A stretch of 64,000 nt of DNA. It comes from an uncultured Clostridia bacterium (lineage in GTDB: Bacteria > Bacillota > Clostridia > Christensenellales > Borkfalkiaceae). Each line of letters opens with the position of its first letter. The first letter of the stretch is position 1. A model generated the notes under the pieces. That model saw only the letters and a list, made by a program, of their open reading frames with translations. It ran no database searches and had not been told where the DNA came from. The stretch spans positions 20,026 to 84,025 of the forward strand of contig CALVHH010000007.1 in assembly GCA_944327465.1 (NCBI GenBank), read 5' to 3'. The position numbers and the translations under genes were made by a program. Shown piece by piece: positions 1 through 64,000 of the stretch.

Positions 1-31
1 CCTTCGGCGCCGTGAGCGCCTAAGTCATGAT

Positions 32-481
32 TTACTTTACTATCTCTGCAGTGCCGCCCGCCTTTTCAATGGCTTGCTTTGCCGATTCAGAGAATGCCGA
101 TGCCTTGACGGTGAGAGCTACTTTTATTTCGCCGCCGCCGAGCACCTTGAGTCCGCCGTTGTTCTTTACGTTCTTTGCAAGCGAGTTGGCAACTACGTAT
201 TCGTAGTCGACAACGGTGCCTGCGGGAAGAGACGAAAGCTGCGAAAGATTGACGATAAGATAGGAAGTTGCCCACTTGTTGTGGAATCCGCGCTTGGGTA
301 TCCTTCTGTGAAGGGGCATCTGACCGCCTTCGAAGCCGGGACGAACGCCGCCGCCCGAACGGGCCCACTGACCTTTATGTCCCTTGCCCGAGGTCTTGCC
401 CTTGCCCGAGCCGATGCCTCTGCCTAATCTCTTGGGAGAAGAGGTTGCGCCCTCTGCGGGCTGAAGTGTATCTATTCTCAT
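32..481 (-). CDS. rplO: Large ribosomal subunit protein L15
   Basis: 149 aa, close to the usual ~145. The N-terminal half shows the glycine/lysine/arginine-rich L15 tail ([20 protein letters not shown]) that threads into 23S rRNA, followed by the globular part with [18 protein letters not shown]. It is the last complete gene of the S10-spc operon here; secY would be expected next but its start lies beyond the window edge. Separated from L30 by only 12 bp, so translated from the same mRNA. Confidence 0.97.
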
Positions 482-493
482 GTTGCCTTCTCC

Positions 494-667
494 TTATGCC
501 TGTTCGATTTTAAGAAGGTAGCTTACCTTCTTTATCTGCCCCATATTTGCGGGGTTTTCTTCTAAAATCTTGCTCTGGCGTATCTTTTTGAGTCCGAGCG
601 CGGCTACCGTTGCCTTTACGCCCTTGTTCTCGTTGGATACGCTCTTTACTAACGTGATCTTAACCAT
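494..667 (-). CDS. rpmD: Large ribosomal subunit protein L30
   Basis: 57 aa small ribosomal protein. The translation begins MVKITLVKSVSN and ends KKVSYLLKIEQA, with the L30 core ALGLKKIRQSKILEENPANM. A ribosome binding site (GGAGGACAGC on the minus strand) precedes the ATG at 667. Position between S5 and L15 is the canonical spc order. Bacterial L30 sits on the surface of the 50S subunit; identification is secure from sequence and context. Confidence 0.95.
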   Translation of the reverse strand: MVKITLVKSVSNENKGVKATVAALGLKKIRQSKILEENPANMGQIKKVSYLLKIEQA

Positions 668-680
668 TGCTGTCCTCCGC

Positions 681-1220
681 TTAGCCTAAAATTTCCTCTA
701 CGGACTTGCCGCGGGCTGCCGCGACGTCTTCGGGCGACCTGAGGGCCGCAAGGCCGGCTACCGCCGCCTTTACGCAGTTGATGGGGTTGTTGGTGCCGTG
801 CGACTTGGTGCGGATGTCCTTTATGCCCGCTGCCTCCATTACGGCACGGACGGGACCGCCCGCGATAACGCCGGTACCCTGGGTGGCGGGCATCATCAAT
901 ACCGCGCCCCTGCCATACACGCCCTTTACGGTGTGGGGAATAGACGTATCTTTAAGGTTGCACTTTATAAGGCTGCGCTTTGCCTGTGCCGTTGCCTTTT
1001 CGATAGCTTCGGGAACTTCCTTGCTCTTGCCCATGCCGTAGCCTACAGAGCCCTTGCCGTCGCCTACTACGACGAGTGCCGCAAAACGCATGTTGCGGCC
1101 GCCCTTTACGGTCTTGCTGACCCTGTTGACCTGAATGAGCTTTTTGATGAAGCCGTCGTCCTCATCTCTCCTTCTGGGTCTTGAATCTCTTCTCTGAGTT
1201 CTTTCTTTCTTTTCTTCCAT
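681..1220 (-). CDS. rpsE: Small ribosomal subunit protein S5
   Basis: 179 aa; the S5 double-stranded-RNA-binding fold (about residues 24-90, with LIQVNRVSKTVKGGRNMRFA and VGDGKGSVGYGMGKSKEVP) is followed by the C-terminal S5 domain (GVYGRGAVLMMPATQGTGVIAGGPVRAVMEAAGI). A charged N-terminal extension of ~20 residues (EEKKERTQRRDSRPRRRDED) makes it a little longer than the ~166-residue norm. S5 contributes to decoding accuracy in the 30S subunit. Confidence 0.97.
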   Translation of the reverse strand: MEEKKERTQRRDSRPRRRDEDDGFIKKLIQVNRVSKTVKGGRNMRFAALVVVGDGKGSVGYGMGKSKEVPEAIEKATAQAKRSLIKCNLKDTSIPHTVKGVYGRGAVLMMPATQGTGVIAGGPVRAVMEAAGIKDIRTKSHGTNNPINCVKAAVAGLAALRSPEDVAAARGKSVEEILG

Positions 1221-1232
1221 AACCCTTGCTCC

Positions 1233-1601
1233 TTAGAAATTGAGTCCGGCTTGCCTTGCGCCGTCTGCAACTGCCTGTACGCGTCCCGTGTACAGATAGC
1301 CGCCCCTGTCGAAAACGACCTGCTTTACGCCGGCGGCTATTGCGCGTTCCGCCGCCTTTTTGCCTACGACCTTGGCGGCTTCCGTCTTGGTCATATCCTT
1401 TATTTCAGCCTTTACTTCCTTTTCCATGGTCGATGCCGAGCAGAGCGTTACGCCCTTTACGTCGTCGATCACCTGGACATAGATGTGGTTGAGGCTGCGA
1501 TAGACGTTGAATCTGGGGGTCTCCGCCGTGCCCGATATCTTTCTGCGGACTCTTACGTGGCGGCGCTTTCTTTCAGCGTTCTTGTTTATCTTGCTTATCA
1601 T
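1233..1601 (-). CDS. rplR: Large ribosomal subunit protein L18
   Basis: 122 aa, standard length. Basic N-terminus ([19 protein letters not shown]) followed by the 5S rRNA-binding fold RPRFNVYRS-like [20 protein letters not shown] and the C-terminal [21 protein letters not shown]18 binds 5S rRNA with L5. Its spacing to the downstream S5 gene is 12 bp; the upstream L6 gene is 146 bp away, an unusually wide gap for this operon. Confidence 0.97.
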
Positions 1602-1747
1602 GATTTCTCCTTTTTATATATATGGATATATATTTAAGAGCAATTGCCCCGCACGCGCTGCGCTTGGGGGATATCCTTCGGTCTGGGCTGCCGCGGGAGG
1701 AGCCCCGCGGCTACGCCGCGCCCTTTTGTGCGGGCGCGTGGCCGAAA
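1602..1747 (-). other. 146-bp G+C-rich spacer inside the spc operon
   Basis: Unlike the 10-20 bp gaps elsewhere in the operon, this spacer holds several inverted repeats on the minus strand: GCCGCGGG/CCCGCGGC around 1690-1712 and GCGCCC/GGGCGC near 1717-1736, then an A+T-rich TATATATCCATATATA stretch before the L18 ribosome binding site. No ORF is seen. There is no clean U-run after the hairpins, so this is not a convincing terminator; it may be an mRNA processing or stability element. Confidence 0.5.
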
Positions 1748-2296
1748 TTATTTCTTGCCCTTGCCGCCCGTCTTGCCTTCCTTGCGTTCGATGACTTCGT
1801 CGCTGTAAGCGATGCCGTATCCGTGGTAAGGTTCGGGCACTCTTATGCCTCTTATGTTGGCTGCCGTCTGACCGACGAGAGTTTTATCTATGCCGGAGAC
1901 GACTATTTCGTTTGCGCTGGGGCAGGCGAGCGATACGCCTGCGGGTTCGGGGAATTCCACGGGATGGGAGTAGCCGACGTTCAAAACTACCTTATTGCCC
2001 TGCTTGGCTACCTTCCAGCCGACGCCGTTGACCTTTAACGACTTGGTGTAGCCCTGCGTGACGCCGACGACCATGTTGTGGAGAAGCGCACGATACAGAC
2101 CGTGCTTTGCTTCGAGTTCCTTGGAATCGACCTTCTTTATTACGTGTGCTTCGGCGCCTTCGACCTTGATATCGATTTCGCCGACTACCTGCTGCGTGAG
2201 CGTGCCCTTGGCACCCTTTACGGTGAGCAGACCGTTTTCGAACGTGACCGTTACGCCTGCGGGGAGGTGTACGGGCAGTTTACCTATTCTTGACAT
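1748..2296 (-). CDS. rplF: Large ribosomal subunit protein L6
   Basis: 182 aa with the duplicated L6 fold: MSRIGKLPVHLPAGVTV at the start, and the L6 signature-like PEPYHGYGIAYSDEVIERKEGKTGGKGKK at the C-terminus (family PEPYKGKGI-type motif). The C-terminal tail is lysine/glycine rich. L6 lies near the GTPase-associated centre of the 50S subunit. It follows S8 with a 17-bp gap. Confidence 0.96.
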   Translation of the reverse strand: MSRIGKLPVHLPAGVTVTFENGLLTVKGAKGTLTQQVVGEIDIKVEGAEAHVIKKVDSKELEAKHGLYRALLHNMVVGVTQGYTKSLKVNGVGWKVAKQGNKVVLNVGYSHPVEFPEPAGVSLACPSANEIVVSGIDKTLVGQTAANIRGIRVPEPYHGYGIAYSDEVIERKEGKTGGKGKK

Positions 2297-2313
2297 ATAC
2301 CTTTAACCTCCTG

Positions 2314-2706
2314 TTACCAGATGTAGCAGAGCACTTCGCCGCCTACGTTTTCGGCCTTTGCCTGCTTATCGGTCATTACGCCCCTGTTGGTGGAAAGGAT
2401 GGCTATGCCCAGCCCGTCCATTACCTTGGGCATGTTCTCTACGCCGGCATAAGTGCGCAGTCCGGGCTTGGAGACCCTTTTGAGTCCGTTGATGACGGGC
2501 TGCTTTTTGCCGTAGTATTTGAGCGTGATGACCAGCTTGCCCGAAAGACCGTCTTCGACGAGCTTTACGTCGGATACGTAACCTTCGGCTAGCATGATGT
2601 CGGCGATCGCCTTTTTCATCTTGGAAGAAGGCACTTCGACGACTTCCTTATTTACCATGAGCGCATTCCTGATGCGCGTGAGCATATCTGCGATGGGATC
2701 TGTCAT
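2314..2706 (-). CDS. rpsH: Small ribosomal subunit protein S8
   Basis: 130 aa, normal length. Starts [20 protein letters not shown], an invariant S8 beginning, and ends with the S8 signature region ([28 protein letters not shown]). S8 binds the central domain of 16S rRNA and is the translational repressor of the spc operon in Escherichia coli; whether that holds here is not shown. Confidence 0.97.
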
Positions 2707-2723
2707 TTTCTTCGTCCTCCTTC

Positions 2724-2909
2724 TTACCAGCTCGATTTCTTTACGCCGGGAATTTCACCCTTGTAAGCAAGGTTCCTGAAACAGATACGGCATACTCCGT
2801 ACTTGCGCAGCACCGCGTGAGGTCTGCCGCAGATAGAACATCTGGTGTATGCTCTCGTCGAGTATTTTGCAGGTCTCTGCTGTTTGTTTATCATTGACTT
2901 CTTAGCCAT
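2724..2909 (-). CDS. rpsN: Small ribosomal subunit protein S14, zinc-binding type
   Basis: 61 aa, the short C+ (type Z) form of S14. The zinc ligands are C24-x2-C27 and C40-x2-C43 (CSICGRP and CRICFRN). Only one S14 copy is in the window, so no zinc-independent paralogue is seen here. Type-Z S14 in this operon position between L5 and S8 is typical of Bacillota. Confidence 0.97.
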
Positions 2910-2924
2910 ATTTCTTCTTTCTCC

Positions 2925-3482
2925 TTACTTCTTGAAGGGCATACCCATTGCCCTTAAAAGCTCTCTCGCTTCTTCATCCGTCTTTGCCGTGGTGACAAAG
3001 CAGATGTCCATGCCGCGGATCTTTTCTACCTGGTCGTACTGGATCTCGGGGAAGATGAGCTGTTCCTTGATGCCCATGTTGTAATTGCCCTTGCCGTCGA
3101 AGCTGTCTGCGGGTACGCCGCGGAAGTCGCGCACGCGGGGAAGGGCGATGGATACGAATTTATCGTAGAAGTCGTACATCATCTTGCCGCGGAGGGTAAC
3201 TTTGATGCCTACCGACATGCCTTCGCGCACTTTGAAGTTTGCGACAGACTTCCTCGCCTTGGTGAGGATGGGCTGCTGACCGGTTATCTGCTTTATTTCG
3301 TTTACGGCGAGCTGAATGGACTTTGCGTTGTCCTTTATGTCGCCCAAACCCGAGCTGATGACTATCTTTACCAGCTTGGGAACTTCCATGGGGTTCTTGT
3401 AGCCGAATTTCTTGGTGAGGGCGGGCACTACTTCTTCAGCATACTGCTGAGCCACCCTGCTTGCGTATTCTTTCTTTGCCAT
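2925..3482 (-). CDS. rplE: Large ribosomal subunit protein L5
   Basis: 185 aa. Contains the L5 signature [14 protein letters not shown] near the N-terminus, the [25 protein letters not shown] central block and the C-terminal [21 protein letters not shown]5 binds 5S rRNA and contacts the P-site tRNA. The gap to L24 is 17 bp. Confidence 0.97.
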
Positions 3483-3499
3483 AATCTATGCAGTCCTCC

Positions 3500-3922
3500 T
3501 TATTCGGCCGAGCCTTCGGCGTCCTCCGCCTTCTTTGCGGCGCGCTTGCGGGTACGCTTTTTGGGAGCTTCCTTGGTTTCTGCCGCCTTGGCGCCCTTTT
3601 TGCCGGCATATGCCTTGTCTAACACGGCGCCGCACTTGGGGCAGACCCTGACCTTTTTGTCGCCTTCTACGCTGTACTTTACTCTTACGGGCTTGTTGCA
3701 GGCATCGCATACGACCATTACGTTAGATACGTCTATCGCGCCGGGCTGCTCGATTATCTGCGACTGCTCGTTGGCTTTTCTTGCCTTCTTGGCTTTCTTT
3801 TGGATGTTGACGCCTTCGACGACTACCTTGCCGTGCTTGGGAGAAGTGGCGATTACCCTGCCCTGCTTGCCCGCGTCCTTACCGGTGATAACCAATACAT
3901 TATCATTCAATTTTACGTTCAT
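3500..3922 (-). CDS. rplX: Large ribosomal subunit protein L24 with charged C-terminal tail
   Basis: 140 aa against a usual ~105. The KOW domain is at residues 1-40 (VLVITGKDAGKQGRVI), then a zinc-ribbon-like pair C72-x2-C75 / C94-x2-C97 (VCDACNK, VCPKCGA) as in several Bacillota L24 proteins. The extra length is a low-complexity Lys/Ala/Glu tail after residue ~105 (KKRTRKRAAKKAEDAEGSAE). L24 is one of the first proteins to bind 23S rRNA during assembly. The tail could be a species-specific rRNA-binding extension. Confidence 0.95.
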   Translation of the reverse strand: MNVKLNDNVLVITGKDAGKQGRVIATSPKHGKVVVEGVNIQKKAKKARKANEQSQIIEQPGAIDVSNVMVVCDACNKPVRVKYSVEGDKKVRVCPKCGAVLDKAYAGKKGAKAAETKEAPKKRTRKRAAKKAEDAEGSAE

Positions 3923-3938
3923 AGCTCTTCTCCTTTAA

Positions 3939-4307
3939 TTAAAGAACCTCGGGCGCGAGGGAAATTATCTTCATATAGTTCTTGTCACGCAGTTCCCTGG
4001 CTATCGGGCCAAAGATACGCGTGCCGCGGGGTTCCTGATTGTTGCCGAGGATGACGGCTGCGTTGTCGTCAAAGCGGATATACGTGCCGTCGTTGCGGCG
4101 GATACCCTTTGTGCTGCGCACGATTACGGCTTTAACCACGTCGCCCTTCTTGACCGCGCCGCCGGGGGTAGCGGTCTTGACCGAGCAGACGATGACGTCG
4201 CCGATGTTGCCCGTCTTTCTGAACGAGCCGCCCAGCACCTTTATGCACATAAGCTCCTTTGCGCCGCTGTTGTCTGCGGCCTTGAGCCTCGTCTGAGGTT
4301 GTATCAT
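3939..4307 (-). CDS. rplN: Large ribosomal subunit protein L14
   Basis: 122 aa, exactly the family length. [20 protein letters not shown] at the start and the L14 block [20 protein letters not shown] are diagnostic; the C-terminus [20 protein letters not shown] is also conserved. The gene is 180 bp downstream of S17, one of three unusually wide gaps in this operon, and has its own ribosome binding site (AAGGAGATTT). Confidence 0.98.
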
Positions 4308-4487
4308 ATAAATCTCCTTTTATGTCACTTACAACTTCGCTTGCGCCGCGCTATACGGCGCGTACCGGCAGCGGACCGTACCTTTGCCGCCCTGCGGCAT
4401 GTTTACCCTGTACGCATGCGCCTTTCAATGAGGGAGTATACGCATACATACGGCACAAACACGGCCGGTCTTGCCCTTGGTGTTTTA
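4308..4487 (-). other. 180-bp spacer between S17 and L14 genes
   Basis: No ORF with a convincing start. The minus strand reads through mixed-composition sequence with imperfect inverted repeats (for example around 4340-4400, GGTACGCGCCGTA / TACGGTCC) and no U-run. It splits the operon at the S17/L14 boundary where most Bacillota genomes have about 20-40 bp. No terminator or clear promoter can be supported. Confidence 0.4.
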
Positions 4488-4745
4488 TTATTTTGCCTTT
4501 TCTATTATTTCTGCCACCCTCCAGTTCTTGTCCTTGGAGAGTTTGCGCGTTTCAACTATTCTTACCTTGTCGCCTATGCCGCACTCGTTGTTTTCATCGT
4601 GCGCCTTGAACTTGGTTGTCCTGGTTATAGTCTTTTTATACAGGGGGTGCTTTGCCTTTTCGGTGATGGCTACGACTACCGTCTTATCCATCTTGTCGGA
4701 AACTACGAGACCTACCCTTTCCTTTCTGAGTGTTGTTCTTTCCAT
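4488..4745 (-). CDS. rpsQ: Small ribosomal subunit protein S17
   Basis: 85 aa from the ATG at 4745 ([20 protein letters not shown]). A longer reading from an ATG at 4763 would add MVKEKV but overlaps the L29 gene and uses no ribosome binding site; the AAGGAG at 4758-4753, which overlaps the L29 stop codon, sits correctly for 4745. Conserved S17 block [20 protein letters not shown] and the C-terminal [17 protein letters not shown]17 is a primary 16S rRNA binding protein. Confidence 0.96.
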
Positions 4746-4755
4746 AACTTTCTCC

Positions 4756-4950
4756 TTAACCATTCAGCTGCCTTGCGCGGATGACGGTGTTTACCCTGGC
4801 GATATCCTTTTTGACGAGGTTTATGCGCATGGGATTGTCAAGCTGACCGCCGGCATGGCGGAAACGTAAATTGAAAAGCTCGGTCTTGAGCTCGTCGAGC
4901 CTTGCTGCGAGCTCTGCGTCGCTTAAGTTAACAAGTTCCTTAGCCTTCAT
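4756..4950 (-). CDS. rpmC: Large ribosomal subunit protein L29
   Basis: 64 aa from the ATG at 4950 ([14 protein letters not shown]), the usual L29 beginning. A GTG at 4959 would add three residues, but the GGTGAG element fits the ATG and homologues begin with MKA-type starts. C-terminal half has [20 protein letters not shown] as in the family. The gene overlaps the end of L16 by 11 bp. L29 sits at the polypeptide exit site and helps dock trigger factor. Confidence 0.95.
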
Positions 4951-5368
4951 TAGACTCACCGCCTTCTTTCTTAATAAATCTGCACTTTACGGGGAGCTTG
5001 TGTGCCGCAAGGCGCATTGCTTCGCGTGCGACATCTTCGCTTACGCCTGCCATTTCGAACATTACTCTGTCAGGCTTTACTATGGCTACCCAGTATTCGA
5101 CCGAGCCCTTGCCCGAGCCCATACGGGATTCGGCGGGGTGCTTGGTTATAGGTTTGTGGGGGAATATATCTATCCAGACCTGACCGCCGCGCTTGATGAA
5201 CCTGGTCATCGCGATACGGGCTGCTTCTATCTGGTTGGAAGTTATCCTGCCGCCCTCTTCGGCTACGAGGCCGTACTCGCCGTAGGCAATCGTGTTGCCC
5301 TTGTGAGCCCTGCCGCGTATCCTGCCGCGGTGCTGCATTCTTCTTTTTACTCTCTTGGGAATTAACAT
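4940..5368 (-). CDS. rplP: Large ribosomal subunit protein L16
   Basis: 142 aa, family length ~144. [19 protein letters not shown] start, and the L16 signatures [16 protein letters not shown] and [18 protein letters not shown] are present. L16 helps form the A-site tRNA binding region. The stop codon lies inside the L29 gene, so L16 and L29 are translationally coupled; the S3 gene ends only 1 bp away from its start. Confidence 0.97.
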
Positions 5369-5369
5369 T

Positions 5370-6041
5370 TTACTCTTCGCCTCCGTCCGATATTATCAGC
5401 TTCTTGGAGCCCGAAAGCACTTCGCCCTTGTATATCCAGCACTTGATGCCGAGCACGCCGAACGTGGTGTGGGCTTCGGCGAAGCCGTAGTCGATGTCTG
5501 CCCTGATGGTCTGAAGGGGAATGGAACCGTCGTGGTAGCTTTCGCTGCCGGCTATTTCCCTGCCGTCAAGACGGCCGCTGACGGCTATCTTTACGCCCTT
5601 GACGCCCGACTTGGAAACTTTGGAGAGCTGCTGCTTTATCGCTCTTCTGTAGGATACGCGCTTTTCGAGCTGCGAAGCGACGGCTTCGGCAACGAGCTGC
5701 GCGTCCTGGTCTATCTTGTCGATCTTCTTTACGTTGATGATTATTATCTTGCCGTTCGTGAGCTTGGAAAGACCCTTCTTTATCACCTCTATCTCCGAGC
5801 CCGCCTTGCCGATGAGCACGCCGGGACGACCGGTGTAGATGGTGACTTCTATCTTGTTTGCCGCTCTTACGATGAAGATTTTGGATATTGCCGCGTCGTA
5901 ATACTTGCTCTTTATGAAATTGCGGATGACGTTGTCTTCCTTGAGCTGTTTGCCGAAATCCTTTTTATCGGCATACCACTGGGTGCTCCAGGGGGCGATT
6001 ACGCCTACTCTTAAACCGTGAGGATTAACTTTCTGTCCCAT
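5370..6041 (-). CDS. rpsC: Small ribosomal subunit protein S3
   Basis: 223 aa. [15 protein letters not shown] start, KH type-2 domain (about residues 40-110, with [20 protein letters not shown]) and the C-terminal S3 domain ([39 protein letters not shown]). S3 lines the mRNA entry tunnel of the 30S subunit. Directly upstream of L16 in the usual order. Confidence 0.98.
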
Positions 6042-6057
6042 TTACTCAACTTCTCCT

Positions 6058-6447
6058 TTAAATTTCCTTAGCATCGAGTATTACCGTGATGTGGCTCGTT
6101 CTCTTGAGGATGGCGTGGCCGCGTCCCTTGGAGACGGGCTGCATTCTCTTGAGATGAGGACCGCCGTCGGCAAATGTTTCTGCTACGTACAGATCCGACC
6201 TGTCCATGCCGAAGTTGTGTTCGGCATTGGCGGCGGCGCTCAAAAGCACCTTCTTTACATCTTCGCTGCCGCCCTTGTTGCAATAGCTGAGTATTGCAGC
6301 GGCATCCTCGACGCTCTTGCCCCTGATAAGAGCAAGCACGGTCCTTACCTTGTAGGGTGATATCCTGATATACTTTGCCGTCGCGTAAGGACGCTTATCC
6401 TTGGTGGCGGCAATCTTTTCCGTCTTTTTCTTCATATTGCTTGCCAT
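6058..6447 (-). CDS. rplV: Large ribosomal subunit protein L22
   Basis: 129 aa; the core L22 fold starts at about residue 18 (RPYATAKYIRISPYKVRTVL), giving a lysine-rich N-terminal extension of ~17 residues over the ~113 norm. The exit-tunnel hairpin region is RMQPVSKGRGHAILKRTSHI. AAGGAGAAAT lies 9 bp before the ATG at 6447, supporting this long start; a second ATG five codons in (MKKKTEK) has poorer spacing. L22 lines the nascent peptide tunnel and is a macrolide-resistance site in other bacteria. Confidence 0.95.
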   Translation of the reverse strand: MASNMKKKTEKIAATKDKRPYATAKYIRISPYKVRTVLALIRGKSVEDAAAILSYCNKGGSEDVKKVLLSAAANAEHNFGMDRSDLYVAETFADGGPHLKRMQPVSKGRGHAILKRTSHITVILDAKEI

Positions 6448-6460
6448 TTTTTATTTCTCC

Positions 6461-6733
6461 TTACTTCTTGACGGTCTTTGCCGCGTGGCCTTTGAAGGTC
6501 CTGGTGGGAGCGAACTCGCCGAGCTTGCAGCCTACCATGTCTTCGGTGACATACACGGGCACGTGCTTCCTGCCGTCGTATACGGCTATGGTGTGGCCTA
6601 CGAACTGAGGGAAGATAGTCGTTGCGCGCGACCAGGTCTTTACGACCTTTTTCTCGCCCGAGGCGTTCATTGCTTCTATTCTCGACATAAGCCTTTCTTC
6701 GTAATAAGGCCCTTTCTTAACGCTTCTTGACAT
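6461..6733 (-). CDS. rpsS: Small ribosomal subunit protein S19
   Basis: 90 aa. [20 protein letters not shown] start and the signature block [20 protein letters not shown] / [20 protein letters not shown] are textbook S19. S19 forms a complex with S13 near the decoding head. Spaced 17 bp from L2 and 13 bp from L22. Confidence 0.98.
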
Positions 6734-6750
6734 TTTCTATCCTCCGACTG

Positions 6751-7578
6751 TTAGTTTATCCTCTTCAAGATATACTTGGAAGTGGGGTTCTTCTTCTTTC
6801 TCGTCTTGTAGCCGAGCGCGGGCTTGCCCCAAGGGGTCATGGGACCTGCATGGCCGACGGGTGACTTGCCTTCGCCGCCGCCGTGAGGGTGGTCGTTGGG
6901 GTTCATGACCGAACCGCGGACGGTAGGTCTTACGCCGAGGTAACGAGTCTTGCCCGCCTTACCCAGGGAGATTATCTCGTGTTCGAGATTGCCCACCTGA
7001 CCGATGGTCGCCTTGCACTTTACGGATACCAGCCTCATTTCGCCCGAGGGCATCTTTAAGGTGGCGTATGCGCCTTCCTTTGCCATTATCTGCGCGGATA
7101 TGCCGGCTGCCCTGGCTATCTGCGCGCCCCTGCCGGGCTTGAGCTCGATGGCGTGCACGACGGTACCTACGGGGATGTCTGCAAGAGCGAGGCAGTTGCC
7201 CGCCTTGATGTCCGCCGTGGGACCGGAGAGCACCTTGTCGCCTACGTTGAGTCCTACGGGCGCGAGGATGTACCTCTTTTCGCCGTCGGCGTATACGACG
7301 AGCGCGATGTTTGCCGACCTGTTGGGGTCGTACTGTATGGACTTGACCGTTGCGGGTATGCCGTCCTTATTGCGCTTGAAGTCGATTATTCTGTATTTTA
7401 CGCGGTTGCCGCCGCCGATGTGGCGAACGGTTATTCTGCCGGTGTTGTTTCTGCCGCCCGTCTTTCTCTTGTCGTGAAGAAGGCTCTTTTCGGGCTTATC
7501 CCCCGAAAGCTCCGTGTAGGCGGAGACCGTCATGAAACGACGGGAAGGGGATGTCGGTTTATATCTTTTTACTGCCAT
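6751..7578 (-). CDS. rplB: Large ribosomal subunit protein L2
   Basis: 275 aa, family length ~276. Conserved RNA-binding domain ([20 protein letters not shown]) and the C-terminal peptidyl-transferase-proximal block with the conserved histidine ([20 protein letters not shown]) are intact. L2 is required for subunit association and peptide bond formation. Confidence 0.99.
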
Positions 7579-7593
7579 TTTTCAATCCTCCTG

Positions 7594-7884
7594 TCAGGAT
7601 AACGAATCGAAGAACTCAATCGTCTTGGAGTCAGCCTTGAGCTGTACGATAGCCTTCTTGTAGTCGGGGGTGTAGCCCGCGGTCCTGCCCATTCTTTTGA
7701 GCTTGCCTTTGCAGTTTACGGTGTTGACGCTTTCAACGTCTACCTTGAACAGTTTTTCGACGGCTTCCTTTATCTGCGTCTTGTTTGCAGACTTTGCCAC
7801 CACGAAGGTGTACTTTTTATCTGCAATGCCGTCGTATCCCTTTTCGGTGAGAAGGGGTCTTATAATGATGTCCTGAGCTAACAT
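7594..7884 (-). CDS. rplW: Large ribosomal subunit protein L23
   Basis: 96 aa. Begins [20 protein letters not shown] and carries [20 protein letters not shown] and the loop [20 protein letters not shown] that reaches into the exit tunnel. L23 is the docking site for trigger factor and SRP. Its ATG overlaps the L4 stop codon by one base (TAATG), indicating translational coupling to L4. Confidence 0.97.
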
Positions 7885-8510
7885 TATTCTCCGTAAACCT
7901 CCTCTATCTTCTTGACTGCCGCCTGAGTTAAGACGACCTTTGCATTTGCAACTACCTCGTAAGTGGATATCTGCTCCACGGGGAGGGTGGTGAGCTTTTC
8001 AAGGTTGCTTGCCGCACGGATGACCTTTTCGTCGGCGTTGTCCATTACGACGACGGCGGTCTTGTCAAGGCCGAGTGCCTTTTTGAACGCAGCCATCTCC
8101 TTGGTCTTGCCTTCGTTTACGGCAAGTTTGTCGATGACGATGAGCTCGCCGTCGGCGACCTTTTTGGAGAGCGCGGACATGAGGGCGGCAACCTTTGCCT
8201 TCTTGTTCATATCCTTGGAAAAATCCCTGCTCTTGGGCGCGAATACCACGCCGCCCTTTATCCACTGGGGTGCGCGGATGGAACCCTGACGGGCATTGCC
8301 CGTGCCCTTCTGCCTCCAGGGCTTGCGGCCGCCGCCCCTTACTTCGGTACGCGTGAGGGTGGACTTTGTGCCCTGTCTTTGGTTGGCAAGGCGGGTAACT
8401 ACCGCCTGGTGAATGAGTTCTTCTCTGTATTCGGCGCCGAAAACCTTTTCGGAAAGCTCCATGGAGCCGGCTTCGGTACCGTCCATTTTATATACTTTAA
8501 TGCTGGGCAT
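7884..8510 (-). CDS. rplD: Large ribosomal subunit protein L4
   Basis: 208 aa. N-terminal [19 protein letters not shown], the tunnel loop [20 protein letters not shown] with [20 protein letters not shown], and the C-terminal dinucleotide-like fold. In Escherichia coli L4 represses its own S10 operon by binding the leader; here the S10 leader carries an intrinsic terminator (9672-9692), so L4 or another ribosomal protein is a candidate effector, but nothing in the sequence proves it. Confidence 0.98.
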
Positions 8511-8524
8511 TTTTAAAGTCCTCC

Positions 8525-9154
8525 TTATTTAACGGTATCGTTGATGGTGACTACGCTGCCGTCGGGTCCGGGAACGGAACCCTTGATGAGTATGCAGTTC
8601 CTTTCAACGTCCACCCTTACCACTTCAAGGTTCTGGATGGTGACGTTTTCGTGACCGTACTGACCTGCGAGGTGCTTGTTCTTGAACACCCTCGAAGGCG
8701 AGCTGTTTGCGCCCATGGAACCGGGCTCCCTGTGTACGGGGCCGACGCCGTGCGTTTCCTTTAAGCGGTGCTGGTTCCACCTCTTGATGACGCCGCTGTA
8801 GCCGTGACCCTTGGTGACGCCGTGAACGTCTACCTTGTCGCCGGCGGCAAACACGTCTGCCTTTACCTCGCCGCCTACCGCATACGACGAAAGGTCGTCG
8901 AGCCTGAATTCTTTGAGCACCTTGCAGGGCTCTACGCCCGCCTTTTTGAACTGGCCGAGCTGGGGCTTGGTGAGAGATTTTTCGTTCGTCTTGTCAAAAC
9001 CGAGCTTCAAAGCGGAATAGCCGTCTTTTTCTACAGTTTTGATCTGAACGACGGGGCAGGGACCTGCCTCGATGACGGTCACGGGTATGACCTTGCCGTC
9101 TGCCGTAAATACCTGCGTCATGCCGGCTTTACGACCGATGATTGCTTTAATCAT
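8525..9154 (-). CDS. rplC: Large ribosomal subunit protein L3
   Basis: 209 aa. [16 protein letters not shown] start, [20 protein letters not shown] and the conserved [20 protein letters not shown] loop near the peptidyl transferase centre (the methylated glutamine position of E. coli L3 region reads GANSSPS). Standard length. A 140-bp gap separates it from the upstream S10 gene. Confidence 0.98.
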
Positions 9155-9294
9155 AATGTTAAAGTTCCTCCGAATTTATTTTTACCGTTGATACCGCGTA
9201 TCCGAGTAGCGCCGGGCACATACACATATATATATTTATGTTAATGCATATCCGCACGTCGGCACGGAGCCGTAGAGTATCGTGGATTGTTTAC
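9155..9294 (-). other. 140-bp spacer between S10 and L3 genes
   Basis: Contains an A+T-rich tract (ATATATATATGTGTATGTG on the minus strand near 9220-9240) and no ORF or terminator. It is one of three wide gaps in an otherwise tightly packed operon. Nothing further can be supported. Confidence 0.35.
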
Positions 9295-9594
9295 TTAGAG
9301 CTTTATTTTGATATCTACGCCGGCGGGAAGATGGACGGTGTCCAGAAGCTTTGCATTGGGGGTGTAGATGTCGATTATCCTCTTATAGGTGCGCTGTTCG
9401 AACTGTTCGCGGCTGTCCTTGTACTTGTGGGGGCTCCTGAGTATGGTGATTATCTCGCGCTCGGTGGGAAGGGGTATGGGACCGGATATCTTGGCGCCGC
9501 TCTTCTTCATCGTTTCAACTATCCTCGACGCTGCGAGATCTACGAGTTCGTGATCGTAAGCCACAAGTTTGATTCTGATTTTCTGTCCTGCCAT
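9295..9594 (-). CDS. rpsJ: Small ribosomal subunit protein S10
   Basis: 99 aa, first gene of the operon. [20 protein letters not shown] and the S10 signature [20 protein letters not shown] are present; S10 is also the NusE antitermination factor. AAAGGAGAATAAA precedes the ATG at 9594. Its ~235-nt leader begins at the consensus promoter 9836-9864 and contains an intrinsic terminator, which suggests attenuation control of the whole operon. Confidence 0.98.
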
Positions 9595-9671
9595 TTTATT
9601 CTCCTTTTATACTAACAAAAATTTGATTTGAGTCGCGTCAACTTATCCGTGTGTATCGCGCTTTTAACATC

Positions 9672-9692
9672 AAAAAACGCCATTTTATGGCG
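9672..9692 (-). terminator. Intrinsic terminator in the S10 operon leader (attenuator candidate)
   Basis: On the minus strand the sequence is CGCCA-TAAAA-TGGCG followed directly by TTTTTT: a 5-bp stem, small loop and U-run. It lies ~80 nt before the rpsJ start codon and ~140 nt after the predicted transcription start. There is no other minus-strand gene upstream that needs terminating, so a regulatory role is likely. A partly complementary outer pair (GCTTTT...AAC around 9697-9708, GTTAAAAGC at 9660-9668) could form a competing stem. Confidence 0.65.
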
Positions 9693-9835
9693 CAGTTAAC
9701 AAAAGCCACGGTTAGTCGCAGGAGTCAAGCCCCTACATTTGTCAGCGTAAATTATCTTTTCCCCGCAGCTTCAAGGGGAATTTAAAGTAACTTTACGCCT
9801 CATCCCTATACACACGTTTTTCAACACGCCTGACT

Positions 9836-9864
9836 ATTATATTATAATCGCCCGCCGCTGTCAA
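9836..9864 (-). promoter_or_regulatory. Sigma-A promoter of the S10-spc operon
   Basis: Minus strand: TTGACA at 9864-9859, a 17-bp spacer, and TATAAT at 9841-9836, a perfect match to both consensus hexamers at optimal spacing. Transcription should start near 9829, giving a leader of ~235 nt to rpsJ. Confidence 0.9.
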
Positions 9865-10190
9865 CTGTTTTGAGCAATTTTTTTTGCGGAAACGGGCGGT
9901 TTTTTGCCCTTTTTTGCGCCATTTGGGGCAGTTTTTTGCTATTTTTGTAGCGAACGGACATTTTAGTGCCGTTCGCCCGCCGACAACACAATATATTGAC
10001 TTTCGGTTGGCTTTTAATACCCATTTGCGCCGCAAAAAAATACCTTGTCCAACCGCAAAAAAATGTATTATATTTTCTTATGTTAATTTGAAAATGTTAT
10101 ATAGCAGACATTTTGAACTTTGATAACAGAAATTTTTGTGAGCGATTATCAAATAGTGCAGTTTGACAAGCAAAATTTCACCTTTACAGG
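9865..10190. other. A+T-rich intergenic stretch without a gene
   Basis: Between the back of the S10 promoter and the repeat block. It has runs of T/A and no ORF with a ribosome binding site. I see no RNA gene or terminator that can be supported. Confidence 0.5.
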
Positions 10191-10590
10191 CGCGGAGAGA
10201 CGCCCGGAGAAATCCTACAGCGAGGCTCGGCGGCGCGCCATTTTGTCCGTCGCTGTCGCTCCGAGATTTCTCCACGCGCTCGGCTTACAGCCTCGCTTGG
10301 TCGAAATGACAAAAGGGAAAGGCGCGTCGAAATGACAAAAGGAAATTTGCACTTCTGTCGAAACGACAAAAGGAGACTTGCGCTTGGTCGAAATAACAAA
10401 AAGGGGAAGCCCGGTCGACTTTCCCGCCCCGTCATTTCGACTAAGCCGCGGCGGGCTCCCGCCCGCCGCGGCGCACGGAGAAATCTGACCGCATAGCGCG
10501 GTCGACCGAAGGAAGGCTCCCTTTAGCAAGGGCGTGCACGGAGTCCTTGCTAAAGGGGCTCGTGGAGAGGTCGACGACACCGCGCAAAAT
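10191..10590. repeat. Dispersed intergenic repeat block, copy A
   Basis: Built from short units also found at 13920-14165 and 24728-24870: GTCGAAATGACAAAAGG (at least four tandem variants between 10310 and 10400, plus the inverse CCGTCATTTCGACTAAG at 10430-10446), GAGAAATCT / AGATTTCTC and GGTCGAC. It also has a strong palindrome (CCGCGGCGGGC / GCCCGCCGCGG, 10446-10472). Short ORFs through it are not coding-like. Confidence 0.8.
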
Positions 10591-10714
10591 ATTTTCCGGG
10601 CGCGGCGTTTTAAATGCTTTGAACGGCGTTATAATAATAGTGAACAAACAAGGAAGCCCCGATAAAGACTCCCCGAAGGTTTGAAAATATTTGAATTTAA
10701 AGGAGATTTTTATT

Positions 10715-11131
10715 ATGAAAAATTATGGTCTTTCCAAGAGAAACAACAACTATGACTTATTCGACGCGTTCGACGACTTCTTCCGCCCCGTGTTCTATGA
10801 CGAGGTCAACGACCTTAAAACAAATATAAAGGAGACGGACGACAGCTACGAGCTGGACGTTGAAATGCCCGGCTACGCCAAGAACCAGATCAAACTTTCG
10901 CTTGAAAACGGTTATCTCACGATAAGCGCAAGTAAGGAAAGCAAGGAGGAGGACAAGAACAAGCACTATGTAAGGAAAGAGATTTCCGAAAGCTGTTCAA
11001 GGAGCTACTATGTAGGCGACGACGTACAGCAGGAGGACATTAAAGCCAAGTACGACAACGGCATACTTTCGGTATGCGTGCCCAAGAGCCAGCCCAAGCG
11101 CATAGAGAGCAAGTTCATAGACATAGAGTGA
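10715..11131 (+). CDS. Hsp20/alpha-crystallin family small heat shock protein
   Basis: 138 aa ATP-independent holdase that binds unfolding proteins. The alpha-crystallin domain spans about residues 35-125 (TDDSYELDVEMPGYAKNQIK, GYLTISASKE, YDNGILSVCVPK), with the conserved A/G-x-L/V-x-V motif near the end. The start is the ATG at 10715 with AAAGGAG 8 bp upstream; a TTG at 10691 lies upstream of that site and is not the start. It stands alone between repeat copy A and a terminator. No CIRCE element is seen, so HrcA control is not supported. Confidence 0.93.
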   Translation: MKNYGLSKRNNNYDLFDAFDDFFRPVFYDEVNDLKTNIKETDDSYELDVEMPGYAKNQIKLSLENGYLTISASKESKEEDKNKHYVRKEISESCSRSYYVGDDVQQEDIKAKYDNGILSVCVPKSQPKRIESKFIDIE

Positions 11132-11176
11132 TGCCGCGAAGATTTGAGCGGCTTTGATAAAATTTAAGACCCCTTT

Positions 11177-11220
11177 GCGGTGGGTCGCCAGGATCAGGCG
11201 ACCCGCCGCTTTTTCTTTAA
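11177..11220 (+). terminator. Intrinsic terminator after hsp20
   Basis: Stem GCGGTGGGTCGCC / GGCGACCCGCCGC with a 7-nt loop, followed by TTTTTCTTT. Confidence 0.9.
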
Positions 11221-11276
11221 ACGGGAAAATTGTGCGGCGCAAAAATTTACCGCGGCAAAGTTCGCCTTAAATATGT

Positions 11277-11305
11277 TTGCTTTTGACGGCGTTCGGTTAT
11301 ATAAT
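11277..11305 (+). promoter_or_regulatory. Promoter of the G3E GTPase pair
   Basis: TTGCTT at 11277-11282, 17-bp spacer, TATAAT at 11300-11305. The A+T-rich sequence just downstream has repeated TATAATAT words that could hold a metalloregulator site, but I cannot assign one. Confidence 0.6.
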
Positions 11306-11337
11306 ATGGTAAATATAATATTAAGGAAGTGTTTTAA

Positions 11338-12399
11338 ATGGTAAAGATAGATATCTTTTCGGGATTTTTGGGCGCGGGCAAGACTACGCTCATAAAAAAG
11401 CTGATAAAGGAAGCCTATGCGGGCGAAAAGCTGGTGCTGATCGAAAACGAATTCGGCGAAATAGGCGTCGACGGCGGCTTTATGCAGGAAGCCGGCATAA
11501 CGGTAAACGAACTCAACTCAGGCTGCATATGCTGTTCGCTGGTGGGCGACTTTGCCAAGGCGTTGAAGCAGGTGGACGAGCAGTACAGCCCCGACAGGAT
11601 ACTAATTGAACCTTCGGGCGTGGGCAAACTTTCGGACGTGGCTAAGGCGGTTGAAAGAGCAAACCTTGCCGACGCAAAAATAAATTCCATGACTACCGTG
11701 GTGGATGCGAACAAGTGCAGGATGTACATGAAGAACTTTGGCGAGTTCTTCAACGACCAGATAGAGAGCGCCGCCTGCATAGTATTCAGCCATGCCGACG
11801 TGGCTAGCGAGGAAAAGCTTGCCAAAGCCGTGGAACTCGTGCGCGGGCACAACCCGAGCGCCACGATAGTCACCACAGATTTGAAGAGTCTGGACGGTAA
11901 GGAAATCCTTAATGCAATGGAGCACACCTCCACCCTTGCCGGCGAGCTTGCAAAGCTGGCGCGGGAAGTGCAGGACGAGCACGAACACTGCCACCACGAG
12001 CATGACCACGAGCATGAGCACGAGCATGAACACGAGCATGAGCACGAGCACCATCATCACGGGGACGGCGAGTGCTGCTGCCACGAGCATGAACATGAAC
12101 ATGAGCATCATCACCATCACGCCGACGAGGTATTCACGAGCTGGGGCAGGGAGACGAGCAAAAAGTTCACCGCCGAAGAGCTTGAAGAGATGCTTGCAAA
12201 GCTTTCGGACGCGGTATGCTACGGCACTGTACTGAGGGCAAAGGGCATTGTAGAGGGCGAAAACGGAAAGTGGCTGCACTTTGACTACGTGCCCGGCGAA
12301 ACGGACGTGCGCGAGGGCGCACCCGTATACACGGGCAGGCTGTGCGTAATAGGCAGCAAGCTCGACGAAGAGGAACTTGAAGAGCTGTTCGGAGTTTAA
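11338..12399 (+). CDS. G3E (CobW/COG0523) GTPase with His/Glu-rich metal-binding segment
   Basis: 353 aa putative metallochaperone GTPase. Walker A GFLGAGKTT is at residues 9-17, the COG0523 metal-site motif C63-I-C65-C66 in NSGCICCSL, Walker B-like ILIEPSGVG near residue 85-95, and an NKxD-like switch replaced by FSHADV. Residues ~217-265 are an alternating His/Glu tract (repeats of EHEH with HHHH and CCC) that should bind several Zn or similar ions. The CobW C-terminal domain follows. The next gene is a second GTPase 8 bp downstream, so the two probably act together. The metal is not shown by sequence; zinc is the usual guess for this family. Confidence 0.9.
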   Translation: MVKIDIFSGFLGAGKTTLIKKLIKEAYAGEKLVLIENEFGEIGVDGGFMQEAGITVNELNSGCICCSLVGDFAKALKQVDEQYSPDRILIEPSGVGKLSDVAKAVERANLADAKINSMTTVVDANKCRMYMKNFGEFFNDQIESAACIVFSHADVASEEKLAKAVELVRGHNPSATIVTTDLKSLDGKEILNAMEHTSTLAGELAKLAREVQDEHEHCHHEHDHEHEHEHEHEHEHEHHHHGDGECCCHEHEHEHEHHHHHADEVFTSWGRETSKKFTAEELEEMLAKLSDAVCYGTVLRAKGIVEGENGKWLHFDYVPGETDVREGAPVYTGRLCVIGSKLDEEELEELFGV

Positions 12400-12407
12400 A
12401 GAGCGCC

Positions 12408-13361
12408 ATGCAGGACGTTAACGTATTTTTATTCCTGGGTTTTTTGGAGAGCGGCAAGACGAAGTTTATACAGGAAACTTTGGAAGACCCGCGCATGGAG
12501 AACGGCGAGCGCACGCTGTTATTGGTGTGCGAGGAGGGCGAAGAGGAATACGAGCCCAAAAAGTTCGCCGTTAAAAATGTTGCAATAGAGCGGATCGAGG
12601 ACAGGGAGCACCTGAACGAGTACACCCTGAACTATCTTACCAAAAAGTACCGCGCCGAGCGCGTAGTTGTGGAATACAACGGAACGTGGATGTTGCAGGA
12701 CTTTTTTGACGCAATGCCGGAAAGCTGGGTGATAAACCAGATGATGACGTTTGCCGACGCGAACACGTTTTTGAGCCACAACCGGAACATGCGCCAGCTT
12801 GTATACGACAAGATATACATGACGCAGATGGTGGTGTTCAACCGGTTCAAGGGCGAAATGTCCAAAGAGCAGTTCCACAAGATAGTGCGCGGCATTACGC
12901 GGCGGGCGGACATCGTATACGAATATATAGGCGGAAAAGCCGAATTCGACGACACCGTAGACCCCATGCCCTACGACATGGACGCGCCGGTAATAGAGAT
13001 AGAGGACAGGGATTTTGCGCTGTTTTACCGCGACCTTTCGGAAAATCCTTCTGCCTACGCGGGCAAGACGGTGCGCTTCAAGGGCATGGCTGCGGTCTCC
13101 AAAAAAGTGCCGCAGGGCTTTATAGTAATAGGCAGGTACATAATGACCTGCTGCGAAGCCGACATAGCTTACGACGGCTTTGCGCTGAAGACAGACGGCA
13201 AAGCGACGGACGTAAAGACAAAGGACTGGCTGAACGTGACGGCAAAGATAAGCTTTGGCTACAACGCCGTATACCGCGGCGAGGGACCCATACTCGAAGC
13301 TATCGAAATAGAAAAGTGCGACCCTCTGCCCGCCGACGAAATCGTGGCTACATTTTATTGA
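12408..13361 (+). CDS. G3E-like GTPase fused to a CCxAD (TIGR03943-like) domain
   Basis: 317 aa. The N-terminus has a P-loop GFLESGKTKF (residues 11-20) and a G3E-like fold, but the C-x-C-C metal motif of the neighbour is missing. The C-terminal ~110 residues resemble the TIGR03943/YcgQ family: KVPQGFIVIGRYIMTCCEAD, with a cysteine pair followed by Glu-Ala-Asp, then a DWLNVTAKISFGY segment. TIGR03943 proteins usually stand beside YcgR-type permeases, which are absent here. The gene follows the first GTPase with 8 bp and shares its mRNA; a terminator follows. Family assignment of the C-terminal part is by pattern recognition only. Confidence 0.75.
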   Translation: MQDVNVFLFLGFLESGKTKFIQETLEDPRMENGERTLLLVCEEGEEEYEPKKFAVKNVAIERIEDREHLNEYTLNYLTKKYRAERVVVEYNGTWMLQDFFDAMPESWVINQMMTFADANTFLSHNRNMRQLVYDKIYMTQMVVFNRFKGEMSKEQFHKIVRGITRRADIVYEYIGGKAEFDDTVDPMPYDMDAPVIEIEDRDFALFYRDLSENPSAYAGKTVRFKGMAAVSKKVPQGFIVIGRYIMTCCEADIAYDGFALKTDGKATDVKTKDWLNVTAKISFGYNAVYRGEGPILEAIEIEKCDPLPADEIVATFY

Positions 13362-13378
13362 ATTTATTGCGACCCGCA

Positions 13379-13421
13379 GAGAGGGGGCGCACGGCATCCG
13401 CCGTGCGCCCCCTCTCTTTTG
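13379..13421 (+). terminator. Intrinsic terminator after the GTPase pair
   Basis: Very stable stem GAGAGGGGGCGCACGG / CCGTGCGCCCCCTCTC followed by TTTT. Confidence 0.88.
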
Positions 13422-13481
13422 CACGCAAAAAGTATAACCGAGGTCTGCGGCGGCAATAATGAGATACATCGGGAGGAGCGT

Positions 13482-13901
13482 ATGCGTACCATAAAACTTG
13501 CCGCAATACTTATGATTGCCGCCGCCGTATGCGCGGCGGCGGTGTCGCTGCCCAAGCGCACGGCGTTCGAATGCGGGCAGAGCTACACGTTTTACACAGG
13601 CAGTTCGTCTTCAAACTGCCGCATAGTGACGGCTGCGGACAACGCCGCGCTGGTGCTGCTCACGCTCGGGGAAGTGCGCGGCGAGGCGACCACTTACACA
13701 CGGCTGGACGTGGCGGAATTTTTATCGGGCGTCAACGGGCGGGTGCTGTTCGTCGAAGAGCTTTCGGACAGCGTGAACTACTACTGCGCCGCCGACCTGC
13801 CCTACTCCGCCGAGCTGTACGGAATGGAGATAAACCTGCACATAAGCGTGCGCGACGACGGCGTGACGGTGGCTTCGCCCATTATTTTCGGCGGATACTG
13901 A
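13482..13901 (+). CDS. Small secreted protein of unknown function
   Basis: 139 aa. The ATG at 13482 follows GGGAGGAGCG closely and opens a signal peptide (RTIKLAAILMIAAAVCAAAV). The mature part has four cysteines (FECGQSYTF, SNCRIV, YYCAAD) and ends PIIFGGY. I do not recognise the family. In Bacillus, YwmB lies upstream of spoIIQ in a sporulation neighbourhood, and this gene sits upstream of a SpoIIQ-like gene, so a YwmB-like role is possible but unproven; it is shorter than YwmB. Confidence 0.6.
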   Translation: MRTIKLAAILMIAAAVCAAAVSLPKRTAFECGQSYTFYTGSSSSNCRIVTAADNAALVLLTLGEVRGEATTYTRLDVAEFLSGVNGRVLFVEELSDSVNYYCAADLPYSAELYGMEINLHISVRDDGVTVASPIIFGGY

Positions 13902-13919
13902 CAAAAACGGCATGCCCGG

Positions 13920-14165
13920 CAGGCTCCTACGCCCTTGTCATTTCTCCATGCGCCGCGGCGGGCAAAGCCCGCCGCGGCGCATGGAGAAATCTGTCTTTAT
14001 GGCTCGGTCGAACCCTTTTGTCCGTCGCTTACGCTCCGAGATTTCTCCGCTCCGCACTACGTGCTTCGGTCGAAATGACAAAAGGGGGATATGGTCGACT
14101 ATCCCGCCCTTGGCATTTAAAGCGCAGTCGAGAAATCTGACTTTATGGCGTGGTCGACAATCGTC
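13920..14165. repeat. Dispersed intergenic repeat block, copy B
   Basis: Shares GTCATTTCTCC, a GCGCCGCGGCGGGC palindrome (13950-13981), GGAGAAATCTG, GTCCGTCGCT, GAGATTTCTCC and GGTCGAAATGACAAAAGG with copies A and C. The order of words differs between copies, as expected for a modular or decaying intergenic repeat. It fills the gap between the secreted protein and the M23 gene. Confidence 0.8.
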
Positions 14166-14316
14166 AAACGCAATTGAAAATTGCCGCATGAATTTTAGCG
14201 GCACAGCCGCCGCGTGAACACCCCGCGAAATTGATTGATTTGCAGGTATATTCTACGAAAATGCGGGCAATAAATTATTTGCGGACGACAACAGCCGCGT
14301 AAAAGGAGATAAAATT

Positions 14317-14991
14317 ATGAGCCAGGAACAAAACAACGAGAAAAGCAAAAAGAGACTGTTTACCTATTACCTCATACTGGGCGCGTGCCTGCTGCTTATA
14401 GCCGCAGTGACGCTGACGGTGATATTTGCCGTGCGCGGCAGCGACGACACTCTGCTGCCGGGCGGCGACGTTGCGGACGTGGGCGATGACGACGGCGACA
14501 CAGACGGCGATGACGGCAGCGATGACGACAGCGATGACGACGACGGGCAGCAGCCTTCGGACGACGTTTCGGCGGCGTATGAATTTATTGCGCCCGTGGC
14601 ACAGCTCGATATCATAAACGACTATACCTTTTATTATAATAAGACGCTGGACTGCTACCACTACCACACCGGTCTGGACATAGCCGGCGAGGCGGGCACG
14701 GAAGTTCTGGCGTGCGTGGACGGCACGATTGAGAGCATAACCAGGGACGACGTGCTGGACGGCGGCGAGATAGTTATAGCCCACGCCGACGGCGTAAAGA
14801 CGACCTACCGCTTTATAGACGTTGCCGAAGGGCTTGAAACGGGCGACGCCGTGGAGCGCGGCGACGTGATAGGCACGATAGCCCAACCCGCGGGCAGCGA
14901 GTACAAAGAGGGCGCCCACCTGCACTTCGAAGTTTCGAAAAACGGCGAACTTGCCGACCCCAACGACTATCTGGACATCGCCGAAAAGTAA
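14317..14991 (+). CDS. Membrane-anchored M23 family (LytM/SpoIIQ-like) protein
   Basis: 224 aa. One transmembrane segment at about residues 14-37 (YYLILGACLLLIAAVTLTVI), an Asp-rich spacer (residues ~50-77, repeats of DDGD), then a LytM/M23 domain with the zinc-ligand pattern H-x3-D (YHYHTGLDIAG) and the terminal HLHFEV. All ligands are present, so it could be an active endopeptidase. Architecture (single TM plus LytM, ~220 aa) matches SpoIIQ, which binds SpoIIIAH across the forespore membrane. Start chosen from AAAAGGAGATAAAATT before the ATG. It could equally be a vegetative cell wall M23 enzyme. Confidence 0.8.
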   Translation: MSQEQNNEKSKKRLFTYYLILGACLLLIAAVTLTVIFAVRGSDDTLLPGGDVADVGDDDGDTDGDDGSDDDSDDDDGQQPSDDVSAAYEFIAPVAQLDIINDYTFYYNKTLDCYHYHTGLDIAGEAGTEVLACVDGTIESITRDDVLDGGEIVIAHADGVKTTYRFIDVAEGLETGDAVERGDVIGTIAQPAGSEYKEGAHLHFEVSKNGELADPNDYLDIAEK

Positions 14992-15018
14992 TTTTGCACT
15001 TAACAATACCCGCTTAAT

Positions 15019-15065
15019 GCGGCAGCGGCGCACGCTTTTGCGTGCGCCGCTGCCGCTATTTTTTT
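15019..15065 (+). terminator. Intrinsic terminator after the M23 gene
   Basis: 17-bp stem GCGGCAGCGGCGCACGC / GCGTGCGCCGCTGCCGC with a TTTT loop and a run of seven T. Confidence 0.92.
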
Positions 15066-15350
15066 ACTTATTGTTACCTTTTTTCATGGCAAAACATGCC
15101 CTCTGTTTAAAACCCACCTGGTGCGGTTATATTAAATACGCCCGAAAGGTACGGCTTTTGAACGCAGATTTTAGCGTATTTTACAAAACGCCGACAACTT
15201 TTGTGAGATACGCCAAAATTTTGTTAGTTTTGAAATATTGTAACAAAAAGTTTACAAATAAAATGAAAATTCACAAAAATTATCCGTATTATCATAAAAT
15301 AGTGTTATAAAATAACATAAAAAACTTTTTTGAAATTTTCTTCAATGTGA

Positions 15351-15379
15351 TTGACTAACAAAAAATCCTATGCTATACT
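15351..15379 (+). promoter_or_regulatory. Strong promoter of the six-peptide unit
   Basis: TTGACT at 15351-15356, exactly 17 bp, TATACT at 15374-15379. The upstream 280 bp (15066-15350) is A+T-rich and gene-free. The predicted start is about 15386, the first base of a stem-loop. Confidence 0.88.
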
Positions 15380-15385
15380 GCATGC

Positions 15386-15412
15386 GAAATCGAGGTGAGG
15401 CACCGAGGTTTC
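15386..15412 (+). promoter_or_regulatory. 5'-terminal hairpin of the peptide mRNA
   Basis: GAAATC-GA-GGTG-AGG-CACC-GA-GGTTTC: two helical parts separated by a symmetric GA/GA internal loop (able to form tandem sheared G-A pairs) with a 3-nt loop. It begins at the predicted transcription start, a position where hairpins protect mRNAs from 5' decay. Confidence 0.6.
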
Positions 15413-15449
15413 AAATAAAAAAACAATTTTATACAGGGAGGCACGACAA

Positions 15450-15542
15450 ATGGATATGTATAAGAATTTGACGCAGACCTGCATAACCCACTGCATGAAC
15501 TACTGCGCCAGCATCAACGAAAGAACAAACGGCGTTATCTGA
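15450..15542 (+). CDS. Short peptide, family 1 copy 1 (30 aa)
   Basis: 30 aa, beginning MDMYKNLTQTCITHCMNY and ending TNGVI, preceded by GGGAGGCACGACAA. Cysteines at 11, 15 and 19 with His14 give the pattern C-x2-H-C-x3-C. It shares MxMYxNLTxTCxxHCxNY with the next two ORFs, each with its own ribosome binding site, while the spacers between them are unrelated: the sign of selected coding sequences. No signal peptide or double-glycine leader. I do not recognise the family. Confidence 0.7.
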   Translation: MDMYKNLTQTCITHCMNYCASINERTNGVI

Positions 15543-15624
15543 AATATACTTAAGCGATAACAAAAGAACAAGACTGAAAAATTATCCCTACACCAAGACC
15601 TTTAATTGCAAGGAGGTATTCAAA

Positions 15625-15717
15625 ATGGATATGTACGCAAACCTTACAAAGACCTGCGTTGAACACTGCATGAACTACACAAGGCAGTTCAACGGCAAGG
15701 CAGTCAACATCTTTTAA
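15625..15717 (+). CDS. Short peptide, family 1 copy 2 (30 aa)
   Basis: 30 aa, beginning MDMYANLTKTCVEHCMNY, with AAGGAGGTATTCAAA upstream. Cys11, His14 and Cys15 are kept but the third cysteine is Thr19, so the invariant core is TCxxHC. Ends QFNGKAVNIF; copy 3 also has QFNG at the same position. 82 bp after copy 1. Confidence 0.7.
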   Translation: MDMYANLTKTCVEHCMNYTRQFNGKAVNIF

Positions 15718-15799
15718 CACACCGCTTTAAATTTTAATTGATCACGACATCTACTCAACCCCCATCAAATAGCTTTTAAGTTACGAGGAGGACGACAAA

Positions 15800-15892
15800 A
15801 TGAATATGTATGCAAACCTTACGCAGACTTGCGTTGCTCATTGCAAAAACTACTGCGAGCAGTTCAACGGCCGTCGTTTTATTGAAGGCTGA
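15800..15892 (+). CDS. Short peptide, family 1 copy 3 (30 aa)
   Basis: 30 aa, beginning MNMYANLTQTCVAHCKNY, with CGAGGAGGACGACAAA upstream. Cys11, His14, Cys15 and Cys19 all present. All three family-1 peptides are exactly 30 residues long and the conserved part is the first 18, which would form one helix with the cysteines on one face (i, i+4, i+8). Confidence 0.7.
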   Translation: MNMYANLTQTCVAHCKNYCEQFNGRRFIEG

Positions 15893-15959
15893 ACAGCAGC
15901 AGTTAAAGGATCCGGCGCCCGCGAGGCGCATGCAACACTACCTTCAAGGAGGTAAAGAT

Positions 15960-16055
15960 ATGGACATTTATGAAAGATTGAACCAACTTGATGACGAAAA
16001 GACCGCTTACGGCGTAAACCCTCTTTCGTATGTCGTACTCGACTGCGCAAGATAA
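15960..16055 (+). CDS. Short peptide, family 2 copy 1 (31 aa)
   Basis: 31 aa, beginning MDIYERLNQLDDEK, with CAAGGAGGTAAAGAT upstream. The C-terminal block GVNPLSYVVLDCAR recurs in the next ORF as GVSPLSYVALGCAR. A single cysteine sits three residues from the end in both. No recognised family. Confidence 0.68.
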   Translation: MDIYERLNQLDDEKTAYGVNPLSYVVLDCAR

Positions 16056-16123
16056 TTTAAGCCGGTCGGCATTGACACAACAGTTTTTGGAAATATCGAA
16101 AAGAAACAAGGAGTTTTAAAATC

Positions 16124-16222
16124 ATGGTAGAAATTTACGAGGAAATTGCAAATCTTGACAACAATAGGAACGAAATAGGCGTTTCGCCCCTTTCGTACGT
16201 AGCGCTCGGCTGCGCAAGATAA
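16124..16222 (+). CDS. Short peptide, family 2 copy 2 (32 aa)
   Basis: 32 aa, beginning MVEIYEEIANLDNNRN and ending GVSPLSYVALGCAR, with ACAAGGAGTTTTAAAATC upstream. The I-Y-E plus L-D spacing and the terminal PLSYVxLxCAR match copy 1, so the pair is a paralogous family although the DNA has diverged at third positions. Confidence 0.68.
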   Translation: MVEIYEEIANLDNNRNEIGVSPLSYVALGCAR

Positions 16223-16272
16223 CTTGCCGCAGGCACGGTCGGATTATTTCAGACATTTAAGGAGATTTTATT

Positions 16273-16386
16273 ATGTTTGACATGTTTCAGGAGATAGTCC
16301 GCGCACAGAGGGACATTGAAAACGGAGCAAGACCCGGACTTGCATGCAGCACCCTTTTGTGGTACTACCTTTCAATGAACCGTTAA
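16273..16386 (+). CDS. Short peptide, last ORF of the unit (37 aa)
   Basis: 37 aa, beginning MFDMFQEIVRAQRDIENG and ending LLWYYLSMNR, with TTAAGGAGATTTTATT upstream. It has weak echoes of family 2 (aromatic at position 5-6, E-I, then G-x-x-P-x-L) and one cysteine at position 25, but a hydrophobic aromatic C-terminus. Followed after ~65 bp by the unit's terminator. Confidence 0.62.
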   Translation: MFDMFQEIVRAQRDIENGARPGLACSTLLWYYLSMNR

Positions 16387-16450
16387 GACCCGGGCGGCAT
16401 GAAAACACCCCCTCCAATTGCGGCTTCTGCCGCACTGTAAAACCAACTAT

Positions 16451-16493
16451 AAAGACGGCGGACTGCTTTTAAAAGCGGCCCGCCGTCTTTAAA
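16451..16493. terminator. Terminator between the peptide unit and the XRE gene
   Basis: AAAGACGGCGG...CCGCCGTCTTT with an inner GC stem; A-rich on one side and T-rich on the other, so it can serve both the plus-strand peptide unit and the convergent minus-strand XRE gene. Confidence 0.8.
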
Positions 16494-16517
16494 TTTATGC
16501 CCCGCGCAGACGGTGAA

Positions 16518-17192
16518 TCACTCCCTGCCGCCGACAGCGGCGGCTATACCGTGGACAGCGGCCGTTAGCACGGCTGCGATTATGAATATTATCCACGAAG
16601 GATGCCACAAGCTCCACACACAGCCGATGAACAGATATATGGTCACGGCGAGCGGCATAATCATGTTGCCCAGCCCGCCCAATATGCGGACGGCAAGCGG
16701 CTGCAGCGGAGCAGCCGCCTCCTCCTCATCGTCCTCCTTGGCGAACACCTTGTCGACGAATACGCACAAGGTAAAGGCGAGCAAAAACACCAGCCAGGCG
16801 GGATGCCACAGATTTAACACGGCGCCCAAGCATATGTAGACCGCAGCCGCACACAGCATGAGCCCTCCGCTGACGGCGCCGCCTATCGTGCGCAGCCTGA
16901 GCTTTTTCTGCCCGTCGGGGTCGGGCGACGACAGGTCGGCAGGGCATTCCTCCGCAGAATGCGGAGCATCTGGCAAAGGCTCCTCCTCGGCATTGATGTC
17001 GCCGCGCATGAGTTCATCCATTCCTACGCCAAAGAACCCGCACAGCTTTATTATCTTTTCGGTCTCGGGATAGGCTTCGCCCGTTTCCCACTTGGATACC
17101 GACTGCCTGGATACGCCCAGACGCTCGGCAAGTTCTTCCTGAGTAATCCTGTCGCGCCTTCTTAAACGCTGAAGATTGTCGGCAAATGACAT
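16518..17192 (-). CDS. XRE-family regulator with C-terminal membrane domain
   Basis: 224 aa. Helix-turn-helix at residues ~5-60 (ITQEELAERLGVSRQSVSKW), a short acidic linker, then about four hydrophobic segments including two copies of a similar pattern (LNLWHPAWLVFLLAFTLCVF and WSLWHPSWIIFIIAAVL). Start at the ATG 17192 with AAAGGAGAATATTTC upstream; an earlier in-frame start lies before the ribosome binding site. Such proteins may sense membrane or peptide stress. It is convergent to the peptide unit; no direct link is shown. Confidence 0.85.
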   Translation of the reverse strand: MSFADNLQRLRRRDRITQEELAERLGVSRQSVSKWETGEAYPETEKIIKLCGFFGVGMDELMRGDINAEEEPLPDAPHSAEECPADLSSPDPDGQKKLRLRTIGGAVSGGLMLCAAAVYICLGAVLNLWHPAWLVFLLAFTLCVFVDKVFAKEDDEEEAAAPLQPLAVRILGGLGNMIMPLAVTIYLFIGCVWSLWHPSWIIFIIAAVLTAAVHGIAAAVGGRE

Positions 17193-17225
17193 GAAATATT
17201 CTCCTTTATATTTATTTGCAACTCT

Positions 17226-17254
17226 ATTATACCCCATTAACAGCCCTCTTTCAA
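17226..17254 (-). promoter_or_regulatory. Promoter of the XRE gene
   Basis: Minus strand TTGAAA (17254-17249), 17-bp spacer, TATAAT (17231-17226). Confidence 0.85.
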
Positions 17255-17276
17255 CCGACTTTTAAGTGCTTTTTGC

Positions 17277-17291
17277 GCAACCTGAGGTTGC
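17277..17291. promoter_or_regulatory. Palindromic operator candidate upstream of the XRE gene
   Basis: GCAACCT-G-AGGTTGC, a perfect 7-1-7 inverted repeat ~22 bp upstream of the -35 element. Placement suits binding by the XRE protein itself; not proven. Confidence 0.5.
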
Positions 17292-17343
17292 AAATTGTAA
17301 TATTATTGTAAAAAGCGCACAAAAACGCAATGCGGTCGGCAAA

Positions 17344-17387
17344 GTGCGCCGCGCAGACCCCGACGTCTGCGCGGCGCACTTTTTTTT
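17344..17387 (+). terminator. Orphan intrinsic terminator upstream of degV
   Basis: 15-bp perfect stem GTGCGCCGCGCAGAC / GTCTGCGCGGCGCAC followed by eight T on the plus strand. The degV promoter lies downstream of it and no plus-strand gene ends just upstream, so it terminates either an unseen short transcript (17230-17344) or read-through. Confidence 0.85.
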
Positions 17388-17396
17388 AAAATTCAC

Positions 17397-17425
17397 TTGA
17401 TATTGCATTGGAAACATGCTATAAT
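17397..17425 (+). promoter_or_regulatory. Promoter of the first degV gene
   Basis: TTGATA (17397-17402), 17 bp, TATAAT (17420-17425). Confidence 0.87.
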
Positions 17426-17458
17426 ATATTTAAACAAATTGATAAGGGAATTTACGAA

Positions 17459-18304
17459 ATGAAAATAAAAATAACATCCGATTCGACTTGCGACCTCGGC
17501 GACAAGCTGATAGCCCAAAACGATATAGGCATATTTGCCCTGCAGGTAATATTGGGGGAAAAGACCTACCGCGACGGCGAAATAGCCCCGCAGGCGATAT
17601 TTGATTACGTTGCCTCGACGGGCATACTGCCCAAGACTTCGGCAGGCTCCACCGAAGAGTACACGCAGTTCTTTAAAGAGCAACTCGCCTCATGCGAGGA
17701 GCTCATACACTTCAACATCTCGTCCAAAGCTTCGAGCACGCACTCCGCCGCAAGCATTGCGGCAAAGCAGTTCAAGGGCAGGGTGAAGGTGATAGACAGC
17801 AAGGCGCTGTCCACGGGCCAGGGGCTGCTTGTATTGAAGGCGTGCGACTTCAGGGCGCAGGGCATGAGCTCGGACGAGATAGCAGAGCGCGTAACGGCGC
17901 TGACGCCCAAGGTAAACACATCGTTCGTGCCCGACGATTTGAACTATCTGCACAAGGGCGGAAGGTGCTCGCTTGCCGCCATGCTGGGCGCCAAGGTGCT
18001 TAAGCTGCATCCCCTGATAGAAGAGGACAGGGAAGGTCAGCTGATAGCAAAAAAGAAGTACATGGGCAGCATGGAGAGGTGCATAAAGACGTACGTTCAG
18101 GATTTACGCGCACAGTACCGCCGCTACGACAAGACGAGGTGCTTTGTGACCCACTCCTGCGCCGACCAGTCGATAATAGACATCGCCAAAAAGGAAGTTG
18201 CCGATATGTTCGAATTCGACGAGGTTATAGAGACCGTGGCGGGAGCCATTATAACCAGCCACTGCGGCAGAAACACGCTCGGCGTGCTGTTCATATCCGA
18301 ATAA
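17459..18304 (+). CDS. DegV family fatty-acid-binding protein (FakB-like)
   Basis: 281 aa. Starts MKIKITSDSTCDLGDKLIAQ with the DegV D-S-T-x-D motif; further DegV blocks are PKTSAGSTEEY, HFNISSKASSTHSAA and YLHKGGRCS. DegV/FakB proteins bind a fatty acid for phosphorylation by the FakA kinase in membrane lipid synthesis; no fakA is in the window. The ATG at 17459 has a weak ribosome binding site (AAGGGAATTTACGAA). A second DegV protein is encoded at 20648-21538 on the other strand. Confidence 0.92.
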   Translation: MKIKITSDSTCDLGDKLIAQNDIGIFALQVILGEKTYRDGEIAPQAIFDYVASTGILPKTSAGSTEEYTQFFKEQLASCEELIHFNISSKASSTHSAASIAAKQFKGRVKVIDSKALSTGQGLLVLKACDFRAQGMSSDEIAERVTALTPKVNTSFVPDDLNYLHKGGRCSLAAMLGAKVLKLHPLIEEDREGQLIAKKKYMGSMERCIKTYVQDLRAQYRRYDKTRCFVTHSCADQSIIDIAKKEVADMFEFDEVIETVAGAIITSHCGRNTLGVLFISE

Positions 18305-18315
18305 TAGACCCTTTA

Positions 18316-18363
18316 AATACGCCGCGGGGCGGACACGTTTGTGTCCGCCCCGCGGCGTATTTT
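18316..18363 (+). terminator. Intrinsic terminator after degV
   Basis: ~20-bp stem AATACGCCGCGGGGCGGACA / TGTCCGCCCCGCGGCGTATT with a short loop and TTT; A/T flanks allow use by the convergent ybaK operon as well. Confidence 0.85.
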
Positions 18364-18373
18364 CTCATGATTT

Positions 18374-18844
18374 TCAGGCGCGGCTGCGCGTTAAAGCGGC
18401 GTACGCGCCGCCCGTCACGCGGAGGATATCGCCGGCGTTCAGCCCTACCTGCATGCCCACCCTGCCCGCGCTGACAAATATCTGCCTGCCGCGGGCGGAC
18501 TCATCGAAAAACGTGGGGAAGAGCTTCTTCATGCCGACGGGCGAACAGCCGCCGTGCACATAGCCCGTTACGGGCAGCAGCTGCTTTTGCGGCAGCATTT
18601 CGAGCGATTTTTCGCCCGCCGCGGCGGCAGCCTTTTTTAAGTCGAGTTCGGCGGCGACGGGTATGACGAACACGTAATACCTGCCCGGCGACGCAACCGT
18701 GACGAGCGTCTTAAATACGCCGTCCTCATCCTCGCCGAGCACTTTGGCGACCTGCACGCCCGAAAGCGCCCCGCCTTCGTAGGCGTGCACGCTGTATATT
18801 ACCCCCTCCCTGTCCAATATGCGCATGGCATTGGTCTTGGTCAT
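18374..18844 (-). CDS. ybaK: YbaK/EbsC-type Cys-tRNA(Pro) deacylase
   Basis: 156 aa. Starts MTKTNAMRILDREGVIYSVH, typical of YbaK, and has KTLVTVA, VIPVAAELDLKKAA, and GYVHGGCSPVGMKKLFPTFF, the conserved GGxSPxG-type substrate loop. It clears Cys mischarged onto tRNA-Pro. The ATG at 18844 lies 4 bp after the stop of the LUD gene, so it is translationally coupled to it. Confidence 0.93.
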   Translation of the reverse strand: MTKTNAMRILDREGVIYSVHAYEGGALSGVQVAKVLGEDEDGVFKTLVTVASPGRYYVFVIPVAAELDLKKAAAAAGEKSLEMLPQKQLLPVTGYVHGGCSPVGMKKLFPTFFDESARGRQIFVSAGRVGMQVGLNAGDILRVTGGAYAALTRSRA

Positions 18845-18848
18845 AAAC

Positions 18849-19448
18849 TCACAGCCCCATATTCCTGTCCACCAAGATGACGTATGTATTTTCAAGCCCC
18901 TTTGAAGGGCGCTCGAAGAACGCCGTCACCGAGCATATGCGCTCGGGCGAGGTGCAGTCGTCGCACTCGCCGTACTCGGCGCACGGAGTGTGCAGCCCCA
19001 GCCGCTTTGCGTTTGCGCCCGCGCAGCCCGCGGAGCGCATGCGCATGAACGCCTCCCTGCCGTCGGCGACTATCTTGTTCGAACCTATTATAAGTATAGC
19101 ATTGCGCGGCCCGCTCGACAGTGCCGCAACACGGTTGCCCGAACCGTCGGTGAGGGCTATGACGCCGTCACGCGTGACGGCGTTTGCCGAGCAGACGTAG
19201 TAGTCCGCCGCGGCGGCACGAGCCTTTGCCGCGGCGCCGTCCGTCCAGTGCCAGTACACCGCGTTGCCGCGCTCTTTCAGCGCTTCGTACAGACCGAGCT
19301 CCTTTACGGTGAGCGAACCGCCTATGCCCACCGAGCCGCCGCCGATGATGCCGAGGGCCGTCCCGAGCGCCGACTGACCGTCGGGCACCATGCAGCTTTT
19401 GAACCCACGCCTTGAAAGGCTTTCATTCACGTGTTTAATATCTTCCAT
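18849..19448 (-). CDS. LUD-domain protein (lactate utilisation LutC/YkgG-like, DUF162)
   Basis: 199 aa. The LUD fold is indicated by SVGIGGSLTVKELGL, YYVCSANAVTRDGVIALTDG and NRVAALSSGPRNAILIIGSN, with a C-terminal C-x2-C-like cluster (GECDDCTSPERICS). LutC works with LutA/LutB in lactate oxidation, but neither is here; stand-alone LUD proteins are common in Clostridia and their role is unclear. The start overlaps the end of the transporter gene by 22 bp. Confidence 0.87.
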   Translation of the reverse strand: MEDIKHVNESLSRRGFKSCMVPDGQSALGTALGIIGGGSVGIGGSLTVKELGLYEALKERGNAVYWHWTDGAAAKARAAAADYYVCSANAVTRDGVIALTDGSGNRVAALSSGPRNAILIIGSNKIVADGREAFMRMRSAGCAGANAKRLGLHTPCAEYGECDDCTSPERICSVTAFFERPSKGLENTYVILVDRNMGL

Positions 19449-20593
19449 AAATCTATTTTACCACCCCTTTTGGCAGTCGTCAAGGCATAATATAAAAAAC
19501 ATGCCCCCTCCAACGCGGCGCAGACGGGCGCGACGACGTTGCAGCACAGCCCGTCGGCGGCGTCGAACGACGCGCCCATGGCGAACGGCATGCCGAGCGC
19601 ACACAGCAGCGCCGACAGCATAAAGGCGGCGCTCCGCCTTGAAAGGGGCGCACGGCACGCCCACACGAACGCTGGACGGGCGAGCGACAGCGCCGAGACG
19701 AACGACGTAAGCGTGAGCGAAGCATAGTACAGACTGCCGAACAGACCGCGCACGCGCACATCGCAAAATGCCGCGGCTATCGCGGCGGGACAGAGCACGA
19801 ATGCGTTTTCGAGCGCACCGCCGTCGCCCTGAAAGCCGCCCGCAAGCGGCAGCAGCGCCGCCGCGGCGAGCAGTCCGCCCGCGAAATTTGCGCCGACTAT
19901 TGCGGCGGCGGCGCGGACGGAGGAGAGCCGGCGCGGCATGGACGGGGCGAGCGAGGGCATCACGCCCGCGGCGAGGGACAGCGACAGCAGCGCCTGACCA
20001 AGCGCCGACAACCACAGCCCGGGCGAGGCGAGCGCCCAAGGTTCGAAGGCAAACACGGCGGCAAAGCGAGCCACTCCGCCCTCCGCCAGCCCGCGCACGG
20101 CGAGAACGGCCGTCAGCCCGCCCTGAAGCAGCACGGCAATGCGGGCTGCGGCGGAGCGCGTGCGCACGCTGCGCGTAAGAAAGAACGCCAGCGCGATCGC
20201 AACGAGCGCCGCTATAACGGGCGGTGCGCCGACAATATCCGCGGGACAGCCGTAGCCTGCGGAGGCGTAGAACGTGCATGCCCGCACGGCAAACAGCGAC
20301 GTTATGGCGATATAGCACGCGCACATTGCCGCCGAATTGACCGCCGCAAGCCCTCCCGCCGCGCCGCCCAGCGGGCAGAGCGCCGCCAGCGGAAAGGCGT
20401 CCGCACGGCGGCGCCCCGCCGTCAACTCCGCCCGGAGCAGAGGCAGCGCCACAATGGCGAGCACGACCGCATATGCGGCGACAAACGCCCCACCGTAACT
20501 TTGGCAGAGCGAAGGAAAGCGCAGCACCCCGCCTGTGCCGAGTGCCGCGCCCGCCGCCGTGTATAAAAATTGTCTGCGCGCATCGTCCTTCAC
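19427..20593 (-). CDS. Neurotransmitter:sodium symporter (SLC6/NSS) family transporter
   Basis: 388 aa, very hydrophobic with ~11 transmembrane segments. The N-terminal GTGGVLRFPSLCQSYGGAFV corresponds to the NSS TM1 signature GxGxxWRFPY...NGGGAF. Prokaryotic NSS members import amino acids with sodium; this one is shorter than the ~450 typical and its TM1 motif has leucine in place of tryptophan, so substrate cannot be predicted. Strongly G+C-rich codons compared with neighbours. First gene of a three-gene operon with LUD and YbaK. Confidence 0.82.
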   Translation of the reverse strand: MKDDARRQFLYTAAGAALGTGGVLRFPSLCQSYGGAFVAAYAVVLAIVALPLLRAELTAGRRRADAFPLAALCPLGGAAGGLAAVNSAAMCACYIAITSLFAVRACTFYASAGYGCPADIVGAPPVIAALVAIALAFFLTRSVRTRSAAARIAVLLQGGLTAVLAVRGLAEGGVARFAAVFAFEPWALASPGLWLSALGQALLSLSLAAGVMPSLAPSMPRRLSSVRAAAAIVGANFAGGLLAAAALLPLAGGFQGDGGALENAFVLCPAAIAAAFCDVRVRGLFGSLYYASLTLTSFVSALSLARPAFVWACRAPLSRRSAAFMLSALLCALGMPFAMGASFDAADGLCCNVVAPVCAALEGACFLYYALTTAKRGGKIDLWKILNT

Positions 20594-20647
20594 GCAATAT
20601 TATACTGCCCCGCCCCTTTAAAAATGAATGGTCGGCGGAGCGACCTT

Positions 20648-21538
20648 TTACATGCCCCTCTTTGTAGAGCTGAAGAAGAACAGCGCCACGGTGCCGGGAC
20701 CTGTGTGCGAGCCTATGACCGTGCCGATATTGTCTATCTCCACGCTGCCGTTGAGCTTGGGGAAGCCGGCGTGGATGAGGTCGGCAAGCTCCCTTGCATC
20801 GGCTATGACGTCGGAATGACTGATAAAGCACTTGCCGTCGTAGCCCGCGCCGCCTTCAGCCTGGGCAGACATCTGCTCGAACATCTCCTTTATAGCCTTC
20901 TTTTTGCCCGTCACCTTTTTGCGGATGATGAGCTTGCCCTGGCAGTTGACGTCCATGACGGGGCATATCTTCAACAGCGAGCCTATGGTGGCGGCGGGAC
21001 CGGATATTCTGCCGCCGCGCTTGAAGTGCTGAAGATTTGTAGAGAAGAACCAGTGCCTGAGGCGCAATTTGTTTTCTTCGAGCCAGGCAGCCAGCTCCTC
21101 CAGCCCCATGCCGCCCGCCTTGAGTTCGACAGCCTTATCTACGAGCAGACCGTAGCCCGAAGATGCGCAGAGAGAGTCCACCACCACTACCTTGCGGGCG
21201 GGATAGTGCTTTTTTACCTCCTCCTGCGCGGACAGCGCCGAAGCGTATCCGCCCGAAAGACCAGAGGAAAACTCTATGTGCAGGATGTCGTGACCTTGAG
21301 CAAGTATGGGCGACCAGAGCTCCAAAAGCTCTTCGGGCGTCACCTGCGAAGTGGTGGGCAGCGCGCCCGCGGCTATGGCGCCGTAAAAACTTTCGGGCGA
21401 GGACGAGACGAAGAGGTCGTCCTTGTAGTCGACGCCGTCGATGATATAGTGATACTTTGCAAACTCGACCCCGAGCGATTTGAGGTGTTCGGCGGTCAAA
21501 TCGCACGTCGAACAGCAGGTTATTTTATAATCTTGCAT
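20648..21538 (-). CDS. DegV family fatty-acid-binding protein, second copy
   Basis: 296 aa. Starts MQDYKITCCSTCDLTAEHLK, with PTTSQVTPEELLELW, HIEFSSGLSGGYASA and HFKRGGRISGPAATIGSLLK, the DegV blocks. It differs considerably from the copy at 17459-18304, so the two are old paralogues that may prefer different fatty acids. It lies alone between the transporter operon and rex. Confidence 0.92.
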   Translation of the reverse strand: MQDYKITCCSTCDLTAEHLKSLGVEFAKYHYIIDGVDYKDDLFVSSSPESFYGAIAAGALPTTSQVTPEELLELWSPILAQGHDILHIEFSSGLSGGYASALSAQEEVKKHYPARKVVVVDSLCASSGYGLLVDKAVELKAGGMGLEELAAWLEENKLRLRHWFFSTNLQHFKRGGRISGPAATIGSLLKICPVMDVNCQGKLIIRKKVTGKKKAIKEMFEQMSAQAEGGAGYDGKCFISHSDVIADARELADLIHAGFPKLNGSVEIDNIGTVIGSHTGPGTVALFFFSSTKRGM

Positions 21539-21677
21539 GTCAGCCCCCCGGTTCCGCCCTGCGTGCGGCGGAACGATGTTTTTTAAATTTCCATTTGATT
21601 TTAATTTTTAACGGTTGAATTGTCAACACACTTGCCCGCACGGGCGTTCTACACTTTTTGCGCCCGCTCTACACCTT

Positions 21678-21708
21678 AAAAATCCCACTCTACCGTCGGT
21701 AGAGTGGG
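21678..21708 (-). terminator. Intrinsic terminator after rex
   Basis: Minus strand CCCACTCTACC-GAC-GGTAGAGTGGG-A-TTTTT. Confidence 0.9.
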
Positions 21709-21724
21709 AAATTTAAACAAATTA

Positions 21725-22342
21725 TCAGAGCATTGAAGCGAGGATCGCGAGGTTTGCGGCGACGTCGATATTGATCACCTTTACATCCTCCCCCGCCGTT
21801 ATCTGCACGGGCGCAAAGTTGAGTATAGCCCTTATACCCGCCCTGATGAGCCGCTCGGCAATGCCCTGCGCCGACGCGGCGGGCACGGCGATTATGGCGA
21901 GCTGCACGCCGTACTCCATGCAGCCGGCTTCGAGCGAGTCGACGGAGAGCACGGGCTTGCCGCCCACTATGCCGCCCACTTTGTGCGGGTCGTTATCGAA
22001 CGCGCACACGAGCTCTATGCCGTAGTTGGCAAAGCCGCCATAGCCGAGAAGCGCACTGCCCAGCCCGCCGGCGCCCACGAGCACGGCGCCCTTGTGGTCG
22101 TGTATGCACAAGAACTGTTCGAGCGCGGCGATGAGCTCGGCGCGGGGATAGCCAACTTTGGGTCTGCCCGCGCAGCCCGTATATGCCAAATCCTTTCTTA
22201 CCAGCACTTCGCCCAGACCGAGCGCCTGCGCTATCGCACCCGAGGACACGTAGGTATAAGCGTCGTCATCGGGCAGCGAGCGGAGATAGTTCAGATAGAC
22301 CGGCATCCTCTGCAGAGAAAATCCAGGTATGTCCCTGTTCAT
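21725..22342 (-). CDS. rex: Redox-sensing transcriptional repressor Rex
   Basis: 205 aa. N-terminal winged helix (AYTYVSSGAIAQALGLGEVL, VRKDLAYTG, GRPKVGYPRAELI) and a Rossmann NAD(H) domain with VLVGAGGLGSALLGY (GxGxxG at 90-95) and FDNDPHKVGGIVGG. Rex represses fermentation and respiration genes until NADH rises. It is 5 bp downstream of the ROK kinase gene, and the ribosome binding site GGGGGAATAA lies in that gene's end. Alcohol or butyrate genes it would control are not in the window. Confidence 0.96.
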   Translation of the reverse strand: MNRDIPGFSLQRMPVYLNYLRSLPDDDAYTYVSSGAIAQALGLGEVLVRKDLAYTGCAGRPKVGYPRAELIAALEQFLCIHDHKGAVLVGAGGLGSALLGYGGFANYGIELVCAFDNDPHKVGGIVGGKPVLSVDSLEAGCMEYGVQLAIIAVPAASAQGIAERLIRAGIRAILNFAPVQITAGEDVKVINIDVAANLAILASML

Positions 22343-22347
22343 CGTAA

Positions 22348-23313
22348 TTATTCCCCCATTTTAATTTCATCCATTGCAAACGCGGCGGCGCCCATTGCCC
22401 CCGCCCTATTGCCCAGCGAAGCCGTTATCACGGTCACCGGGGCGTAGTCGCACCCGCCGAAGAGCTCCTTGTTGACAATTTCCTGCACGGGTTTGGTGAG
22501 GCATTCGCCCTGCGCCGACACGCCGCCGCCGAGCATGATAACTTCGGGACGGAAGATGTTGGCAAGGTTTACCAGACCGCAGGCGAGATACTTTACGTAC
22601 CAATCGACTACTTCCTTTGCCGAACGGTCGACGTCCCTGAATTCGAACGCCGTCTTGCCCGTGCACGTCTGCGAAGTGTATTTGCTCCACATTGCCGAGC
22701 CCGCGTCCTCCTCCATTGCGTACCTGGTGCGGGCAGTGAGCGCGGTCGCCGAAGAGTAGCGCTCGAAGCAGCCCCTTCTGCCGCAGGTGCACATTTCGCC
22801 GTGGCGCTCTATTACCATATGGCCTATTTCGGTACCCACGGAGTGACCGCCTTCGAAGAGCTTGCCGTCAATTATTATTCCGCCGCCGACGCCCGTGCCG
22901 AGCGTGACGAGTATGGAATTTTTATATTCTTTGCCTGCGCCATAGCGCGCCTCGCCGAGAGCGGCGGCGTTGGCGTCGTTGGTGACGACGACGGGCACGC
23001 CCAGGCGGGACGAGAGCTCGCTGCCGAGAGGAAATGCCCTGAGCCCGAGGTTGCCCGCGAACTTTACGACGCCCGCGGCGCTGTCGATCATGCCGGGGCA
23101 GCCTATGCCCGCGGCGACGGGGCTGCCATCCAGCCCGGCGCACATCTTTTTGCACAGCGCGGCTATGTTGGCGCACATTGCCCTGCCACCTTCTTCGCCG
23201 CCCTCGCCGCAGCCCGTGGGACAGCTGTCCTCAACGAGTATGCTGCCGTCGGGCGCAACGCACGCACCCTTTACAAATGTGCCGCCGATATCCAGACCAA
23301 GGTAATATTTCAT
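22348..23313 (-). CDS. ROK family sugar kinase (glucokinase-like)
   Basis: 321 aa. Phosphate-1 loop LDIGGTFVKG at the N-terminus, catalytic N112-D113 (VTNDANAAALGE), ROK signature TLGTGVGGGIIIDG, and the zinc site H165 plus C175-x-C177-x4-C182 (MCTCGRRGCFE). This matches ATP-dependent ROK glucokinases; N-acetylmannosamine or allose kinases of the same family cannot be excluded. Start at ATG 23313 with GGGAGATG upstream; the upstream ORF extension is in the promoter and is not coding. Co-transcribed with rex. Confidence 0.92.
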   Translation of the reverse strand: MKYYLGLDIGGTFVKGACVAPDGSILVEDSCPTGCGEGGEEGGRAMCANIAALCKKMCAGLDGSPVAAGIGCPGMIDSAAGVVKFAGNLGLRAFPLGSELSSRLGVPVVVTNDANAAALGEARYGAGKEYKNSILVTLGTGVGGGIIIDGKLFEGGHSVGTEIGHMVIERHGEMCTCGRRGCFERYSSATALTARTRYAMEEDAGSAMWSKYTSQTCTGKTAFEFRDVDRSAKEVVDWYVKYLACGLVNLANIFRPEVIMLGGGVSAQGECLTKPVQEIVNKELFGGCDYAPVTVITASLGNRAGAMGAAAFAMDEIKMGE

Positions 23314-23380
23314 GATGACATCTCCCGCGCCGACCGCCGGATCCCGACATGACGGCATTATCGTTATAAATCTATCTATA

Positions 23381-23409
23381 ATTCTATTACAAATGAGTGA
23401 ATATGTCAA
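23381..23409 (-). promoter_or_regulatory. Promoter of the ROK kinase-rex operon
   Basis: Minus strand TTGACA (23409-23404), 17-bp spacer, TAGAAT (23386-23381). Confidence 0.87.
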
Positions 23410-23419
23410 TCCCAAAATC

Positions 23420-23465
23420 AAAAAAAGAGCGCGGCGCGGGCAAAAAATTTTGCCCGCGCCGCGCC
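23420..23465 (-). terminator. Intrinsic terminator after dut
   Basis: Minus strand stem GCGCGGCGCGGGCAAAA / TTTTGCCCGCGCCGCGC followed by TCTTTTTTT. Confidence 0.9.
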
Positions 23466-23479
23466 GTTGGACATTTGCG

Positions 23480-23917
23480 TCATTTTGTACCCGTAGAGCC
23501 GAATCCGCCCGCGCCGCGCACCGTATCGGAAAGTTCTTCGACTTCGGCAAAGCCGACGGCGAGATAGGGCGCCACGACGAGCTGGGCTATGCGTTCGCCA
23601 GGCTCTACAAAGGCGGGCGCGTCGCCGTGGTTGTGCAGAGCCACCATCACCTCGCCGCGGTAGTCGCTGTCCACCACTCCCACTTTATTGGCAGGGGCAA
23701 GCCCGCGCTTTGAAGCGAGCCCGCTGCGGGCGTATATGAACCCCGCATATCCCGCGGGCAGTTCCATGGCGAGACCGGTTGGTATAAGCACCGTGGCATG
23801 GGGCGCAACCGTAACGCGCTCCTCCACGCAGGCAAACAGGTCGGCGCCTGCGGCATACTCGCTGCCGTATACGGGCAGTTTGGCGTTTTTGTTGAGTTTT
23901 TTGATGTTGACTTGCAT
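23480..23917 (-). CDS. dut: Deoxyuridine 5'-triphosphate nucleotidohydrolase
   Basis: 145 aa trimeric dUTPase. All five motifs are visible: AAGADLFAC, YARSGLASK, GVVDSDYRGEVMV, GERIAQLVV and the C-terminal RGAGGFGSTG. It hydrolyses dUTP to dUMP, both preventing uracil incorporation and feeding thymidylate synthesis. The ATG at 23917 (MQVNIKKLNKNAKLP) follows AGGAGAATAT. It is 56 bp downstream of nrdG and probably on the same mRNA. Confidence 0.96.
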   Translation of the reverse strand: MQVNIKKLNKNAKLPVYGSEYAAGADLFACVEERVTVAPHATVLIPTGLAMELPAGYAGFIYARSGLASKRGLAPANKVGVVDSDYRGEVMVALHNHGDAPAFVEPGERIAQLVVAPYLAVGFAEVEELSDTVRGAGGFGSTGTK

Positions 23918-23973
23918 ATATTCTCCTATTTCAAGTTGGCGTCTTTGCATGCGCCGCCGCATAGGGCGGGATA

Positions 23974-24507
23974 TCAGACTACGCTCTCTTCATCCCACAG
24001 CACGACCTCATCGGTCCTGAGGCTGGGCTGAACGAGTATGGTGCGCTGGTTGGACGAGCCCTTGAACTTGAGCTTTATGTCCTTGAGCTCCTCCACGAAG
24101 CGGCCGTCGACGAGCACGTCGAGGCAGGAGAGCATGTCCGTTACGAGCTGTATATCGCCCAGTTTGCCCGTAAGCAGGTCCTTTTCGAAGTCGTAGCCCG
24201 TAAAGCACCAGAAAGATTTATCGGGATATGCCGCACGGAGGCGCTTTAAGAACGGCGCGAGCACCTTTTGATTTTCGGGCTCGAACGGGTCGCCGCCGAC
24301 GAGCGTAAAGCCCTTGATATAGTCGGGCTTCATGCCCTCTATTATGGCGTCCTCCACCTCGCGGGTGAAGGGTTCGCCGTAGGAAAAATCCCACGTTTCG
24401 GGATTGAAACAGCCCTTGCAGTGGTTGCGGCAGCCGCTGACGTACAGCGACACGCGCACCCCGGGACCGTTGGAAATATCAGTCCATTTGATTTTTGCGT
24501 AATTCAT
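23974..24507 (-). CDS. nrdG: Anaerobic ribonucleotide reductase activating protein
   Basis: 177 aa radical-SAM activase. The [4Fe-4S] motif is C26-x3-C30-x2-C33 (SGCRNHCKGCFNPETWD) and GGDPF of the SAM site is present. It generates the glycyl radical on NrdD. The start at ATG 24507 (MNYAKIKWTDISNGPGV) matches family N-termini but has only a weak ribosome binding site. nrdD lies 720 bp upstream on the same strand, separated by repeat copy C, an unusual split for this gene pair. Confidence 0.95.
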   Translation of the reverse strand: MNYAKIKWTDISNGPGVRVSLYVSGCRNHCKGCFNPETWDFSYGEPFTREVEDAIIEGMKPDYIKGFTLVGGDPFEPENQKVLAPFLKRLRAAYPDKSFWCFTGYDFEKDLLTGKLGDIQLVTDMLSCLDVLVDGRFVEELKDIKLKFKGSSNQRTILVQPSLRTDEVVLWDEESVV

Positions 24508-25230
24508 AAAAGATAATCTCACAAAAATTGTGCGCTGGCACCGCGCAACAATTTTTCGTGATTTAGGGAGCTCCGCTCCCCTTTGCGCGATGCCTAATGG
24601 CACTCATACTATATGATCGCGCAAATTCCCCTCAGCTGAGGTTGCTTGCGCAACAAATTGGGTTCGCTGGCGGCGAAATAAATTCGCCTTGCGACGATTA
24701 TTATTTTTGAAATCTCACAAAAGTCTTGTTTCGGTCGCCGTTCGGGTCGCCCCGTCGACCGAGCCATACTGTCAGATTTCTCCGTGCGCTCGGCGTACCG
24801 CCTCGCTTAGTCGAAATGACAAGGTTAAATGGTCGACCGCCGCCGCTCAGTCGAAACGCCAAAGCTTTATATTTCGCCCCGACTACGCCCCTTCCGATGA
24901 CAGGGCTATATCTTTCGGTAAAGCCCATATCATTTCGTCGTTTCGGAGCGTCGTTCGGGCGCGGCAATAGCAATTATCATACAAATTTGTCGGCGAAAAA
25001 CTTCGCCGACAAATATAATTTATTTTTTCTGCGGCGGTGCCGCATTACAACCCGTTGCAAGCGGAGTCGCGCCTCCGCGCAGCAAGCCCCAATTTGCGAA
25101 TCCTTTCGCCTCAGCGGGTGAGGCGGCGCAATTATATTATCGGGGCGCTTAGCATTGCGCCGCCGAGGGCAGCGCCCTCAGATAACGGCGAGTTGGTGCG
25201 TTGCCGCCAATGCACAACGAGCGTTAATAT
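24508..25230. other. Gene-free gap between nrdD and nrdG
   Basis: About 720 bp. Holds the repeat block at 24728-24870, a 13-bp hairpin ATTTGTCGGCGAA / TTCGCCGACAAAT at 24985-25014 without a good U-run, and otherwise no supported ORF, tRNA or promoter. Confidence 0.5.
24728..24870. repeat. Dispersed intergenic repeat block, copy C
   Basis: Has CAGATTTCTCCGTGCGCTCGG, TTAGTCGAAATGACAAGG, GGTCGACC and CAGTCGAAACGCCAAAG, the same words as copies A and B. Confidence 0.75.
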
Positions 25231-27357
25231 TTACAAGTGCAGCACCCTCGCCTTGATTTCCTTGGTCTTGCCGACGTTCCAGAAATTTTCGCCGAGATAG
25301 CCGCAGGTGCGGCGGGTGACGTTCATTTTGCGCTGGTCCTTGTTGTGGCAGACGGGGCACTCCCATTCGTTGTCGTCGTTGATGATTATTTCGCCGTCGA
25401 AGCCGCATACCTGGCAGTAGTCCGACTTGGTATTGAATTCGGCATACTGGATGTTGTCGTATATGAACTTGACGACGTCTTCGAGCGCGGTGAGGTTGTT
25501 GCGCATGTTGGGAATTTCGACATACGATATAGCGCCGCCCGAAGATATCTTTTGGAACCGGCTTTCGAACTTAAATTTGGAGAAAGCGTCTATGTGCTCG
25601 CGTACGTCGACATGGTAGCTGTTGGTATAGTAGCCCTTGTCGGTGACGTCGGGAATGGTGCCGAAGCGCTCCTTGTCGATGCGGGCGAAGCGATAGCACA
25701 GGCTCTCGGCGGGGGTGCCGTAGAGCGCGAAGCCGATGTTGGTCTCCTTCTTCCACTTTTCGCAGTGGTCCCTGAGGCACTGCATTACCTTTACGGCGAA
25801 CTTTTCGCCTTCGGGGTCGGTGTGCGAAACGCCCTTTACGAGCTTTGTCACCTCATAGAGCCCTATATATCCTAAAGATATCGAAGAATATCCGCCGTAG
25901 AGATACTTATCTATCTTTTCGCCCTTGTCCAGGCGGGCTATGGCGCCGTACTGCCAGTGCACGGGCGAAACATCCGAAATGACGCCCTTCAACGCGTTGT
26001 GGCGGACCATGAGCGCATCGAAGCAGAGCTGCAGCCGCTCTTCAAGAATTTCCCAGAACTTATTCTCGTCGCCCTTGGCAAGTATGCCGCACTGGGGAAG
26101 GTTTATCGAGACGACGCCCTGATTGAAGCGGCCTTCGAACTTGTAGTTGCCGTTTTCATCCTTCCAAGGAGACAGGAAGGAGCGGCAGCCCATGGGCGAG
26201 AACACGTTGCCTTCGTAATTTTCGCGCATCTTCTTTGCCGAAATATAGTCGGGATAGAGGCGCTTTGAAGAACACTTTACGGCAAGCTTGGTTAAATAGT
26301 CGTACTTGCCGCCCTTGAGGCAGTTGTTTTCGTCGAGAACGTATACGAGCTTGGGGAAGGCGGGGGTGACGTACACGCCCACCTCGTTCTTTATGCCCTG
26401 ATAGCGCTGGCGGAGTATCTCCTCTATTATCATGGCGTTCTCTTCGATGTACGGGTCGTTTTCGTCGAGATACATGAACAGCGTGACGAAGGGCGACTGA
26501 CCGTTGGTGGTCATGAGCGTGTTTATCTGATACTGTATGGTCTGAACGCCGGCTTTGAGCTCGTCTTTGAGGCGCATGTCCACTATGGCTGCCTTCTCCT
26601 CTTCGGATATGGCGTCGCCGAAGCGCTCGTCGCACTGCTTTTTATACTTTTCACGCGTGCGGCGAAGATATTTGCCGAGATGCGCGACGTTGACCGACTG
26701 TCCGCCGTACTGCGAGGAGGCGACCGAAGCGATTATCTGCGTGACTATTGTGCACGCGACCTGGAAAGATTTGGGGCTTTCTATCATCTTGCCGTTCATG
26801 ACGGTGCCATTATCGAGCATGTCGCCGATGTTGACGAGGCAGCAGTTGAATATGGGCTGCAGGAAATAGTCGGCATCGTGGAAGTGGATGGCGCCTTCGT
26901 CGTGAGCCTTGGAGATGTATTCGGGCAGGAGTATCCTGCGAGTAAGGTCCTTGGAAACTTCGCCGGCGATGAGGTCGCGCTGGGTGGACGCCGTGCGGGC
27001 GTTCTTGTTGGAGTTCTCCTCCATTACGTCCTTGTTGGCATTTTTGATGAGCGAAAGAATGCTCTCGTCCGTGGTGTTGGCTTTGCGGATGAGCGCACGC
27101 TCGTAGCGGTAGAGGATATAGGACTTCATGAGCTGGTACTTCTGCAGCTCCATCAGCTTTTCCTCGACCATGTCCTGGATATCTTCTACCAGCAGCCTTG
27201 AACGGTGGCGGCTCGCAATGTCGTCAACGATCTTTTCTATCTGCTTATCGTCTATCCTGTCCTCGAAATCGACGGACTCGTTCGCCTTGCCTATGGCTTT
27301 GGCTATCTTGCTTCTGTCGAAATCTACCGTAGTGCCGTCTCTTTTAATGACTTTCAT
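25231..27357 (-). CDS. nrdD: Anaerobic ribonucleoside-triphosphate reductase
   Basis: 708 aa glycyl-radical enzyme making dNTPs without oxygen. N-terminal ATP-cone (residues ~1-90, MKVIKRDGTTVDFDRSKIAK), catalytic barrel, C-terminal zinc ribbon (CQVCGFDG...CPVCHNKD) and the glycyl radical loop RRTCGYLGENF with Gly at about 686. The start is the ATG at 27357 after AAAAGGGGTGTAAA. Upstream are a consensus promoter and two NrdR-box-like sites, so dATP/ATP-sensing NrdR probably represses it. Confidence 0.97.
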   Translation of the reverse strand: MKVIKRDGTTVDFDRSKIAKAIGKANESVDFEDRIDDKQIEKIVDDIASRHRSRLLVEDIQDMVEEKLMELQKYQLMKSYILYRYERALIRKANTTDESILSLIKNANKDVMEENSNKNARTASTQRDLIAGEVSKDLTRRILLPEYISKAHDEGAIHFHDADYFLQPIFNCCLVNIGDMLDNGTVMNGKMIESPKSFQVACTIVTQIIASVASSQYGGQSVNVAHLGKYLRRTREKYKKQCDERFGDAISEEEKAAIVDMRLKDELKAGVQTIQYQINTLMTTNGQSPFVTLFMYLDENDPYIEENAMIIEEILRQRYQGIKNEVGVYVTPAFPKLVYVLDENNCLKGGKYDYLTKLAVKCSSKRLYPDYISAKKMRENYEGNVFSPMGCRSFLSPWKDENGNYKFEGRFNQGVVSINLPQCGILAKGDENKFWEILEERLQLCFDALMVRHNALKGVISDVSPVHWQYGAIARLDKGEKIDKYLYGGYSSISLGYIGLYEVTKLVKGVSHTDPEGEKFAVKVMQCLRDHCEKWKKETNIGFALYGTPAESLCYRFARIDKERFGTIPDVTDKGYYTNSYHVDVREHIDAFSKFKFESRFQKISSGGAISYVEIPNMRNNLTALEDVVKFIYDNIQYAEFNTKSDYCQVCGFDGEIIINDDNEWECPVCHNKDQRKMNVTRRTCGYLGENFWNVGKTKEIKARVLHL

Positions 27358-27454
27358 TTTACACCCCTTTTCCGTGCGCCCGTGAGAGCCCTTCGGAAAG
27401 TTATTATTTTTTATCTTAAGCCCCGCCGCACGGGCGGAAAAATCTACGTATACT

Positions 27455-27483
27455 ATTGTACGCCTACACAGCGCGTTTGTCAA
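27455..27483 (-). promoter_or_regulatory. Promoter of nrdD
   Basis: Minus strand TTGACA (27483-27478), 17-bp spacer, TACAAT (27460-27455). Confidence 0.88.
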
Positions 27484-27491
27484 CAGCCTGA

Positions 27492-27537
27492 CCACAATAT
27501 ATTGAAATTTTTTTTAGTTATGCACAATTTATTGTGG
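27492..27537. promoter_or_regulatory. Tandem NrdR boxes, pair 1 (nrdD)
   Basis: CCACAATATATTGAAA (27492-27507) and GCACAATTTATTGTGG (27522-27537) match the NrdR box pattern (acaCwAtATaTwGtgt) and are 30 bp apart, about three helical turns, as in known NrdR operators. They lie just upstream of the nrdD -35. Confidence 0.82.
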
Positions 27538-27634
27538 TTTTGTTGATAACTTCCGCAAAAAGGCGAAAAATATGCGCCGCTGCGGCAACGAATATCATTA
27601 TACAACCTGCCCATGCCGTAAGTCAAGCCCGCAG

Positions 27635-27683
27635 ACACAATATCTTGTATGAAAGTTTTTTACATTTTATCAATATATTGTGG
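27635..27683. promoter_or_regulatory. Tandem NrdR-like boxes, pair 2, over a plus-strand promoter
   Basis: ACACAATATCTTGTAT (27635-27650) and TATCAATATATTGTGG (27668-27683), 33 bp apart. They overlap a plus-strand promoter candidate: TTGTAT at 27645-27650, 17 bp, TATCAA at 27668-27673, pointing to the small gene at 27850. They may alternatively be distal sites for nrdD. Confidence 0.6.
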
Positions 27684-27849
27684 CTCAGCCGACCAAGCGG
27701 GCACAGACGCGCAGTCAAATGATATCATGCGCACACATTTTATGCAATATTGCCCAAAATTTTACATATCGTTCAAACAGCCGTCACGAGGGCGCGGTTT
27801 AATATATACGGGGCGGAAAAAGCGCCCGCCCGCATAAAGGAGGCAGGAC

Positions 27850-28047
27850 ATGACCTGGAAAATACAGACTAACGGTTACTGGCTGGCACAGGGCAGCGAC
27901 GGCAACTTTTTGGTATGGAACGACAATGAGAACTGGCACGGCAGGTACATGTCGCACGACGGCGAGGAGCTTGAACTGCTGCCCGCCGCGCAGTCGCTAG
28001 GCGACATGAAACTTGCGTGCCGCACAAACGCGCACTGGGAGGACTGA
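27850..28047 (+). CDS. Small unknown protein (65 aa)
   Basis: 65 aa, soluble, rich in Trp and Asn (MTWKIQTNGYWLAQ, VWNDNENWHGRYM, ACRTNAHWED), with no cysteine cluster or membrane segment. A strong AAAGGAGGCAGGAC site sits before the ATG. Not a family I recognise. Its nearest upstream promoter is covered by NrdR-like boxes, which would place it in the ribonucleotide reductase regulon if confirmed. The collagen-like gene begins 58 bp downstream. Confidence 0.65.
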   Translation: MTWKIQTNGYWLAQGSDGNFLVWNDNENWHGRYMSHDGEELELLPAAQSLGDMKLACRTNAHWED

Positions 28048-28105
28048 CACCCCCGCCGACGCCGCCCGCATATAATGATGTAGATAAATATATGCGAGGT
28101 AACCA

Positions 28106-28960
28106 ATGACGATATTCGGCAAATGCTGCTGCGGCTGCGACTGCGGCGGTACGGTTGAAAAGATAATCTACACCCCCACAGGAATAACCGGACCGACGGG
28201 TCCACAGGGAATCCAAGGCGCAACCGGTCCCACCGGTCCGCAGGGAATCCAGGGCATAACCGGCCCCACCGGCCCACAGGGAATTCAGGGCATAACCGGC
28301 CCCACCGGTCCGCAGGGGATCCGGGGCGCGACGGGCGCGGACGGAACTGCCGCCACCGTTGCCATAGGTACGGTGACTACCGCCCAGCCGGGCGCTCAGG
28401 CAGAGGTGACCAATTCGGGCACCCCCTCCGCCGTCGTTTTTGATTTTGTGATCCCCCAGGGGGCGACCGGTCCGCAGGGAATCCAGGGCATAACCGGCCC
28501 CACCGGTCCCCAGGGAATCCAAGGGGCAACCGGTCCGACGGGAAGCACGGACACACAGGCGGTCAGCGCGTATTCGCTGCCCGCTGCGCAGGTGAGCGAC
28601 GGCGGAGCCGTACAGTTTGACGTGACGGCGACGCAGTCGGGCACGGACGTGACGCACACCGCGGGCAGCGGCGACGTGACGATTACTCAGCCCGGCACAT
28701 ACTTTGTGCAGTACGGCGCCACGGTTGCGCCGACGGGCGCGGCGAGCTATCCCGTGACGGACATAGTTACGCTGTCGGTTAACGGTCAAACGCAGAGCGC
28801 GGGCGCGGGCATGGTGCAGTTTGACGCCGCGACGCCCGCAAGGCAGATCTCTGCCGCGGCGGTGCTGAACGTGACCGACGTCCCCGCCACCGTGCAGGTG
28901 ATATCAAGCGGCGGAAATTTTTTATATTCCAACGCGACGATAAACGTATTCAAAGTGTAA
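28106..28960 (+). CDS. Collagen-like (BclA-type) surface protein
   Basis: 284 aa. A Cys-rich start ([12 protein letters not shown], six cysteines in residues ~7-14) is followed by G-x-y collagen repeats of the GPTGPQGIQ type at residues ~27-80 and ~117-148, interrupted by a ~35-residue non-collagen segment, and a C-terminal beta-rich BclA/TNF-like domain ([13 protein letters not shown]...[16 protein letters not shown]). BclA proteins form hair-like trimers on spores. No signal peptide, as for exosporium proteins. TATAAT at 28071-28076 reads CATATAATG, which could suit a late sporulation sigma factor, but this is speculative. Confidence 0.88.
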
Positions 28961-28961
28961 A

Positions 28962-28994
28962 TTTACGGCGGGCGGCGCAGCCGCCCGCCGTAAA
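28962..28994 (+). terminator. Hairpin after the collagen-like gene
   Basis: TTTACGGCGGGCGGC / GCCGCCCGCCGTAAA with a 3-nt loop; no U-run, so it may be a weak or bidirectional terminator. Confidence 0.55.
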
Positions 28995-29083
28995 CAGTGC
29001 AAAGATTTACAAAAAAGCGCACAAAAGCCGCATTCGACAGCAAAATTTAATGGCGGCGCACACACAAAATGAGCGGCATTTTG

Positions 29084-29112
29084 TTGCCAAAACAAAATTT
29101 TTGAAGTATAAT
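29084..29112 (+). promoter_or_regulatory. Promoter of corA
   Basis: TTGCCA (29084-29089), 17 bp, TATAAT (29107-29112). Confidence 0.82.
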
Positions 29113-29118
29113 AAAATT

Positions 29119-29279
29119 GCCCGTGCGGATACTTTGTCCGCCGCGGCAAGACAGTTTGAACAAAGGTCACCGATATGGACGCTAACCCAAGTTTTAATTT
29201 AATTTAACTGCCGCGGACATATACTGCATGTGTGCGCGGAAGTTTTTTCGCGCATAATTTTTTACGGAGAAATTGCAGT
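29119..29279 (+). promoter_or_regulatory. Structured corA leader with terminator (riboswitch candidate)
   Basis: A 160-nt 5' leader with a long-range 8-bp complementarity CCGCGGCA (29141-29148) / TGCCGCGG (29209-29216) and an intrinsic terminator at 29233-29263 just before the ribosome binding site. It does not match the M-box sequence as I know it. Length and layout are those of a transcription-attenuating metal or metabolite sensor. Confidence 0.5.
29233..29263 (+). terminator. Intrinsic terminator in the corA leader
   Basis: Stem TGCGCG-G-AA / TT-CGCGCA, loop GTTTT, then TAATTTTTT, ending 17 nt before the corA ATG. Confidence 0.6.
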
Positions 29280-30281
29280 ATGGTCAAATATTTTGTATCT
29301 ACCGCCGCGGGCACGCTTGAACAGCTTGAACGCTTTGCCGAGCTGTGCTGGATAGACATGGTCAGCCCCACCGACGACGAGGTCGACGACGTGGTTGAAG
29401 CGACGGGAATTTCGGAAGACATGATAAAGGCGGCGCTGGACGAAGAGGAGCCTGCGCGCACGGAGTTTGACGAAGGCAACAGCATGTTTGTTGTCGACTG
29501 TCCCATAATTGAAGAGACCGACGGCGGCGACAGCTATTCCACGCTGCCGCTGGCGATAATTTACAATAAACGCTGCGTGGTGACGGTGTGCCTTAAAGGC
29601 AACCCTGTGCTGAAGGACTTTATTACGGGGCGCATAAAGATAAACTGCGACAAGCCCGTAGGGTTCATACTCAACTTTATGTACGGCAACTCAAAGCGCT
29701 TTTTGTACTGCCTTAAACAGATAGACCGAAAGGCGCACCGAGTGCAGACCGAACTGGCAAAGACGCTTAAAAACAGCGACATACTCAGGCTTTTAGACCT
29801 TGAAAATTCGCTGGTGTATTTTTCCACTTCGCTCAATTCCAACTTTAAAGTGCACGAAAAACTTTCAAAGGCGGAGGCTGTCGCTACACGCGAGGACTAC
29901 CTTGACCTGTACGAGGACATGGTGATAGAGAGCAGCCAGGCGGTGGAAATGTGCAAGATATACAAGGACATACTGTCAGTTTCGATGGATGCGTACGGTT
30001 CGGTCATTTCGAACAACGCCAACGACACAATGAAAAAGCTGACCGTCATCACCATTCTCCTGGCGATACCCACCATGATAGCAGGGTTCTGGGGCATGAA
30101 CGTAGTGGTGCCCGGGCAGATACAGGGCGGCGACACATCCACTATATGGTTCTGGGTGATAATCGGCGCCACGCTGGCGCTGACGGCTGCGGTGGCGCTG
30201 CTGTTGGCAAAGTCGATGAAGTTCCGCCCGGCGGCAAGACGGACGAGGACGAGACGGCACAAAAGAACGAGGGAGAACTGA
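29280..30281 (+). CDS. corA: CorA-family divalent cation transporter
   Basis: 333 aa. Long acidic/helical cytoplasmic domain (residues 1-270), then two C-terminal transmembrane segments with the pore motif GMN (GFWGMNVVVPGQ) after TM1, and a basic tail (RRTRTRRHKRTREN). CorA channels import Mg2+ (or Co2+/Ni2+). Start at ATG 29280, GGAG 11 bp upstream. Its leader appears to carry an attenuator. An FmdB-like gene follows after 3 bp. Confidence 0.94.
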   Translation: MVKYFVSTAAGTLEQLERFAELCWIDMVSPTDDEVDDVVEATGISEDMIKAALDEEEPARTEFDEGNSMFVVDCPIIEETDGGDSYSTLPLAIIYNKRCVVTVCLKGNPVLKDFITGRIKINCDKPVGFILNFMYGNSKRFLYCLKQIDRKAHRVQTELAKTLKNSDILRLLDLENSLVYFSTSLNSNFKVHEKLSKAEAVATREDYLDLYEDMVIESSQAVEMCKIYKDILSVSMDAYGSVISNNANDTMKKLTVITILLAIPTMIAGFWGMNVVVPGQIQGGDTSTIWFWVIIGATLALTAAVALLLAKSMKFRPAARRTRTRRHKRTREN

Positions 30282-30284
30282 TTT

Positions 30285-30482
30285 ATGCCCATTTTGCAAT
30301 ACAAATGCCCGAAGTGCGGCAAAGAATTTGAAGAACTTGTAAAAAAATACGACGACGAAGTGCTCTGCCCCGACTGCAAAGTAAGGGCGGTGCGCAGCTA
30401 TTCGGGCTCGGTGTGGTCGGCGACGGGCAAGCCCGCAAAAAAGTGCAGCGGGCACTGCTCCACCTGCAGCGGCTGCCACTGA
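30285..30482 (+). CDS. FmdB-type zinc ribbon protein
   Basis: 65 aa. MPILQYKCPKCGKEFEELV with C8-x2-C11 and C28-x2-C31 (LCPDC) forms the FmdB zinc ribbon, and there is an extra C-terminal cysteine cluster CSGHCSTCSGCH. FmdB-family proteins are putative regulators or metal-binding factors. Translationally coupled to corA (3-bp gap), so a metal-related role is reasonable. Confidence 0.85.
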   Translation: MPILQYKCPKCGKEFEELVKKYDDEVLCPDCKVRAVRSYSGSVWSATGKPAKKCSGHCSTCSGCH

Positions 30483-30509
30483 AAGATAGCAGATAACGCA
30501 ACGACGGCG

Positions 30510-30543
30510 CGGGCGCGGACTTTTAAGTCCGCGCCCGTTTTCC
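30510..30543 (+). terminator. Intrinsic terminator after corA-fmdB
   Basis: CGGGCGCGGACT / AGTCCGCGCCCG with TTTTCC. Confidence 0.9.
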
Positions 30544-30546
30544 GAT

Positions 30547-30580
30547 AACAAAGAAGCGCCGCGGGCAATGCCCGCGGCGC
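30547..30580 (-). terminator. Intrinsic terminator after the DUF2188 gene
   Basis: Minus strand GCGCCGCGGGC-ATT-GCCCGCGGCGC then TTCTTTGTT. Confidence 0.8.
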
Positions 30581-30586
30581 ATAAAA

Positions 30587-31264
30587 TTATTTCTTTTTAT
30601 GGTATGTAAGGCGGCGGAAAGTGCCGTCCTCCTTGTGGATGACTATCTTTGCCTCCTGGTTTTCAGCCAGTTTTTTGGCAAAATCTATCGCTTCCGCCTG
30701 AGTTATGAACATCTTTATCGCCTTTGCCCCGCCTGCCATTTTTACCTGCCACTTGTTTTCCGCCTTGCGCTTGGAGACGTGGTAAGTCTTGTACGCGGGG
30801 CGAGCCTTTTCCTCGGCGGCGGGCGCCGCCGTTTCCGCGGACTGAGCCGTGGGCTCGGCAGGCTTTTCGGTCGCCGTCTCCTTTGCAGGCTCTTTACTGA
30901 CCGATTTTTCCATCTTCTGCGTCCTTACGGGCGGAGCGGGCTTTTCCTCGGGCTCGGCATACGCGGGCTCCTCCTCTTCGGGAGCCGATCGCTCTTCTTG
31001 GACTGCCTCAGCCAAAACTGACGGAGTTTTTTTATCCTCGGGCGCCTTCTTTTGCGCGGGCGCCTCTTCAGCCTGCGGCGCACTCTTTTGCTCGGCAGAT
31101 TGGCTTTCGGCGGCAAGCTGTTCTTCAGCCGTCATTTCGCCCTTTTTATCGCGCTTTTCGCGCACGATAAGCGATATTACGAGCGCAACAATGCCCGCGA
31201 CTATCAGCCCGACGACAACAATGACTATTATGCCCCACGTGGGCAGTGCTGCAAGAAGGTTCAT
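30587..31264 (-). CDS. Membrane-anchored DUF2188 protein
   Basis: 225 aa. One N-terminal transmembrane segment (residues ~10-35, WGIIVIVVVGLIVAGIVALV), a Pro/Ala/Glu/Lys low-complexity linker (~40-155), and a C-terminal DUF2188 domain (KTYHVSKRKAENKWQVKM, ITQAEAIDFAKKLAENQEAK, IVIHKEDGTFRRL). DUF2188 is a small fold seen in stress and phage proteins; function unknown. Start at ATG 31264; the upstream in-frame extension has no ribosome binding site and includes the promoter region. Confidence 0.82.
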   Translation of the reverse strand: MNLLAALPTWGIIVIVVVGLIVAGIVALVISLIVREKRDKKGEMTAEEQLAAESQSAEQKSAPQAEEAPAQKKAPEDKKTPSVLAEAVQEERSAPEEEEPAYAEPEEKPAPPVRTQKMEKSVSKEPAKETATEKPAEPTAQSAETAAPAAEEKARPAYKTYHVSKRKAENKWQVKMAGGAKAIKMFITQAEAIDFAKKLAENQEAKIVIHKEDGTFRRLTYHKKK

Positions 31265-31394
31265 GGCGTTTCCTCCCTTATATACTCCAATTATATACTC
31301 AAAGGGGGGATTTGTCAATAGCAAATTTAAAAATCCTCCCCGCGCCGAGACGCATAGCCGGGCGGGCGCCTGACGGCATATCCCCTCCGCCTCT

Positions 31395-32642
31395 TTAAAA
31401 GCCCGCCGTGCGGTACGAGAGCAGCTCGGAATGTACCCTGACGGCAAACTTATCCGTCATGCCGGCAAGAAAGTCTATCGCCGCGGCAGCATAGTCGCGC
31501 TCGCAAGCGAGCGCGCCGTACGGTCTGACGTTTTTACAGCGCCCGGACAGCTCTTTGAGTCCGCCCTGTTCGGGCACGGCGGCGACGTCGCTCAGCTTTG
31601 CCAGCCATGCCGCAAACGACGAGCACAGCAGAGGATAATATTTTTGCGCATTATACACGTTGACTATGGCATATTCGGGGTTGTACAGCCCCATGAGTAC
31701 ATTGAAAAGCCCGTTGAGAACGAGGCGGGCGTAGTCGTGGTAGGGCTCGAACCTCGGGTTGGAATATATGTTTTTATAGTTGAAAAACTTGACGGCGTTC
31801 ATCTTTTTTTCGGCGGACGGCGAAAGGCGTATGCCTGCCGAAGGCGAGCTGTTTGCGCAGATATCCCCGATGAGCTCGTGAATTATGACGGTGGTGTTGA
31901 GCGCGCCGCTCGACTGCGCCATCGCCCCGAGCTCCTCCACCTGCGCGGGCGCAAGAAAACCGAGCGCGAGCGCGTCCTCTATGTCCCTGCCTATATAGGC
32001 GATTTTATCGGCTATCTTCACCACGCAGCCCTCCCACGTGGCGGGCTGGTACCTGCCCGGAGCGTCGATGGAATATAGGTCGATGAGCTCATCCCTGGGG
32101 AATATGCCGTTCTGGTCGACTTCGCCGCAGTGCGAAATTATGCCGTCGCGCACGGCATAGGTGAGATTGAGGTTGCGCAGGTTTTTATTGTCATCCTCCA
32201 AGAGCTCCAGACTGTCCACAAACCGCAGCCCGCTGCGCTCGTGCCAGAAAGCACAGCCGAGATGCTCCTGCGAGAGCTTTGAAAGCACCCTTTCGCCGAA
32301 GTGACCGAACGGCGCGTGACCAATGTCGTGACCGAACGAGATGGCGCGGGTGAGCTCGTCGTTGAGCCCGAGATATTTGGCTATGGTGTTTGCCACCGAT
32401 TCGACGTGCGCGACGTGTTCGAGACGGGTGCACACGTGGTCGTTATCCACATTATAGAACACCTGCGTCTTGTGCTTGAGGCGGCGGAATGCCGTGCTGT
32501 GCAGAATGCGGGTGTAGTCGCGGGCGAACGGCGAGCGTATCTCGTCGGGGCGGGAATACAGCGGCTCGGGACGGGCGACAAGCTCCGCATAGCGTTCGTT
32601 ATCTTCGGTCGCGGCAACCGTTTTGAAAGCGTTCCTGTTCAT
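31395..32642 (-). CDS. dgt: Deoxyguanosinetriphosphate triphosphohydrolase-like HD protein
   Basis: 415 aa. HD-domain metal ligands are visible: TRLEHVAHV (His), FGHDIGHAPFGHFGE (HD), and a distal Asp in VVKIADKIAYIGRDIEDAL. The N-terminal SPFARDYTRILHSTAFRRLK is the dNTPase signature. These enzymes cut dNTPs to nucleoside and triphosphate and can protect against phage or balance pools, which fits the nearby nrd genes, though it stands alone here. Confidence 0.93.
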   Translation of the reverse strand: MNRNAFKTVAATEDNERYAELVARPEPLYSRPDEIRSPFARDYTRILHSTAFRRLKHKTQVFYNVDNDHVCTRLEHVAHVESVANTIAKYLGLNDELTRAISFGHDIGHAPFGHFGERVLSKLSQEHLGCAFWHERSGLRFVDSLELLEDDNKNLRNLNLTYAVRDGIISHCGEVDQNGIFPRDELIDLYSIDAPGRYQPATWEGCVVKIADKIAYIGRDIEDALALGFLAPAQVEELGAMAQSSGALNTTVIIHELIGDICANSSPSAGIRLSPSAEKKMNAVKFFNYKNIYSNPRFEPYHDYARLVLNGLFNVLMGLYNPEYAIVNVYNAQKYYPLLCSSFAAWLAKLSDVAAVPEQGGLKELSGRCKNVRPYGALACERDYAAAAIDFLAGMTDKFAVRVHSELLSYRTAGF

Positions 32643-32982
32643 GCGTATATTATATCACCCCGTCGCCGCCGTGTAAAGCCCCTTTTTTGTGCCATCGGTC
32701 AAATCAATGTTTTCAAATCGCGGCAAACGAATATCATAAAGATCCCGCAAAAGCAACGGCAAACGAGCTCGATAAAATAATCCGGCGCTACATATAAGGC
32801 GGCATAAACCGTGCGCCGCAGAAAGAAAATCTTTCTGCGGCGCACGATCATCCGTTATAAAGACAACACAATATTGTAAGCACAAAAAAGCAGCGGGCAT
32901 CGGGGCAGCCTCATGACGCCCCGATGCCCGCTGCGCGATCCGGCGCGGGGGACGATCCCCCGCGCCGTTTGCGCTTTGCAGT
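32643..32982. other. Intergenic region with two strong hairpins
   Basis: No supported gene. Contains GGCGCGGGGGA / TCCCCCGCGCC at ~32942-32967 and the terminator at 32884-32932. Rest is A+T-mixed sequence upstream of dgt. Confidence 0.5.
32884..32932 (-). terminator. Intrinsic terminator after the large lipoprotein gene
   Basis: Minus strand AGCGGGCATCGGGGC / GCCCCGATGCCCGCT followed by GCTTTTTT. Confidence 0.88.
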
Positions 32983-34686
32983 TTACGCTATCTTTTCTAC
33001 CGTGATTTTCATTGTAAGAGAGTTGAGCGTGAACTTATATGTACCGTTCTGGCTGAAACGGATGTTCGAAAGACCTTCGGGGTCGATGAACTCAAGCTTA
33101 TCATAGTCGACGATGCTGCCGTTGCGCAGGTAGGTATCCGTCTTTTCGCCGAGGTAATCCTCGCATACCTGCATCTCCTTCTGCGGTCCGTCGAGCACGA
33201 GCGTGGCGGTATATTCGTGGTCGCCCGTCTGCTCGAGATAGACGTTTTCATCGCCGCCGTTCCAGGAAAGAGGCTTGCCGTTGGCGGTGCCGCCCGTGCC
33301 CTTGAGCCAGAATTGACGGGTGTCGCGCTCGCCTTCCTTGGTCACGCCGTACGAAATTTTGCCATCCTGCACCGTTCCGTCGGCAGCGTAAGTGCTCTCT
33401 TCGGGGATGCCTTCGTTTGCGCCGTCTGCGCCCGTGCCGACAAAGTGCCAGCCCATGAGTGCCTCGTTATCGGCGAGGACGGGGTCGGTAAAGAGCGGGT
33501 ACCTGGCACCGTTTTTGAGGTAGATGGTGTAGTCCGTACCCTCGGCCGCGCTGCGGTATGTGACGGTGTACTTATCTTCCTTTTCACCCACTTCATATGC
33601 GCCGACGTTGTCGACGGTGACGGCGTATACATACTCGCCTTCTTCGTCGCCCTCGGCGATGGACAGCTGAATTTCATATTTTGCCGTAGCCGTAAACATG
33701 ATCTCGTAGCCGGCGGGGTTGCGGACGGCGTCGCTGCCTTCGGTAAGCGCTCCGCCTGTCACCTGTGCGTTGTAGTTGTTGAACGGCAGCGCTATCATCA
33801 CGTCGCCCTTGTTCATCGAGGCGGTCAGGCTCCATTCGTAGCCCGCGGTATCCGTCTGCTCCATGACGTATTGAGGAGCGATGTTCGCGCCCATCACATA
33901 GCCGTTGAATGTGCCGTAGATTGTAGGCGTAAAGAGCGCTTCGAGCGCGGGCGCATCGGAGAGGCGCTCCCACGTGATGGTACCTATGTTGTCGTTGCTG
34001 ACATCCGTCTTCATCGTGAATTCGTACGTGCCGTCGATGGCGACGCCGATATCGTGCTTATTGACTGCGGAAGCGAGATAGTTGCCCTCGTCGGTGAAGT
34101 TATCGCCGGGGTTTTCAAGCAAGCCGAAACCCTTTTGATTTTCCCAAACGCGCTCGTACACGCCGCCCGGCTTTTCGTCATAGCTGAAGACGCCGAACTG
34201 GAATATATCGCCTTCATACAGGTCAACGGTGAGAGTAAAGGTGTTCAGCTCCCCTTCCACTGCTTCAAACGCGTACTTATCGGGGTTGAGCCTGCCGTCC
34301 TCGCCCCAGTTGTTGTTCTTGAGGTCTGCACCCTGGAAGTTGCCCGCTATCATCCAGGTGCGGGTATCTTCTTCCACCGAACTCCACATCGAAAAGACCG
34401 AAGTATCCTGTGTTATAGTAGTATTGAAGTCAAATTCAACCGAATAGCTCGGGGTAGCATACCAGCCGAGGAACTGCGAATCCTCCTTATCTTCGGGCGT
34501 CCATTCGGTAGCCTTGCCGCCCGGTTCAACATCCTGCGTCTGCAGAACGGTAGTCTGGTCGCCGTCATAAAAAGTGACGGTGAAGGTATCGGGTTCTTCC
34601 TCTCCACCGCCCGTGCAGGCGACGAGTCCGACGCATGTGATAGCAAAAACTATCGACAGCGCCGCAAGTAAAAGTGCCTTTTTCAT
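32983..34686 (-). CDS. Large lipoprotein with Flg_new repeat and beta-sandwich modules
   Basis: 567 aa. Signal-II peptide with lipobox GLVAC (Cys24). Residues ~35-100 look like a Listeria-Bacteroides (Flg_new) repeat (VTFYDGDQTTVLQTQDVEPG, FLGWYATPSYSVEFDF). Then several beta-rich modules with starch-binding-like or E-set appearance (WMIAGNFQGADLKNNNWGED, YGTFNGYVMGANIAP, QFWLKGTGGTANGKPLSWNG). No catalytic motif is evident, so carbohydrate binding at the cell surface is the best guess. A promoter and a palindromic operator lie upstream. Confidence 0.7.
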   Translation of the reverse strand: MKKALLLAALSIVFAITCVGLVACTGGGEEEPDTFTVTFYDGDQTTVLQTQDVEPGGKATEWTPEDKEDSQFLGWYATPSYSVEFDFNTTITQDTSVFSMWSSVEEDTRTWMIAGNFQGADLKNNNWGEDGRLNPDKYAFEAVEGELNTFTLTVDLYEGDIFQFGVFSYDEKPGGVYERVWENQKGFGLLENPGDNFTDEGNYLASAVNKHDIGVAIDGTYEFTMKTDVSNDNIGTITWERLSDAPALEALFTPTIYGTFNGYVMGANIAPQYVMEQTDTAGYEWSLTASMNKGDVMIALPFNNYNAQVTGGALTEGSDAVRNPAGYEIMFTATAKYEIQLSIAEGDEEGEYVYAVTVDNVGAYEVGEKEDKYTVTYRSAAEGTDYTIYLKNGARYPLFTDPVLADNEALMGWHFVGTGADGANEGIPEESTYAADGTVQDGKISYGVTKEGERDTRQFWLKGTGGTANGKPLSWNGGDENVYLEQTGDHEYTATLVLDGPQKEMQVCEDYLGEKTDTYLRNGSIVDYDKLEFIDPEGLSNIRFSQNGTYKFTLNSLTMKITVEKIA

Positions 34687-34813
34687 GTTTCCTCCTTGGA
34701 AAAAATTTATTTACCTCAACTGCCAAGGCAGCCAAAGCCCATTAAAATTTCCTCATTCATATAGATTGTATTTCTGCCGTCGCAGACGGCAGAAATGGTC
34801 ATGACCATGTCGC

Positions 34814-34830
34814 TTAACTATTTTAGTTAA
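34814..34830. promoter_or_regulatory. Palindromic operator candidate of the lipoprotein gene
   Basis: TTAACTA-TTT-TAGTTAA, perfect 7-3-7, located just after the predicted start site, where a repressor would block the promoter at 34854-34881. A second hairpin (ATTTCTGCCGTC / GACGGCAGAAAT, 34770-34796) follows in the leader. Confidence 0.55.
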
Positions 34831-34853
34831 TCTGTTAAGTAAATTCTATCACA

Positions 34854-34881
34854 ATTCTATCACAAAAAATTTGCTTGTCAA
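34854..34881 (-). promoter_or_regulatory. Promoter of the large lipoprotein gene
   Basis: Minus strand TTGACA (34881-34876), 16-bp spacer, TAGAAT (34859-34854); a second TAGAAT copy lies 13 bp further on. Confidence 0.75.
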
Positions 34882-35052
34882 TACCTTTTTGAAAACTTTT
34901 TAAAAAAATTTTAAACACAGTGTATTTTAGCTTTTTCAGACATTGAATTTGCCGCACGCATTGCCTTTAATACCATTCAAGCCATACCTTGTCGCTGCCG
35001 GAAAAAAAGCGCGACAAACTCAAAAATAAGTCTGCCGCGTTTCTGTTCAGTT

Positions 35053-35403
35053 TCAGTTTTCTTTTTCGACTTCAACAACTGCTTTTGCCGTTTCCGTAAC
35101 GATGTGTAAACCTTTATCACTCATTCCGTCAAGCAGAGTATCAAGCTGACGGCGCATAGTGCTTTTGTCCGCGCTCTTGTCGGGGAAAAAGTATTGATCT
35201 ACGGATATATCGTAACGGGTAACAAGCTCATAAAAGATTTGCAAGCTCGGTTGTTGTCCCTTGTTCTCAATGTTTGCAAGATAGCGGGGCGATATATCCA
35301 TATCGTCGCTGACATTCTTGCGGGATTCGCCGCGCTTTGTTCTCGCCTCTTTTATAGCCTTTCCGAACGCCGTAAAGTCGTAAATTGGTACGGGTCTTTT
35401 CAT
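35053..35403 (-). CDS. XRE-family regulator of mobile-element type
   Basis: 116 aa. Helix-turn-helix at ~13-70 (FGKAIKEARTKRGESRKNVS, DMDISPRYLANIENKGQQPS). C-terminal MRRQLDTLLDGMSDKGLHIV is like small regulators of Clostridial conjugative elements. The ATG at 35403 with AAAGGA upstream is preferred; the longer reading frame runs back through the promoter. Lower G+C than the flanking core genes. Confidence 0.82.
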   Translation of the reverse strand: MKRPVPIYDFTAFGKAIKEARTKRGESRKNVSDDMDISPRYLANIENKGQQPSLQIFYELVTRYDISVDQYFFPDKSADKSTMRRQLDTLLDGMSDKGLHIVTETAKAVVEVEKEN

Positions 35404-35531
35404 TGCTTCTACGTTCCTTTGTGCTATAATAATTCCTACCCTTATATTATACAGTTCATCTTCTTTCTTGAATATGATTACACAATTCATAGTGTTAACC
35501 ATTATAATTCAAATTATTTACAAATAAGCCC

Positions 35532-35560
35532 TTGATATTATTCGGCTGACCGTATATAAT
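35532..35560 (+). promoter_or_regulatory. Promoter of the small HTH gene
   Basis: TTGATA (35532-35537), 17 bp, TATAAT (35555-35560). Confidence 0.87.
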
Positions 35561-35593
35561 ATATAGTGCTATCACTTTATGGAGGGATAACCT

Positions 35594-35782
35594 ATGTTTG
35601 AGTATATGACAGTGCAAGACGCGGCGAAGCTGTGGGAGATTTCGGAACGGCGCATACAGAAACTTTGCGAAGAAAACCGCATTGACGGCGTGGTGCGATT
35701 GAGCCGCGTGTGGCTGATTCCAAAGGACGCAAAAAAGCCTGCTGACGGTAGAAAAAAAGAAATTCGAGAACAAACAAGATAA
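35594..35782 (+). CDS. Excisionase/MerR-like small DNA-binding protein
   Basis: 62 aa. MTVQDAAKLWEISERRIQKL plus IDGVVRLSRVWLIPKDAKKP is the helix-turn-helix and wing of the excisionase-type HTH_17 fold. Preceded by GGAGGGATAACCT. Proteins like this are standard cargo of integrative elements in Clostridia. Here no integrase or relaxase remains nearby. Confidence 0.82.
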   Translation: MFEYMTVQDAAKLWEISERRIQKLCEENRIDGVVRLSRVWLIPKDAKKPADGRKKEIREQTR

Positions 35783-35911
35783 AAAAGCCAAAGGCAACTG
35801 TCGGTTGACACATTGAAAGCTCGCGGTTGGTGGTATGTAACCGTGTTTTTTGCTACAATATAGGCACAAGAAGAACCAAGAGCTTTTTGAAAAATTACAC
35901 GAGGTGGTTAT

Positions 35912-36880
35912 ATGATTTTAGCTGACAAAATTATCAGATTACGAAAAAAGAATGGTTGGTCGCAAGAGGAACTTGCCGATAAGATGAACGTATCAAGACA
36001 AGCCGTTTCAAAGTGGGAGGGCGCACAAACAATTCCCGATTTGGAAAAAATATTGCAACTCGGAGTATTATTCGGAGTTACTACCGATTATCTTTTGAAA
36101 GATGAAATTGAGGACGAAGAATTTGCAAATGATAATTCTTCTGACACAAGCGTTAAGAAAATAACAATAGAGGAAGCCAATTCTTATCTTGAACAAAGGA
36201 AACGTGCTTCTTGGCAAATTGCTCTTGCAACATTTTTTTGTATTCTTTCTCCAATCGCGTTAATTGTATTGAGCGTTTTTTCGGAGAATCAAAGTTTGGG
36301 GGTAACCATTGGATTAGTTGCTTTATTTGCTTTTGTTTTATGTGCTATCCCGATCTACATTTATTGCGGATTTAAGAATGAACCGTATGCCTTTCTTGAC
36401 AAAAATATTCCCTTTGAGCTTGAATACGGAGTAAAGGGTTTAGTAACAGAAGCGAAAAAGAAGTTTAGAAATACTTACGTAAAGTGCAACATCATAGCGG
36501 CGTGTATTTGTATTTTCTCTCCGCTCCCTTTGGTTGTTTCCGCATTTTCAAACAATGAAACTATTCTTATTGCAATGTTATCACTATCAATGATTATTGC
36601 GGGAATAGGTGCGTGCATTTTCATTGTGGTAGGTGTTCAAAACGCAAGTATGCAAAAACTTTTGCAAGAAGGCGATTATTCCTATCAAGAAAAAAAGCGT
36701 GGTGGAGTAAAGTAAGCAGTAGGATTTGCCTATTGGAGCATTTTGTCGGTTGTATATCTTGCTTGGAGTTTTCTTACTAGCCAATGGAATATTACTTGGA
36801 TTGCTCTCGTCGTCGGTGGCGTTTTATTTCCTGTTATAATGTGTATTTGTAATTATTTTGCAGACAAAAAAGAGCAATAA
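35912..36880 (+). pseudogene. XRE-family membrane regulator interrupted by an in-frame stop
   Basis: The open part (35912-36715, 267 codons) has an N-terminal HTH (WSQEELADKMNVSRQAVSKW) and four transmembrane helices. A TAA at 36713 stops it, but the same frame continues for 54 more codons to the TAA at 36878, encoding a further membrane helix pair (YWSILSVVYLAWSFLTSQWN, TWIALVVGGVLFPVIMCICN) and a charged end ADKKEQ, as intact homologues have. So a single nonsense change has truncated it. It could still act as a shortened regulator. Gene is A+T-rich. Confidence 0.8.
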
Positions 36881-36909
36881 TCCTCGCAAGAAATAGGACA
36901 CTTTACAAA

Positions 36910-37098
36910 ATGAAACAAACAGATTTTATTTTATGCCCGATTTGCAAAAATAAAACTCGGTTGAAAATGCGGGAAGATACCGAACTAAAAAACTTCCCGC
37001 TATTCTGCCCGAAGTGTAAACAAGAAACGCTAATCAGCGTTAATCAATTAAAAATCACAATACACAAAGAGCCAGACGCAAAGACGCAGAGCCAATAA
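36910..37098 (+). CDS. Cysteine-rich KTR zinc ribbon protein
   Basis: 62 aa. FILCPICKNKTRLKMREDTE and LFCPKCKQETLISVNQLKIT form two C-x2-C knuckles around the K-T-R motif typical of the Cys_rich_KTR family, which is found almost only in conjugative or integrative elements of Bacillota. Supports the view that 35053-37100 is element-derived. Confidence 0.88.
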   Translation: MKQTDFILCPICKNKTRLKMREDTELKNFPLFCPKCKQETLISVNQLKITIHKEPDAKTQSQ

Positions 37099-37542
37099 AC
37101 CGCGCGATTTCACGCGATTTATTGGCTCTTTATGTTTGAGCATAAAAGAGGCATAACTATCTCTTGATCGGCGGTAAAAAACAAGCCGCCGTTTCTTTGC
37201 GTTTACCACAAACCAATGACGACTTACTAACCGAACACGGCGGTATCTAATGGAGGTACGCCGTGTTAATTTTTTTCAATACACCCGCCTAATATCCTAC
37301 GGTCAAAAAAAGCTATGACCCACCGTCGGGATATTACGGCTATGAGTATGAACTGACAATTCAACTTAATACTGCTTACAATTCTTTTTGCGCTTGTCCG
37401 CGTATTTTCGCGGGTCGGCGCATTTTACGCCGACCCGCCGACAATACTTATTCCTTATATAGAAAAACCTGCGGGATGCGACCCGCAGGTTTCAATTTTA
37501 ATGCGCGGCGGGTCAAACCCGCCGCGCATTAAAATTGAGCTG
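37099..37542. other. Gene-free tail of the element-like patch
   Basis: No ORF of note. Carries three hairpins: CGGGTCGGCG / CGCCGACCCG at 37410-37440, AACCTGCGGG / CCCGCAGGTT at 37467-37491, and a 21-bp perfect stem starting CAATTTTAATGCGCGGCGGG at 37493-37537 that ends the minus-strand operon starting at 43193. Confidence 0.55.
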
Positions 37543-39978
37543 TCAGTACATAGGAATGTAAGAAACTGAAGCAGAAATCGTCATAGTGATGAATATCGTG
37601 CAGCACACTATGGCGCCAAGCCATACATTGCCCGTTATCTTGTAGAACAGCCTGTTGAAAATGGGAAGAATAAACATCATCACGACGAGGCCGAATACCA
37701 TGTTTACGTACAGCCATACTTCGGTTCCGTTGCCATAGTAGCCGTAGTAGGGCGAACCGGTGGTAAAGTAGCAGACGTAATTGATGAGCAGTATGAACGC
37801 CAGACCCACACTGTTGGCGAGGGCGCCGACGAGCAGGACCTTCCATTCGCTCCACCCCTCCCTGCCTATGCTGCAGTTAACGCGTATGGAGTTGGAGATA
37901 TAGAACAGAAAAATTATGGGAATATACTCGATGGCGGTGACGAACATCCTTGCGTTGAGCGGAGCCGCCGATATGAGCATGAACCTGAAATCCTGGTGGA
38001 AAATCCAATAGCTGAGCTGTACCATGAAGTAGAACACACCGTATAAAAGCACGGCGAGGAGCAGCATTTTGAGCACGTTGACGATTACAGCCGCCGCGTT
38101 TTTGCCGCCCATCTTTATGGGTCTGAACTTGTTCCAGTCATAGACCGGCTGTGTGCCCTTGGCTTTGGCATATATGCACTCGTACGCGTTCTCCAACAGC
38201 GTCGTAGCAAAGAAGAGCACGAGACCTATCGCGCCGTTTATGGCAGCCCACAACAGTATCGCGTTGACCATTCTTGCCGGGAACACATAGGTGTACACGC
38301 TCGAAGAATTGCCGACAGGAAATATTTCGATGGACAAGTTTGCCAGAGGGATATAGTCGAGGCAGGCGATTATTGCCGTGAGTATCATTGTCGACCAAAA
38401 GATTATGTTATGGGCGACCGTCTTTCGGCTGTGCTGTTTTGCTGCGAGCGAAGCGGCTGAAGCGCTCTTCATTGCGGAAGCTTCCTCAGCAGCGCCGTCG
38501 CACACGACGCCTGCGGGCTGAGGCTGCGCAACGCCATGCGATTGTTCATCGCGCGTGTTCTTTTCGTTATCCCTCTTGATCGCGGCAAAGAAGGGTATCT
38601 TCATTAATACTGCGCACAGAGAGATAATAAACGTAAACGCCGCAGCAAGGGCAAGACCGTTTGAAAGCTCCTTGCCGAACCATATCTGACTGCTGCCGTC
38701 CACATCCGAATTCATGCCGAGGGCTTCATCGAAGAAGTTGACGGTATTGGCAATGGACGTCAGATCATACATTTCGAAGCAGTGATTTATGTTTTCGCGG
38801 TGGACTATACGGTATGTGCCGTCCGACATATCGCCATAACCGTAGTCATATGAAACAGTATTCCAATTATTTTCCGCGCCGCCGACTTCGTTGATGAAGC
38901 GCAGGGCTATCACCTCGAACGAGGTCGTATCAGTCTGGTAGCGGAACGCGCCTTCGTCGTAATAGGCATAGGAGATCGCCGCGTTGCAGTTGAGGTTTTT
39001 ATATTTATTTGCCGAAGAGGTCTTTATATAGCCGGAGATATATACCGCCTTTATTATGCTCTCTTCATAGCTGTCGCCTGCCATATCGGCGGCGAGGGTG
39101 CACACGTTTCCGCCGCCGGCGGAGTGACCCACAGCGCCGAAGCGCGACCTGTCGCAGAAACGGAAGTCGTCGGTATTGTTATAGACGTACTGCACGAGAT
39201 ATTCCACACCGTTTGCGCCCGAAGTGGAAGTTTCGGTAGTGCCGCCCTGACCGCCCGGGTCGATGCAGAACACCACCGCGCCGCGGCGGGAGAGCTCTAT
39301 ACAGTACTGCGCCATGGTGGCCTTTGTGCGCGTGAAGCCGGGAAGGACAAACACGGTAGGCGCGGGAGATTGCTCGGTGGCTGTCTCGGGCACATACATC
39401 GTGACGGCATAGGTCGAACCCTCGTTTTCGATGACGTACTTTTCGCCGTTGATTTTGCCGCCGTTATAGGCGAGGGTCATATCGCGGGTGAGGGTGAAAT
39501 CCGACACGTCAACCGTGAAGCCCGAAGTTTCGAACGCCATACCCGAAAGACCGAGGATAAATATGAGCACGAAGGAAATACACATTGTTATGAACGCACG
39601 GGTCCTGTAGAACGCCTTCTTGGGGGCAGGTTCGGGCTGCTCCCCAGAAACATTGCGGCGGACTGCGACGAGCTCGTCCTCCCTTGTGCGGCAGTAAGCG
39701 ACTATGTTGATTATGAATGCAGGCAGACAGACGAGACTGAGCACCCAGCAAATTATAAACCGAATGTTCTGCTCTTTTGAGAACTTTACATCCTCAAGCT
39801 TGTCTGCAAGGGACGAGAGGGCAAAGCCGTCGTAGAGGCTGACCAGCCCGAAGGCGAGGAATAGCCAATAGATATAATTTGAAAGGCCGAACGCACAGCC
39901 TGCCGCAATTATCCACAGCGCGGCGGACACATACAGGCATATGCTTGAAGCTTTTATGAGTTTTTGCTTGAGATACAT
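37543..39978 (-). CDS. Alpha/beta hydrolase within a polytopic membrane protein
   Basis: 811 aa. Two to three transmembrane helices at the N-terminus, another at ~130-150, then an extracytoplasmic alpha/beta hydrolase domain (~170-440) with the nucleophile elbow GHSAGGG, oxyanion-region PTVFVLPGFTRTK and a likely catalytic His in ENINHCFEM. After it come about eight more transmembrane helices (~475-811). The fusion of a secreted-type esterase to a large membrane domain suggests action on a lipid or cell-envelope ester. Last gene of a three-gene operon, 17 bp after the repeat lipoprotein. Confidence 0.78.
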   Translation of the reverse strand: MYLKQKLIKASSICLYVSAALWIIAAGCAFGLSNYIYWLFLAFGLVSLYDGFALSSLADKLEDVKFSKEQNIRFIICWVLSLVCLPAFIINIVAYCRTREDELVAVRRNVSGEQPEPAPKKAFYRTRAFITMCISFVLIFILGLSGMAFETSGFTVDVSDFTLTRDMTLAYNGGKINGEKYVIENEGSTYAVTMYVPETATEQSPAPTVFVLPGFTRTKATMAQYCIELSRRGAVVFCIDPGGQGGTTETSTSGANGVEYLVQYVYNNTDDFRFCDRSRFGAVGHSAGGGNVCTLAADMAGDSYEESIIKAVYISGYIKTSSANKYKNLNCNAAISYAYYDEGAFRYQTDTTSFEVIALRFINEVGGAENNWNTVSYDYGYGDMSDGTYRIVHRENINHCFEMYDLTSIANTVNFFDEALGMNSDVDGSSQIWFGKELSNGLALAAAFTFIISLCAVLMKIPFFAAIKRDNEKNTRDEQSHGVAQPQPAGVVCDGAAEEASAMKSASAASLAAKQHSRKTVAHNIIFWSTMILTAIIACLDYIPLANLSIEIFPVGNSSSVYTYVFPARMVNAILLWAAINGAIGLVLFFATTLLENAYECIYAKAKGTQPVYDWNKFRPIKMGGKNAAAVIVNVLKMLLLAVLLYGVFYFMVQLSYWIFHQDFRFMLISAAPLNARMFVTAIEYIPIIFLFYISNSIRVNCSIGREGWSEWKVLLVGALANSVGLAFILLINYVCYFTTGSPYYGYYGNGTEVWLYVNMVFGLVVMMFILPIFNRLFYKITGNVWLGAIVCCTIFITMTISASVSYIPMY

Positions 39979-39995
39979 TTCATTGCCTCCTTATC

Positions 39996-41990
39996 TTACG
40001 CAGCAAGCGCCGCTTCCTGCGCAGCCGTAAACAGCGCACGGGCGTCATCCGTCTTTAACCAGTCGAACACGGCGAGGGTGAGAGCGTCGTCATCGAGAAG
40101 ATGTATGCGGCGGTCGGTCTTTTCACCCATGGGGACGTCGTCCTGCTGCTCTATCAGACCTTCGGGCGAGAAAGCCTTCATGCCTATCATAAGGTCAACA
40201 TCGCCGTCGGCTGCTACGGCAGCCTCAACTTCCGCCACTTTGCCGTCGTAGCCGCGCACGACTACTTCGAGGTTTTCGGTCGTATATCCGAGGGTGGCGA
40301 GATATTCATTTAGCCCCGCGGTGAAATTATCGATTATGGATTGGTCGAGCCCTGAAGTGCCCGACTTTGCATACCAACCGATGACGAGCTTTGTCTGGGC
40401 TTCGGGCGTTAGCAGCAGCGCGCGGGCGTCGTCCGTCTTGAGCCATTCATAGACGAGCTTTGAAACTTCGCCGTCGTCAAGAAGGTGTATACGGCGGTCG
40501 GTCTTTTCGCCCATGGGGACGTCGTCCTGCTGCTCTATCAGACCTTCGGGCGAGAAAGCCTTCATGCCTATCATCAGATCGACGTCGCCGTCGGATGCGA
40601 CGGCGGACTCAACTTCCGCCACTTTGCCGTCGTAGCCGCGCACTATCACATCGCATTCGGTGCCGCTGCTTTCAAGGTACTCTTTCAGCCCCCTTGTGAA
40701 TACGCTGACAATAGTTTGGTCGAGACCGGAGGTCTCAGACTTTGCGTACCAGCCGATAACGAGCTGCGACTGGGGTTCGGGCTGAGGGTCGGGGTCGACG
40801 GGCGTTTCCGGAATTTCGGGCAGGGTGACATCCGAATAGGTATCGAATATCCATGTATATACCAGCTTGCTGAGCTCGGTATTGGTGAGCAGCGCGGCAT
40901 ACCTCTCCGCGGTGCCTATGCTGACGCCGCCCACATTCATGATGTAGTCGGTGCCCTCGGTCATGCCGCCCGTGGTATCTATGTTGCTCGACCAGCCGAC
41001 CATTATGTCGACGTCGCCCGTTTGAAGAATGGACGCGCACGAATCGCCTACGGCGCCCGAATATGCGCGCACCACTATCTGCATGTCGGAAGGATTATAG
41101 CCCTGCGTGGACAGATAGGCGTTGAGTTCGGCGGTAAAGGAGTCCATTATTTCCTGCGTGAGCCCGGAATCGGTGGAATCGGTATGCCTGTTGTACCAAG
41201 CTATTACGAGGTCCGCTTCGGTTGCAGGTTCGGGGTCTTCGGGAAGCCCCGTCTCTGAATATTCTTCGAATATCCACTCATACACGAGGTTGCAAAGCTC
41301 GGTATCGGTCAGCCTTGCGGCATATCTCTCCTTGGCGCCGATGGTGATCCCGCCGTTATTTTCTATGAAGTCCTCGCCCTCGACAAGTCCGCCCGTGTTG
41401 GTGATGTTGCTTGTCGACGACCAGCCGACCATTATGTCGACGTCGCTGTCCTTCATAATCTCCGAGCAGGTCGTGCCGACGTCGCCGGAGTAGCCGCGGA
41501 TGACGATATCCATGCTCTCGGGAGAGTAGCCCTGCGAAGTAAGATATGCGTACAGCTGCGTCTTAAAGGAATCCATATAGGACTGGTTGAGTCCCGAAGT
41601 GGTCTCCTTGTCGTACCACGCTATTACGAGGTCGCGCTCGGGTATGGGCGCGTATGCCGCGTACAGCGTTATGCTTAAGCTGTCGCCGACGACAAAGTCC
41701 TTGATATCGTCGTAGCGGATGAGCCCCGTGTTTTCGGTGAGGTAATAATCGCCGTCCTCTTCCGTCCAGTCCTCGAGAACGGACCAGCCCCTGAACATCA
41801 GGTCATCTTTCTCCATTTCGGGCACGACGGCGTTGTTGAACTGGTTGACGGTATAAGTACCGACGTATTCGCCGTCATTTTCAAGAATGACCTGCACGTC
41901 GCGCTCAAGCCCCTTGACCGCCGCACAGCCCGAAAGCACAGCCAAACAGGTCATCATGGCGATGAGCGCCGCAATTAAGTATTTCTTCAT
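39996..41990 (-). CDS. Lipoprotein with four tandem ~125-residue repeats
   Basis: 664 aa. Signal-II peptide, lipobox LSGC (Cys22). After a short N-terminal module (~30-115, Flg_new-like) come four copies of one domain at about 119-247, 259-387, 409-527 and 534-656. Each begins (D/Q/K)LVI(A/G)WY, then SGL(N/D/T)Q, AYL..QGY, (I/V)(I/V)RGY-G-V, DVD(I/L)M(I/V)G, and ends with an LVYEW(I/L)-type helix. Repeats 3 and 4 are nearly identical, also at DNA level (offset 384 bp). The pattern recalls half of a periplasmic binding fold; family not recognised. Start at 41990 by AGGAG spacing; ATG 41993 is an alternative. Confidence 0.72.
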   Translation of the reverse strand: MKKYLIAALIAMMTCLAVLSGCAAVKGLERDVQVILENDGEYVGTYTVNQFNNAVVPEMEKDDLMFRGWSVLEDWTEEDGDYYLTENTGLIRYDDIKDFVVGDSLSITLYAAYAPIPERDLVIAWYDKETTSGLNQSYMDSFKTQLYAYLTSQGYSPESMDIVIRGYSGDVGTTCSEIMKDSDVDIMVGWSSTSNITNTGGLVEGEDFIENNGGITIGAKERYAARLTDTELCNLVYEWIFEEYSETGLPEDPEPATEADLVIAWYNRHTDSTDSGLTQEIMDSFTAELNAYLSTQGYNPSDMQIVVRAYSGAVGDSCASILQTGDVDIMVGWSSNIDTTGGMTEGTDYIMNVGGVSIGTAERYAALLTNTELSKLVYTWIFDTYSDVTLPEIPETPVDPDPQPEPQSQLVIGWYAKSETSGLDQTIVSVFTRGLKEYLESSGTECDVIVRGYDGKVAEVESAVASDGDVDLMIGMKAFSPEGLIEQQDDVPMGEKTDRRIHLLDDGEVSKLVYEWLKTDDARALLLTPEAQTKLVIGWYAKSGTSGLDQSIIDNFTAGLNEYLATLGYTTENLEVVVRGYDGKVAEVEAAVAADGDVDLMIGMKAFSPEGLIEQQDDVPMGEKTDRRIHLLDDDALTLAVFDWLKTDDARALFTAAQEAALAA

Positions 41991-42026
41991 CATCTTTCTC
42001 CTGTTATTTTTAATAAAGCGCATATA

Positions 42027-43193
42027 TTACGCTACGAATACAATATTATAAGCCGCCTGCTGCAAAATATCGGCAACCGAGCCGTCCAATCCGTCCTCAA
42101 AGGTGCTTTCGCGAGGGTCGCAGCCCGTTATCGCAGCCGCGTGCACACAGGCAGCGAGGTAAGAACCTTCGTACGACGGGTGATGCAGATCGGCATCGTA
42201 CAAGTCTATCTGCGGATAGTTGTCGTATACATAGGTGAACGCCTCGCCAACAGAGGATACCGAAGCGCCTATCTCCTCGGCGGCGTTCCGATATGCCGTG
42301 CGCAGAGCCGCCTCCATATCGGCGATCGTGGTATATTTGCTGTTCAGCCCCGAAGGAAATCCCCATGTAGCGTACAAATATACGCTGCAATCGGTCTGGT
42401 ATTCGTCTATCTTGTCCTTCAGGGCGGAAGCTCCCGAAAGGAATCTGTTGTAATTATCTATTGGCAATGTACTCTGCTCCTGCAAAACGACGGCGTCGTA
42501 CTCCCCGGTGCTCAGCTTTTGCTCGACCATGGCGCCATATTCGTCGCCGGCATCGGCAAACTTTGCAAGCGTCCAGCTGCCGCAGGTGACCGAGTCGACC
42601 TCCACCACCGCCCCTGCGCCGTTGGCAACTGAGGCAAAGAGGGACGGAAGGTCGTTATAATAGGTAAAACTGTTGCCGATAAAAAGTACCCGCAATGTCT
42701 GCCAGACGGCGGGAACGCCGCCGAGCATGTGCCAATAATCGCCGACGGACGACGGCAGGTTTTGGGAATAGGTATAAACCGTACCGCCTTTGCTTGCCAC
42801 AGCGCCGTAGGAGCAGACCATTATGTTCGGATTGAACGCTTCGCTGCCTATGGCAGTCACGCTGTCGGGCAGGATTATATAGTCGACGTATGAACAGCCC
42901 GAAAACGTGTAGTCGCCAACGTAGGTTATGCCGTCGTCCAGCACTATCTCTGTCACTCTGCCCGCCCTTCCGTACCACGGGGTCTCGCTTTCCGACCGAT
43001 AGTCCGGCATTGCGCCGCTGCCCTTCACCGTCAGAAAATAGCCGTGATTGCCGTCGTCGGAAAATTCGGCAGATATCGTCTCGGTCAACTGCCACGAGTC
43101 AGCCTGTTCGCCTTCCGAGCAGCCGTAAAGCGCCCAAGATCCGCACACGGCAGCTATTATTGTGGTTAAAATTATCAAAACTCTCTTTATCAT
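42027..43193 (-). CDS. Lipoprotein with LRR (BspA-type) segment and SGNH/DUF4886-like hydrolase
   Basis: 388 aa. Signal-II peptide (lipobox LYGC, Cys25). Residues ~60-150 read as a BspA-like leucine-rich repeat (VTEIVLDDGITYVGDYTFSG, IILPDSVTAIGSEAFNPN). From ~165 an SGNH-type hydrolase starts: LFIGNSFTYYNDLPSLFASV (Ser in GNSFT), VVLQEQST, and the C-terminal D-x2-H in YDADLHHPSYEG. Such enzymes deacylate carbohydrates or lipids. First gene of the operon with the repeat lipoprotein and the membrane hydrolase. Confidence 0.8.
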   Translation of the reverse strand: MIKRVLIILTTIIAAVCGSWALYGCSEGEQADSWQLTETISAEFSDDGNHGYFLTVKGSGAMPDYRSESETPWYGRAGRVTEIVLDDGITYVGDYTFSGCSYVDYIILPDSVTAIGSEAFNPNIMVCSYGAVASKGGTVYTYSQNLPSSVGDYWHMLGGVPAVWQTLRVLFIGNSFTYYNDLPSLFASVANGAGAVVEVDSVTCGSWTLAKFADAGDEYGAMVEQKLSTGEYDAVVLQEQSTLPIDNYNRFLSGASALKDKIDEYQTDCSVYLYATWGFPSGLNSKYTTIADMEAALRTAYRNAAEEIGASVSSVGEAFTYVYDNYPQIDLYDADLHHPSYEGSYLAACVHAAAITGCDPRESTFEDGLDGSVADILQQAAYNIVFVA

Positions 43194-43280
43194 ATTGCCT
43201 CGCGTATGCAGTTAAGATTTATTGCATGGGCAAGCGGATGCTTGCCCATGCTGTTTTTATCGGGGATCAGATAAAAAATT

Positions 43281-44459
43281 TTATTCCTCTATCTTTGAAG
43301 CGCCTGTCTTGATTGCCGCCTCCGCCACCGCCGCGGCAACCGCCTCGTGAGCGGCCCTGTTCCACGCCTCGGGAAGAATATTTTCGCACGAAAGTTTATC
43401 TTCGGGCACGCAGTCGGCTATGGCACGCGAAGCCGCGAGCATCATCTCCGTATTGACGGTGCGGGCGCGCACGTCGAGAGCGCCGCGGAACAGACCGGGG
43501 AAGACGAGCACGTTGTTTATCTGATTGGGATACTGCGAAGAGCCGGTGCCGATTATGTAGGCGCCCGCTTCCTTTGCAAGCGCGGGGTCGATTTCGGGCA
43601 CCGGATTTGCCAGCGTAAAGAGCACCGATTTTTCCGCCATAGACGCCACCATCTCCCCTGTGATGCAGTTAGGGCCCGAAACGCCTATCAGCACGTCGGC
43701 GCCCTTCATGGCATCGGCGAGCTTGCCCTTCTCATGCTGCAGATTGGTCACCTTGGCTATCTCCTTCTGCGCGGGATTGAGGCTTTCGTCGCCCTCGCAC
43801 AGTATGCCGTTCAGACCGCACATGGTTATGTTTTTTACGCCGTACGCGAACAGAAATTTTGCAATGGCTATACCTGCGGCGCCGGGACCGTTGATGACCA
43901 CTTTTATATCTTCTTCATGCTTGCCCGCGAGCTTTAATGCGTTGCGCAGAGCTGCCGCCGTGACGATGGCAGTGCCGTGCTGGTCGTCATGGAATACCGG
44001 GATGTCGAGCTCTGCCTTCAGGCGCGTCTCCACTTCGAAACAACGGGGAGCGGATATATCCTCGAGGTTGATGCCCCCGAACGAGCCTGAGATGAGCTTG
44101 ACCGTCTTTATTATCTCCTCGGGGTCCTTCGACCTGATGCAGATGGGAAATGCGTCGACGTCGCCGAACGCCTTGAAGAGGGCGCATTTGCCCTCCATTA
44201 CGGGCATGCCCGCCTCTGGCCCAATGTCGCCGAGCCCGAGAATTGCCGTTCCGTCGGTTATCACCGCAACGGTGTTCCAGCGCCTTGTAAGTTCAAAACT
44301 CTTGTCCGGATCTGCCTGGATGGCAAGGCAGGGCTGGGCGACGCCCGGCGTATACGCCAGCGACAAATCATCGCGGCTTTCAACGGGCACGCGCACCTTT
44401 GTCTCTATTTTTCCCCGCCATTCGGCATGTTTTTTGAGCGATTCCTTTCTGTAATCCAT
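43281..44459 (-). CDS. NAD(P)-dependent malic enzyme
   Basis: 392 aa, the short bacterial form. Malate decarboxylation to pyruvate: VPVESRDDLSLAYTPGVAQP (catalytic Tyr), NTVAVITDGTAILGLGDIGP, EDISAPRCFEVETRL, FHDDQHGTAIVTAAAL and the Rossmann GPGAAGIAIAKFL are all conserved. Start ATG 44459 with CAGGAGGACAAA. Its promoter is interleaved with that of the divergent LysR gene. Confidence 0.95.
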   Translation of the reverse strand: MDYRKESLKKHAEWRGKIETKVRVPVESRDDLSLAYTPGVAQPCLAIQADPDKSFELTRRWNTVAVITDGTAILGLGDIGPEAGMPVMEGKCALFKAFGDVDAFPICIRSKDPEEIIKTVKLISGSFGGINLEDISAPRCFEVETRLKAELDIPVFHDDQHGTAIVTAAALRNALKLAGKHEEDIKVVINGPGAAGIAIAKFLFAYGVKNITMCGLNGILCEGDESLNPAQKEIAKVTNLQHEKGKLADAMKGADVLIGVSGPNCITGEMVASMAEKSVLFTLANPVPEIDPALAKEAGAYIIGTGSSQYPNQINNVLVFPGLFRGALDVRARTVNTEMMLAASRAIADCVPEDKLSCENILPEAWNRAAHEAVAAAVAEAAIKTGASKIEE

Positions 44460-44517
44460 TTTGTCCTCCTGATTTTTGGCAGTCAATAACATTTTTTAAT
44501 AATTTCTTTCATTTCTG

Positions 44518-44551
44518 TTTACATTATAATCCATAAATGCTATAATGTAAA
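44518..44551. promoter_or_regulatory. Fully overlapping face-to-face promoters in a palindrome
   Basis: TTTACATTATA (44518-44528), 12-bp spacer, TATAATGTAAA (44541-44551). Plus strand: TTTACA-N17-TATAAT for the LysR gene. Minus strand: the same TTTACA-N17-TATAAT for malic enzyme. Each -35 overlaps the opposite -10, so the two genes cannot be initiated at once; the palindrome may also be the LysR operator. Confidence 0.85.
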
Positions 44552-44609
44552 ATGATAATAAAATATAATAATCATAACAAAAATGCATGTCTGCATGCAG
44601 GAGAACGCT

Positions 44610-45503
44610 ATGAACTATGAATATTACAAAATTTTTTACTATGTAGGCAAGCACAAAAACATAACAAAGGCCGCCGCAGAAATGTATTCCAGCCAGCCCG
44701 CGGTCACACGCGCCATACAAAACCTTGAAAGCGAGCTGGGCTGCAGGCTGTTTACGCGCAACAAGTCGGGCGTGGAATTCACCTATGAGGGCAAAACGCT
44801 TTATGACTATGTGAGTATAGCGTTCAACCAGCTTATGAAGGGCGAGGACGAAGTGCGCCGCACCTTGGACGTAGAGACGGGCACGATATATATCGGAGCT
44901 TCGGTGACATCGCTGCACGAGTATCTGTTCGACTACCTGAATATTTTCCGCAAAAAGCACCCGCAGGTAAAGATAAAAATAAATACAGGCTCCAACAACA
45001 GCACCGTGGAGAGGTTGAACAGCGGCTTGGTAGACATTGCGTTCGTATCCACGCCGTGCAACATATCAAAGAATCTGCAGACCGTGCAGGTGCACGAATT
45101 CTGCGACATTCTCATCGCCGGGACAAAGTTTACATACCTCAGAGACAGAGTGCTGGAACTCAAAGATGTAGCCGACTACCCGTTTGTGACATTGAGGCAC
45201 AGCATGCAGCTGAGACAATTTCTGGATGATGTCTTTTCGCGCCACAATCTTGTAATAACGCCCGACGTCGAGGCAGACGGCGCCGACCTGCTCGTGCCGA
45301 TGATAAGCCACAACTTCGGTATAGGTTTTGTGCCGCAGTCCATGGCGAGCGCCGCCATCGACCGCGGAGAGGTGTTTGAAGTGCCCTTGAATTACACCAT
45401 GCCCAAGCGGCATATTTTTATGATAAGCGACCCCCGCCATCCCCACTCAAACGCTTCACGCGAGCTGCACAAGATGATCACGGAAAGCGTAAAGAAAAAA
45501 TAA
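44610..45503 (+). CDS. LysR-family transcriptional regulator
   Basis: 297 aa. N-terminal winged helix (YEYYKIFYYVGKHKNITKAA, YSSQPAVTRAIQNLESELGC) followed by a LysR substrate domain (~90-297). Start at ATG 44610 with GCAGGAGAACGCT. By position it most likely controls the malic enzyme gene and itself, perhaps in response to malate or a related acid; the effector is an inference. Confidence 0.93.
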   Translation: MNYEYYKIFYYVGKHKNITKAAAEMYSSQPAVTRAIQNLESELGCRLFTRNKSGVEFTYEGKTLYDYVSIAFNQLMKGEDEVRRTLDVETGTIYIGASVTSLHEYLFDYLNIFRKKHPQVKIKINTGSNNSTVERLNSGLVDIAFVSTPCNISKNLQTVQVHEFCDILIAGTKFTYLRDRVLELKDVADYPFVTLRHSMQLRQFLDDVFSRHNLVITPDVEADGADLLVPMISHNFGIGFVPQSMASAAIDRGEVFEVPLNYTMPKRHIFMISDPRHPHSNASRELHKMITESVKKK

Positions 45504-45505
45504 AT

Positions 45506-45557
45506 AGCTTGCGGGGCGCCGCGGCACAGTGCCGCGGCGCCCCGCAAGCTTATTTTT
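45506..45557. terminator. Bidirectional terminator between lysR and ppa
   Basis: ~21-bp stem AGCTTGCGGGGCGCCGCGGC / GCCGCGGCGCCCCGCAAGCT then TATTTTT on the plus strand. Confidence 0.88.
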
Positions 45558-46092
45558 ATCGGCTCTTGCAGTACTCTTCGTTATACCGCTCTATACACTT
45601 TTTGATTATTTCCAGCGCCTCAAATTTATGGCATATCTCCTTTACGGTCGTCGATTTATGCTCGAGCATCTTATACACTTCAAAAAAGTGCATCATCTCG
45701 TCAAATATGTGCGGCGGCAACTCCTTAATGTCGTAATAGTGCTTGAAATTCGGGTCGTGCAGAGGCACGGCTATTATCTTTTCGTCAAGCTCGCCGCCAT
45801 CGGTCATCTTTATAACGCCTATGGGCATGCAGGTGACAAGGGTCATTGGATATATGACTTCGTTGCACAAAATCAGCACATCCAAAGGGTCGCCGTCGTC
45901 GGCGAGCGTACGGGGAATAAATCCGTAATTTGCGGGATAGACGGTAGATGTGTACAACACCCTGTCCATGCGGAGCAGCCCCGTCTCCTTATCGAGTTCG
46001 TACTTTACTTTGCAGCCCTTGGGAATTTCCACAAGCGCTTCGAATTGGTTTACCGATATGCGCCGGGCGCTTATGTCGTGCCAGATATTCAT
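45556..46092 (-). CDS. ppa: Inorganic pyrophosphatase, family I
   Basis: 178 aa soluble pyrophosphatase. Signature DDGDPLDVLILC (three Asp that bind metal) plus VEIPKGCKVKYELDKETGLL and YPANYGFIPRTL. Start ATG 46092 (MNIWHDISARRI) with AGGGGGTACAA. Drives biosynthetic reactions by removing PPi. Confidence 0.96.
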   Translation of the reverse strand: MNIWHDISARRISVNQFEALVEIPKGCKVKYELDKETGLLRMDRVLYTSTVYPANYGFIPRTLADDGDPLDVLILCNEVIYPMTLVTCMPIGVIKMTDGGELDEKIIAVPLHDPNFKHYYDIKELPPHIFDEMMHFFEVYKMLEHKSTTVKEICHKFEALEIIKKCIERYNEEYCKSR

Positions 46093-46389
46093 TTGTACCC
46101 CCTTACTCTTCCCATATGAGGCATGCGGCCGCAATACGCGGACCGCATGCCCTCGGGGAGGAATATAATGATTCAAGAATGCGTTCTTTTAATATTATAT
46201 TATCATGAAAACGGCGTTTGTAAAATGACAATACAACATAACCGCCATAACCGACGCGCATAATCAGCCCGCCTATAAATGAAGATAAAGGTCCGGGCGG
46301 CGCAAAATGCGCCGCCCGACAATTGCACAAAAACATTTTTAACCAATTTTTGAGCTTCTTTTAAACGGCTGTTAAAAGCTCTCCTCTCT
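46093..46389. other. Intergenic region with a hairpin
   Basis: No gene. CGGGCGGCGCA / TGCGCCGCCCG at 46294-46318 has no U-run and could weakly end the minus-strand gene at 46390. Confidence 0.45.
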
Positions 46390-46833
46390 TCAGCCATGGT
46401 CGGCGGCGTCCTTTTCAGGCAGCCCGTCGCTATCTTCGCCGTCATCAAACTCGTACTCAAAATCCAAAAGAAGAACATCTACGTAATCGCCTTCTTTTAC
46501 CACATAATATCCATATTCTTTACCATAGTATTGGCTTACAGTTTCCTGACTGTTTTCAAGAATCTGGCTCGGGATTACCTGTGTTAGTTCGGGGATAGAT
46601 GTTCCGATTGAAGCAGATTTTACCTCATTAGAAAAAGTTTGAATATTTTTGTATGATTCACTCCCGTCGCTGCAAAGTAAAAAATCGCTTTCCGTATATT
46701 TCTCATCTGAAAAATATGCTTTACTGTCTGCATATGCAGATACATTTGTCGTAAACCCCATAAGGGCAAATGCACTCAATAGCATGACCATAGCAATGAG
46801 TAAAGATAATACAACTTTTTTCGTTTTTATCAT
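46390..46833 (-). CDS. Small secreted protein of unknown function
   Basis: 147 aa. Signal peptide (KKVVLSLLIAMVMLLSAFAL, cleavage near VSAYA-DS). Mature part is acidic, ends FEYEFDDGEDSDGLPEKD. AAAGGAGAACTGTT upstream of the ATG. No recognised domain. 18 bp from the preceding lipoprotein gene, so the two are probably one operon; both are A+T-richer than the core genes. Confidence 0.62.
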   Translation of the reverse strand: MIKTKKVVLSLLIAMVMLLSAFALMGFTTNVSAYADSKAYFSDEKYTESDFLLCSDGSESYKNIQTFSNEVKSASIGTSIPELTQVIPSQILENSQETVSQYYGKEYGYYVVKEGDYVDVLLLDFEYEFDDGEDSDGLPEKDAADHG

Positions 46834-46851
46834 AACAGTTCTCCTTTATTT

Positions 46852-47328
46852 TTATATTACTTCTATAAATAAATATATTGATCTGAAGTACCATAAATCA
46901 GAGGTTGAATCAGCATATATGGTAACACAATATTTCCCAATCTCTTTTACAGGTCCCGTATATGATTGATTTAATCCGCCCGGAGGACAATATGTCATTC
47001 CTTTTCCAAATACATTTGCGCCTTCGCCGCTGGGCGAAAACCATTTGTCGCTCCAACGCGGGTGATCGGGCAGGTTGTAACTATCCACCCAATAAGTGCG
47101 TTCTATACCGTCGTAGGGTATGGTGACGTGCTTTTCATCTTCGCCTACGGGGAAAGTATATGTGCTCCCGTCGCTGCACGCGACGCGGATAGCCACGTCG
47201 TATTTTGTTTCGCCCTCGGTTTGTTCGCCACAGGCGGTAAACGCCGCACAGGGCGTTACGCACAAAAACAATGCGGCAAACAAGATAAAAATTCTTTTTA
47301 ATTGACCAATACATTTTTTTCTTTCCAT
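46852..47328 (-). CDS. Small lipoprotein of unknown function
   Basis: 158 aa from ATG 47328 after AAGGAGTTATTT. Lipobox FTAC (Cys33) after a hydrophobic segment. Mature part has YDVAIRVACSDGSTYTFPVG, YDGIERTYWVDSYNLPDHPR and YCVTIYADS, a beta-rich pattern like an Ig-type surface domain. Family not recognised. Confidence 0.65.
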   Translation of the reverse strand: MERKKCIGQLKRIFILFAALFLCVTPCAAFTACGEQTEGETKYDVAIRVACSDGSTYTFPVGEDEKHVTIPYDGIERTYWVDSYNLPDHPRWSDKWFSPSGEGANVFGKGMTYCPPGGLNQSYTGPVKEIGKYCVTIYADSTSDLWYFRSIYLFIEVI

Positions 47329-48006
47329 AAATAACTCCTTAAAAAAGCATTTTTTGATCATAGTCAGCTTTCACTATAATTAAAATTATACAATCAACTT
47401 GTAAAAAAATCTGTTATATCTTGTAACAATCTTGTAAAAAATTTATATGATATGTAATATTTATGTTACAAATGAAAACAGCTTACTGATAATTTTATAA
47501 TAAATGACTCATTTCCTCCCTGAAATTAACAAACTTAATTCAGGCAAGCCTGTACCCTAATCGTCAATATTGTCCTATGATATAACGCAATCGTAACGCG
47601 TGAATGAGAGTTTGCGCGTAAACGCAAAATGCCCGTATCGGTGAAAGAAACGAGGGATTGAAGTCTGTTCCCATTGCTTTATGCAGCTTGTTACTGTTCG
47701 GCTATATGGCTTTAACGTACTTATTCAGCCGGCGGCTATCGGCCGCAAAGGCGGCATTTTGCAAAACAAAAAACGGCTGTTTTTTGATAGGTGAAAAAGT
47801 TATGCCCCAATCATGCCCCAAGGCTGATTCAGCCGAAAATACTATAAATTTACGCTCTGAACTTTCCCAAATACATACATTTATACGATACGGGCGGGCT
47901 GCCGAATGGCAGCCCGCCCGCTTTATTTGTCTTATCATCGGCTAAACATGAAAACGCATGCCGATATTCACAGCCCAAAAGCTTTTAATGTTGATATATG
48001 TGCGCC
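47329..48006. other. A+T-rich gap, possible decayed sequence
   Basis: About 680 bp with no convincing gene. A short open stretch at 47650-47800 has no ribosome binding site. A plus-oriented hairpin CGGGCGGGCTGCC / GGCAGCCCGCCCG with CTTTATTT lies at 47891-47928 and may be the terminator region between here and the uronide operon. Confidence 0.45.
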
Positions 48007-48855
48007 TTAAACGCCCGAATAGGACGAGAAACCGCCGTCGATGGGTATGCACACGCCGGTGACGAATCCCGCCGCGGCGGAGCTGATGAGAAAGAGCGTT
48101 GCGCCGACGAGGTCGTCCACCTCGCCGAACCTGCCCATGGGCGTTGCGGCGAGTATTTTACCCGTCCTCTGCGTAGGGGTGCCATCGGCATTCCACAACA
48201 GCTGCGCGTTCTGTTTGGTGGAAAAAAAGCCGGGCGCTATGGCATTGACCCTTATGCCTATGTGCGAAAAGTGCACGGCAAGCCACTGCGTGAAGTTGGA
48301 CACCGCCGCCTTTGCGCCCGAGTATGCGGGTATTTTGGTGAGAGGAGTATAGGCGTTCATGGATGAGATATTGAGGATATTGCATCCCTCCCTGCCGACC
48401 ATGTCCTGCGAGAACACCTGCGTGGGCAGAAGCGTGCCGATGAAGTTTAAGTTGAACACGAACTCCACGCCCGACTGGTCGAGGTCAAAAAAGGTCTTTA
48501 TTCCCTTAGTTGCGTCGTCGAGCTCGGCGTATTCGTTATCTGTTGTAGCCTTGGGATTGTTGCCTCCCGCGCCGTTTATCAAAATGTCGCACTTGCCGAA
48601 CTCCTTGAGCACGGCTTCGCGGCACTTTTTAAGCGAATCCTTGATGAGCACATTGGCTTCGAATCCCTTGGCAGTGTAGCCCTCGGCGTTGAGCTCGTCG
48701 GCAAACTGCCGTGCCTTTGCCTCATCCCTGTCCAAAATTGCCACCTTGGCGCCGCACTGCGCTATTGCACGCGAGAGGTGCGAACAGATGACGCCCGCCG
48801 CGCCGGTAATAACTACTACTTTGTCCTTTAAATCTATTGTGAAAGGTAACTGCAT
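48007..48855 (-). CDS. SDR oxidoreductase, D-fructuronate (mannonate) reductase type
   Basis: 282 aa. Rossmann TGAAGVICSHLSRA (a variant of TGxxxGIG), NGAGGN, catalytic Ser in NISSMNAYTPL and Y-x3-K in PAYSGAKAAVSNF. C-terminal RFGEVDDLVGATLFLISSAA and GVCIPIDGGFSSYSGV match the SDR that replaces UxuB in many Bacillota next to uxuA. It would reduce fructuronate to mannonate with NADH. Start ATG 48855 with GGGAGGATAAAATC. Last gene of the uronide operon. Confidence 0.88.
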   Translation of the reverse strand: MQLPFTIDLKDKVVVITGAAGVICSHLSRAIAQCGAKVAILDRDEAKARQFADELNAEGYTAKGFEANVLIKDSLKKCREAVLKEFGKCDILINGAGGNNPKATTDNEYAELDDATKGIKTFFDLDQSGVEFVFNLNFIGTLLPTQVFSQDMVGREGCNILNISSMNAYTPLTKIPAYSGAKAAVSNFTQWLAVHFSHIGIRVNAIAPGFFSTKQNAQLLWNADGTPTQRTGKILAATPMGRFGEVDDLVGATLFLISSAAAGFVTGVCIPIDGGFSSYSGV

Positions 48856-48871
48856 GATTTTATCCTCCCGA

Positions 48872-49915
48872 TTATTTTGCACTTTTTATATCCTTTTCAA
48901 CGGCTTCGAACAGCCCGCAGAGATATGCCGCGCCGAGCGCCCTGTCGTAGAGACCGTAGCCGGGCTTTGCGTCCTCACCCCAGATATTCCTGCCGTGATC
49001 GGGGCGGAGATAGCCGTTGAATCCGTTTTTGACGAGCGCCTTTACTATACCGTAGATATCGACATTGCCGCACGCCGTCTGGTGACCGTTTTCAAAGAAG
49101 TCGGTATCCGATGTATATTTGAGCTGCCTTAAGTGCGCAAAGTATATGCGCTCCGCATATTTGCCTGCCATCTTTACGAGGTCGTTGAACCTTCCTGCGC
49201 CGAGCGAGCCGGTGCAGAATGTAATGCCGTTATGGGGATCGGGAACGGCTGCGAACAGCCTGTCGTAGTCCTCTTCCCTGCCCACTATTCTTGGCAAACC
49301 GAAGATATCCCAGGGAGGATCGTCGGGGTGGACGGCGAGATTGACGTCCGCCTCATCGCAGGCGGGCATTACGGCTTTAAGGAAGTAGACGTAATTTTCG
49401 AACAGCTTTTCGTGCGTCATCCCCTCATATTCATTTAAAAGCCCGTTTAACTCTTCGGTGGTGTAGCTCTCATCCCAGCCGGGCAGGCGAAGGTTGTGCT
49501 TATCCAGCTTTGCGAAGTCTGATTCGCTATAAGAAAGGGACGTAGACCCGTCAATATGCCTGAAATACAGGTTGGTGCGGAACCAGTCGAACACCGGCAT
49601 GAAGTTGTAGCAAATGCACTTTACCCCCGCCTTGCCGCAGTTGATTATGTTCTGCTTATATGCCTCGATATACCTGTCGCGCGTGGGTTTGCCCAGCTTT
49701 ATATCCTCGTGCACGGGCACCGATTCTATTACTTCCATCTCAAGCCCGGCATCGGAGCACAATTTTTTTAAACGCAGCAATTTTTCGAGCGGCCACACCG
49801 CACCCACGGGTTCATCGTACACTGCCGTGACGACACCCGTCATGCCCTGTATCTGCTTTATGTAATTTAAAGGTATGCAGTCCTTTTCGCCATACCAGCG
49901 GAATGTCATTTTCAT
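48872..49915 (-). CDS. uxuA: Mannonate dehydratase
   Basis: 347 aa. Starts MKMTFRWYGEKDCIPLNYIK, typical of UxuA, with CICYNFMPVFDWFRTNL, NLAVHPDDPPWDIFGLPRIV, FCTGSLGAG and RPDHGRNIWGE (metal and substrate residues His/Cys/Asp). It converts D-mannonate to 2-keto-3-deoxygluconate. Kinase and aldolase for KDG are not in the window. Start ATG 49915, AGGGGAC 11 bp upstream. Confidence 0.96.
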   Translation of the reverse strand: MKMTFRWYGEKDCIPLNYIKQIQGMTGVVTAVYDEPVGAVWPLEKLLRLKKLCSDAGLEMEVIESVPVHEDIKLGKPTRDRYIEAYKQNIINCGKAGVKCICYNFMPVFDWFRTNLYFRHIDGSTSLSYSESDFAKLDKHNLRLPGWDESYTTEELNGLLNEYEGMTHEKLFENYVYFLKAVMPACDEADVNLAVHPDDPPWDIFGLPRIVGREEDYDRLFAAVPDPHNGITFCTGSLGAGRFNDLVKMAGKYAERIYFAHLRQLKYTSDTDFFENGHQTACGNVDIYGIVKALVKNGFNGYLRPDHGRNIWGEDAKPGYGLYDRALGAAYLCGLFEAVEKDIKSAK

Positions 49916-49937
49916 ATATGTCGTCCCCTTTTTGATA

Positions 49938-50768
49938 TTATGCATTGAGATTTTTATAGAACGCCGACTTTAATTCTTCGAGCCGACTGCCGGCGCCGTC
50001 TGCGATAAACTGCGCAAGCATGTCGTTCAACCCGTCCCAGCTCTCCTTTTCCCTGCCTACGAGTATGGGATAGAACGCCACGCCGTTGCTTTGGGCGGCG
50101 TTGAGGTCGCCGGGGGCGTCCCCCACCATGACCGCCTTTGAACGGTCATAGCCCTTTTTTATGAGTTCGGCTATACAGTGCGCCTTGGAGCCGTCCTGTT
50201 GAGTGGCGACCGCGTCGGTGAACGCCAGAAGACCGCAGCGCTCCCATTCTTCGGTGACGGCAGCATAGTTTGCCGAAGATACTATGGCGATATCGAAGCG
50301 CTTGCCTGCCGCCATGAGAGCTTCGGCTGCGCCTTTAAATGGTACTTTTACGTCTTCCGGCAGTGCCGCTATGCCGCGGTTGACCGCCCTTGACCATTCG
50401 TACGCCAATTGGAAGACGCGGTTGCCGTTCCTTTGCCACTCTCTTAAAACTGCATTTTCGGACAGCTCCTTTGCAGAGCGCGTCCAACTTTCGAACGCCT
50501 TTATATCGTCGTCGTTGGGATACAGCTCACGCGAAAGGCGGGCAAATCCCAAAAAGCGGTTAATGCCGCGCGTAAGTTCGAACAGGTTTATATCGTTCCA
50601 TCTTTTGAGAACCGCATCCGCACCCTCGGTTATGCCCCACGCCCGGACAAAACAGGGTCCGAAGCACCTGAAGTGCTTTATGTTCATGGTATCCATGGCA
50701 CAGCCGTCGGAATCGACGCACAGAAGGTATTCCCTCCGTTTTTTAAAATCATTTAACGAGGTCGCCAT
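49938..50768 (-). CDS. HAD-superfamily hydrolase
   Basis: 276 aa. Motif I LCVDSDGCAMDT (D-x-D), motif II IVSSANY, motif III K-x18-MVGDAPGDLNAAQ. A helical cap domain lies between residues ~30 and 150. Substrate not predictable; position between the glucuronidase and UxuA suggests a sugar phosphate or phosphorylated uronide released during breakdown. Starts 2 bp after the glucuronidase stop, so coupled. Confidence 0.88.
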   Translation of the reverse strand: MATSLNDFKKRREYLLCVDSDGCAMDTMNIKHFRCFGPCFVRAWGITEGADAVLKRWNDINLFELTRGINRFLGFARLSRELYPNDDDIKAFESWTRSAKELSENAVLREWQRNGNRVFQLAYEWSRAVNRGIAALPEDVKVPFKGAAEALMAAGKRFDIAIVSSANYAAVTEEWERCGLLAFTDAVATQQDGSKAHCIAELIKKGYDRSKAVMVGDAPGDLNAAQSNGVAFYPILVGREKESWDGLNDMLAQFIADGAGSRLEELKSAFYKNLNA

Positions 50769-50770
50769 GT

Positions 50771-52591
50771 TTACCCCTTGTAGTTCAAAGGCAGGCTATC
50801 CCACCTTCTCTTTAGTTCGAAGGCCGCCATCTTGGGTTCGCGATAACGGGTGAATATGCCCTTTTTATTGCCGTCACAGCGGATGAGCCCTTCGGTAGTC
50901 TGAAAATCCGCAAAATTCCACACCTGTTCGCCCATCACGCAGGGATGCTTGTCGAATACTTTGTGATAACCTTCGAGATATTCGACCTGATAATTTTCTG
51001 CCCACATTACGGAAGGCAGGCGGGTCAATCCCTGCATATTGTCTGTGCCGTATTCGGTGAACATTACAGGCTTGCCCGTCTTTTCCCACTTGTCGAGCTC
51101 GCCATCGAGCGCGTCAAACGCGTCGACAATTTCGAGTCCGCTCTTGAGATACCAGCCGTAGTAACGGTTGAGCATTATAAAGTCGCACAGATGCGTACAC
51201 TTGCAGCGGTCGGGCCGGGACTGTATTATATGTGCAAAGCTGCGGGGGCGATTTTGCACATCGAGCTCGCGGCAGCGGTCGAACAGCCTTTCAAAATAGC
51301 CGACGGCTTTGTCGGAGCCGACCGTGTCAGGCTCGTTCAAAAGGCTCCATGCGACCACGCAGGCGTGATTTTTATCGCGCGTTATCATTTCCCCGAGCTG
51401 CGAGAGATGCCGCTCTATAGTCACCGTCTGCACTATCTCCTTTTCAAAGAACGGCTCTACTTTTGCGCCCGTGGCGGCATCCACCGCGTTGCGCGTAGAG
51501 ACGAGCATTCCGACGGCGGGCAGTTCGTCTATGACGAGAAAGCCCTCCCTGTCGGCGAGCTGATAAATCTCCTCGCTGTAGGGATAGTGGCTGGTGCGGA
51601 ATGAATTTGCACCTATCCACTTCATGAGTTCAAAATCGCGCTTGATATAGGGCAGATTGAAGCCCCTGCCGCTGACGGGCGCGTCCTCGTGCTTGCCGAA
51701 GCCCTTGAAATAGACGGGGCTGCCGTTGACGAGTATGCGGTTGCCCTTTATTTCCACCGTGCGTATGCCGACTTCCAAAGGATAGCTGTCTGAAAGATTG
51801 CCATCGGAATACACCTCAAACACAAAGGTATAGAGATATGCATTGAGCGGCTGCCACAGGTGCACGCCGGATATTTCCGCCTCACCCGACACGCCCGATG
51901 CTTCGGCAACCTTTACGCCGTCCTCATCATAGACCGAAAGCCACACTTCGCCCTCACCGGAAGTTTCGACGGAATACTCCGTGACGGCTCCTCCGTCCTT
52001 TAAAACATGCTTTAAAGTTATATCGACTATTGATATCTTGGGAGTAATTACAAGTTTTACGGGACGGATGAGACCCGAATAATTGAAAAAATCAAAGTAT
52101 GGCGTCGTTACCTTTGTGCCGTCTTTTAGTACCTTATATTCGCCGCAGGGCAGAGTGGCACAGCTCAACTCGTTGTTGAGCTTTACAGCGACCGTATTTG
52201 CCTTGCCATACCGCAACACGTCGTTCAGGTTACATGTGAAGGGAAGAAATCCGCCGCAGTGTTCGCCAACTTTTTTGCCGTTTACATATACGGTTGCCTC
52301 GTGCGCGGCGGCGAAAAACCTTATATCGACATCCCTGTCTTTCCACGCGGGGTCGGCAAAAAATACTGTCGAATACCAGAAGTCTCCCGTATATTCTTTG
52401 GAATATTTATCGGTAAAAAAATCGGCAAAGCTGGCGGGCACAGGCATATCGGGCGCTGCCGCCGGCAGACCGTTGACATAGCCTTTTTTCTCGCCGTCGG
52501 AAGCCTTATCGAAGCAGAACTTCCACATTCCGGAAAGGTCGACGACCTGCCTCGTGGCTGTGTTGCGGGGATATAAGAGTTTGTTTGCCAT
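50771..52591 (-). CDS. uidA: Beta-glucuronidase, GH2
   Basis: 606 aa with sugar-binding, Ig-like and TIM-barrel domains. Acid/base E420 (WSLLNEPDT), nucleophile E513 (FTEYGTDN) and the glucuronate-specific N-x-K motif at 575-577 (GNKKGIFTRYREPK), which separates glucuronidases from beta-galactosidases. No signal peptide, so it works on imported material. It releases D-glucuronate from oligosaccharides or conjugates; gut enzymes of this family also reactivate glucuronidated drugs. Confidence 0.95.
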   Translation of the reverse strand: MANKLLYPRNTATRQVVDLSGMWKFCFDKASDGEKKGYVNGLPAAAPDMPVPASFADFFTDKYSKEYTGDFWYSTVFFADPAWKDRDVDIRFFAAAHEATVYVNGKKVGEHCGGFLPFTCNLNDVLRYGKANTVAVKLNNELSCATLPCGEYKVLKDGTKVTTPYFDFFNYSGLIRPVKLVITPKISIVDITLKHVLKDGGAVTEYSVETSGEGEVWLSVYDEDGVKVAEASGVSGEAEISGVHLWQPLNAYLYTFVFEVYSDGNLSDSYPLEVGIRTVEIKGNRILVNGSPVYFKGFGKHEDAPVSGRGFNLPYIKRDFELMKWIGANSFRTSHYPYSEEIYQLADREGFLVIDELPAVGMLVSTRNAVDAATGAKVEPFFEKEIVQTVTIERHLSQLGEMITRDKNHACVVAWSLLNEPDTVGSDKAVGYFERLFDRCRELDVQNRPRSFAHIIQSRPDRCKCTHLCDFIMLNRYYGWYLKSGLEIVDAFDALDGELDKWEKTGKPVMFTEYGTDNMQGLTRLPSVMWAENYQVEYLEGYHKVFDKHPCVMGEQVWNFADFQTTEGLIRCDGNKKGIFTRYREPKMAAFELKRRWDSLPLNYKG

Positions 52592-52609
52592 TTAAGTGAC
52601 CTCCTTTAT

Positions 52610-54349
52610 TTACCATGCGGTGTCCGGGGTGCCGCAGAAAGCGTCTACGGGAGATACGCCCGTAAACTCCTCCTCGCCGGCAAGTTTTTTTGCCAGCGCC
52701 CTTATCGTGTGTGCGTTTGAATCGTAGCAGTTTATGTAAGTTTGTACCTGCGGGACGTCGAACAGATGGAAGGGGCAATTTACCGAAATAAATATTACGG
52801 GCAGTTCGTAGACGTACCACGGCATATCTACGCTGCCCTTCGTGAGGGCGAAATCTATCCTCTGTACCACGCCGTTGCCCGGTACGTTTGCCATTTGCAA
52901 TACCAAATCATACTTTTTCTGAAATTCGCCGACGGCGCTCTTTGACGTATAAAGCTTCCCCATGATCTGCTTTACTTCTTCCTCGCCGGCGCGGGTGAGC
53001 TGCTGCAGAACGGGCGTATATATTTCCACCTCGAAGCCGCGGCTTTCAAGTTCCGACTTTAAAAGGTCGTAATAGTTCTGCTTTGCGCCGCCTATGTAGG
53101 AATTGAAGGGATTGACGCTGTCGTGATGAACGAGCAGTATCCGCCTGTATTTTTTAAGGCTCAGCGGCAGGACGCCATCTTCGTTGTGCTTTACGAGGGT
53201 AATTGCTTTATGCGAAACCTGCTCTGCAATTTTTTTGTGCGCCTCGCAGCCAATTACCGACAAATCGCGGGCAGGCTGCGGCTTATTCAGGTTCAGACGA
53301 GCCTTGTATGCAAGTATGCGGGTGACCGCCTCGTCGAGGCGTTCGTTCGATAATATACCCCGCTCAATGCCCTGTTTTACATAACCGAAATCCTCTTCGA
53401 AATCATTATAGAAAAGGAACATATCGCATCCTGCAGCTATAGAACACGGCACGATGTCCCTGCGCGCCATTCGACCCGTCATTCCGACCATATGCGACGC
53501 ATCGGAAATTATAAGACCGTTAAAGCCGAGCTGACCACGCAAAAGCCCCTTTAAAAGAGGTTTGCTTAAAGTTGCGGGCATACATTCTCCGCCGTCGGCG
53601 CGATCCTCGAAATAGTATTCATATGCGGGCAGCATTATGTGTCCGACCATGATGCCCTCGACCCCGGCGTCTATCATCTCCCTGTAGACGTAGCCGAAGG
53701 TGTTGTCCCACTCCTCGCGGGAGAGAGAATTTACCGAATTTGAAAGGTGCTGATCGCGTTCATCCACGCCGTCGCCGGGGAAATGCTTGCACACGCAGGC
53801 AACACCTTCTTTATGCGCCGCCTGCATATACGCCTTTGAATATGCCGCAACCATTTGCGCGTCCTCGCCGAAGGTGCGGGTGGCGATTATGGGATTGTGC
53901 CAGTTTTTATGAATATCGACGATCGGTGCAAACAGCGTGTTGCAGCCCACCGCCTTTGCCTCCCTGGCCGAAATCTCACCGAGGGCGCCGGCATACTCGA
54001 TATTGCCCGTTGCCGCAATTTTTGTTTCGCAGCCTATCTCTGTTCCGTCCGAGCAGGCGCCGTTGCCGCCCGCTTCGGTATTTGCGGCAATTATAGGCGG
54101 AATTTCGCTTGCCGCTTTATAACTTTCAAGCAGCGCCGAAATTGCCGCGCCGTCCTTGTTCATATAGCGCAGTCCGCCGTATTTACGCTGTGCCACAAGA
54201 CCTTTTACCGCTTCCGCGGGAACGGGGGCAGCCATATCGATGAACAGCTGCTTTATTTTGTCGTCCTGCGACATGCCGCCGAGAGTAGTTTGCACCCACT
54301 CCGCCTGCTCGTCGTCGAGGTAAAACGGTTTTGCCCTTAAATCAATCAT
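52610..54349 (-). CDS. Glycoside hydrolase family 3, N-acetylhexosaminidase (NagZ-like) type
   Basis: 579 aa. KHFPGDG at 188-194 followed by D199-x-H201 is the NagZ-type loop with the catalytic Asp-His dyad; nucleophile D283 in LIISDASHMVGM. C-terminal ~200 residues form the second GH3 domain (LLVHHDSVNPFNSYIGGAKQ). No signal peptide. Probably removes GlcNAc or a similar residue from the imported oligosaccharide; a beta-glucosidase or xylosidase activity cannot be excluded. Start ATG 54349. Confidence 0.86.
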   Translation of the reverse strand: MIDLRAKPFYLDDEQAEWVQTTLGGMSQDDKIKQLFIDMAAPVPAEAVKGLVAQRKYGGLRYMNKDGAAISALLESYKAASEIPPIIAANTEAGGNGACSDGTEIGCETKIAATGNIEYAGALGEISAREAKAVGCNTLFAPIVDIHKNWHNPIIATRTFGEDAQMVAAYSKAYMQAAHKEGVACVCKHFPGDGVDERDQHLSNSVNSLSREEWDNTFGYVYREMIDAGVEGIMVGHIMLPAYEYYFEDRADGGECMPATLSKPLLKGLLRGQLGFNGLIISDASHMVGMTGRMARRDIVPCSIAAGCDMFLFYNDFEEDFGYVKQGIERGILSNERLDEAVTRILAYKARLNLNKPQPARDLSVIGCEAHKKIAEQVSHKAITLVKHNEDGVLPLSLKKYRRILLVHHDSVNPFNSYIGGAKQNYYDLLKSELESRGFEVEIYTPVLQQLTRAGEEEVKQIMGKLYTSKSAVGEFQKKYDLVLQMANVPGNGVVQRIDFALTKGSVDMPWYVYELPVIFISVNCPFHLFDVPQVQTYINCYDSNAHTIRALAKKLAGEEEFTGVSPVDAFCGTPDTAW

Positions 54350-54363
54350 AGTATAGTATCCTC

Positions 54364-55902
54364 TCACTCCAATGTCAACATGACCACGTCGTTCGTGCGC
54401 AAAGTAAGTTCTGCAACAGTTTGTCCGCCCTCCGTTTTAAAAGGCACGCCCCGCCATTTCAAAGCCGTATCTCTCTTTATGGTTTCAACCTGCGCGGGCG
54501 TCAAAACGTCGGGCTTGCCAAGCTTTTCCCACTCCCCCTTCGGGTTGCAGTTTTGGCTGTCTATAGCCGCCATTTTAACCGACCGTGCCTTCATATTTAC
54601 TTTTACGACAACGCCGAAACATTCGTCGACAGTCGGCTTTGCGTTCTGTGCGTAGATTAAAACCTGAAGCTTATTCCCGGACTTAAAGGCGGCAATTTCC
54701 ACATCGTCTTCGGCATAAGGAAGGATGAGCCGTTCGGGATAGAGTTCTTTAAGCATTTTGAACGCCCAGAAATTGGGCTTGGGGATGCCATCTGTTGTAA
54801 CCAGTCCGAAACTGCCCACAAAGGGCTTGTTCAGACACAAAATTTCTTCAAAGATGTCAGAACAGCACCAGAACATGTAGCCGTCGGTCAGGTGCGCACT
54901 GTCGAGGCAGGTCTTTACGGCGAAGCATGCCGAATACTTTTCGTCGTGCACCGGCGCGCCGAATATCGAGCAACTGTTCCACTCTGTTATATACAGCGGT
55001 AAATCGCCCGCTTCCGCCCTCGCTTTTTTGTCGAGGGCTGTAAGCCCGCCCTTTGTCCAGCCGGCAAAATTTTCGATGTGATAAAATATATTTTTTATGC
55101 CGTCGGTCAAATCAAGTCCCTTATCCACCGTATCGTCCACAAGTTCTTTGAGGCGCGTATACGCGCTTATCGTATTACCGAAGGCGTCGCCGGGGTAGTG
55201 ATGGGTGGAGATAAAGTCGCAAGGCAGAGAATTTTTATTGCAAAAATCCACAAATTCAGGTATCCATTTGCAGGCGCTCGATGAAGGTCCGCCCACCTGA
55301 ATTCTGCCATCGACCGACTTGATTGCCTTTGCGGTGGCGGCATAAAGCGTAAAATAATCCTGCTGCGTTGCATCGAAGAATACATAGGGGAGATCGGGTT
55401 CGTTCCATACTTCAAACTTCCAGCTTTCAACCTCCTCTCTTCCGTACCTTTCGATAAGGAATTTAATGAACGCCTTTATGTATTCCGCCCACTCATTCAA
55501 ATCCTTGGGCATAGTGATATTGTTTTTATAGTGCAGCCCCGTCTTTGTGCCCGAAGCGAGCGCCGACGGCATGAAAGAGAGCTCCACAAACGGCTTCATT
55601 CCCGTTTTGAGCACATTGTCGTACACATGCGCGACTTGACGAAAATTGAGCTCTCTTATCTTTTCGGCGCCCGGGACGGGTACATAGTCCGCAAAGCTCT
55701 GAATTGTGAGCATATCGTCGTCGAATATGCCGTGGAAGCGCACGCTCTTTATGCCCAGCTCGTCGTGAACGAGCTTTATATGCTCGCATACGTCGCTGCG
55801 GTGCAGCATATAGGCGTGGTCGCAGCCCACGCCGAACTGCCACGAATAGTCGGTGGGCGCAACAGGCGCGTTTATATCTATTTCAAATAGAAATTTCTTC
55901 AT
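54364..55902 (-). CDS. Glycoside hydrolase family 39
   Basis: 512 aa. TIM-barrel with acid/base E168 (FEVWNEPDLPY) and nucleophile E307 (YITEWNSCS), and a small C-terminal beta domain. GH39 contains beta-xylosidases and alpha-L-iduronidases; with a glucuronidase and a hexosaminidase next door an uronic-acid or xylose linkage is plausible, but the choice is open. Start set at ATG 55902; neither it nor the TTG at 55911 has a good ribosome binding site. Its C-terminal paralogue without catalytic residues is in the regulator at 61242. Confidence 0.88.
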   Translation of the reverse strand: MKKFLFEIDINAPVAPTDYSWQFGVGCDHAYMLHRSDVCEHIKLVHDELGIKSVRFHGIFDDDMLTIQSFADYVPVPGAEKIRELNFRQVAHVYDNVLKTGMKPFVELSFMPSALASGTKTGLHYKNNITMPKDLNEWAEYIKAFIKFLIERYGREEVESWKFEVWNEPDLPYVFFDATQQDYFTLYAATAKAIKSVDGRIQVGGPSSSACKWIPEFVDFCNKNSLPCDFISTHHYPGDAFGNTISAYTRLKELVDDTVDKGLDLTDGIKNIFYHIENFAGWTKGGLTALDKKARAEAGDLPLYITEWNSCSIFGAPVHDEKYSACFAVKTCLDSAHLTDGYMFWCCSDIFEEILCLNKPFVGSFGLVTTDGIPKPNFWAFKMLKELYPERLILPYAEDDVEIAAFKSGNKLQVLIYAQNAKPTVDECFGVVVKVNMKARSVKMAAIDSQNCNPKGEWEKLGKPDVLTPAQVETIKRDTALKWRGVPFKTEGGQTVAELTLRTNDVVMLTLE

Positions 55903-56017
55903 TTCAGTCAATTTTAATTATAAGCTGCCGTCCTGAAAAGCAAGGAGGGACAATCGTTAAATTTTAATGACCGTCCCCTCCTACTCTTACATTTACAGAT
56001 GTCAGTGCTTAAGTTTT

Positions 56018-57058
56018 TTATGATTGCGGCGCTTTGCGCATCGTCTTATTATTTATTTTGCCGATAATGCCTTTGAAGAAGGCAATTATCTGATCCCAGA
56101 AGCCGCTGACGAATATGAATATTGCAAGGAACACCGCGTAATATATAGTGCGCATGCCGCTGAGAACGCCCATGGCTTCCAGACAGAAGTAGAGCATGGA
56201 GATGGTGAACGCGCCCACGAAGGTGCCGAGCGTGTCGTCGATAAACCTTGAAAGGAAGAGCCCGACGAGCGAAGGGATGATGTTTGAGAACAGCGTGCCC
56301 GCTGTCTGCAGGGGCGTAGTTATGACCACGAGAGTGTTCTGCGTTGCATATACCGCGCCGGCAAGCCCGAACAGCAGACCGGATATGACGTAGCAAACTA
56401 TGGTATTTGCCTTTTCGTTGATACCGATGTTGACCGCCGCTCCCTGGTTGCGGGCGAGGAGAGTGGACTGCCTGCCGACCACCGTGAACTTATCGTAGCA
56501 GAAGTAAATAATGCACGCTATGGCGAACGGCACGAGGATGAGCGGGAAGAGCCCGAGGCTCTTGTACTCTTCCATGAACATTATGTCGGGTCCGGCGTCG
56601 CCGCCCAGCACTATGCCGGGGATGGCTTCAAACAGATATGCCATGGCGAGCGATACGACCGAGATGGGAATTTTGAGCCATGAATACACGCTTGCATTGA
56701 TTACCGACAGCACTATGCCGGTGATTATCGACACGAGCATCAACACTACTATACCGCCGCTGACGGCATCTGCCACCACGCCGCCTATCGTTGCGGAGAC
56801 GACTATGAGCGCGCCGCCGCAGAAATCGAACCTGCCGAACTTGAGCTGAAAGCCTATACCGAGGGCGACAATGGTCATGTATGCCGCATCGGTAAGTATG
56901 CTCGACAGCGCCTGACCGGTAAAGATATTGAGCACGCCGTGACCGCCTATGCCGCTTATCATGAGCAGAATCAGGTAGACGAGCACCGGCAACGTCAGCG
57001 TTGCGGAAGTCTGTTTGCCCAATTTTTTCGCCGTGCTGGCTAAGTTATTCTTATTCAT
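56018..57058 (-). CDS. Ribose-type ABC transporter permease (second)
   Basis: 346 aa, ~9-10 transmembrane helices of the BPD_transp_2 (RbsC-like) family: YMTIVALGIGFQLKFGRFDF, then SVINASVYSWLKIPI and RNQGAAVNIGINEKANTIVC (the EAA-like cytoplasmic loop). It differs from the other permease at 58427, so the channel is probably a heterodimer. Encoded after the binding protein, an unusual order. Confidence 0.9.
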   Translation of the reverse strand: MNKNNLASTAKKLGKQTSATLTLPVLVYLILLMISGIGGHGVLNIFTGQALSSILTDAAYMTIVALGIGFQLKFGRFDFCGGALIVVSATIGGVVADAVSGGIVVLMLVSIITGIVLSVINASVYSWLKIPISVVSLAMAYLFEAIPGIVLGGDAGPDIMFMEEYKSLGLFPLILVPFAIACIIYFCYDKFTVVGRQSTLLARNQGAAVNIGINEKANTIVCYVISGLLFGLAGAVYATQNTLVVITTPLQTAGTLFSNIIPSLVGLFLSRFIDDTLGTFVGAFTISMLYFCLEAMGVLSGMRTIYYAVFLAIFIFVSGFWDQIIAFFKGIIGKINNKTMRKAPQS

Positions 57059-57152
57059 TTCCGCTCCCCTTTACTTTAAGGATTTTCTGTGCGCCGCCGT
57101 TTTAAGGGCGGCGCACCCGTTGGTTGTTTTGATTATGCGATCTTAGCTTGAA

Positions 57153-58370
57153 TTACTTGAGGACGTTTTCAGAAGTCCAGCTTGAAATCGTATCGACGAG
57201 CTTTTTGAATGAAGCGCCCTCTTCGCCTGCAAGCAGAGACTTTATCTCTTCAACGGAAATGAGCGAAGCCGATACGGGGTTGCCTTCGGCAAAGTTCATG
57301 CAGGAGGTGCGTGCCTTTTCAAGCTCTTCTTCGGAGGTGATGTATATATACTGACCGGAGATAAGAGTATCTTCAACATCTGCGGGCTCATCGGCATAGC
57401 TGTTGCCGCGGACGGCATTGAGCACACGGATGAGGGGATAGATTATGGTCTCCGCGGGGGTCTGGCAGAGCGTTTTGATGTACTGGGGGAATGCAGAGAT
57501 TATGTTGTCATCCCAGCCTATCTGATATATGCCGATCTCGGGAGCGGAAGTCTGCACATTGGTGAGTATCTTTTTACCGAGGGAATTGACCGCAATAACG
57601 GCTTCCACGCCCTTTGCCTTCCAGTCCTGTACGGTCGCATCGGGCACGTTCTGCATGGAGAAACCGACTTCGAGTGCGCCGTCATCTGCCGCGCCGACGC
57701 TTTCAACTATGGTAAAGTCGTCTTCATTCGCAGCGTTGTATTCTTCAACGAGCTCCTTAAACCTGTCGATAGCCGTCGCCGCTACGGGATAGGCATAGAG
57801 CGGAGCACGGCAGAGCGTTACCACTCTTGCATCCGTTTTAACTACCGCGTCGAAGAGGAATTCGCCGCGTGTGCCGCCGTCGCGAACGATGTCGCCGTCG
57901 GTGACTGCGCCGAGCATTGCATCGCTGTTGAGTATGTATTCAACATTTTCAGCCTGAGCAGAATCGGTGTTTGCAAAGGTATTTGCAAAGTCGGTCATGT
58001 ATCCCGCATAGTATGCATTGTTGGCTTCGCAGTCTTCAATTATTTTTCTGGTGGTAGCGGCGTCGACATCGACCATGGTTATTATGCCCTGGGCGCCGCC
58101 GAGAAGCTGGTTCTGATAGGTGGAGAGCGCCGCATCCGCATTGCGGTCTACAAGCGTAGTGGTGTATTCAAAGTTGAGCTCATCCTTGAGCGCATCGAGC
58201 AGGTTGCACATCGAATTGTAGTTGTTGCCGGTGGTCTGCTGAACGCCCACTACTATGCGGACCGTTTCGCTGTCTGACGGCTGGCAGGCGGTGAGCCCTA
58301 CGCCGAGACCTGCCACTGTTGCGCAAGCCAAGGTTGTGCACAATGCTCTTTTTAAAAATTTGGTTTTCAT
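57153..58370 (-). CDS. Sugar-binding lipoprotein of the ABC importer
   Basis: 405 aa. Signal-II peptide (lipobox LTAC, Cys29). Type I periplasmic binding fold: TVRIVVGVQQTTGNNYNSMC, ALLSTYQNQLLGGAQGIITM-like second strand, GVEAVIAVNSLGKKILTNVQ, QIGWDDNIISAFPQYI. Delivers the oligosaccharide to the two permeases. Located between the two permease genes. Confidence 0.9.
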   Translation of the reverse strand: MKTKFLKRALCTTLACATVAGLGVGLTACQPSDSETVRIVVGVQQTTGNNYNSMCNLLDALKDELNFEYTTTLVDRNADAALSTYQNQLLGGAQGIITMVDVDAATTRKIIEDCEANNAYYAGYMTDFANTFANTDSAQAENVEYILNSDAMLGAVTDGDIVRDGGTRGEFLFDAVVKTDARVVTLCRAPLYAYPVAATAIDRFKELVEEYNAANEDDFTIVESVGAADDGALEVGFSMQNVPDATVQDWKAKGVEAVIAVNSLGKKILTNVQTSAPEIGIYQIGWDDNIISAFPQYIKTLCQTPAETIIYPLIRVLNAVRGNSYADEPADVEDTLISGQYIYITSEEELEKARTSCMNFAEGNPVSASLISVEEIKSLLAGEEGASFKKLVDTISSWTSENVLK

Positions 58371-58426
58371 TTTTTGTACCTCGCTTATTTATTTTTATTT
58401 TACAAAGATTTTCAAATGGTTTTAAG

Positions 58427-59482
58427 TTATCTGGGAAGGAGCAATCCGGGTTTGCGGCAGGTGAGGCAGACGATTATAACAAAGATAAGCGCCCTTACAA
58501 AGAAGACATATTCCGCCGACACGCCGCAAAGGCTGAGACCGAGATTGAGAACGACATAGGTGAGCGTACCCACTACGGTGTTGAGTACCCTGCCCTTGTA
58601 GCCGCCCGAAAGGGGCATGCCGCCCATGAGGAGCATAATCATTATGTCCATCTGATAGCTGACGGAGTCGGCTTCGCCGAACGAGTCCTTTCTTGCTATC
58701 GCAAACACCGACGCCACGCAGAGAAAGAGAGCAAATATGCCATAGCACAGCACCCTGGTTTTTAACAGGTCTGCGCCCGCCTGCTGGGCAGCAAGCTTGT
58801 TTGAACCTATTGCCTTTGCCCTTTTACCAACTACCGTGTAGTTGGTGAGGTAGTATGCAATGGCAATGAGCGCCACGAGCACTATCACCCTTACCCATGT
58901 TTCGTTGAGTATATTGAGGGAGACAACGATAGCTCTTGCAGAGTAGCCGCTGTCGCCGTACAGATAAGTTGTCAGCCCGGAGAAGAGCTGCATGAGTATG
59001 ACCGAGCTCATTACGGTGGGCAGTTTTACATATGCGCCGACGAATGCGTTGAACACCGCGCAGACGAGACCGAGGACGACTATGACAATCAGCGCAAGGG
59101 GTATAGCTCCCGCAGTGCCTATGGCATTGACTATTGCAATGAATATGGTTGCAAACACCGCCACCTGATAGCCGACCGATATATCCATACTGCCCATGAG
59201 ATACACGAAGCACGCGCCAAGCGCGAGTATGAGGTATACGGTTACCTGTTCAATATATCTTTGCAGCACCGCCGCGCGCCAGAATGTTACGTTTGGTCCC
59301 CTCATTACCTGGGGCAGGAATGAGAAAACTATTAAAAGCAACACAAAGCCGCCCATAGCCACGAGGGTAAATATGTTGTCCTTTGCCCATTCCTTCCAGT
59401 TGAATGTCTTGATTTTGTGCATCGCCTTGCCGGGGAGTTCTTTGAGATCAAATTTTTTATTTTGAGAATTTTCGTTGCTCAT
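58427..59482 (-). CDS. Ribose-type ABC transporter permease (first)
   Basis: 351 aa with a ~30-residue cytoplasmic N-terminus and ~9 transmembrane helices, RbsC family: CFVYLMGSMDISVGYQVAVF, AFVGAYVKLPTVMSSVILMQ, KAIGSNKLAAQQAGADLLKT. Follows the ATPase with a 12-bp gap. Confidence 0.9.
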   Translation of the reverse strand: MSNENSQNKKFDLKELPGKAMHKIKTFNWKEWAKDNIFTLVAMGGFVLLLIVFSFLPQVMRGPNVTFWRAAVLQRYIEQVTVYLILALGACFVYLMGSMDISVGYQVAVFATIFIAIVNAIGTAGAIPLALIVIVVLGLVCAVFNAFVGAYVKLPTVMSSVILMQLFSGLTTYLYGDSGYSARAIVVSLNILNETWVRVIVLVALIAIAYYLTNYTVVGKRAKAIGSNKLAAQQAGADLLKTRVLCYGIFALFLCVASVFAIARKDSFGEADSVSYQMDIMIMLLMGGMPLSGGYKGRVLNTVVGTLTYVVLNLGLSLCGVSAEYVFFVRALIFVIIVCLTCRKPGLLLPR

Positions 59483-59494
59483 CTTATATCTCCC

Positions 59495-60991
59495 TTACAA
59501 CATGTACTCGATTATATCCGTCTCTTTGAGGTCGGGTGAACGGGTGAACTCGTGGGCGACCTTGAAGTCCTTCATGACGAGCAGCCTGTCCGACATGCCG
59601 ATAAGTTCGGTCATCTCCTCGCTTATGAGAAGAATTGCCTTGCCCTCTTTCTTCATATTGTCGATTATCTTGTACATCGCCTGCTTTACCGCCACGTCGA
59701 CGCCGCGGGTGGGGCAGTCCATTATTATTACTTCGCACCGGGCTGCCGTCCACTTTGCAAACGAAACCTTTTGCTTGTTGCCGCCCGAAAGTTTGGAGAC
59801 GTATGTCTTGGGCGAATGTGCCTTTATTGAATATCTCTTTATTTCGTCCGCGACTATCTCGTCCTCGGTTTTGGGATTGATGAACGAGAACTTTGAAAGA
59901 CGGGAGAGCGAAGGCAGCAGAATATTTTCGCGTATCGGACCTTCAAGCACCAGAGCTTCGGTATCGCGGTTCTTGCTGACGTAGCCTATGCCCAGACCGA
60001 TTGCCGCCGATGGCGACTTGACGCGCTTTCCGTTCCGCAGCACCACGCCCGAGGACACCTTTCTTGCACCGAAGCCTATCTGACCGATGAAGTGCATGCC
60101 GCAGTCCGAAAGTCCGCCGATACCAACTATTTCTCCCTTGTGAACGGTGAGGCTGAAATCCTTTATGGGACCCCATGTGACGTTTTTAAACTCGAGACCA
60201 ACCTCTTCACCCGAAGAGGGAACAAAATCTTCGCGGTAATACGTATCGCCGATGTCGCGCCCGACCATCAGCGAAGATATCTTCTTCTTTTCGAAGTCTT
60301 TTTTCTCGAGCGTGTCGATTATTTCGCCGTCGCGCAGCACGGTGACGTGCGTGCACTTGTCCATTATCTCGTCCAGATCGTGAGAGATGAACACCACCGC
60401 CTTGTTATCGGCAGCCATCTTTTTGATTATGCCGTAGAGTATCTCGCGCCCGTCGAAGGAGAGCGCCGTAGTAGTCTCATCGACGACGAGGATGTCGGGG
60501 TCCTTTTCCATAGCGCGGATTATTTCTATGAGCTTGCGCGTTTCAAAGCTGAGCGAATTTATTTTTGTACTGCCCTTAAACGCCGTGATGCCGAACTTTT
60601 TGAGCACCTCGTCCGCCGCCCTGTACATCTTGCGCATATTTATGAAACCAAACTTTGCAAACTCCTTTTCGCGACCGGCGTAGAGATTTTCGGCAACGGT
60701 GACGCCGTGAATGGTGTTCGATTCCTGCAAAATCATGGCGATGCCGCCGTTCTGGGCTTCGAGCATGGTCTTGGGTGCCCAGGGCTTTCCCTTATACAAC
60801 ATTTCGCCCGAGGTGGCCGGCTGCATTCCCGAGGCTATGGACATTATAGTCGACTTGCCCGAGCCGTTTTCGCCTATCAGCCCCCTTATCTCGCCGCGAT
60901 GCAGTTCAAAGTCGACATCCTTGAGCGCCACGGTGGGACCGAATACCTTGTGCATGTGGGATGCCTTGAAAATCAGACCCTTGTCATCCAT
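59495..60991 (-). CDS. Ribose-type ABC transporter ATP-binding protein
   Basis: 498 aa with two nucleotide-binding domains. The first has an intact Walker A (GENGSGKSTIMSIASG); the second has the degenerate P-loop (IGGLSDCGMHFIGQIGFG) usual in RbsA/MglA, but an intact signature LSGGNKQKVSFAKW. First gene of the ten-gene uronide operon, start ATG 60991 with AAAGGAGGCAAGCAAT. Confidence 0.93.
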   Translation of the reverse strand: MDDKGLIFKASHMHKVFGPTVALKDVDFELHRGEIRGLIGENGSGKSTIMSIASGMQPATSGEMLYKGKPWAPKTMLEAQNGGIAMILQESNTIHGVTVAENLYAGREKEFAKFGFINMRKMYRAADEVLKKFGITAFKGSTKINSLSFETRKLIEIIRAMEKDPDILVVDETTTALSFDGREILYGIIKKMAADNKAVVFISHDLDEIMDKCTHVTVLRDGEIIDTLEKKDFEKKKISSLMVGRDIGDTYYREDFVPSSGEEVGLEFKNVTWGPIKDFSLTVHKGEIVGIGGLSDCGMHFIGQIGFGARKVSSGVVLRNGKRVKSPSAAIGLGIGYVSKNRDTEALVLEGPIRENILLPSLSRLSKFSFINPKTEDEIVADEIKRYSIKAHSPKTYVSKLSGGNKQKVSFAKWTAARCEVIIMDCPTRGVDVAVKQAMYKIIDNMKKEGKAILLISEEMTELIGMSDRLLVMKDFKVAHEFTRSPDLKETDIIEYML

Positions 60992-61013
60992 ATTGCTTGC
61001 CTCCTTTATTATA

Positions 61014-61241
61014 TACGTCTATTTTAAATGAAAACCTGCAACAAATAAACCTGCATTTTATTCTTTTTATTATTTATTTTTATGAAAATGCTTTTCATTT
61101 ACTTGTAGCTGTTTTCATTTGTGTTAAAAAAGTAACAAGTGCGCTTCAATATGATTAAATATCAGACATTTTTTGGCGAAATTCGGAAAAAACTTTTATA
61201 AAAGACTTTTATTCTCGTTTGATTTTTGCTATAATGGCAGT
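61014..61241. promoter_or_regulatory. Divergent control region with repeated TTTTCATTT motifs
   Basis: AAATGAAAA at 61026-61034, the palindrome ATGAAAA-TGC-TTTTCAT at 61082-61098, TTTTCATTT at 61092-61100 and again at 61112-61120, exactly 20 bp apart (two helical turns), suit direct-repeat binding by the AraC-type regulator. An extended -10 promoter (TGCTATAAT, 61227-61235) drives the regulator. Confidence 0.6.
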
Positions 61242-63671
61242 ATGAAAATCTTGCTCAACGTACCGCCGATAAAAATATGCAGCATCTCCTCCGAAGAGGA
61301 ACGTGTTTTTCAGCACAGAGACGTAGTAGTGTTTCTCAACATCAACGGCGTTTCGCACATATCGGTGAACAACACCTCGCACAGCCTTGCCGAAGGCGAT
61401 ATATTGGTTGTAAACCCAAACGAAATATACACCGTTTTTAAGTCTGACTCCATGCTTGTCATGCTGAGTATGGATAAGTCCATGCTCAAGCTAAGCAGCG
61501 ACGACGCGCAGGCTTACTTTGTATGCAGCTCCGCGCAGTATAAAAATAAGGATAAGTTTTATGCCGTGCGCAGCAGCATTTTAAACGCGCTCAAACGAAA
61601 GGACTCCCTTTCCTCGGTGCGAGCCTATGCGCTTGCGTACGAACTTTACGGCGAACTTTTGGAAAACTTTACAAAGGTTGCCCCCGCGGCGCGAAAGAAC
61701 AATACAAGGATAATAGATATCCTCGGATACATCGAAAATAATTATACCGAAAATCTGCTGTTAAACGACATCGCCGATAAGTTTTCGCTGTCGGTGCCCT
61801 ATCTTTCGAAGATATTCAAGAACAGCACGGGCAAGACCTTTGCCGATTTTTACGACGAGCTGCGCGTAAACCACTGTATGTACGATTTGCTGGAAACGCC
61901 GTCGACTATAATAGATATAGCATACAAACACGGCTTCCCCAACAATCACGCCTTTATACGCGCCTTTAAAAAAGTTACGGGCATGCTTCCGACCGAAGCG
62001 AGAAAACGTCGCCGCGCAGACAGTCCGCAGGATGGAAGCGACGAGAAACTGCACGAAGCTTTAAAACTGTTGGGCAGCAACACTCCCGCTCCCTCCGAAT
62101 ATAAAGACTACTATATAACCGAAGATTACAATAATCCGAATGTACCGATGCGCTTTACGCGCCTGCCCTGCCGCGAAATTCTGGGCGTCGGTTCGGCGAC
62201 AAGCGTGCTGCACAAGAACGTGCAGAATATAATACAAAAACTACAGGTCGCCAGCCCCTTCCGCTACGCCTACATACGCGGCATATTCAGCGACGGAATG
62301 TCGTTCTGCTCGCGCAATTTCGAGGGTAAACTTACATTCAGATTTTCGATGATAGACGAAGTGCTTGACTTTCTGACGTCGGTAAACCTGATGCCGGTGC
62401 TGTCGTTTACATATATGCCGAGAGTACTGGCTGCCGAAAATCAGGACACCGCCTTTCAGGACGGGTACTATATATGCGAGCCGACAGACCTTGGAGAATG
62501 GGAACTTGTCGTCACCGCCTTTTTGCAGCACATTGCCGATCGCTACGGCACGGACAATGTTAAAAAATGGATATTCCTGCCGTGGGTGCAGCTCGACTCC
62601 AAAAACAGCCACCTGGGCTTTACCGACGAAGACGCTTTTTTTGAATTTTACAAGACATCATACTTTGCGGTAAAGAAGTTCTGCCCCGAATTTTTTGTCA
62701 CATCGCCCGAGATCTATCCCTCTTTTGCCAACACCCGCATCGCCGATTATCTGCAGCGGTGCAAGGAGAAGGGCTGCCTCCCCGACGCCATTGCCGTCAA
62801 ATTTTCATCGACCCCGGATTGGGAAGTAATAGAGGCGACCGACCGCAACGGCATGGCATACCGCAAGGTAATCAACGACAAGATATCGCCCGACGAAAAC
62901 CTGATGCGCACCGCACTGACAAACCTCAAAGACCTGCTTATACAGTGCGGCTGCGACATGGATATATACGTGACAACGTTTAATTTTACCATAGCAGACA
63001 GCCATCCCCTGCTCGACACTCTCTTTTCATCTGCATATTACATAAAAAATTATGTCGACAATATGGATATGGTAAAGTCGATGTGCTATTGGAAGCTGAA
63101 CGACGACATTGAAACAAAATCTATAGGCGAGGCATTTTCCGGCACTGTTGGCATGTTTTTGCACAACGGAATACCGAAGAGCACCGAACAGGGCATACGG
63201 ATGTTGTCCTATACAAAGCCCATCATCATCGACAGGGGAAGTTTTTATCTGCTCTCGGCATATAAGGAGCAGTCCGATTACTTCCACCTGCTGATATACA
63301 ACTACGAACATCCCGCCGTGACAGACAGGAACGAACTTTTAAAGAGCGACGATTTGTACTCGGCATTTATTGAAAAGGAAAAAAAGGCAGTGCATTTAAC
63401 AATAGATAACCTGCCGTACACCTCTGTGACGCTGAAAATTTTTACTTTAAACAAAGAACACGGTTCGCCATACGACAGATGGAAGTCTATGGGCATGCCT
63501 GAGCTTGAATACTACGCCGACGGCAGCAGCGTGCTCTTCGATATTTTTGCAATTTCGGCTATCCCCGATTTTAAAACATACACCATACCGATAGAAAACG
63601 GTCGGCTTGCCTTAGATTTCAGACTCGATGAGTTTGAAGTCAAAGCAATCGAGCTTCTATTGCAGAACTGA
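61242..63671 (+). CDS. AraC-type regulator fused to a catalytically dead GH39-like domain
   Basis: 809 aa. Residues ~1-85 cupin-like arm (DVVVFLNINGVSHISVNNTS, LAEGDILVVNPNEIYTVF), AraC helix-turn-helix pair at ~155-255 (LNDIADKFSLSVPYLSKIFK, IAYKHGFPNNHAFIRAFKKV), then a GH39-like domain (~285-809). Aligned with the operon GH39, the acid/base Glu168 is Gln450 (IFLPWVQLDS versus FEVWNEPDL) and the nucleophile Glu307 is Thr579 (YVTTFN versus YITEWN), so it should bind but not cut sugar. Start is the ATG at 61242: it has no ribosome binding site and sits at the predicted transcription start, so the mRNA may be leaderless. Confidence 0.88.
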   Translation: MKILLNVPPIKICSISSEEERVFQHRDVVVFLNINGVSHISVNNTSHSLAEGDILVVNPNEIYTVFKSDSMLVMLSMDKSMLKLSSDDAQAYFVCSSAQYKNKDKFYAVRSSILNALKRKDSLSSVRAYALAYELYGELLENFTKVAPAARKNNTRIIDILGYIENNYTENLLLNDIADKFSLSVPYLSKIFKNSTGKTFADFYDELRVNHCMYDLLETPSTIIDIAYKHGFPNNHAFIRAFKKVTGMLPTEARKRRRADSPQDGSDEKLHEALKLLGSNTPAPSEYKDYYITEDYNNPNVPMRFTRLPCREILGVGSATSVLHKNVQNIIQKLQVASPFRYAYIRGIFSDGMSFCSRNFEGKLTFRFSMIDEVLDFLTSVNLMPVLSFTYMPRVLAAENQDTAFQDGYYICEPTDLGEWELVVTAFLQHIADRYGTDNVKKWIFLPWVQLDSKNSHLGFTDEDAFFEFYKTSYFAVKKFCPEFFVTSPEIYPSFANTRIADYLQRCKEKGCLPDAIAVKFSSTPDWEVIEATDRNGMAYRKVINDKISPDENLMRTALTNLKDLLIQCGCDMDIYVTTFNFTIADSHPLLDTLFSSAYYIKNYVDNMDMVKSMCYWKLNDDIETKSIGEAFSGTVGMFLHNGIPKSTEQGIRMLSYTKPIIIDRGSFYLLSAYKEQSDYFHLLIYNYEHPAVTDRNELLKSDDLYSAFIEKEKKAVHLTIDNLPYTSVTLKIFTLNKEHGSPYDRWKSMGMPELEYYADGSSVLFDIFAISAIPDFKTYTIPIENGRLALDFRLDEFEVKAIELLLQN

Positions 63672-63777
63672 CAAAAATACAGGCGAACATCAACTTTAAA
63701 GTTTAAAGCGATATCCAAAGTTTGGGCAAAATATTTACCAAAAAGTCAGGAATTGTGATAACTCATTTAAACAGTTT

Positions 63778-63814
63778 AAGCGTCCTGCCGAAAAATTCGG
63801 CAGGACGCTTCTTT
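63778..63814 (+). terminator. Intrinsic terminator after the AraC-GH39 gene
   Basis: AAGCGTCCTGCCGAA / TTCGGCAGGACGCTT with a 3-nt loop, then CTTT. Confidence 0.88.
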
Positions 63815-63924
63815 AAATACATTAACTATTCAATGAAAGAAAAATATCTAAAAAATTAAAATTAATTTTTCTTATATCGTCCACAATTTAAGCCATCGAA
63901 TTACGTTAAATATCAAAATCAATG

Positions 63925-64000
63925 TGAATAGTACCCCAAAGATTGGACAAGCAAGTAGGAAACCAAGTATAATGAAATAGAGGTAAAACAGCTATGTCCA
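63925..64000 (+). mobile_element. Left end of a probable IS3-family element (cut by window)
   Basis: TGAATAGTACCCCAAAGATT followed by GGACAAGC resembles IS3-family terminal inverted repeats (TG...CCCCAAA-TTGGAC type). It is followed by AGAGGTAAAACAGCT and an ATG at 63994 (M-S-...) at the position of a transposase orfA. Only the first residues are inside the window. Confidence 0.5.

What the first reader, a model, noticed from the sequence alone, without database searches (positions are those of the whole stretch)
15351..16493. Operon of six very short peptides in two to three unknown families
One strong promoter (TTGACT-N17-TATACT), a 5' hairpin, six ORFs of 30, 30, 30, 31, 32 and 37 codons each with its own strong ribosome binding site, then a terminator. 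The first three share MxMYxNLTxTCxxHCxNY with Cys/His at positions 11, 14, 15 (and often 19); the next two share GV-PLSYV-L-CAR. Protein similarity between copies with unrelated spacer DNA shows they are translated. No maturase, exporter or leader-peptide motif is next to them, so they do not look like a standard RiPP or bacteriocin cluster. Options are a metal- or heme-binding micro-protein set, signalling peptides, or membrane/stress regulators; an XRE regulator with a membrane domain lies convergent next to them.
Basis: partly seen in the sequence, partly recalled or inferred. Interest (0 to 1): 0.82.

Follow-up and report, generated by a model that had tools for sequence, protein, structure and literature searches.

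The report
Regulated operon of six tiny proteins
Uncultured gut bacteria of one genus carry a stand-alone gene unit coding for one to six proteins of only about 30 amino acids behind a strikingly conserved double control site; the sequences evolve like real proteins, match no known family, and their job is still unknown.

Summary
Six ORFs (30, 30, 30, 31, 32, 37 aa), each with its own ribosome binding site, lie between a strong promoter and a terminator-like hairpin. Family A (GV-PLSYV-L-CAR) is in 72 of 93 genomes of the genus (inferred: Candidatus Coproplasma), 1-5 copies, under purifying selection (pN/pS 0.13 for close pairs), with no credible match in the libraries searched. The control region is conserved even more than the peptides: a dyad TGTTA-N5-TAACA contains the -35 box, and a second dyad starts exactly 43 bp upstream, with an A/T-tract between. 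The pair occurs in 79 of 93 genus genomes and 2 of 305 other family genomes. 83 of 84 such elements precede tiny ORFs, of several unrelated-looking families. Most transcripts would begin with a hairpin. TCxxHC is not conserved, and the neighbouring XRE gene is absent from many genomes that have the element, so the metal/heme and XRE ideas fail. Best reading: an apparently single-target regulon for leaderless, often acidic, helix-loop-helix micro-proteins that probably act in the cytoplasm in bulk. Regulator and biochemical function are unknown.

The parts
15291..15302 (+). conserved upstream block (consensus ATCATAAAATAG); possible divergent -10 (inference)
   Evidence: CATA at 87-91% over 87 aligned rows
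15303..15317 (+). operator O2, TGTTATAAAATAACA, perfect TGTTA-N5-TAACA dyad
   Evidence: starts exactly 43 bp upstream of O1; 9-10 of 10 arm bases in 77 of 84 elements vs 3 of 5655 at other offsets
15318..15345 (+). A/T-tract spacer resembling a full UP element
   Evidence: phased AAAATTTTT..AAA pattern; the UP-element comparison is from memory
15346..15360 (+). operator O1, TGTGATTGACTAACA, overlapping the -35 box
   Evidence: ATGTTATTGACTAACA with <=1 mismatch in 77 of 93 genus genomes
15351..15379 (+). promoter TTGACT-N17-TATACT with extended -10 (TGC)
15386..15412 (+). stem-loop at the predicted 5' end of the transcript
15450..15542 (+). ORF 1, family B, 30 aa MDMYKNLTQTCITHCMNYCASINERTNGVI
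15625..15717 (+). ORF 2, family B, 30 aa
15800..15892 (+). ORF 3, family B, 30 aa
15960..16055 (+). ORF 4, family A, 31 aa MDIYERLNQLDDEKTAYGVNPLSYVVLDCAR
16124..16222 (+). ORF 5, family A, 32 aa
16273..16386 (+). ORF 6, 37 aa MFDMFQEIVRAQRDIENGARPGLACSTLLWYYLSMNR
   Evidence: relative in L201/L206, 43% identical
16450..16491 (.). terminator-like hairpin between convergent genes

Best explanation
It is a self-contained, regulated, high-output micro-protein operon. SHOWN by sequence: two dyads (O2, O1) whose starts are 43 bp apart, the nearer one over the -35 box; a near-consensus promoter; a 5' stem-loop kept in most loci; one to six separately initiated ORFs of about 31 aa, with family A under purifying selection; no membrane segment. 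INFERRED: a dimeric DNA-binding protein, not encoded beside the operon, binds O1 and O2 (about four helical turns apart, same face) and blocks RNA polymerase; when it is released, the strong promoter, AT-rich upstream element and 5' hairpin give an abundant, stable message; tandem copies raise the dose. The products are leaderless helix-loop-helix micro-proteins (amphipathic N-terminal helix, in family A acidic, with a short hydrophobic C-terminal helix ending in CAR) that stay in the cytoplasm and act stoichiometrically by binding a protein partner. The partner and the inducing signal are not known.
For: Family A in 72 of 93 genus genomes, 1-5 copies. pN 0.062, pS 0.473 for 36 close pairs; ORF 4 against its L204 relative pN 0.054, pS 0.724. 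Double dyad in 79 of 93 genus and 2 of 305 other family genomes, reversed control in 4 of 398; O1 in 77 of 93, reversed control in 3. Best upstream dyad at -43 in 82 of 87 rows. 83 of 84 elements followed by 1-6 tiny ORFs, random control 155 of 3000. Leader MFE -9.3 vs -5.1 shuffled, 79 of 84 lower; stem columns switch A-U/G-C. Similar promoters elsewhere precede 16S rRNA and, named by eye, gap, rpsU, ilvC and nrdD. Helices predicted at 2-12 and 21-26 of ORF 4 (pLDDT 78.7) and 2-16, 21-36 of ORF 6 (pLDDT 67.1). N-helix moment 0.45 vs 0.27 shuffled in 101 A peptides, 0.41 vs 0.29 in 54 non-A. A peptides mean charge -3.6. At least five different genomic neighbourhoods.
Against: No data on expression, repression or location. 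pTM is only 0.33 and 0.30. Non-A families B, G and H do not share the tail motif; 37% of 54 non-A peptides score p<0.1 on it, so one mode of action for all is not shown. Non-A mean charge is about 0. Selection was measured for A, and for B only between three window copies with near-saturated pS. At stem columns 4-7 of the leader 16-24 of 84 sequences are unpaired, and some leaders have no such hairpin. The element is absent from nearly complete genomes such as G048, G059 and G090, so it is dispensable. Single dyads were not searched genome-wide, so other targets are possible. Regulator unidentified; an activator at O2 would fit almost as well as a repressor.
Confidence: 0.45

Rival explanations
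1. Leaderless secreted peptides (multi-peptide bacteriocin or phenol-soluble-modulin-like): tandem ORFs of about 30 aa without leader, exported by a transporter coded elsewhere, acting on other bacteria or surfaces.
For: Layout resembles aureocin A70 (four peptides of 30-31 aa; PMC6131525, passages only). Copy number and families vary between species.
Against: Leaderless bacteriocins in the table rows seen are +4 to +8; family A averages -3.6 and the rest about 0. No transporter or immunity gene is constant beside the loci. Strong purifying selection on family A.
Confidence: 0.18
2. Pro-peptides of an intracellular-receptor signalling system (RRNPP-like): the conserved C-terminal PLSYVxLxCAR is the mature pheromone and its receptor binds O1/O2.
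For: The C-terminal half holds most of the conserved columns of family A; operators over the peptide promoter would suit feedback.
Against: No receptor gene constant beside the loci; families with unrelated tails share the same operators.
Confidence: 0.12
3. Toxic or addiction-type tiny peptides kept silent by a repressor.
For: Operator over the promoter, tandem copies, loss in some genomes.
Against: Not hydrophobic (0 of 155 above KD 1.6); nine Rfam matches in 14900-17500, all below gathering score.
Confidence: 0.1
4. Metal- or heme-binding micro-proteins.
For: TCxxHC in three window ORFs; exactly one Cys in 86 of 101 A peptides.
Against: TCxxHC not kept in the only operon relative; 32 of 54 non-A peptides have no Cys. 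The Tim10 zinc-finger hit of ORF 2 is 17.5 bits against a cut-off of 22.3.
Confidence: 0.04
5. The RNA is the product and the ORFs are incidental.
For: 5' hairpin kept in most loci.
Against: pN/pS 0.13 for family A; own SD for each ORF.
Confidence: 0.02

Closest known systems
Aureocin A70-type multi-peptide leaderless bacteriocin operons
   Same: Tandem ORFs of about 30 aa, no leader peptide
   Different: Aureocin A70 peptides are +4 to +5 and have known secretion and immunity genes (PMC6131525, passages only); here acidic or neutral and with no constant neighbour
Staphylococcal phenol-soluble modulin operons (recalled; passages of one review seen)
   Same: Several short leaderless amphipathic peptides from one strongly regulated operon (recalled)
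   Different: No sequence relation tested or claimed; no exporter constant beside the loci
Genus-specific small-protein families of the global smORF catalogue (PMC11364881, one passage)
   Same: Restricted to one genus, no annotation; that passage reports more than half of its families as genus-specific
   Different: Here several families share one conserved double-operator promoter and tandem organisation
Rex and Fur-family operators (consensus recalled)
   Same: Dyads of similar half-sites (Rex TTGTTAA-N4-TTAACAA; Fur 7-1-7)
   Different: Spacing is N5, one base short of Rex; no Rex box with <=1 mismatch in the loci scanned; inner bases of O2 do not continue the symmetry

Membership tests
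Leaderless bacteriocin | cationic peptide (+4 to +8 in the rows seen) | tested here: not met
   family A mean -3.6, non-A -0.1; window ORFs 0, +1, +1, -3, -3, 0
Leaderless bacteriocin | transporter and immunity genes in the cluster | tested here: not met
   flanking ORFs of 90 aa or more are M23 peptidase, MocR-type, XRE, DegV, adenine deaminase, alcohol dehydrogenase and others, differing by site (names by eye except M23, XRE and DegV)
RiPP | maturation enzyme beside the precursor | tested here: inconclusive
   none recognised by eye among 25 flanking families within about 3.5 kb; only the window's three neighbours and five nearby window genes were scanned with Pfam
RRNPP signalling | cognate receptor gene adjacent | tested here: not met
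   no constant regulator gene; XRE family F9 in 11 loci, LacI-like F17 in 5, MocR-type F2 in 37
RRNPP signalling | C-terminal fragment re-imported and bound | not testable with these tools
   needs peptides
CxxHC-type metal protein | conserved Cys/His ligands across relatives | tested here: not met
   TCxxHC only in the window genome
Type I toxin | hydrophobic membrane-spanning peptide | tested here: not met
   0 of 155 peptides above KD 1.6 over 17 residues
Any family in Pfam, NCBIfam, PHROGs, PDB | profile match above cut-off | tested here: not met
   76 A members: best Pfam E 0.031, NCBIfam 0.043, PHROG 0.025; best PDB E 0.087. ORFs 1-3 and 6 were scanned against Pfam only, nothing above cut-off
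XRE-regulated operon (window 16521-17192) | regulator present wherever the operator is | tested here: not met
   47 of 93 genomes at E<=1e-15; none in G004, G006, G013, G017, G107, which have the operators

The most novel reading that the evidence does not exclude
Coproplasma has a dedicated regulon, controlled by an unidentified DNA-binding protein through two dyads 43 bp apart, whose only targets are stand-alone operons of tiny leaderless proteins. The control element is conserved while the peptide repertoire turns over between and within species, which would be a new peptide-based effector system of gut Clostridia.
Probability: 0.5. Interest if true: 0.75.

Novelty: new variant of a known kind. 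Interest (0 to 1): 0.62.

Why it matters
Genes this short are normally left out of annotation. Here 77 of 93 genomes keep a highly conserved control site in front of them, so the cell invests in them. The pair of operators gives a handle for finding the regulator and, through it, the signal; family A gives a defined 31-residue target for mass spectrometry and partner fishing. If the products are secreted or signal, they would be a new class of gut bacterial peptide; if cytoplasmic, a new class of stoichiometric micro-protein regulator.

Tried and rejected
Rejected readings. Metal/heme site: TCxxHC not conserved; the best outside hit, in G046, lies antisense to another gene and has no element nearby. 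Adjacent XRE as regulator. Rex as regulator (a Rex-like gene lies at 21725-22342): spacing one base off (recalled consensus), no Rex box with <=1 mismatch in the loci scanned. Fur box: outer resemblance only (recalled consensus). Phage or plasmid origin: no confirmed relative of the family A alignment in viral contigs (5 stretches matched a pattern, none confirmed), no exact promoter pattern there, no match of ORF 4 in plasmids; the other ORFs were not searched there. Known RNA family: nothing at gathering score in 14900-17500, nine chance-level matches. A homolog in another genus: family A in 4 of 151 order genomes, three of them the genus (own included) and the fourth (E 0.003) with a stop inside; in 251 family genomes the only hits outside the genus are five at E 0.04-0.09, four of them in frames of 275 aa or more. 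A single superfamily for all peptides: only partly; the automatic A/non-A split also puts a few A-like and A'-type peptides among non-A. Paper searches (0 papers; two plant papers) gave nothing; listings 67 and 71 were not read further except PMC11364881 and PMC10941976 (passages).

Results against the reading and rows dropped. From 87 aligned elements three were dropped as chance matches (window minus strand 44477-44491, L128, L350); counts of 84 are after that; 82 of 87 is before. Two rows (a family B peptide and a spurious ORF) were left out of family A. One peptide with unresolved bases and one duplicate were left out. One of 84 elements (L193) gave no ORF under the script's rules; a GTG ORF of 34 aa is there. 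Four elements have a poor O2 at exactly -43. G049's double-dyad match looks like chance (GC-rich spacer, 2 mismatches). Of O1 hits, L350 has no tiny ORF after it and L354 ends at the contig edge. One search found 14 exact dyads outside the registered O1/O2 places in 639 kb of fetched stretches; by inspection 11 are O1 or O2 of duplicate or edge-cut loci, two (L186, L190) a third dyad and one (L188) unrelated. Pair counts come from folding each leader, so they lean towards pairs; the MFE comparison used plain shuffles. The 86 loci include two that are not peptide loci (L196, L197).

Full report
Observation. TTGACT-N17-TATACT stands at 15351-15379; six ORFs of 30, 30, 30, 31, 32 and 37 aa follow, each with its own Shine-Dalgarno sequence; a hairpin of -28.9 kcal/mol at 16450-16491 closes the unit before a convergent XRE gene. 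ORFs 1-3 are three copies of one family (B), ORFs 4-5 two copies of another (A), ORF 6 a third type.

Organism and spread. The window genome is an unnamed 1.4-Mb assembly. A scan of genome contigs (one genome for each of 84,980 species) with the family A alignment, through one degenerate pattern of its tail, gave 42 loci, all labelled Clostridia or Clostridiales assemblies or Candidatus Coproplasma (four species); contig lengths of those four equal contigs of genus-mates in the handle-based searches, so the genus is inferred to be Coproplasma. Family A was found in 72 of 93 genus genomes (48 of 61 good ones), mostly one or two copies, up to five. Outside the genus it was not credibly found: 4 of 151 order genomes, of which three are the genus (own included) and one a weak hit with a stop; 36 of 251 family genomes, of which 31 are the genus (own included) and five are E 0.04-0.09 hits. 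No confirmed relative in viral contigs; ORF 4 has no match in plasmids; nothing above cut-off or at a meaningful score in Pfam, NCBIfam, PHROGs or PDB for family A, and in Pfam for ORFs 1-6.

The ORFs evolve as genes. Among 76 family A sequences, the 36 pairs at 85% or more amino-acid identity have pN 0.062 and pS 0.473; ORF 4 against its L204 relative has pN 0.054 and pS 0.724, ORF 5 against L206 pN 0.080 and pS 0.750 (pairs are not independent). The three B copies differ with pN 0.26-0.34 and near-saturated pS 0.67-0.76. So family A is clearly read as protein and family B probably so; ORF 6 was not tested this way.

A double operator. Aligning the promoters showed conservation beyond -35 and -10: upstream TGTTA and downstream TAACA make a 15-bp dyad, O1, around TTGAC. 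Exactly 43 bp upstream starts a second dyad, O2: the best upstream dyad falls at -43 in 82 of 87 rows, and 9-10 of 10 arm bases match at that offset in 77 rows, against 3 of 5655 other positions (after dropping three chance rows, 77 of 84). Between them is a phased A/T tract that resembles a full UP element (recalled). In the window O2 is TGTTATAAAATAACA (15303-15317) and O1 TGTGATTGACTAACA (15346-15360). The 58-bp double-dyad pattern with up to two mismatches is in 79 of 93 genus genomes and in 2 of 305 other genomes of the family, with four of 398 genomes matching the reversed control. The single O1 16-mer with up to one mismatch is in 77 of 93, reversed control in 3. In 639 kb of fetched stretches, 14 exact dyads lay outside the registered O1/O2 places; by inspection 11 of them are O1 or O2 of duplicate or edge-cut loci, two a third dyad in L186/L190 and one unrelated in L188. 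Single dyads were not searched over whole genomes, so further targets cannot be excluded.

What the element drives. 83 of 84 elements are followed by a chain of tiny SD-preceded ORFs: 35 with one, 29 with two, 15 with three, 2 with four, 1 with five and 1 (the window) with six; 157 peptides, median 31 aa, 18-48. The same search for a first ORF from random points succeeds in 155 of 3000. Besides family A there are others: C (..LDLKTTARFYLALSNI), A' (MATLPLVYLALTNARN), D (FFSGAFINAFLRTM), E (acidic start, hydrophobic end), H (MRFIHWLRYIGSLLTPAK) and window type B. Some resemble the family A tail more than their own shuffles do (37% of 54 at p<0.1), others do not. Some genomes have a second element elsewhere with another family.

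Genomic setting. Of 86 loci classified by upstream neighbour, 41 lie beside an M23 peptidase gene (the window among them), 12 beside an adenine deaminase, 8 beside an iron alcohol dehydrogenase, 5 beside a LacI-type gene, 2 beside an AAA-type gene, and 18 are edge-cut, single or not peptide loci (names by eye except M23, XRE and DegV). No gene family is beside all of them, so the unit appears to work alone. The XRE gene beside the window copy is found at E<=1e-15 in 47 of 93 genomes and is missing at that level from many with the operators.

Transcript. Other promoters found by similarity in these genomes stand before 16S rRNA and, by eye, gap, rpsU, ilvC and nrdD, which suggests high output; the 17 listed lack the O1 dyad. 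In most loci the predicted transcript begins at once with a stem-loop: mean MFE -9.3 against -5.1 for shuffles, lower in 79 of 84, and stem columns switch between A-U and G-C (column 5: 28 and 30; column 6: 13 and 43), while 16-24 of 84 are unpaired at columns 4-7; leaders such as L127, L141 and L161 do not show it. A 5' stabiliser is the simplest reading (inference).

Peptide properties. No peptide of 155 reaches KD 1.6 over 17 residues; residues 2-12 form an amphipathic helix pattern in A (0.45 vs 0.27 shuffled) and non-A (0.41 vs 0.29). AlphaFold2 gives helices 2-12 and 21-26 for ORF 4 (pLDDT 78.7, pTM 0.33) and 2-16 and 21-36 for ORF 6 (pLDDT 67.1, pTM 0.30). Family A has a mean charge of -3.6 and mostly one Cys (86 of 101).

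Mechanism. The best-supported account is a dedicated regulator acting at O1/O2 on a high-output operon of leaderless micro-proteins that act in bulk, most likely inside the cell. Shown: sites, promoter, hairpin, ORFs, selection on family A, lack of membrane segments and of constant partner genes. Inferred: repression rather than activation, abundance, cytoplasmic place, protein partner. Secreted leaderless peptides are the main rival; the aureocin A70 operon has a similar layout but cationic peptides and its own secretion and immunity genes (PMC6131525, passages only).

Comparison and novelty. Genus-specific small-protein families as such are common (PMC11364881, one passage). What is unusual is that several families, without a constant neighbour, sit behind the same double-operator promoter across a genus. 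No paper on Coproplasma small proteins was found: searches 'Coproplasma' + 'small protein' (0 papers), 'Coproplasma' (6 papers, listing only), 'Borkfalkiaceae' (26 papers, 15 listed; passages of PMC11536998 on sporulation seen), 'TGTTA/TAACA/repressor/operator/palindrome' (8 papers, listing only). The library holds open-licence papers only.

Verdict. A real, conserved and evidently regulated micro-protein unit with unknown function; a new variant of orphan small-protein operons rather than a member of any tested family.

Noticed in passing
window 21725-22342 (-): Rex-like redox regulator (CoA_binding plus Put_DNA-bind_N) about 5 kb from the operon; its usual box (recalled) does not match O1/O2 spacing.
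   Followed up: partly
window 44477-44491 (-): 13 of 15 match to O1 (TGTTATTGACTGCCA) just before the likely start of a malic enzyme gene (named by eye), without O2; taken as chance.
   Followed up: no
window 11338-13361 (+): Two adjacent CobW-type genes, the first with a long His-rich stretch, the second with a DUF1980 C-terminal domain; possible metal chaperones.
   Followed up: no
window 28106-28960 (+): Collagen-like protein with [10 protein letters not shown] repeats (Pfam Collagen).
   Followed up: no
L186 and L190: A third dyad TGTTAATTATTAACA, 116 bp from O1 in L186 and present in L190 too, in the two loci with the peptide MDMFSFLNNGVLFCMMNAKKNMEIEENEYMD.
   Followed up: no
genomes G498 and G501 (another genus of the family): One double-dyad place each with <=2 mismatches; what lies downstream was not read.
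   Followed up: no
window 15291-15302: Conserved ATCATAAAATAG upstream of O2; on the other strand it could be the -10 of a divergent promoter whose -35 overlaps O2 (by eye).
   Followed up: no
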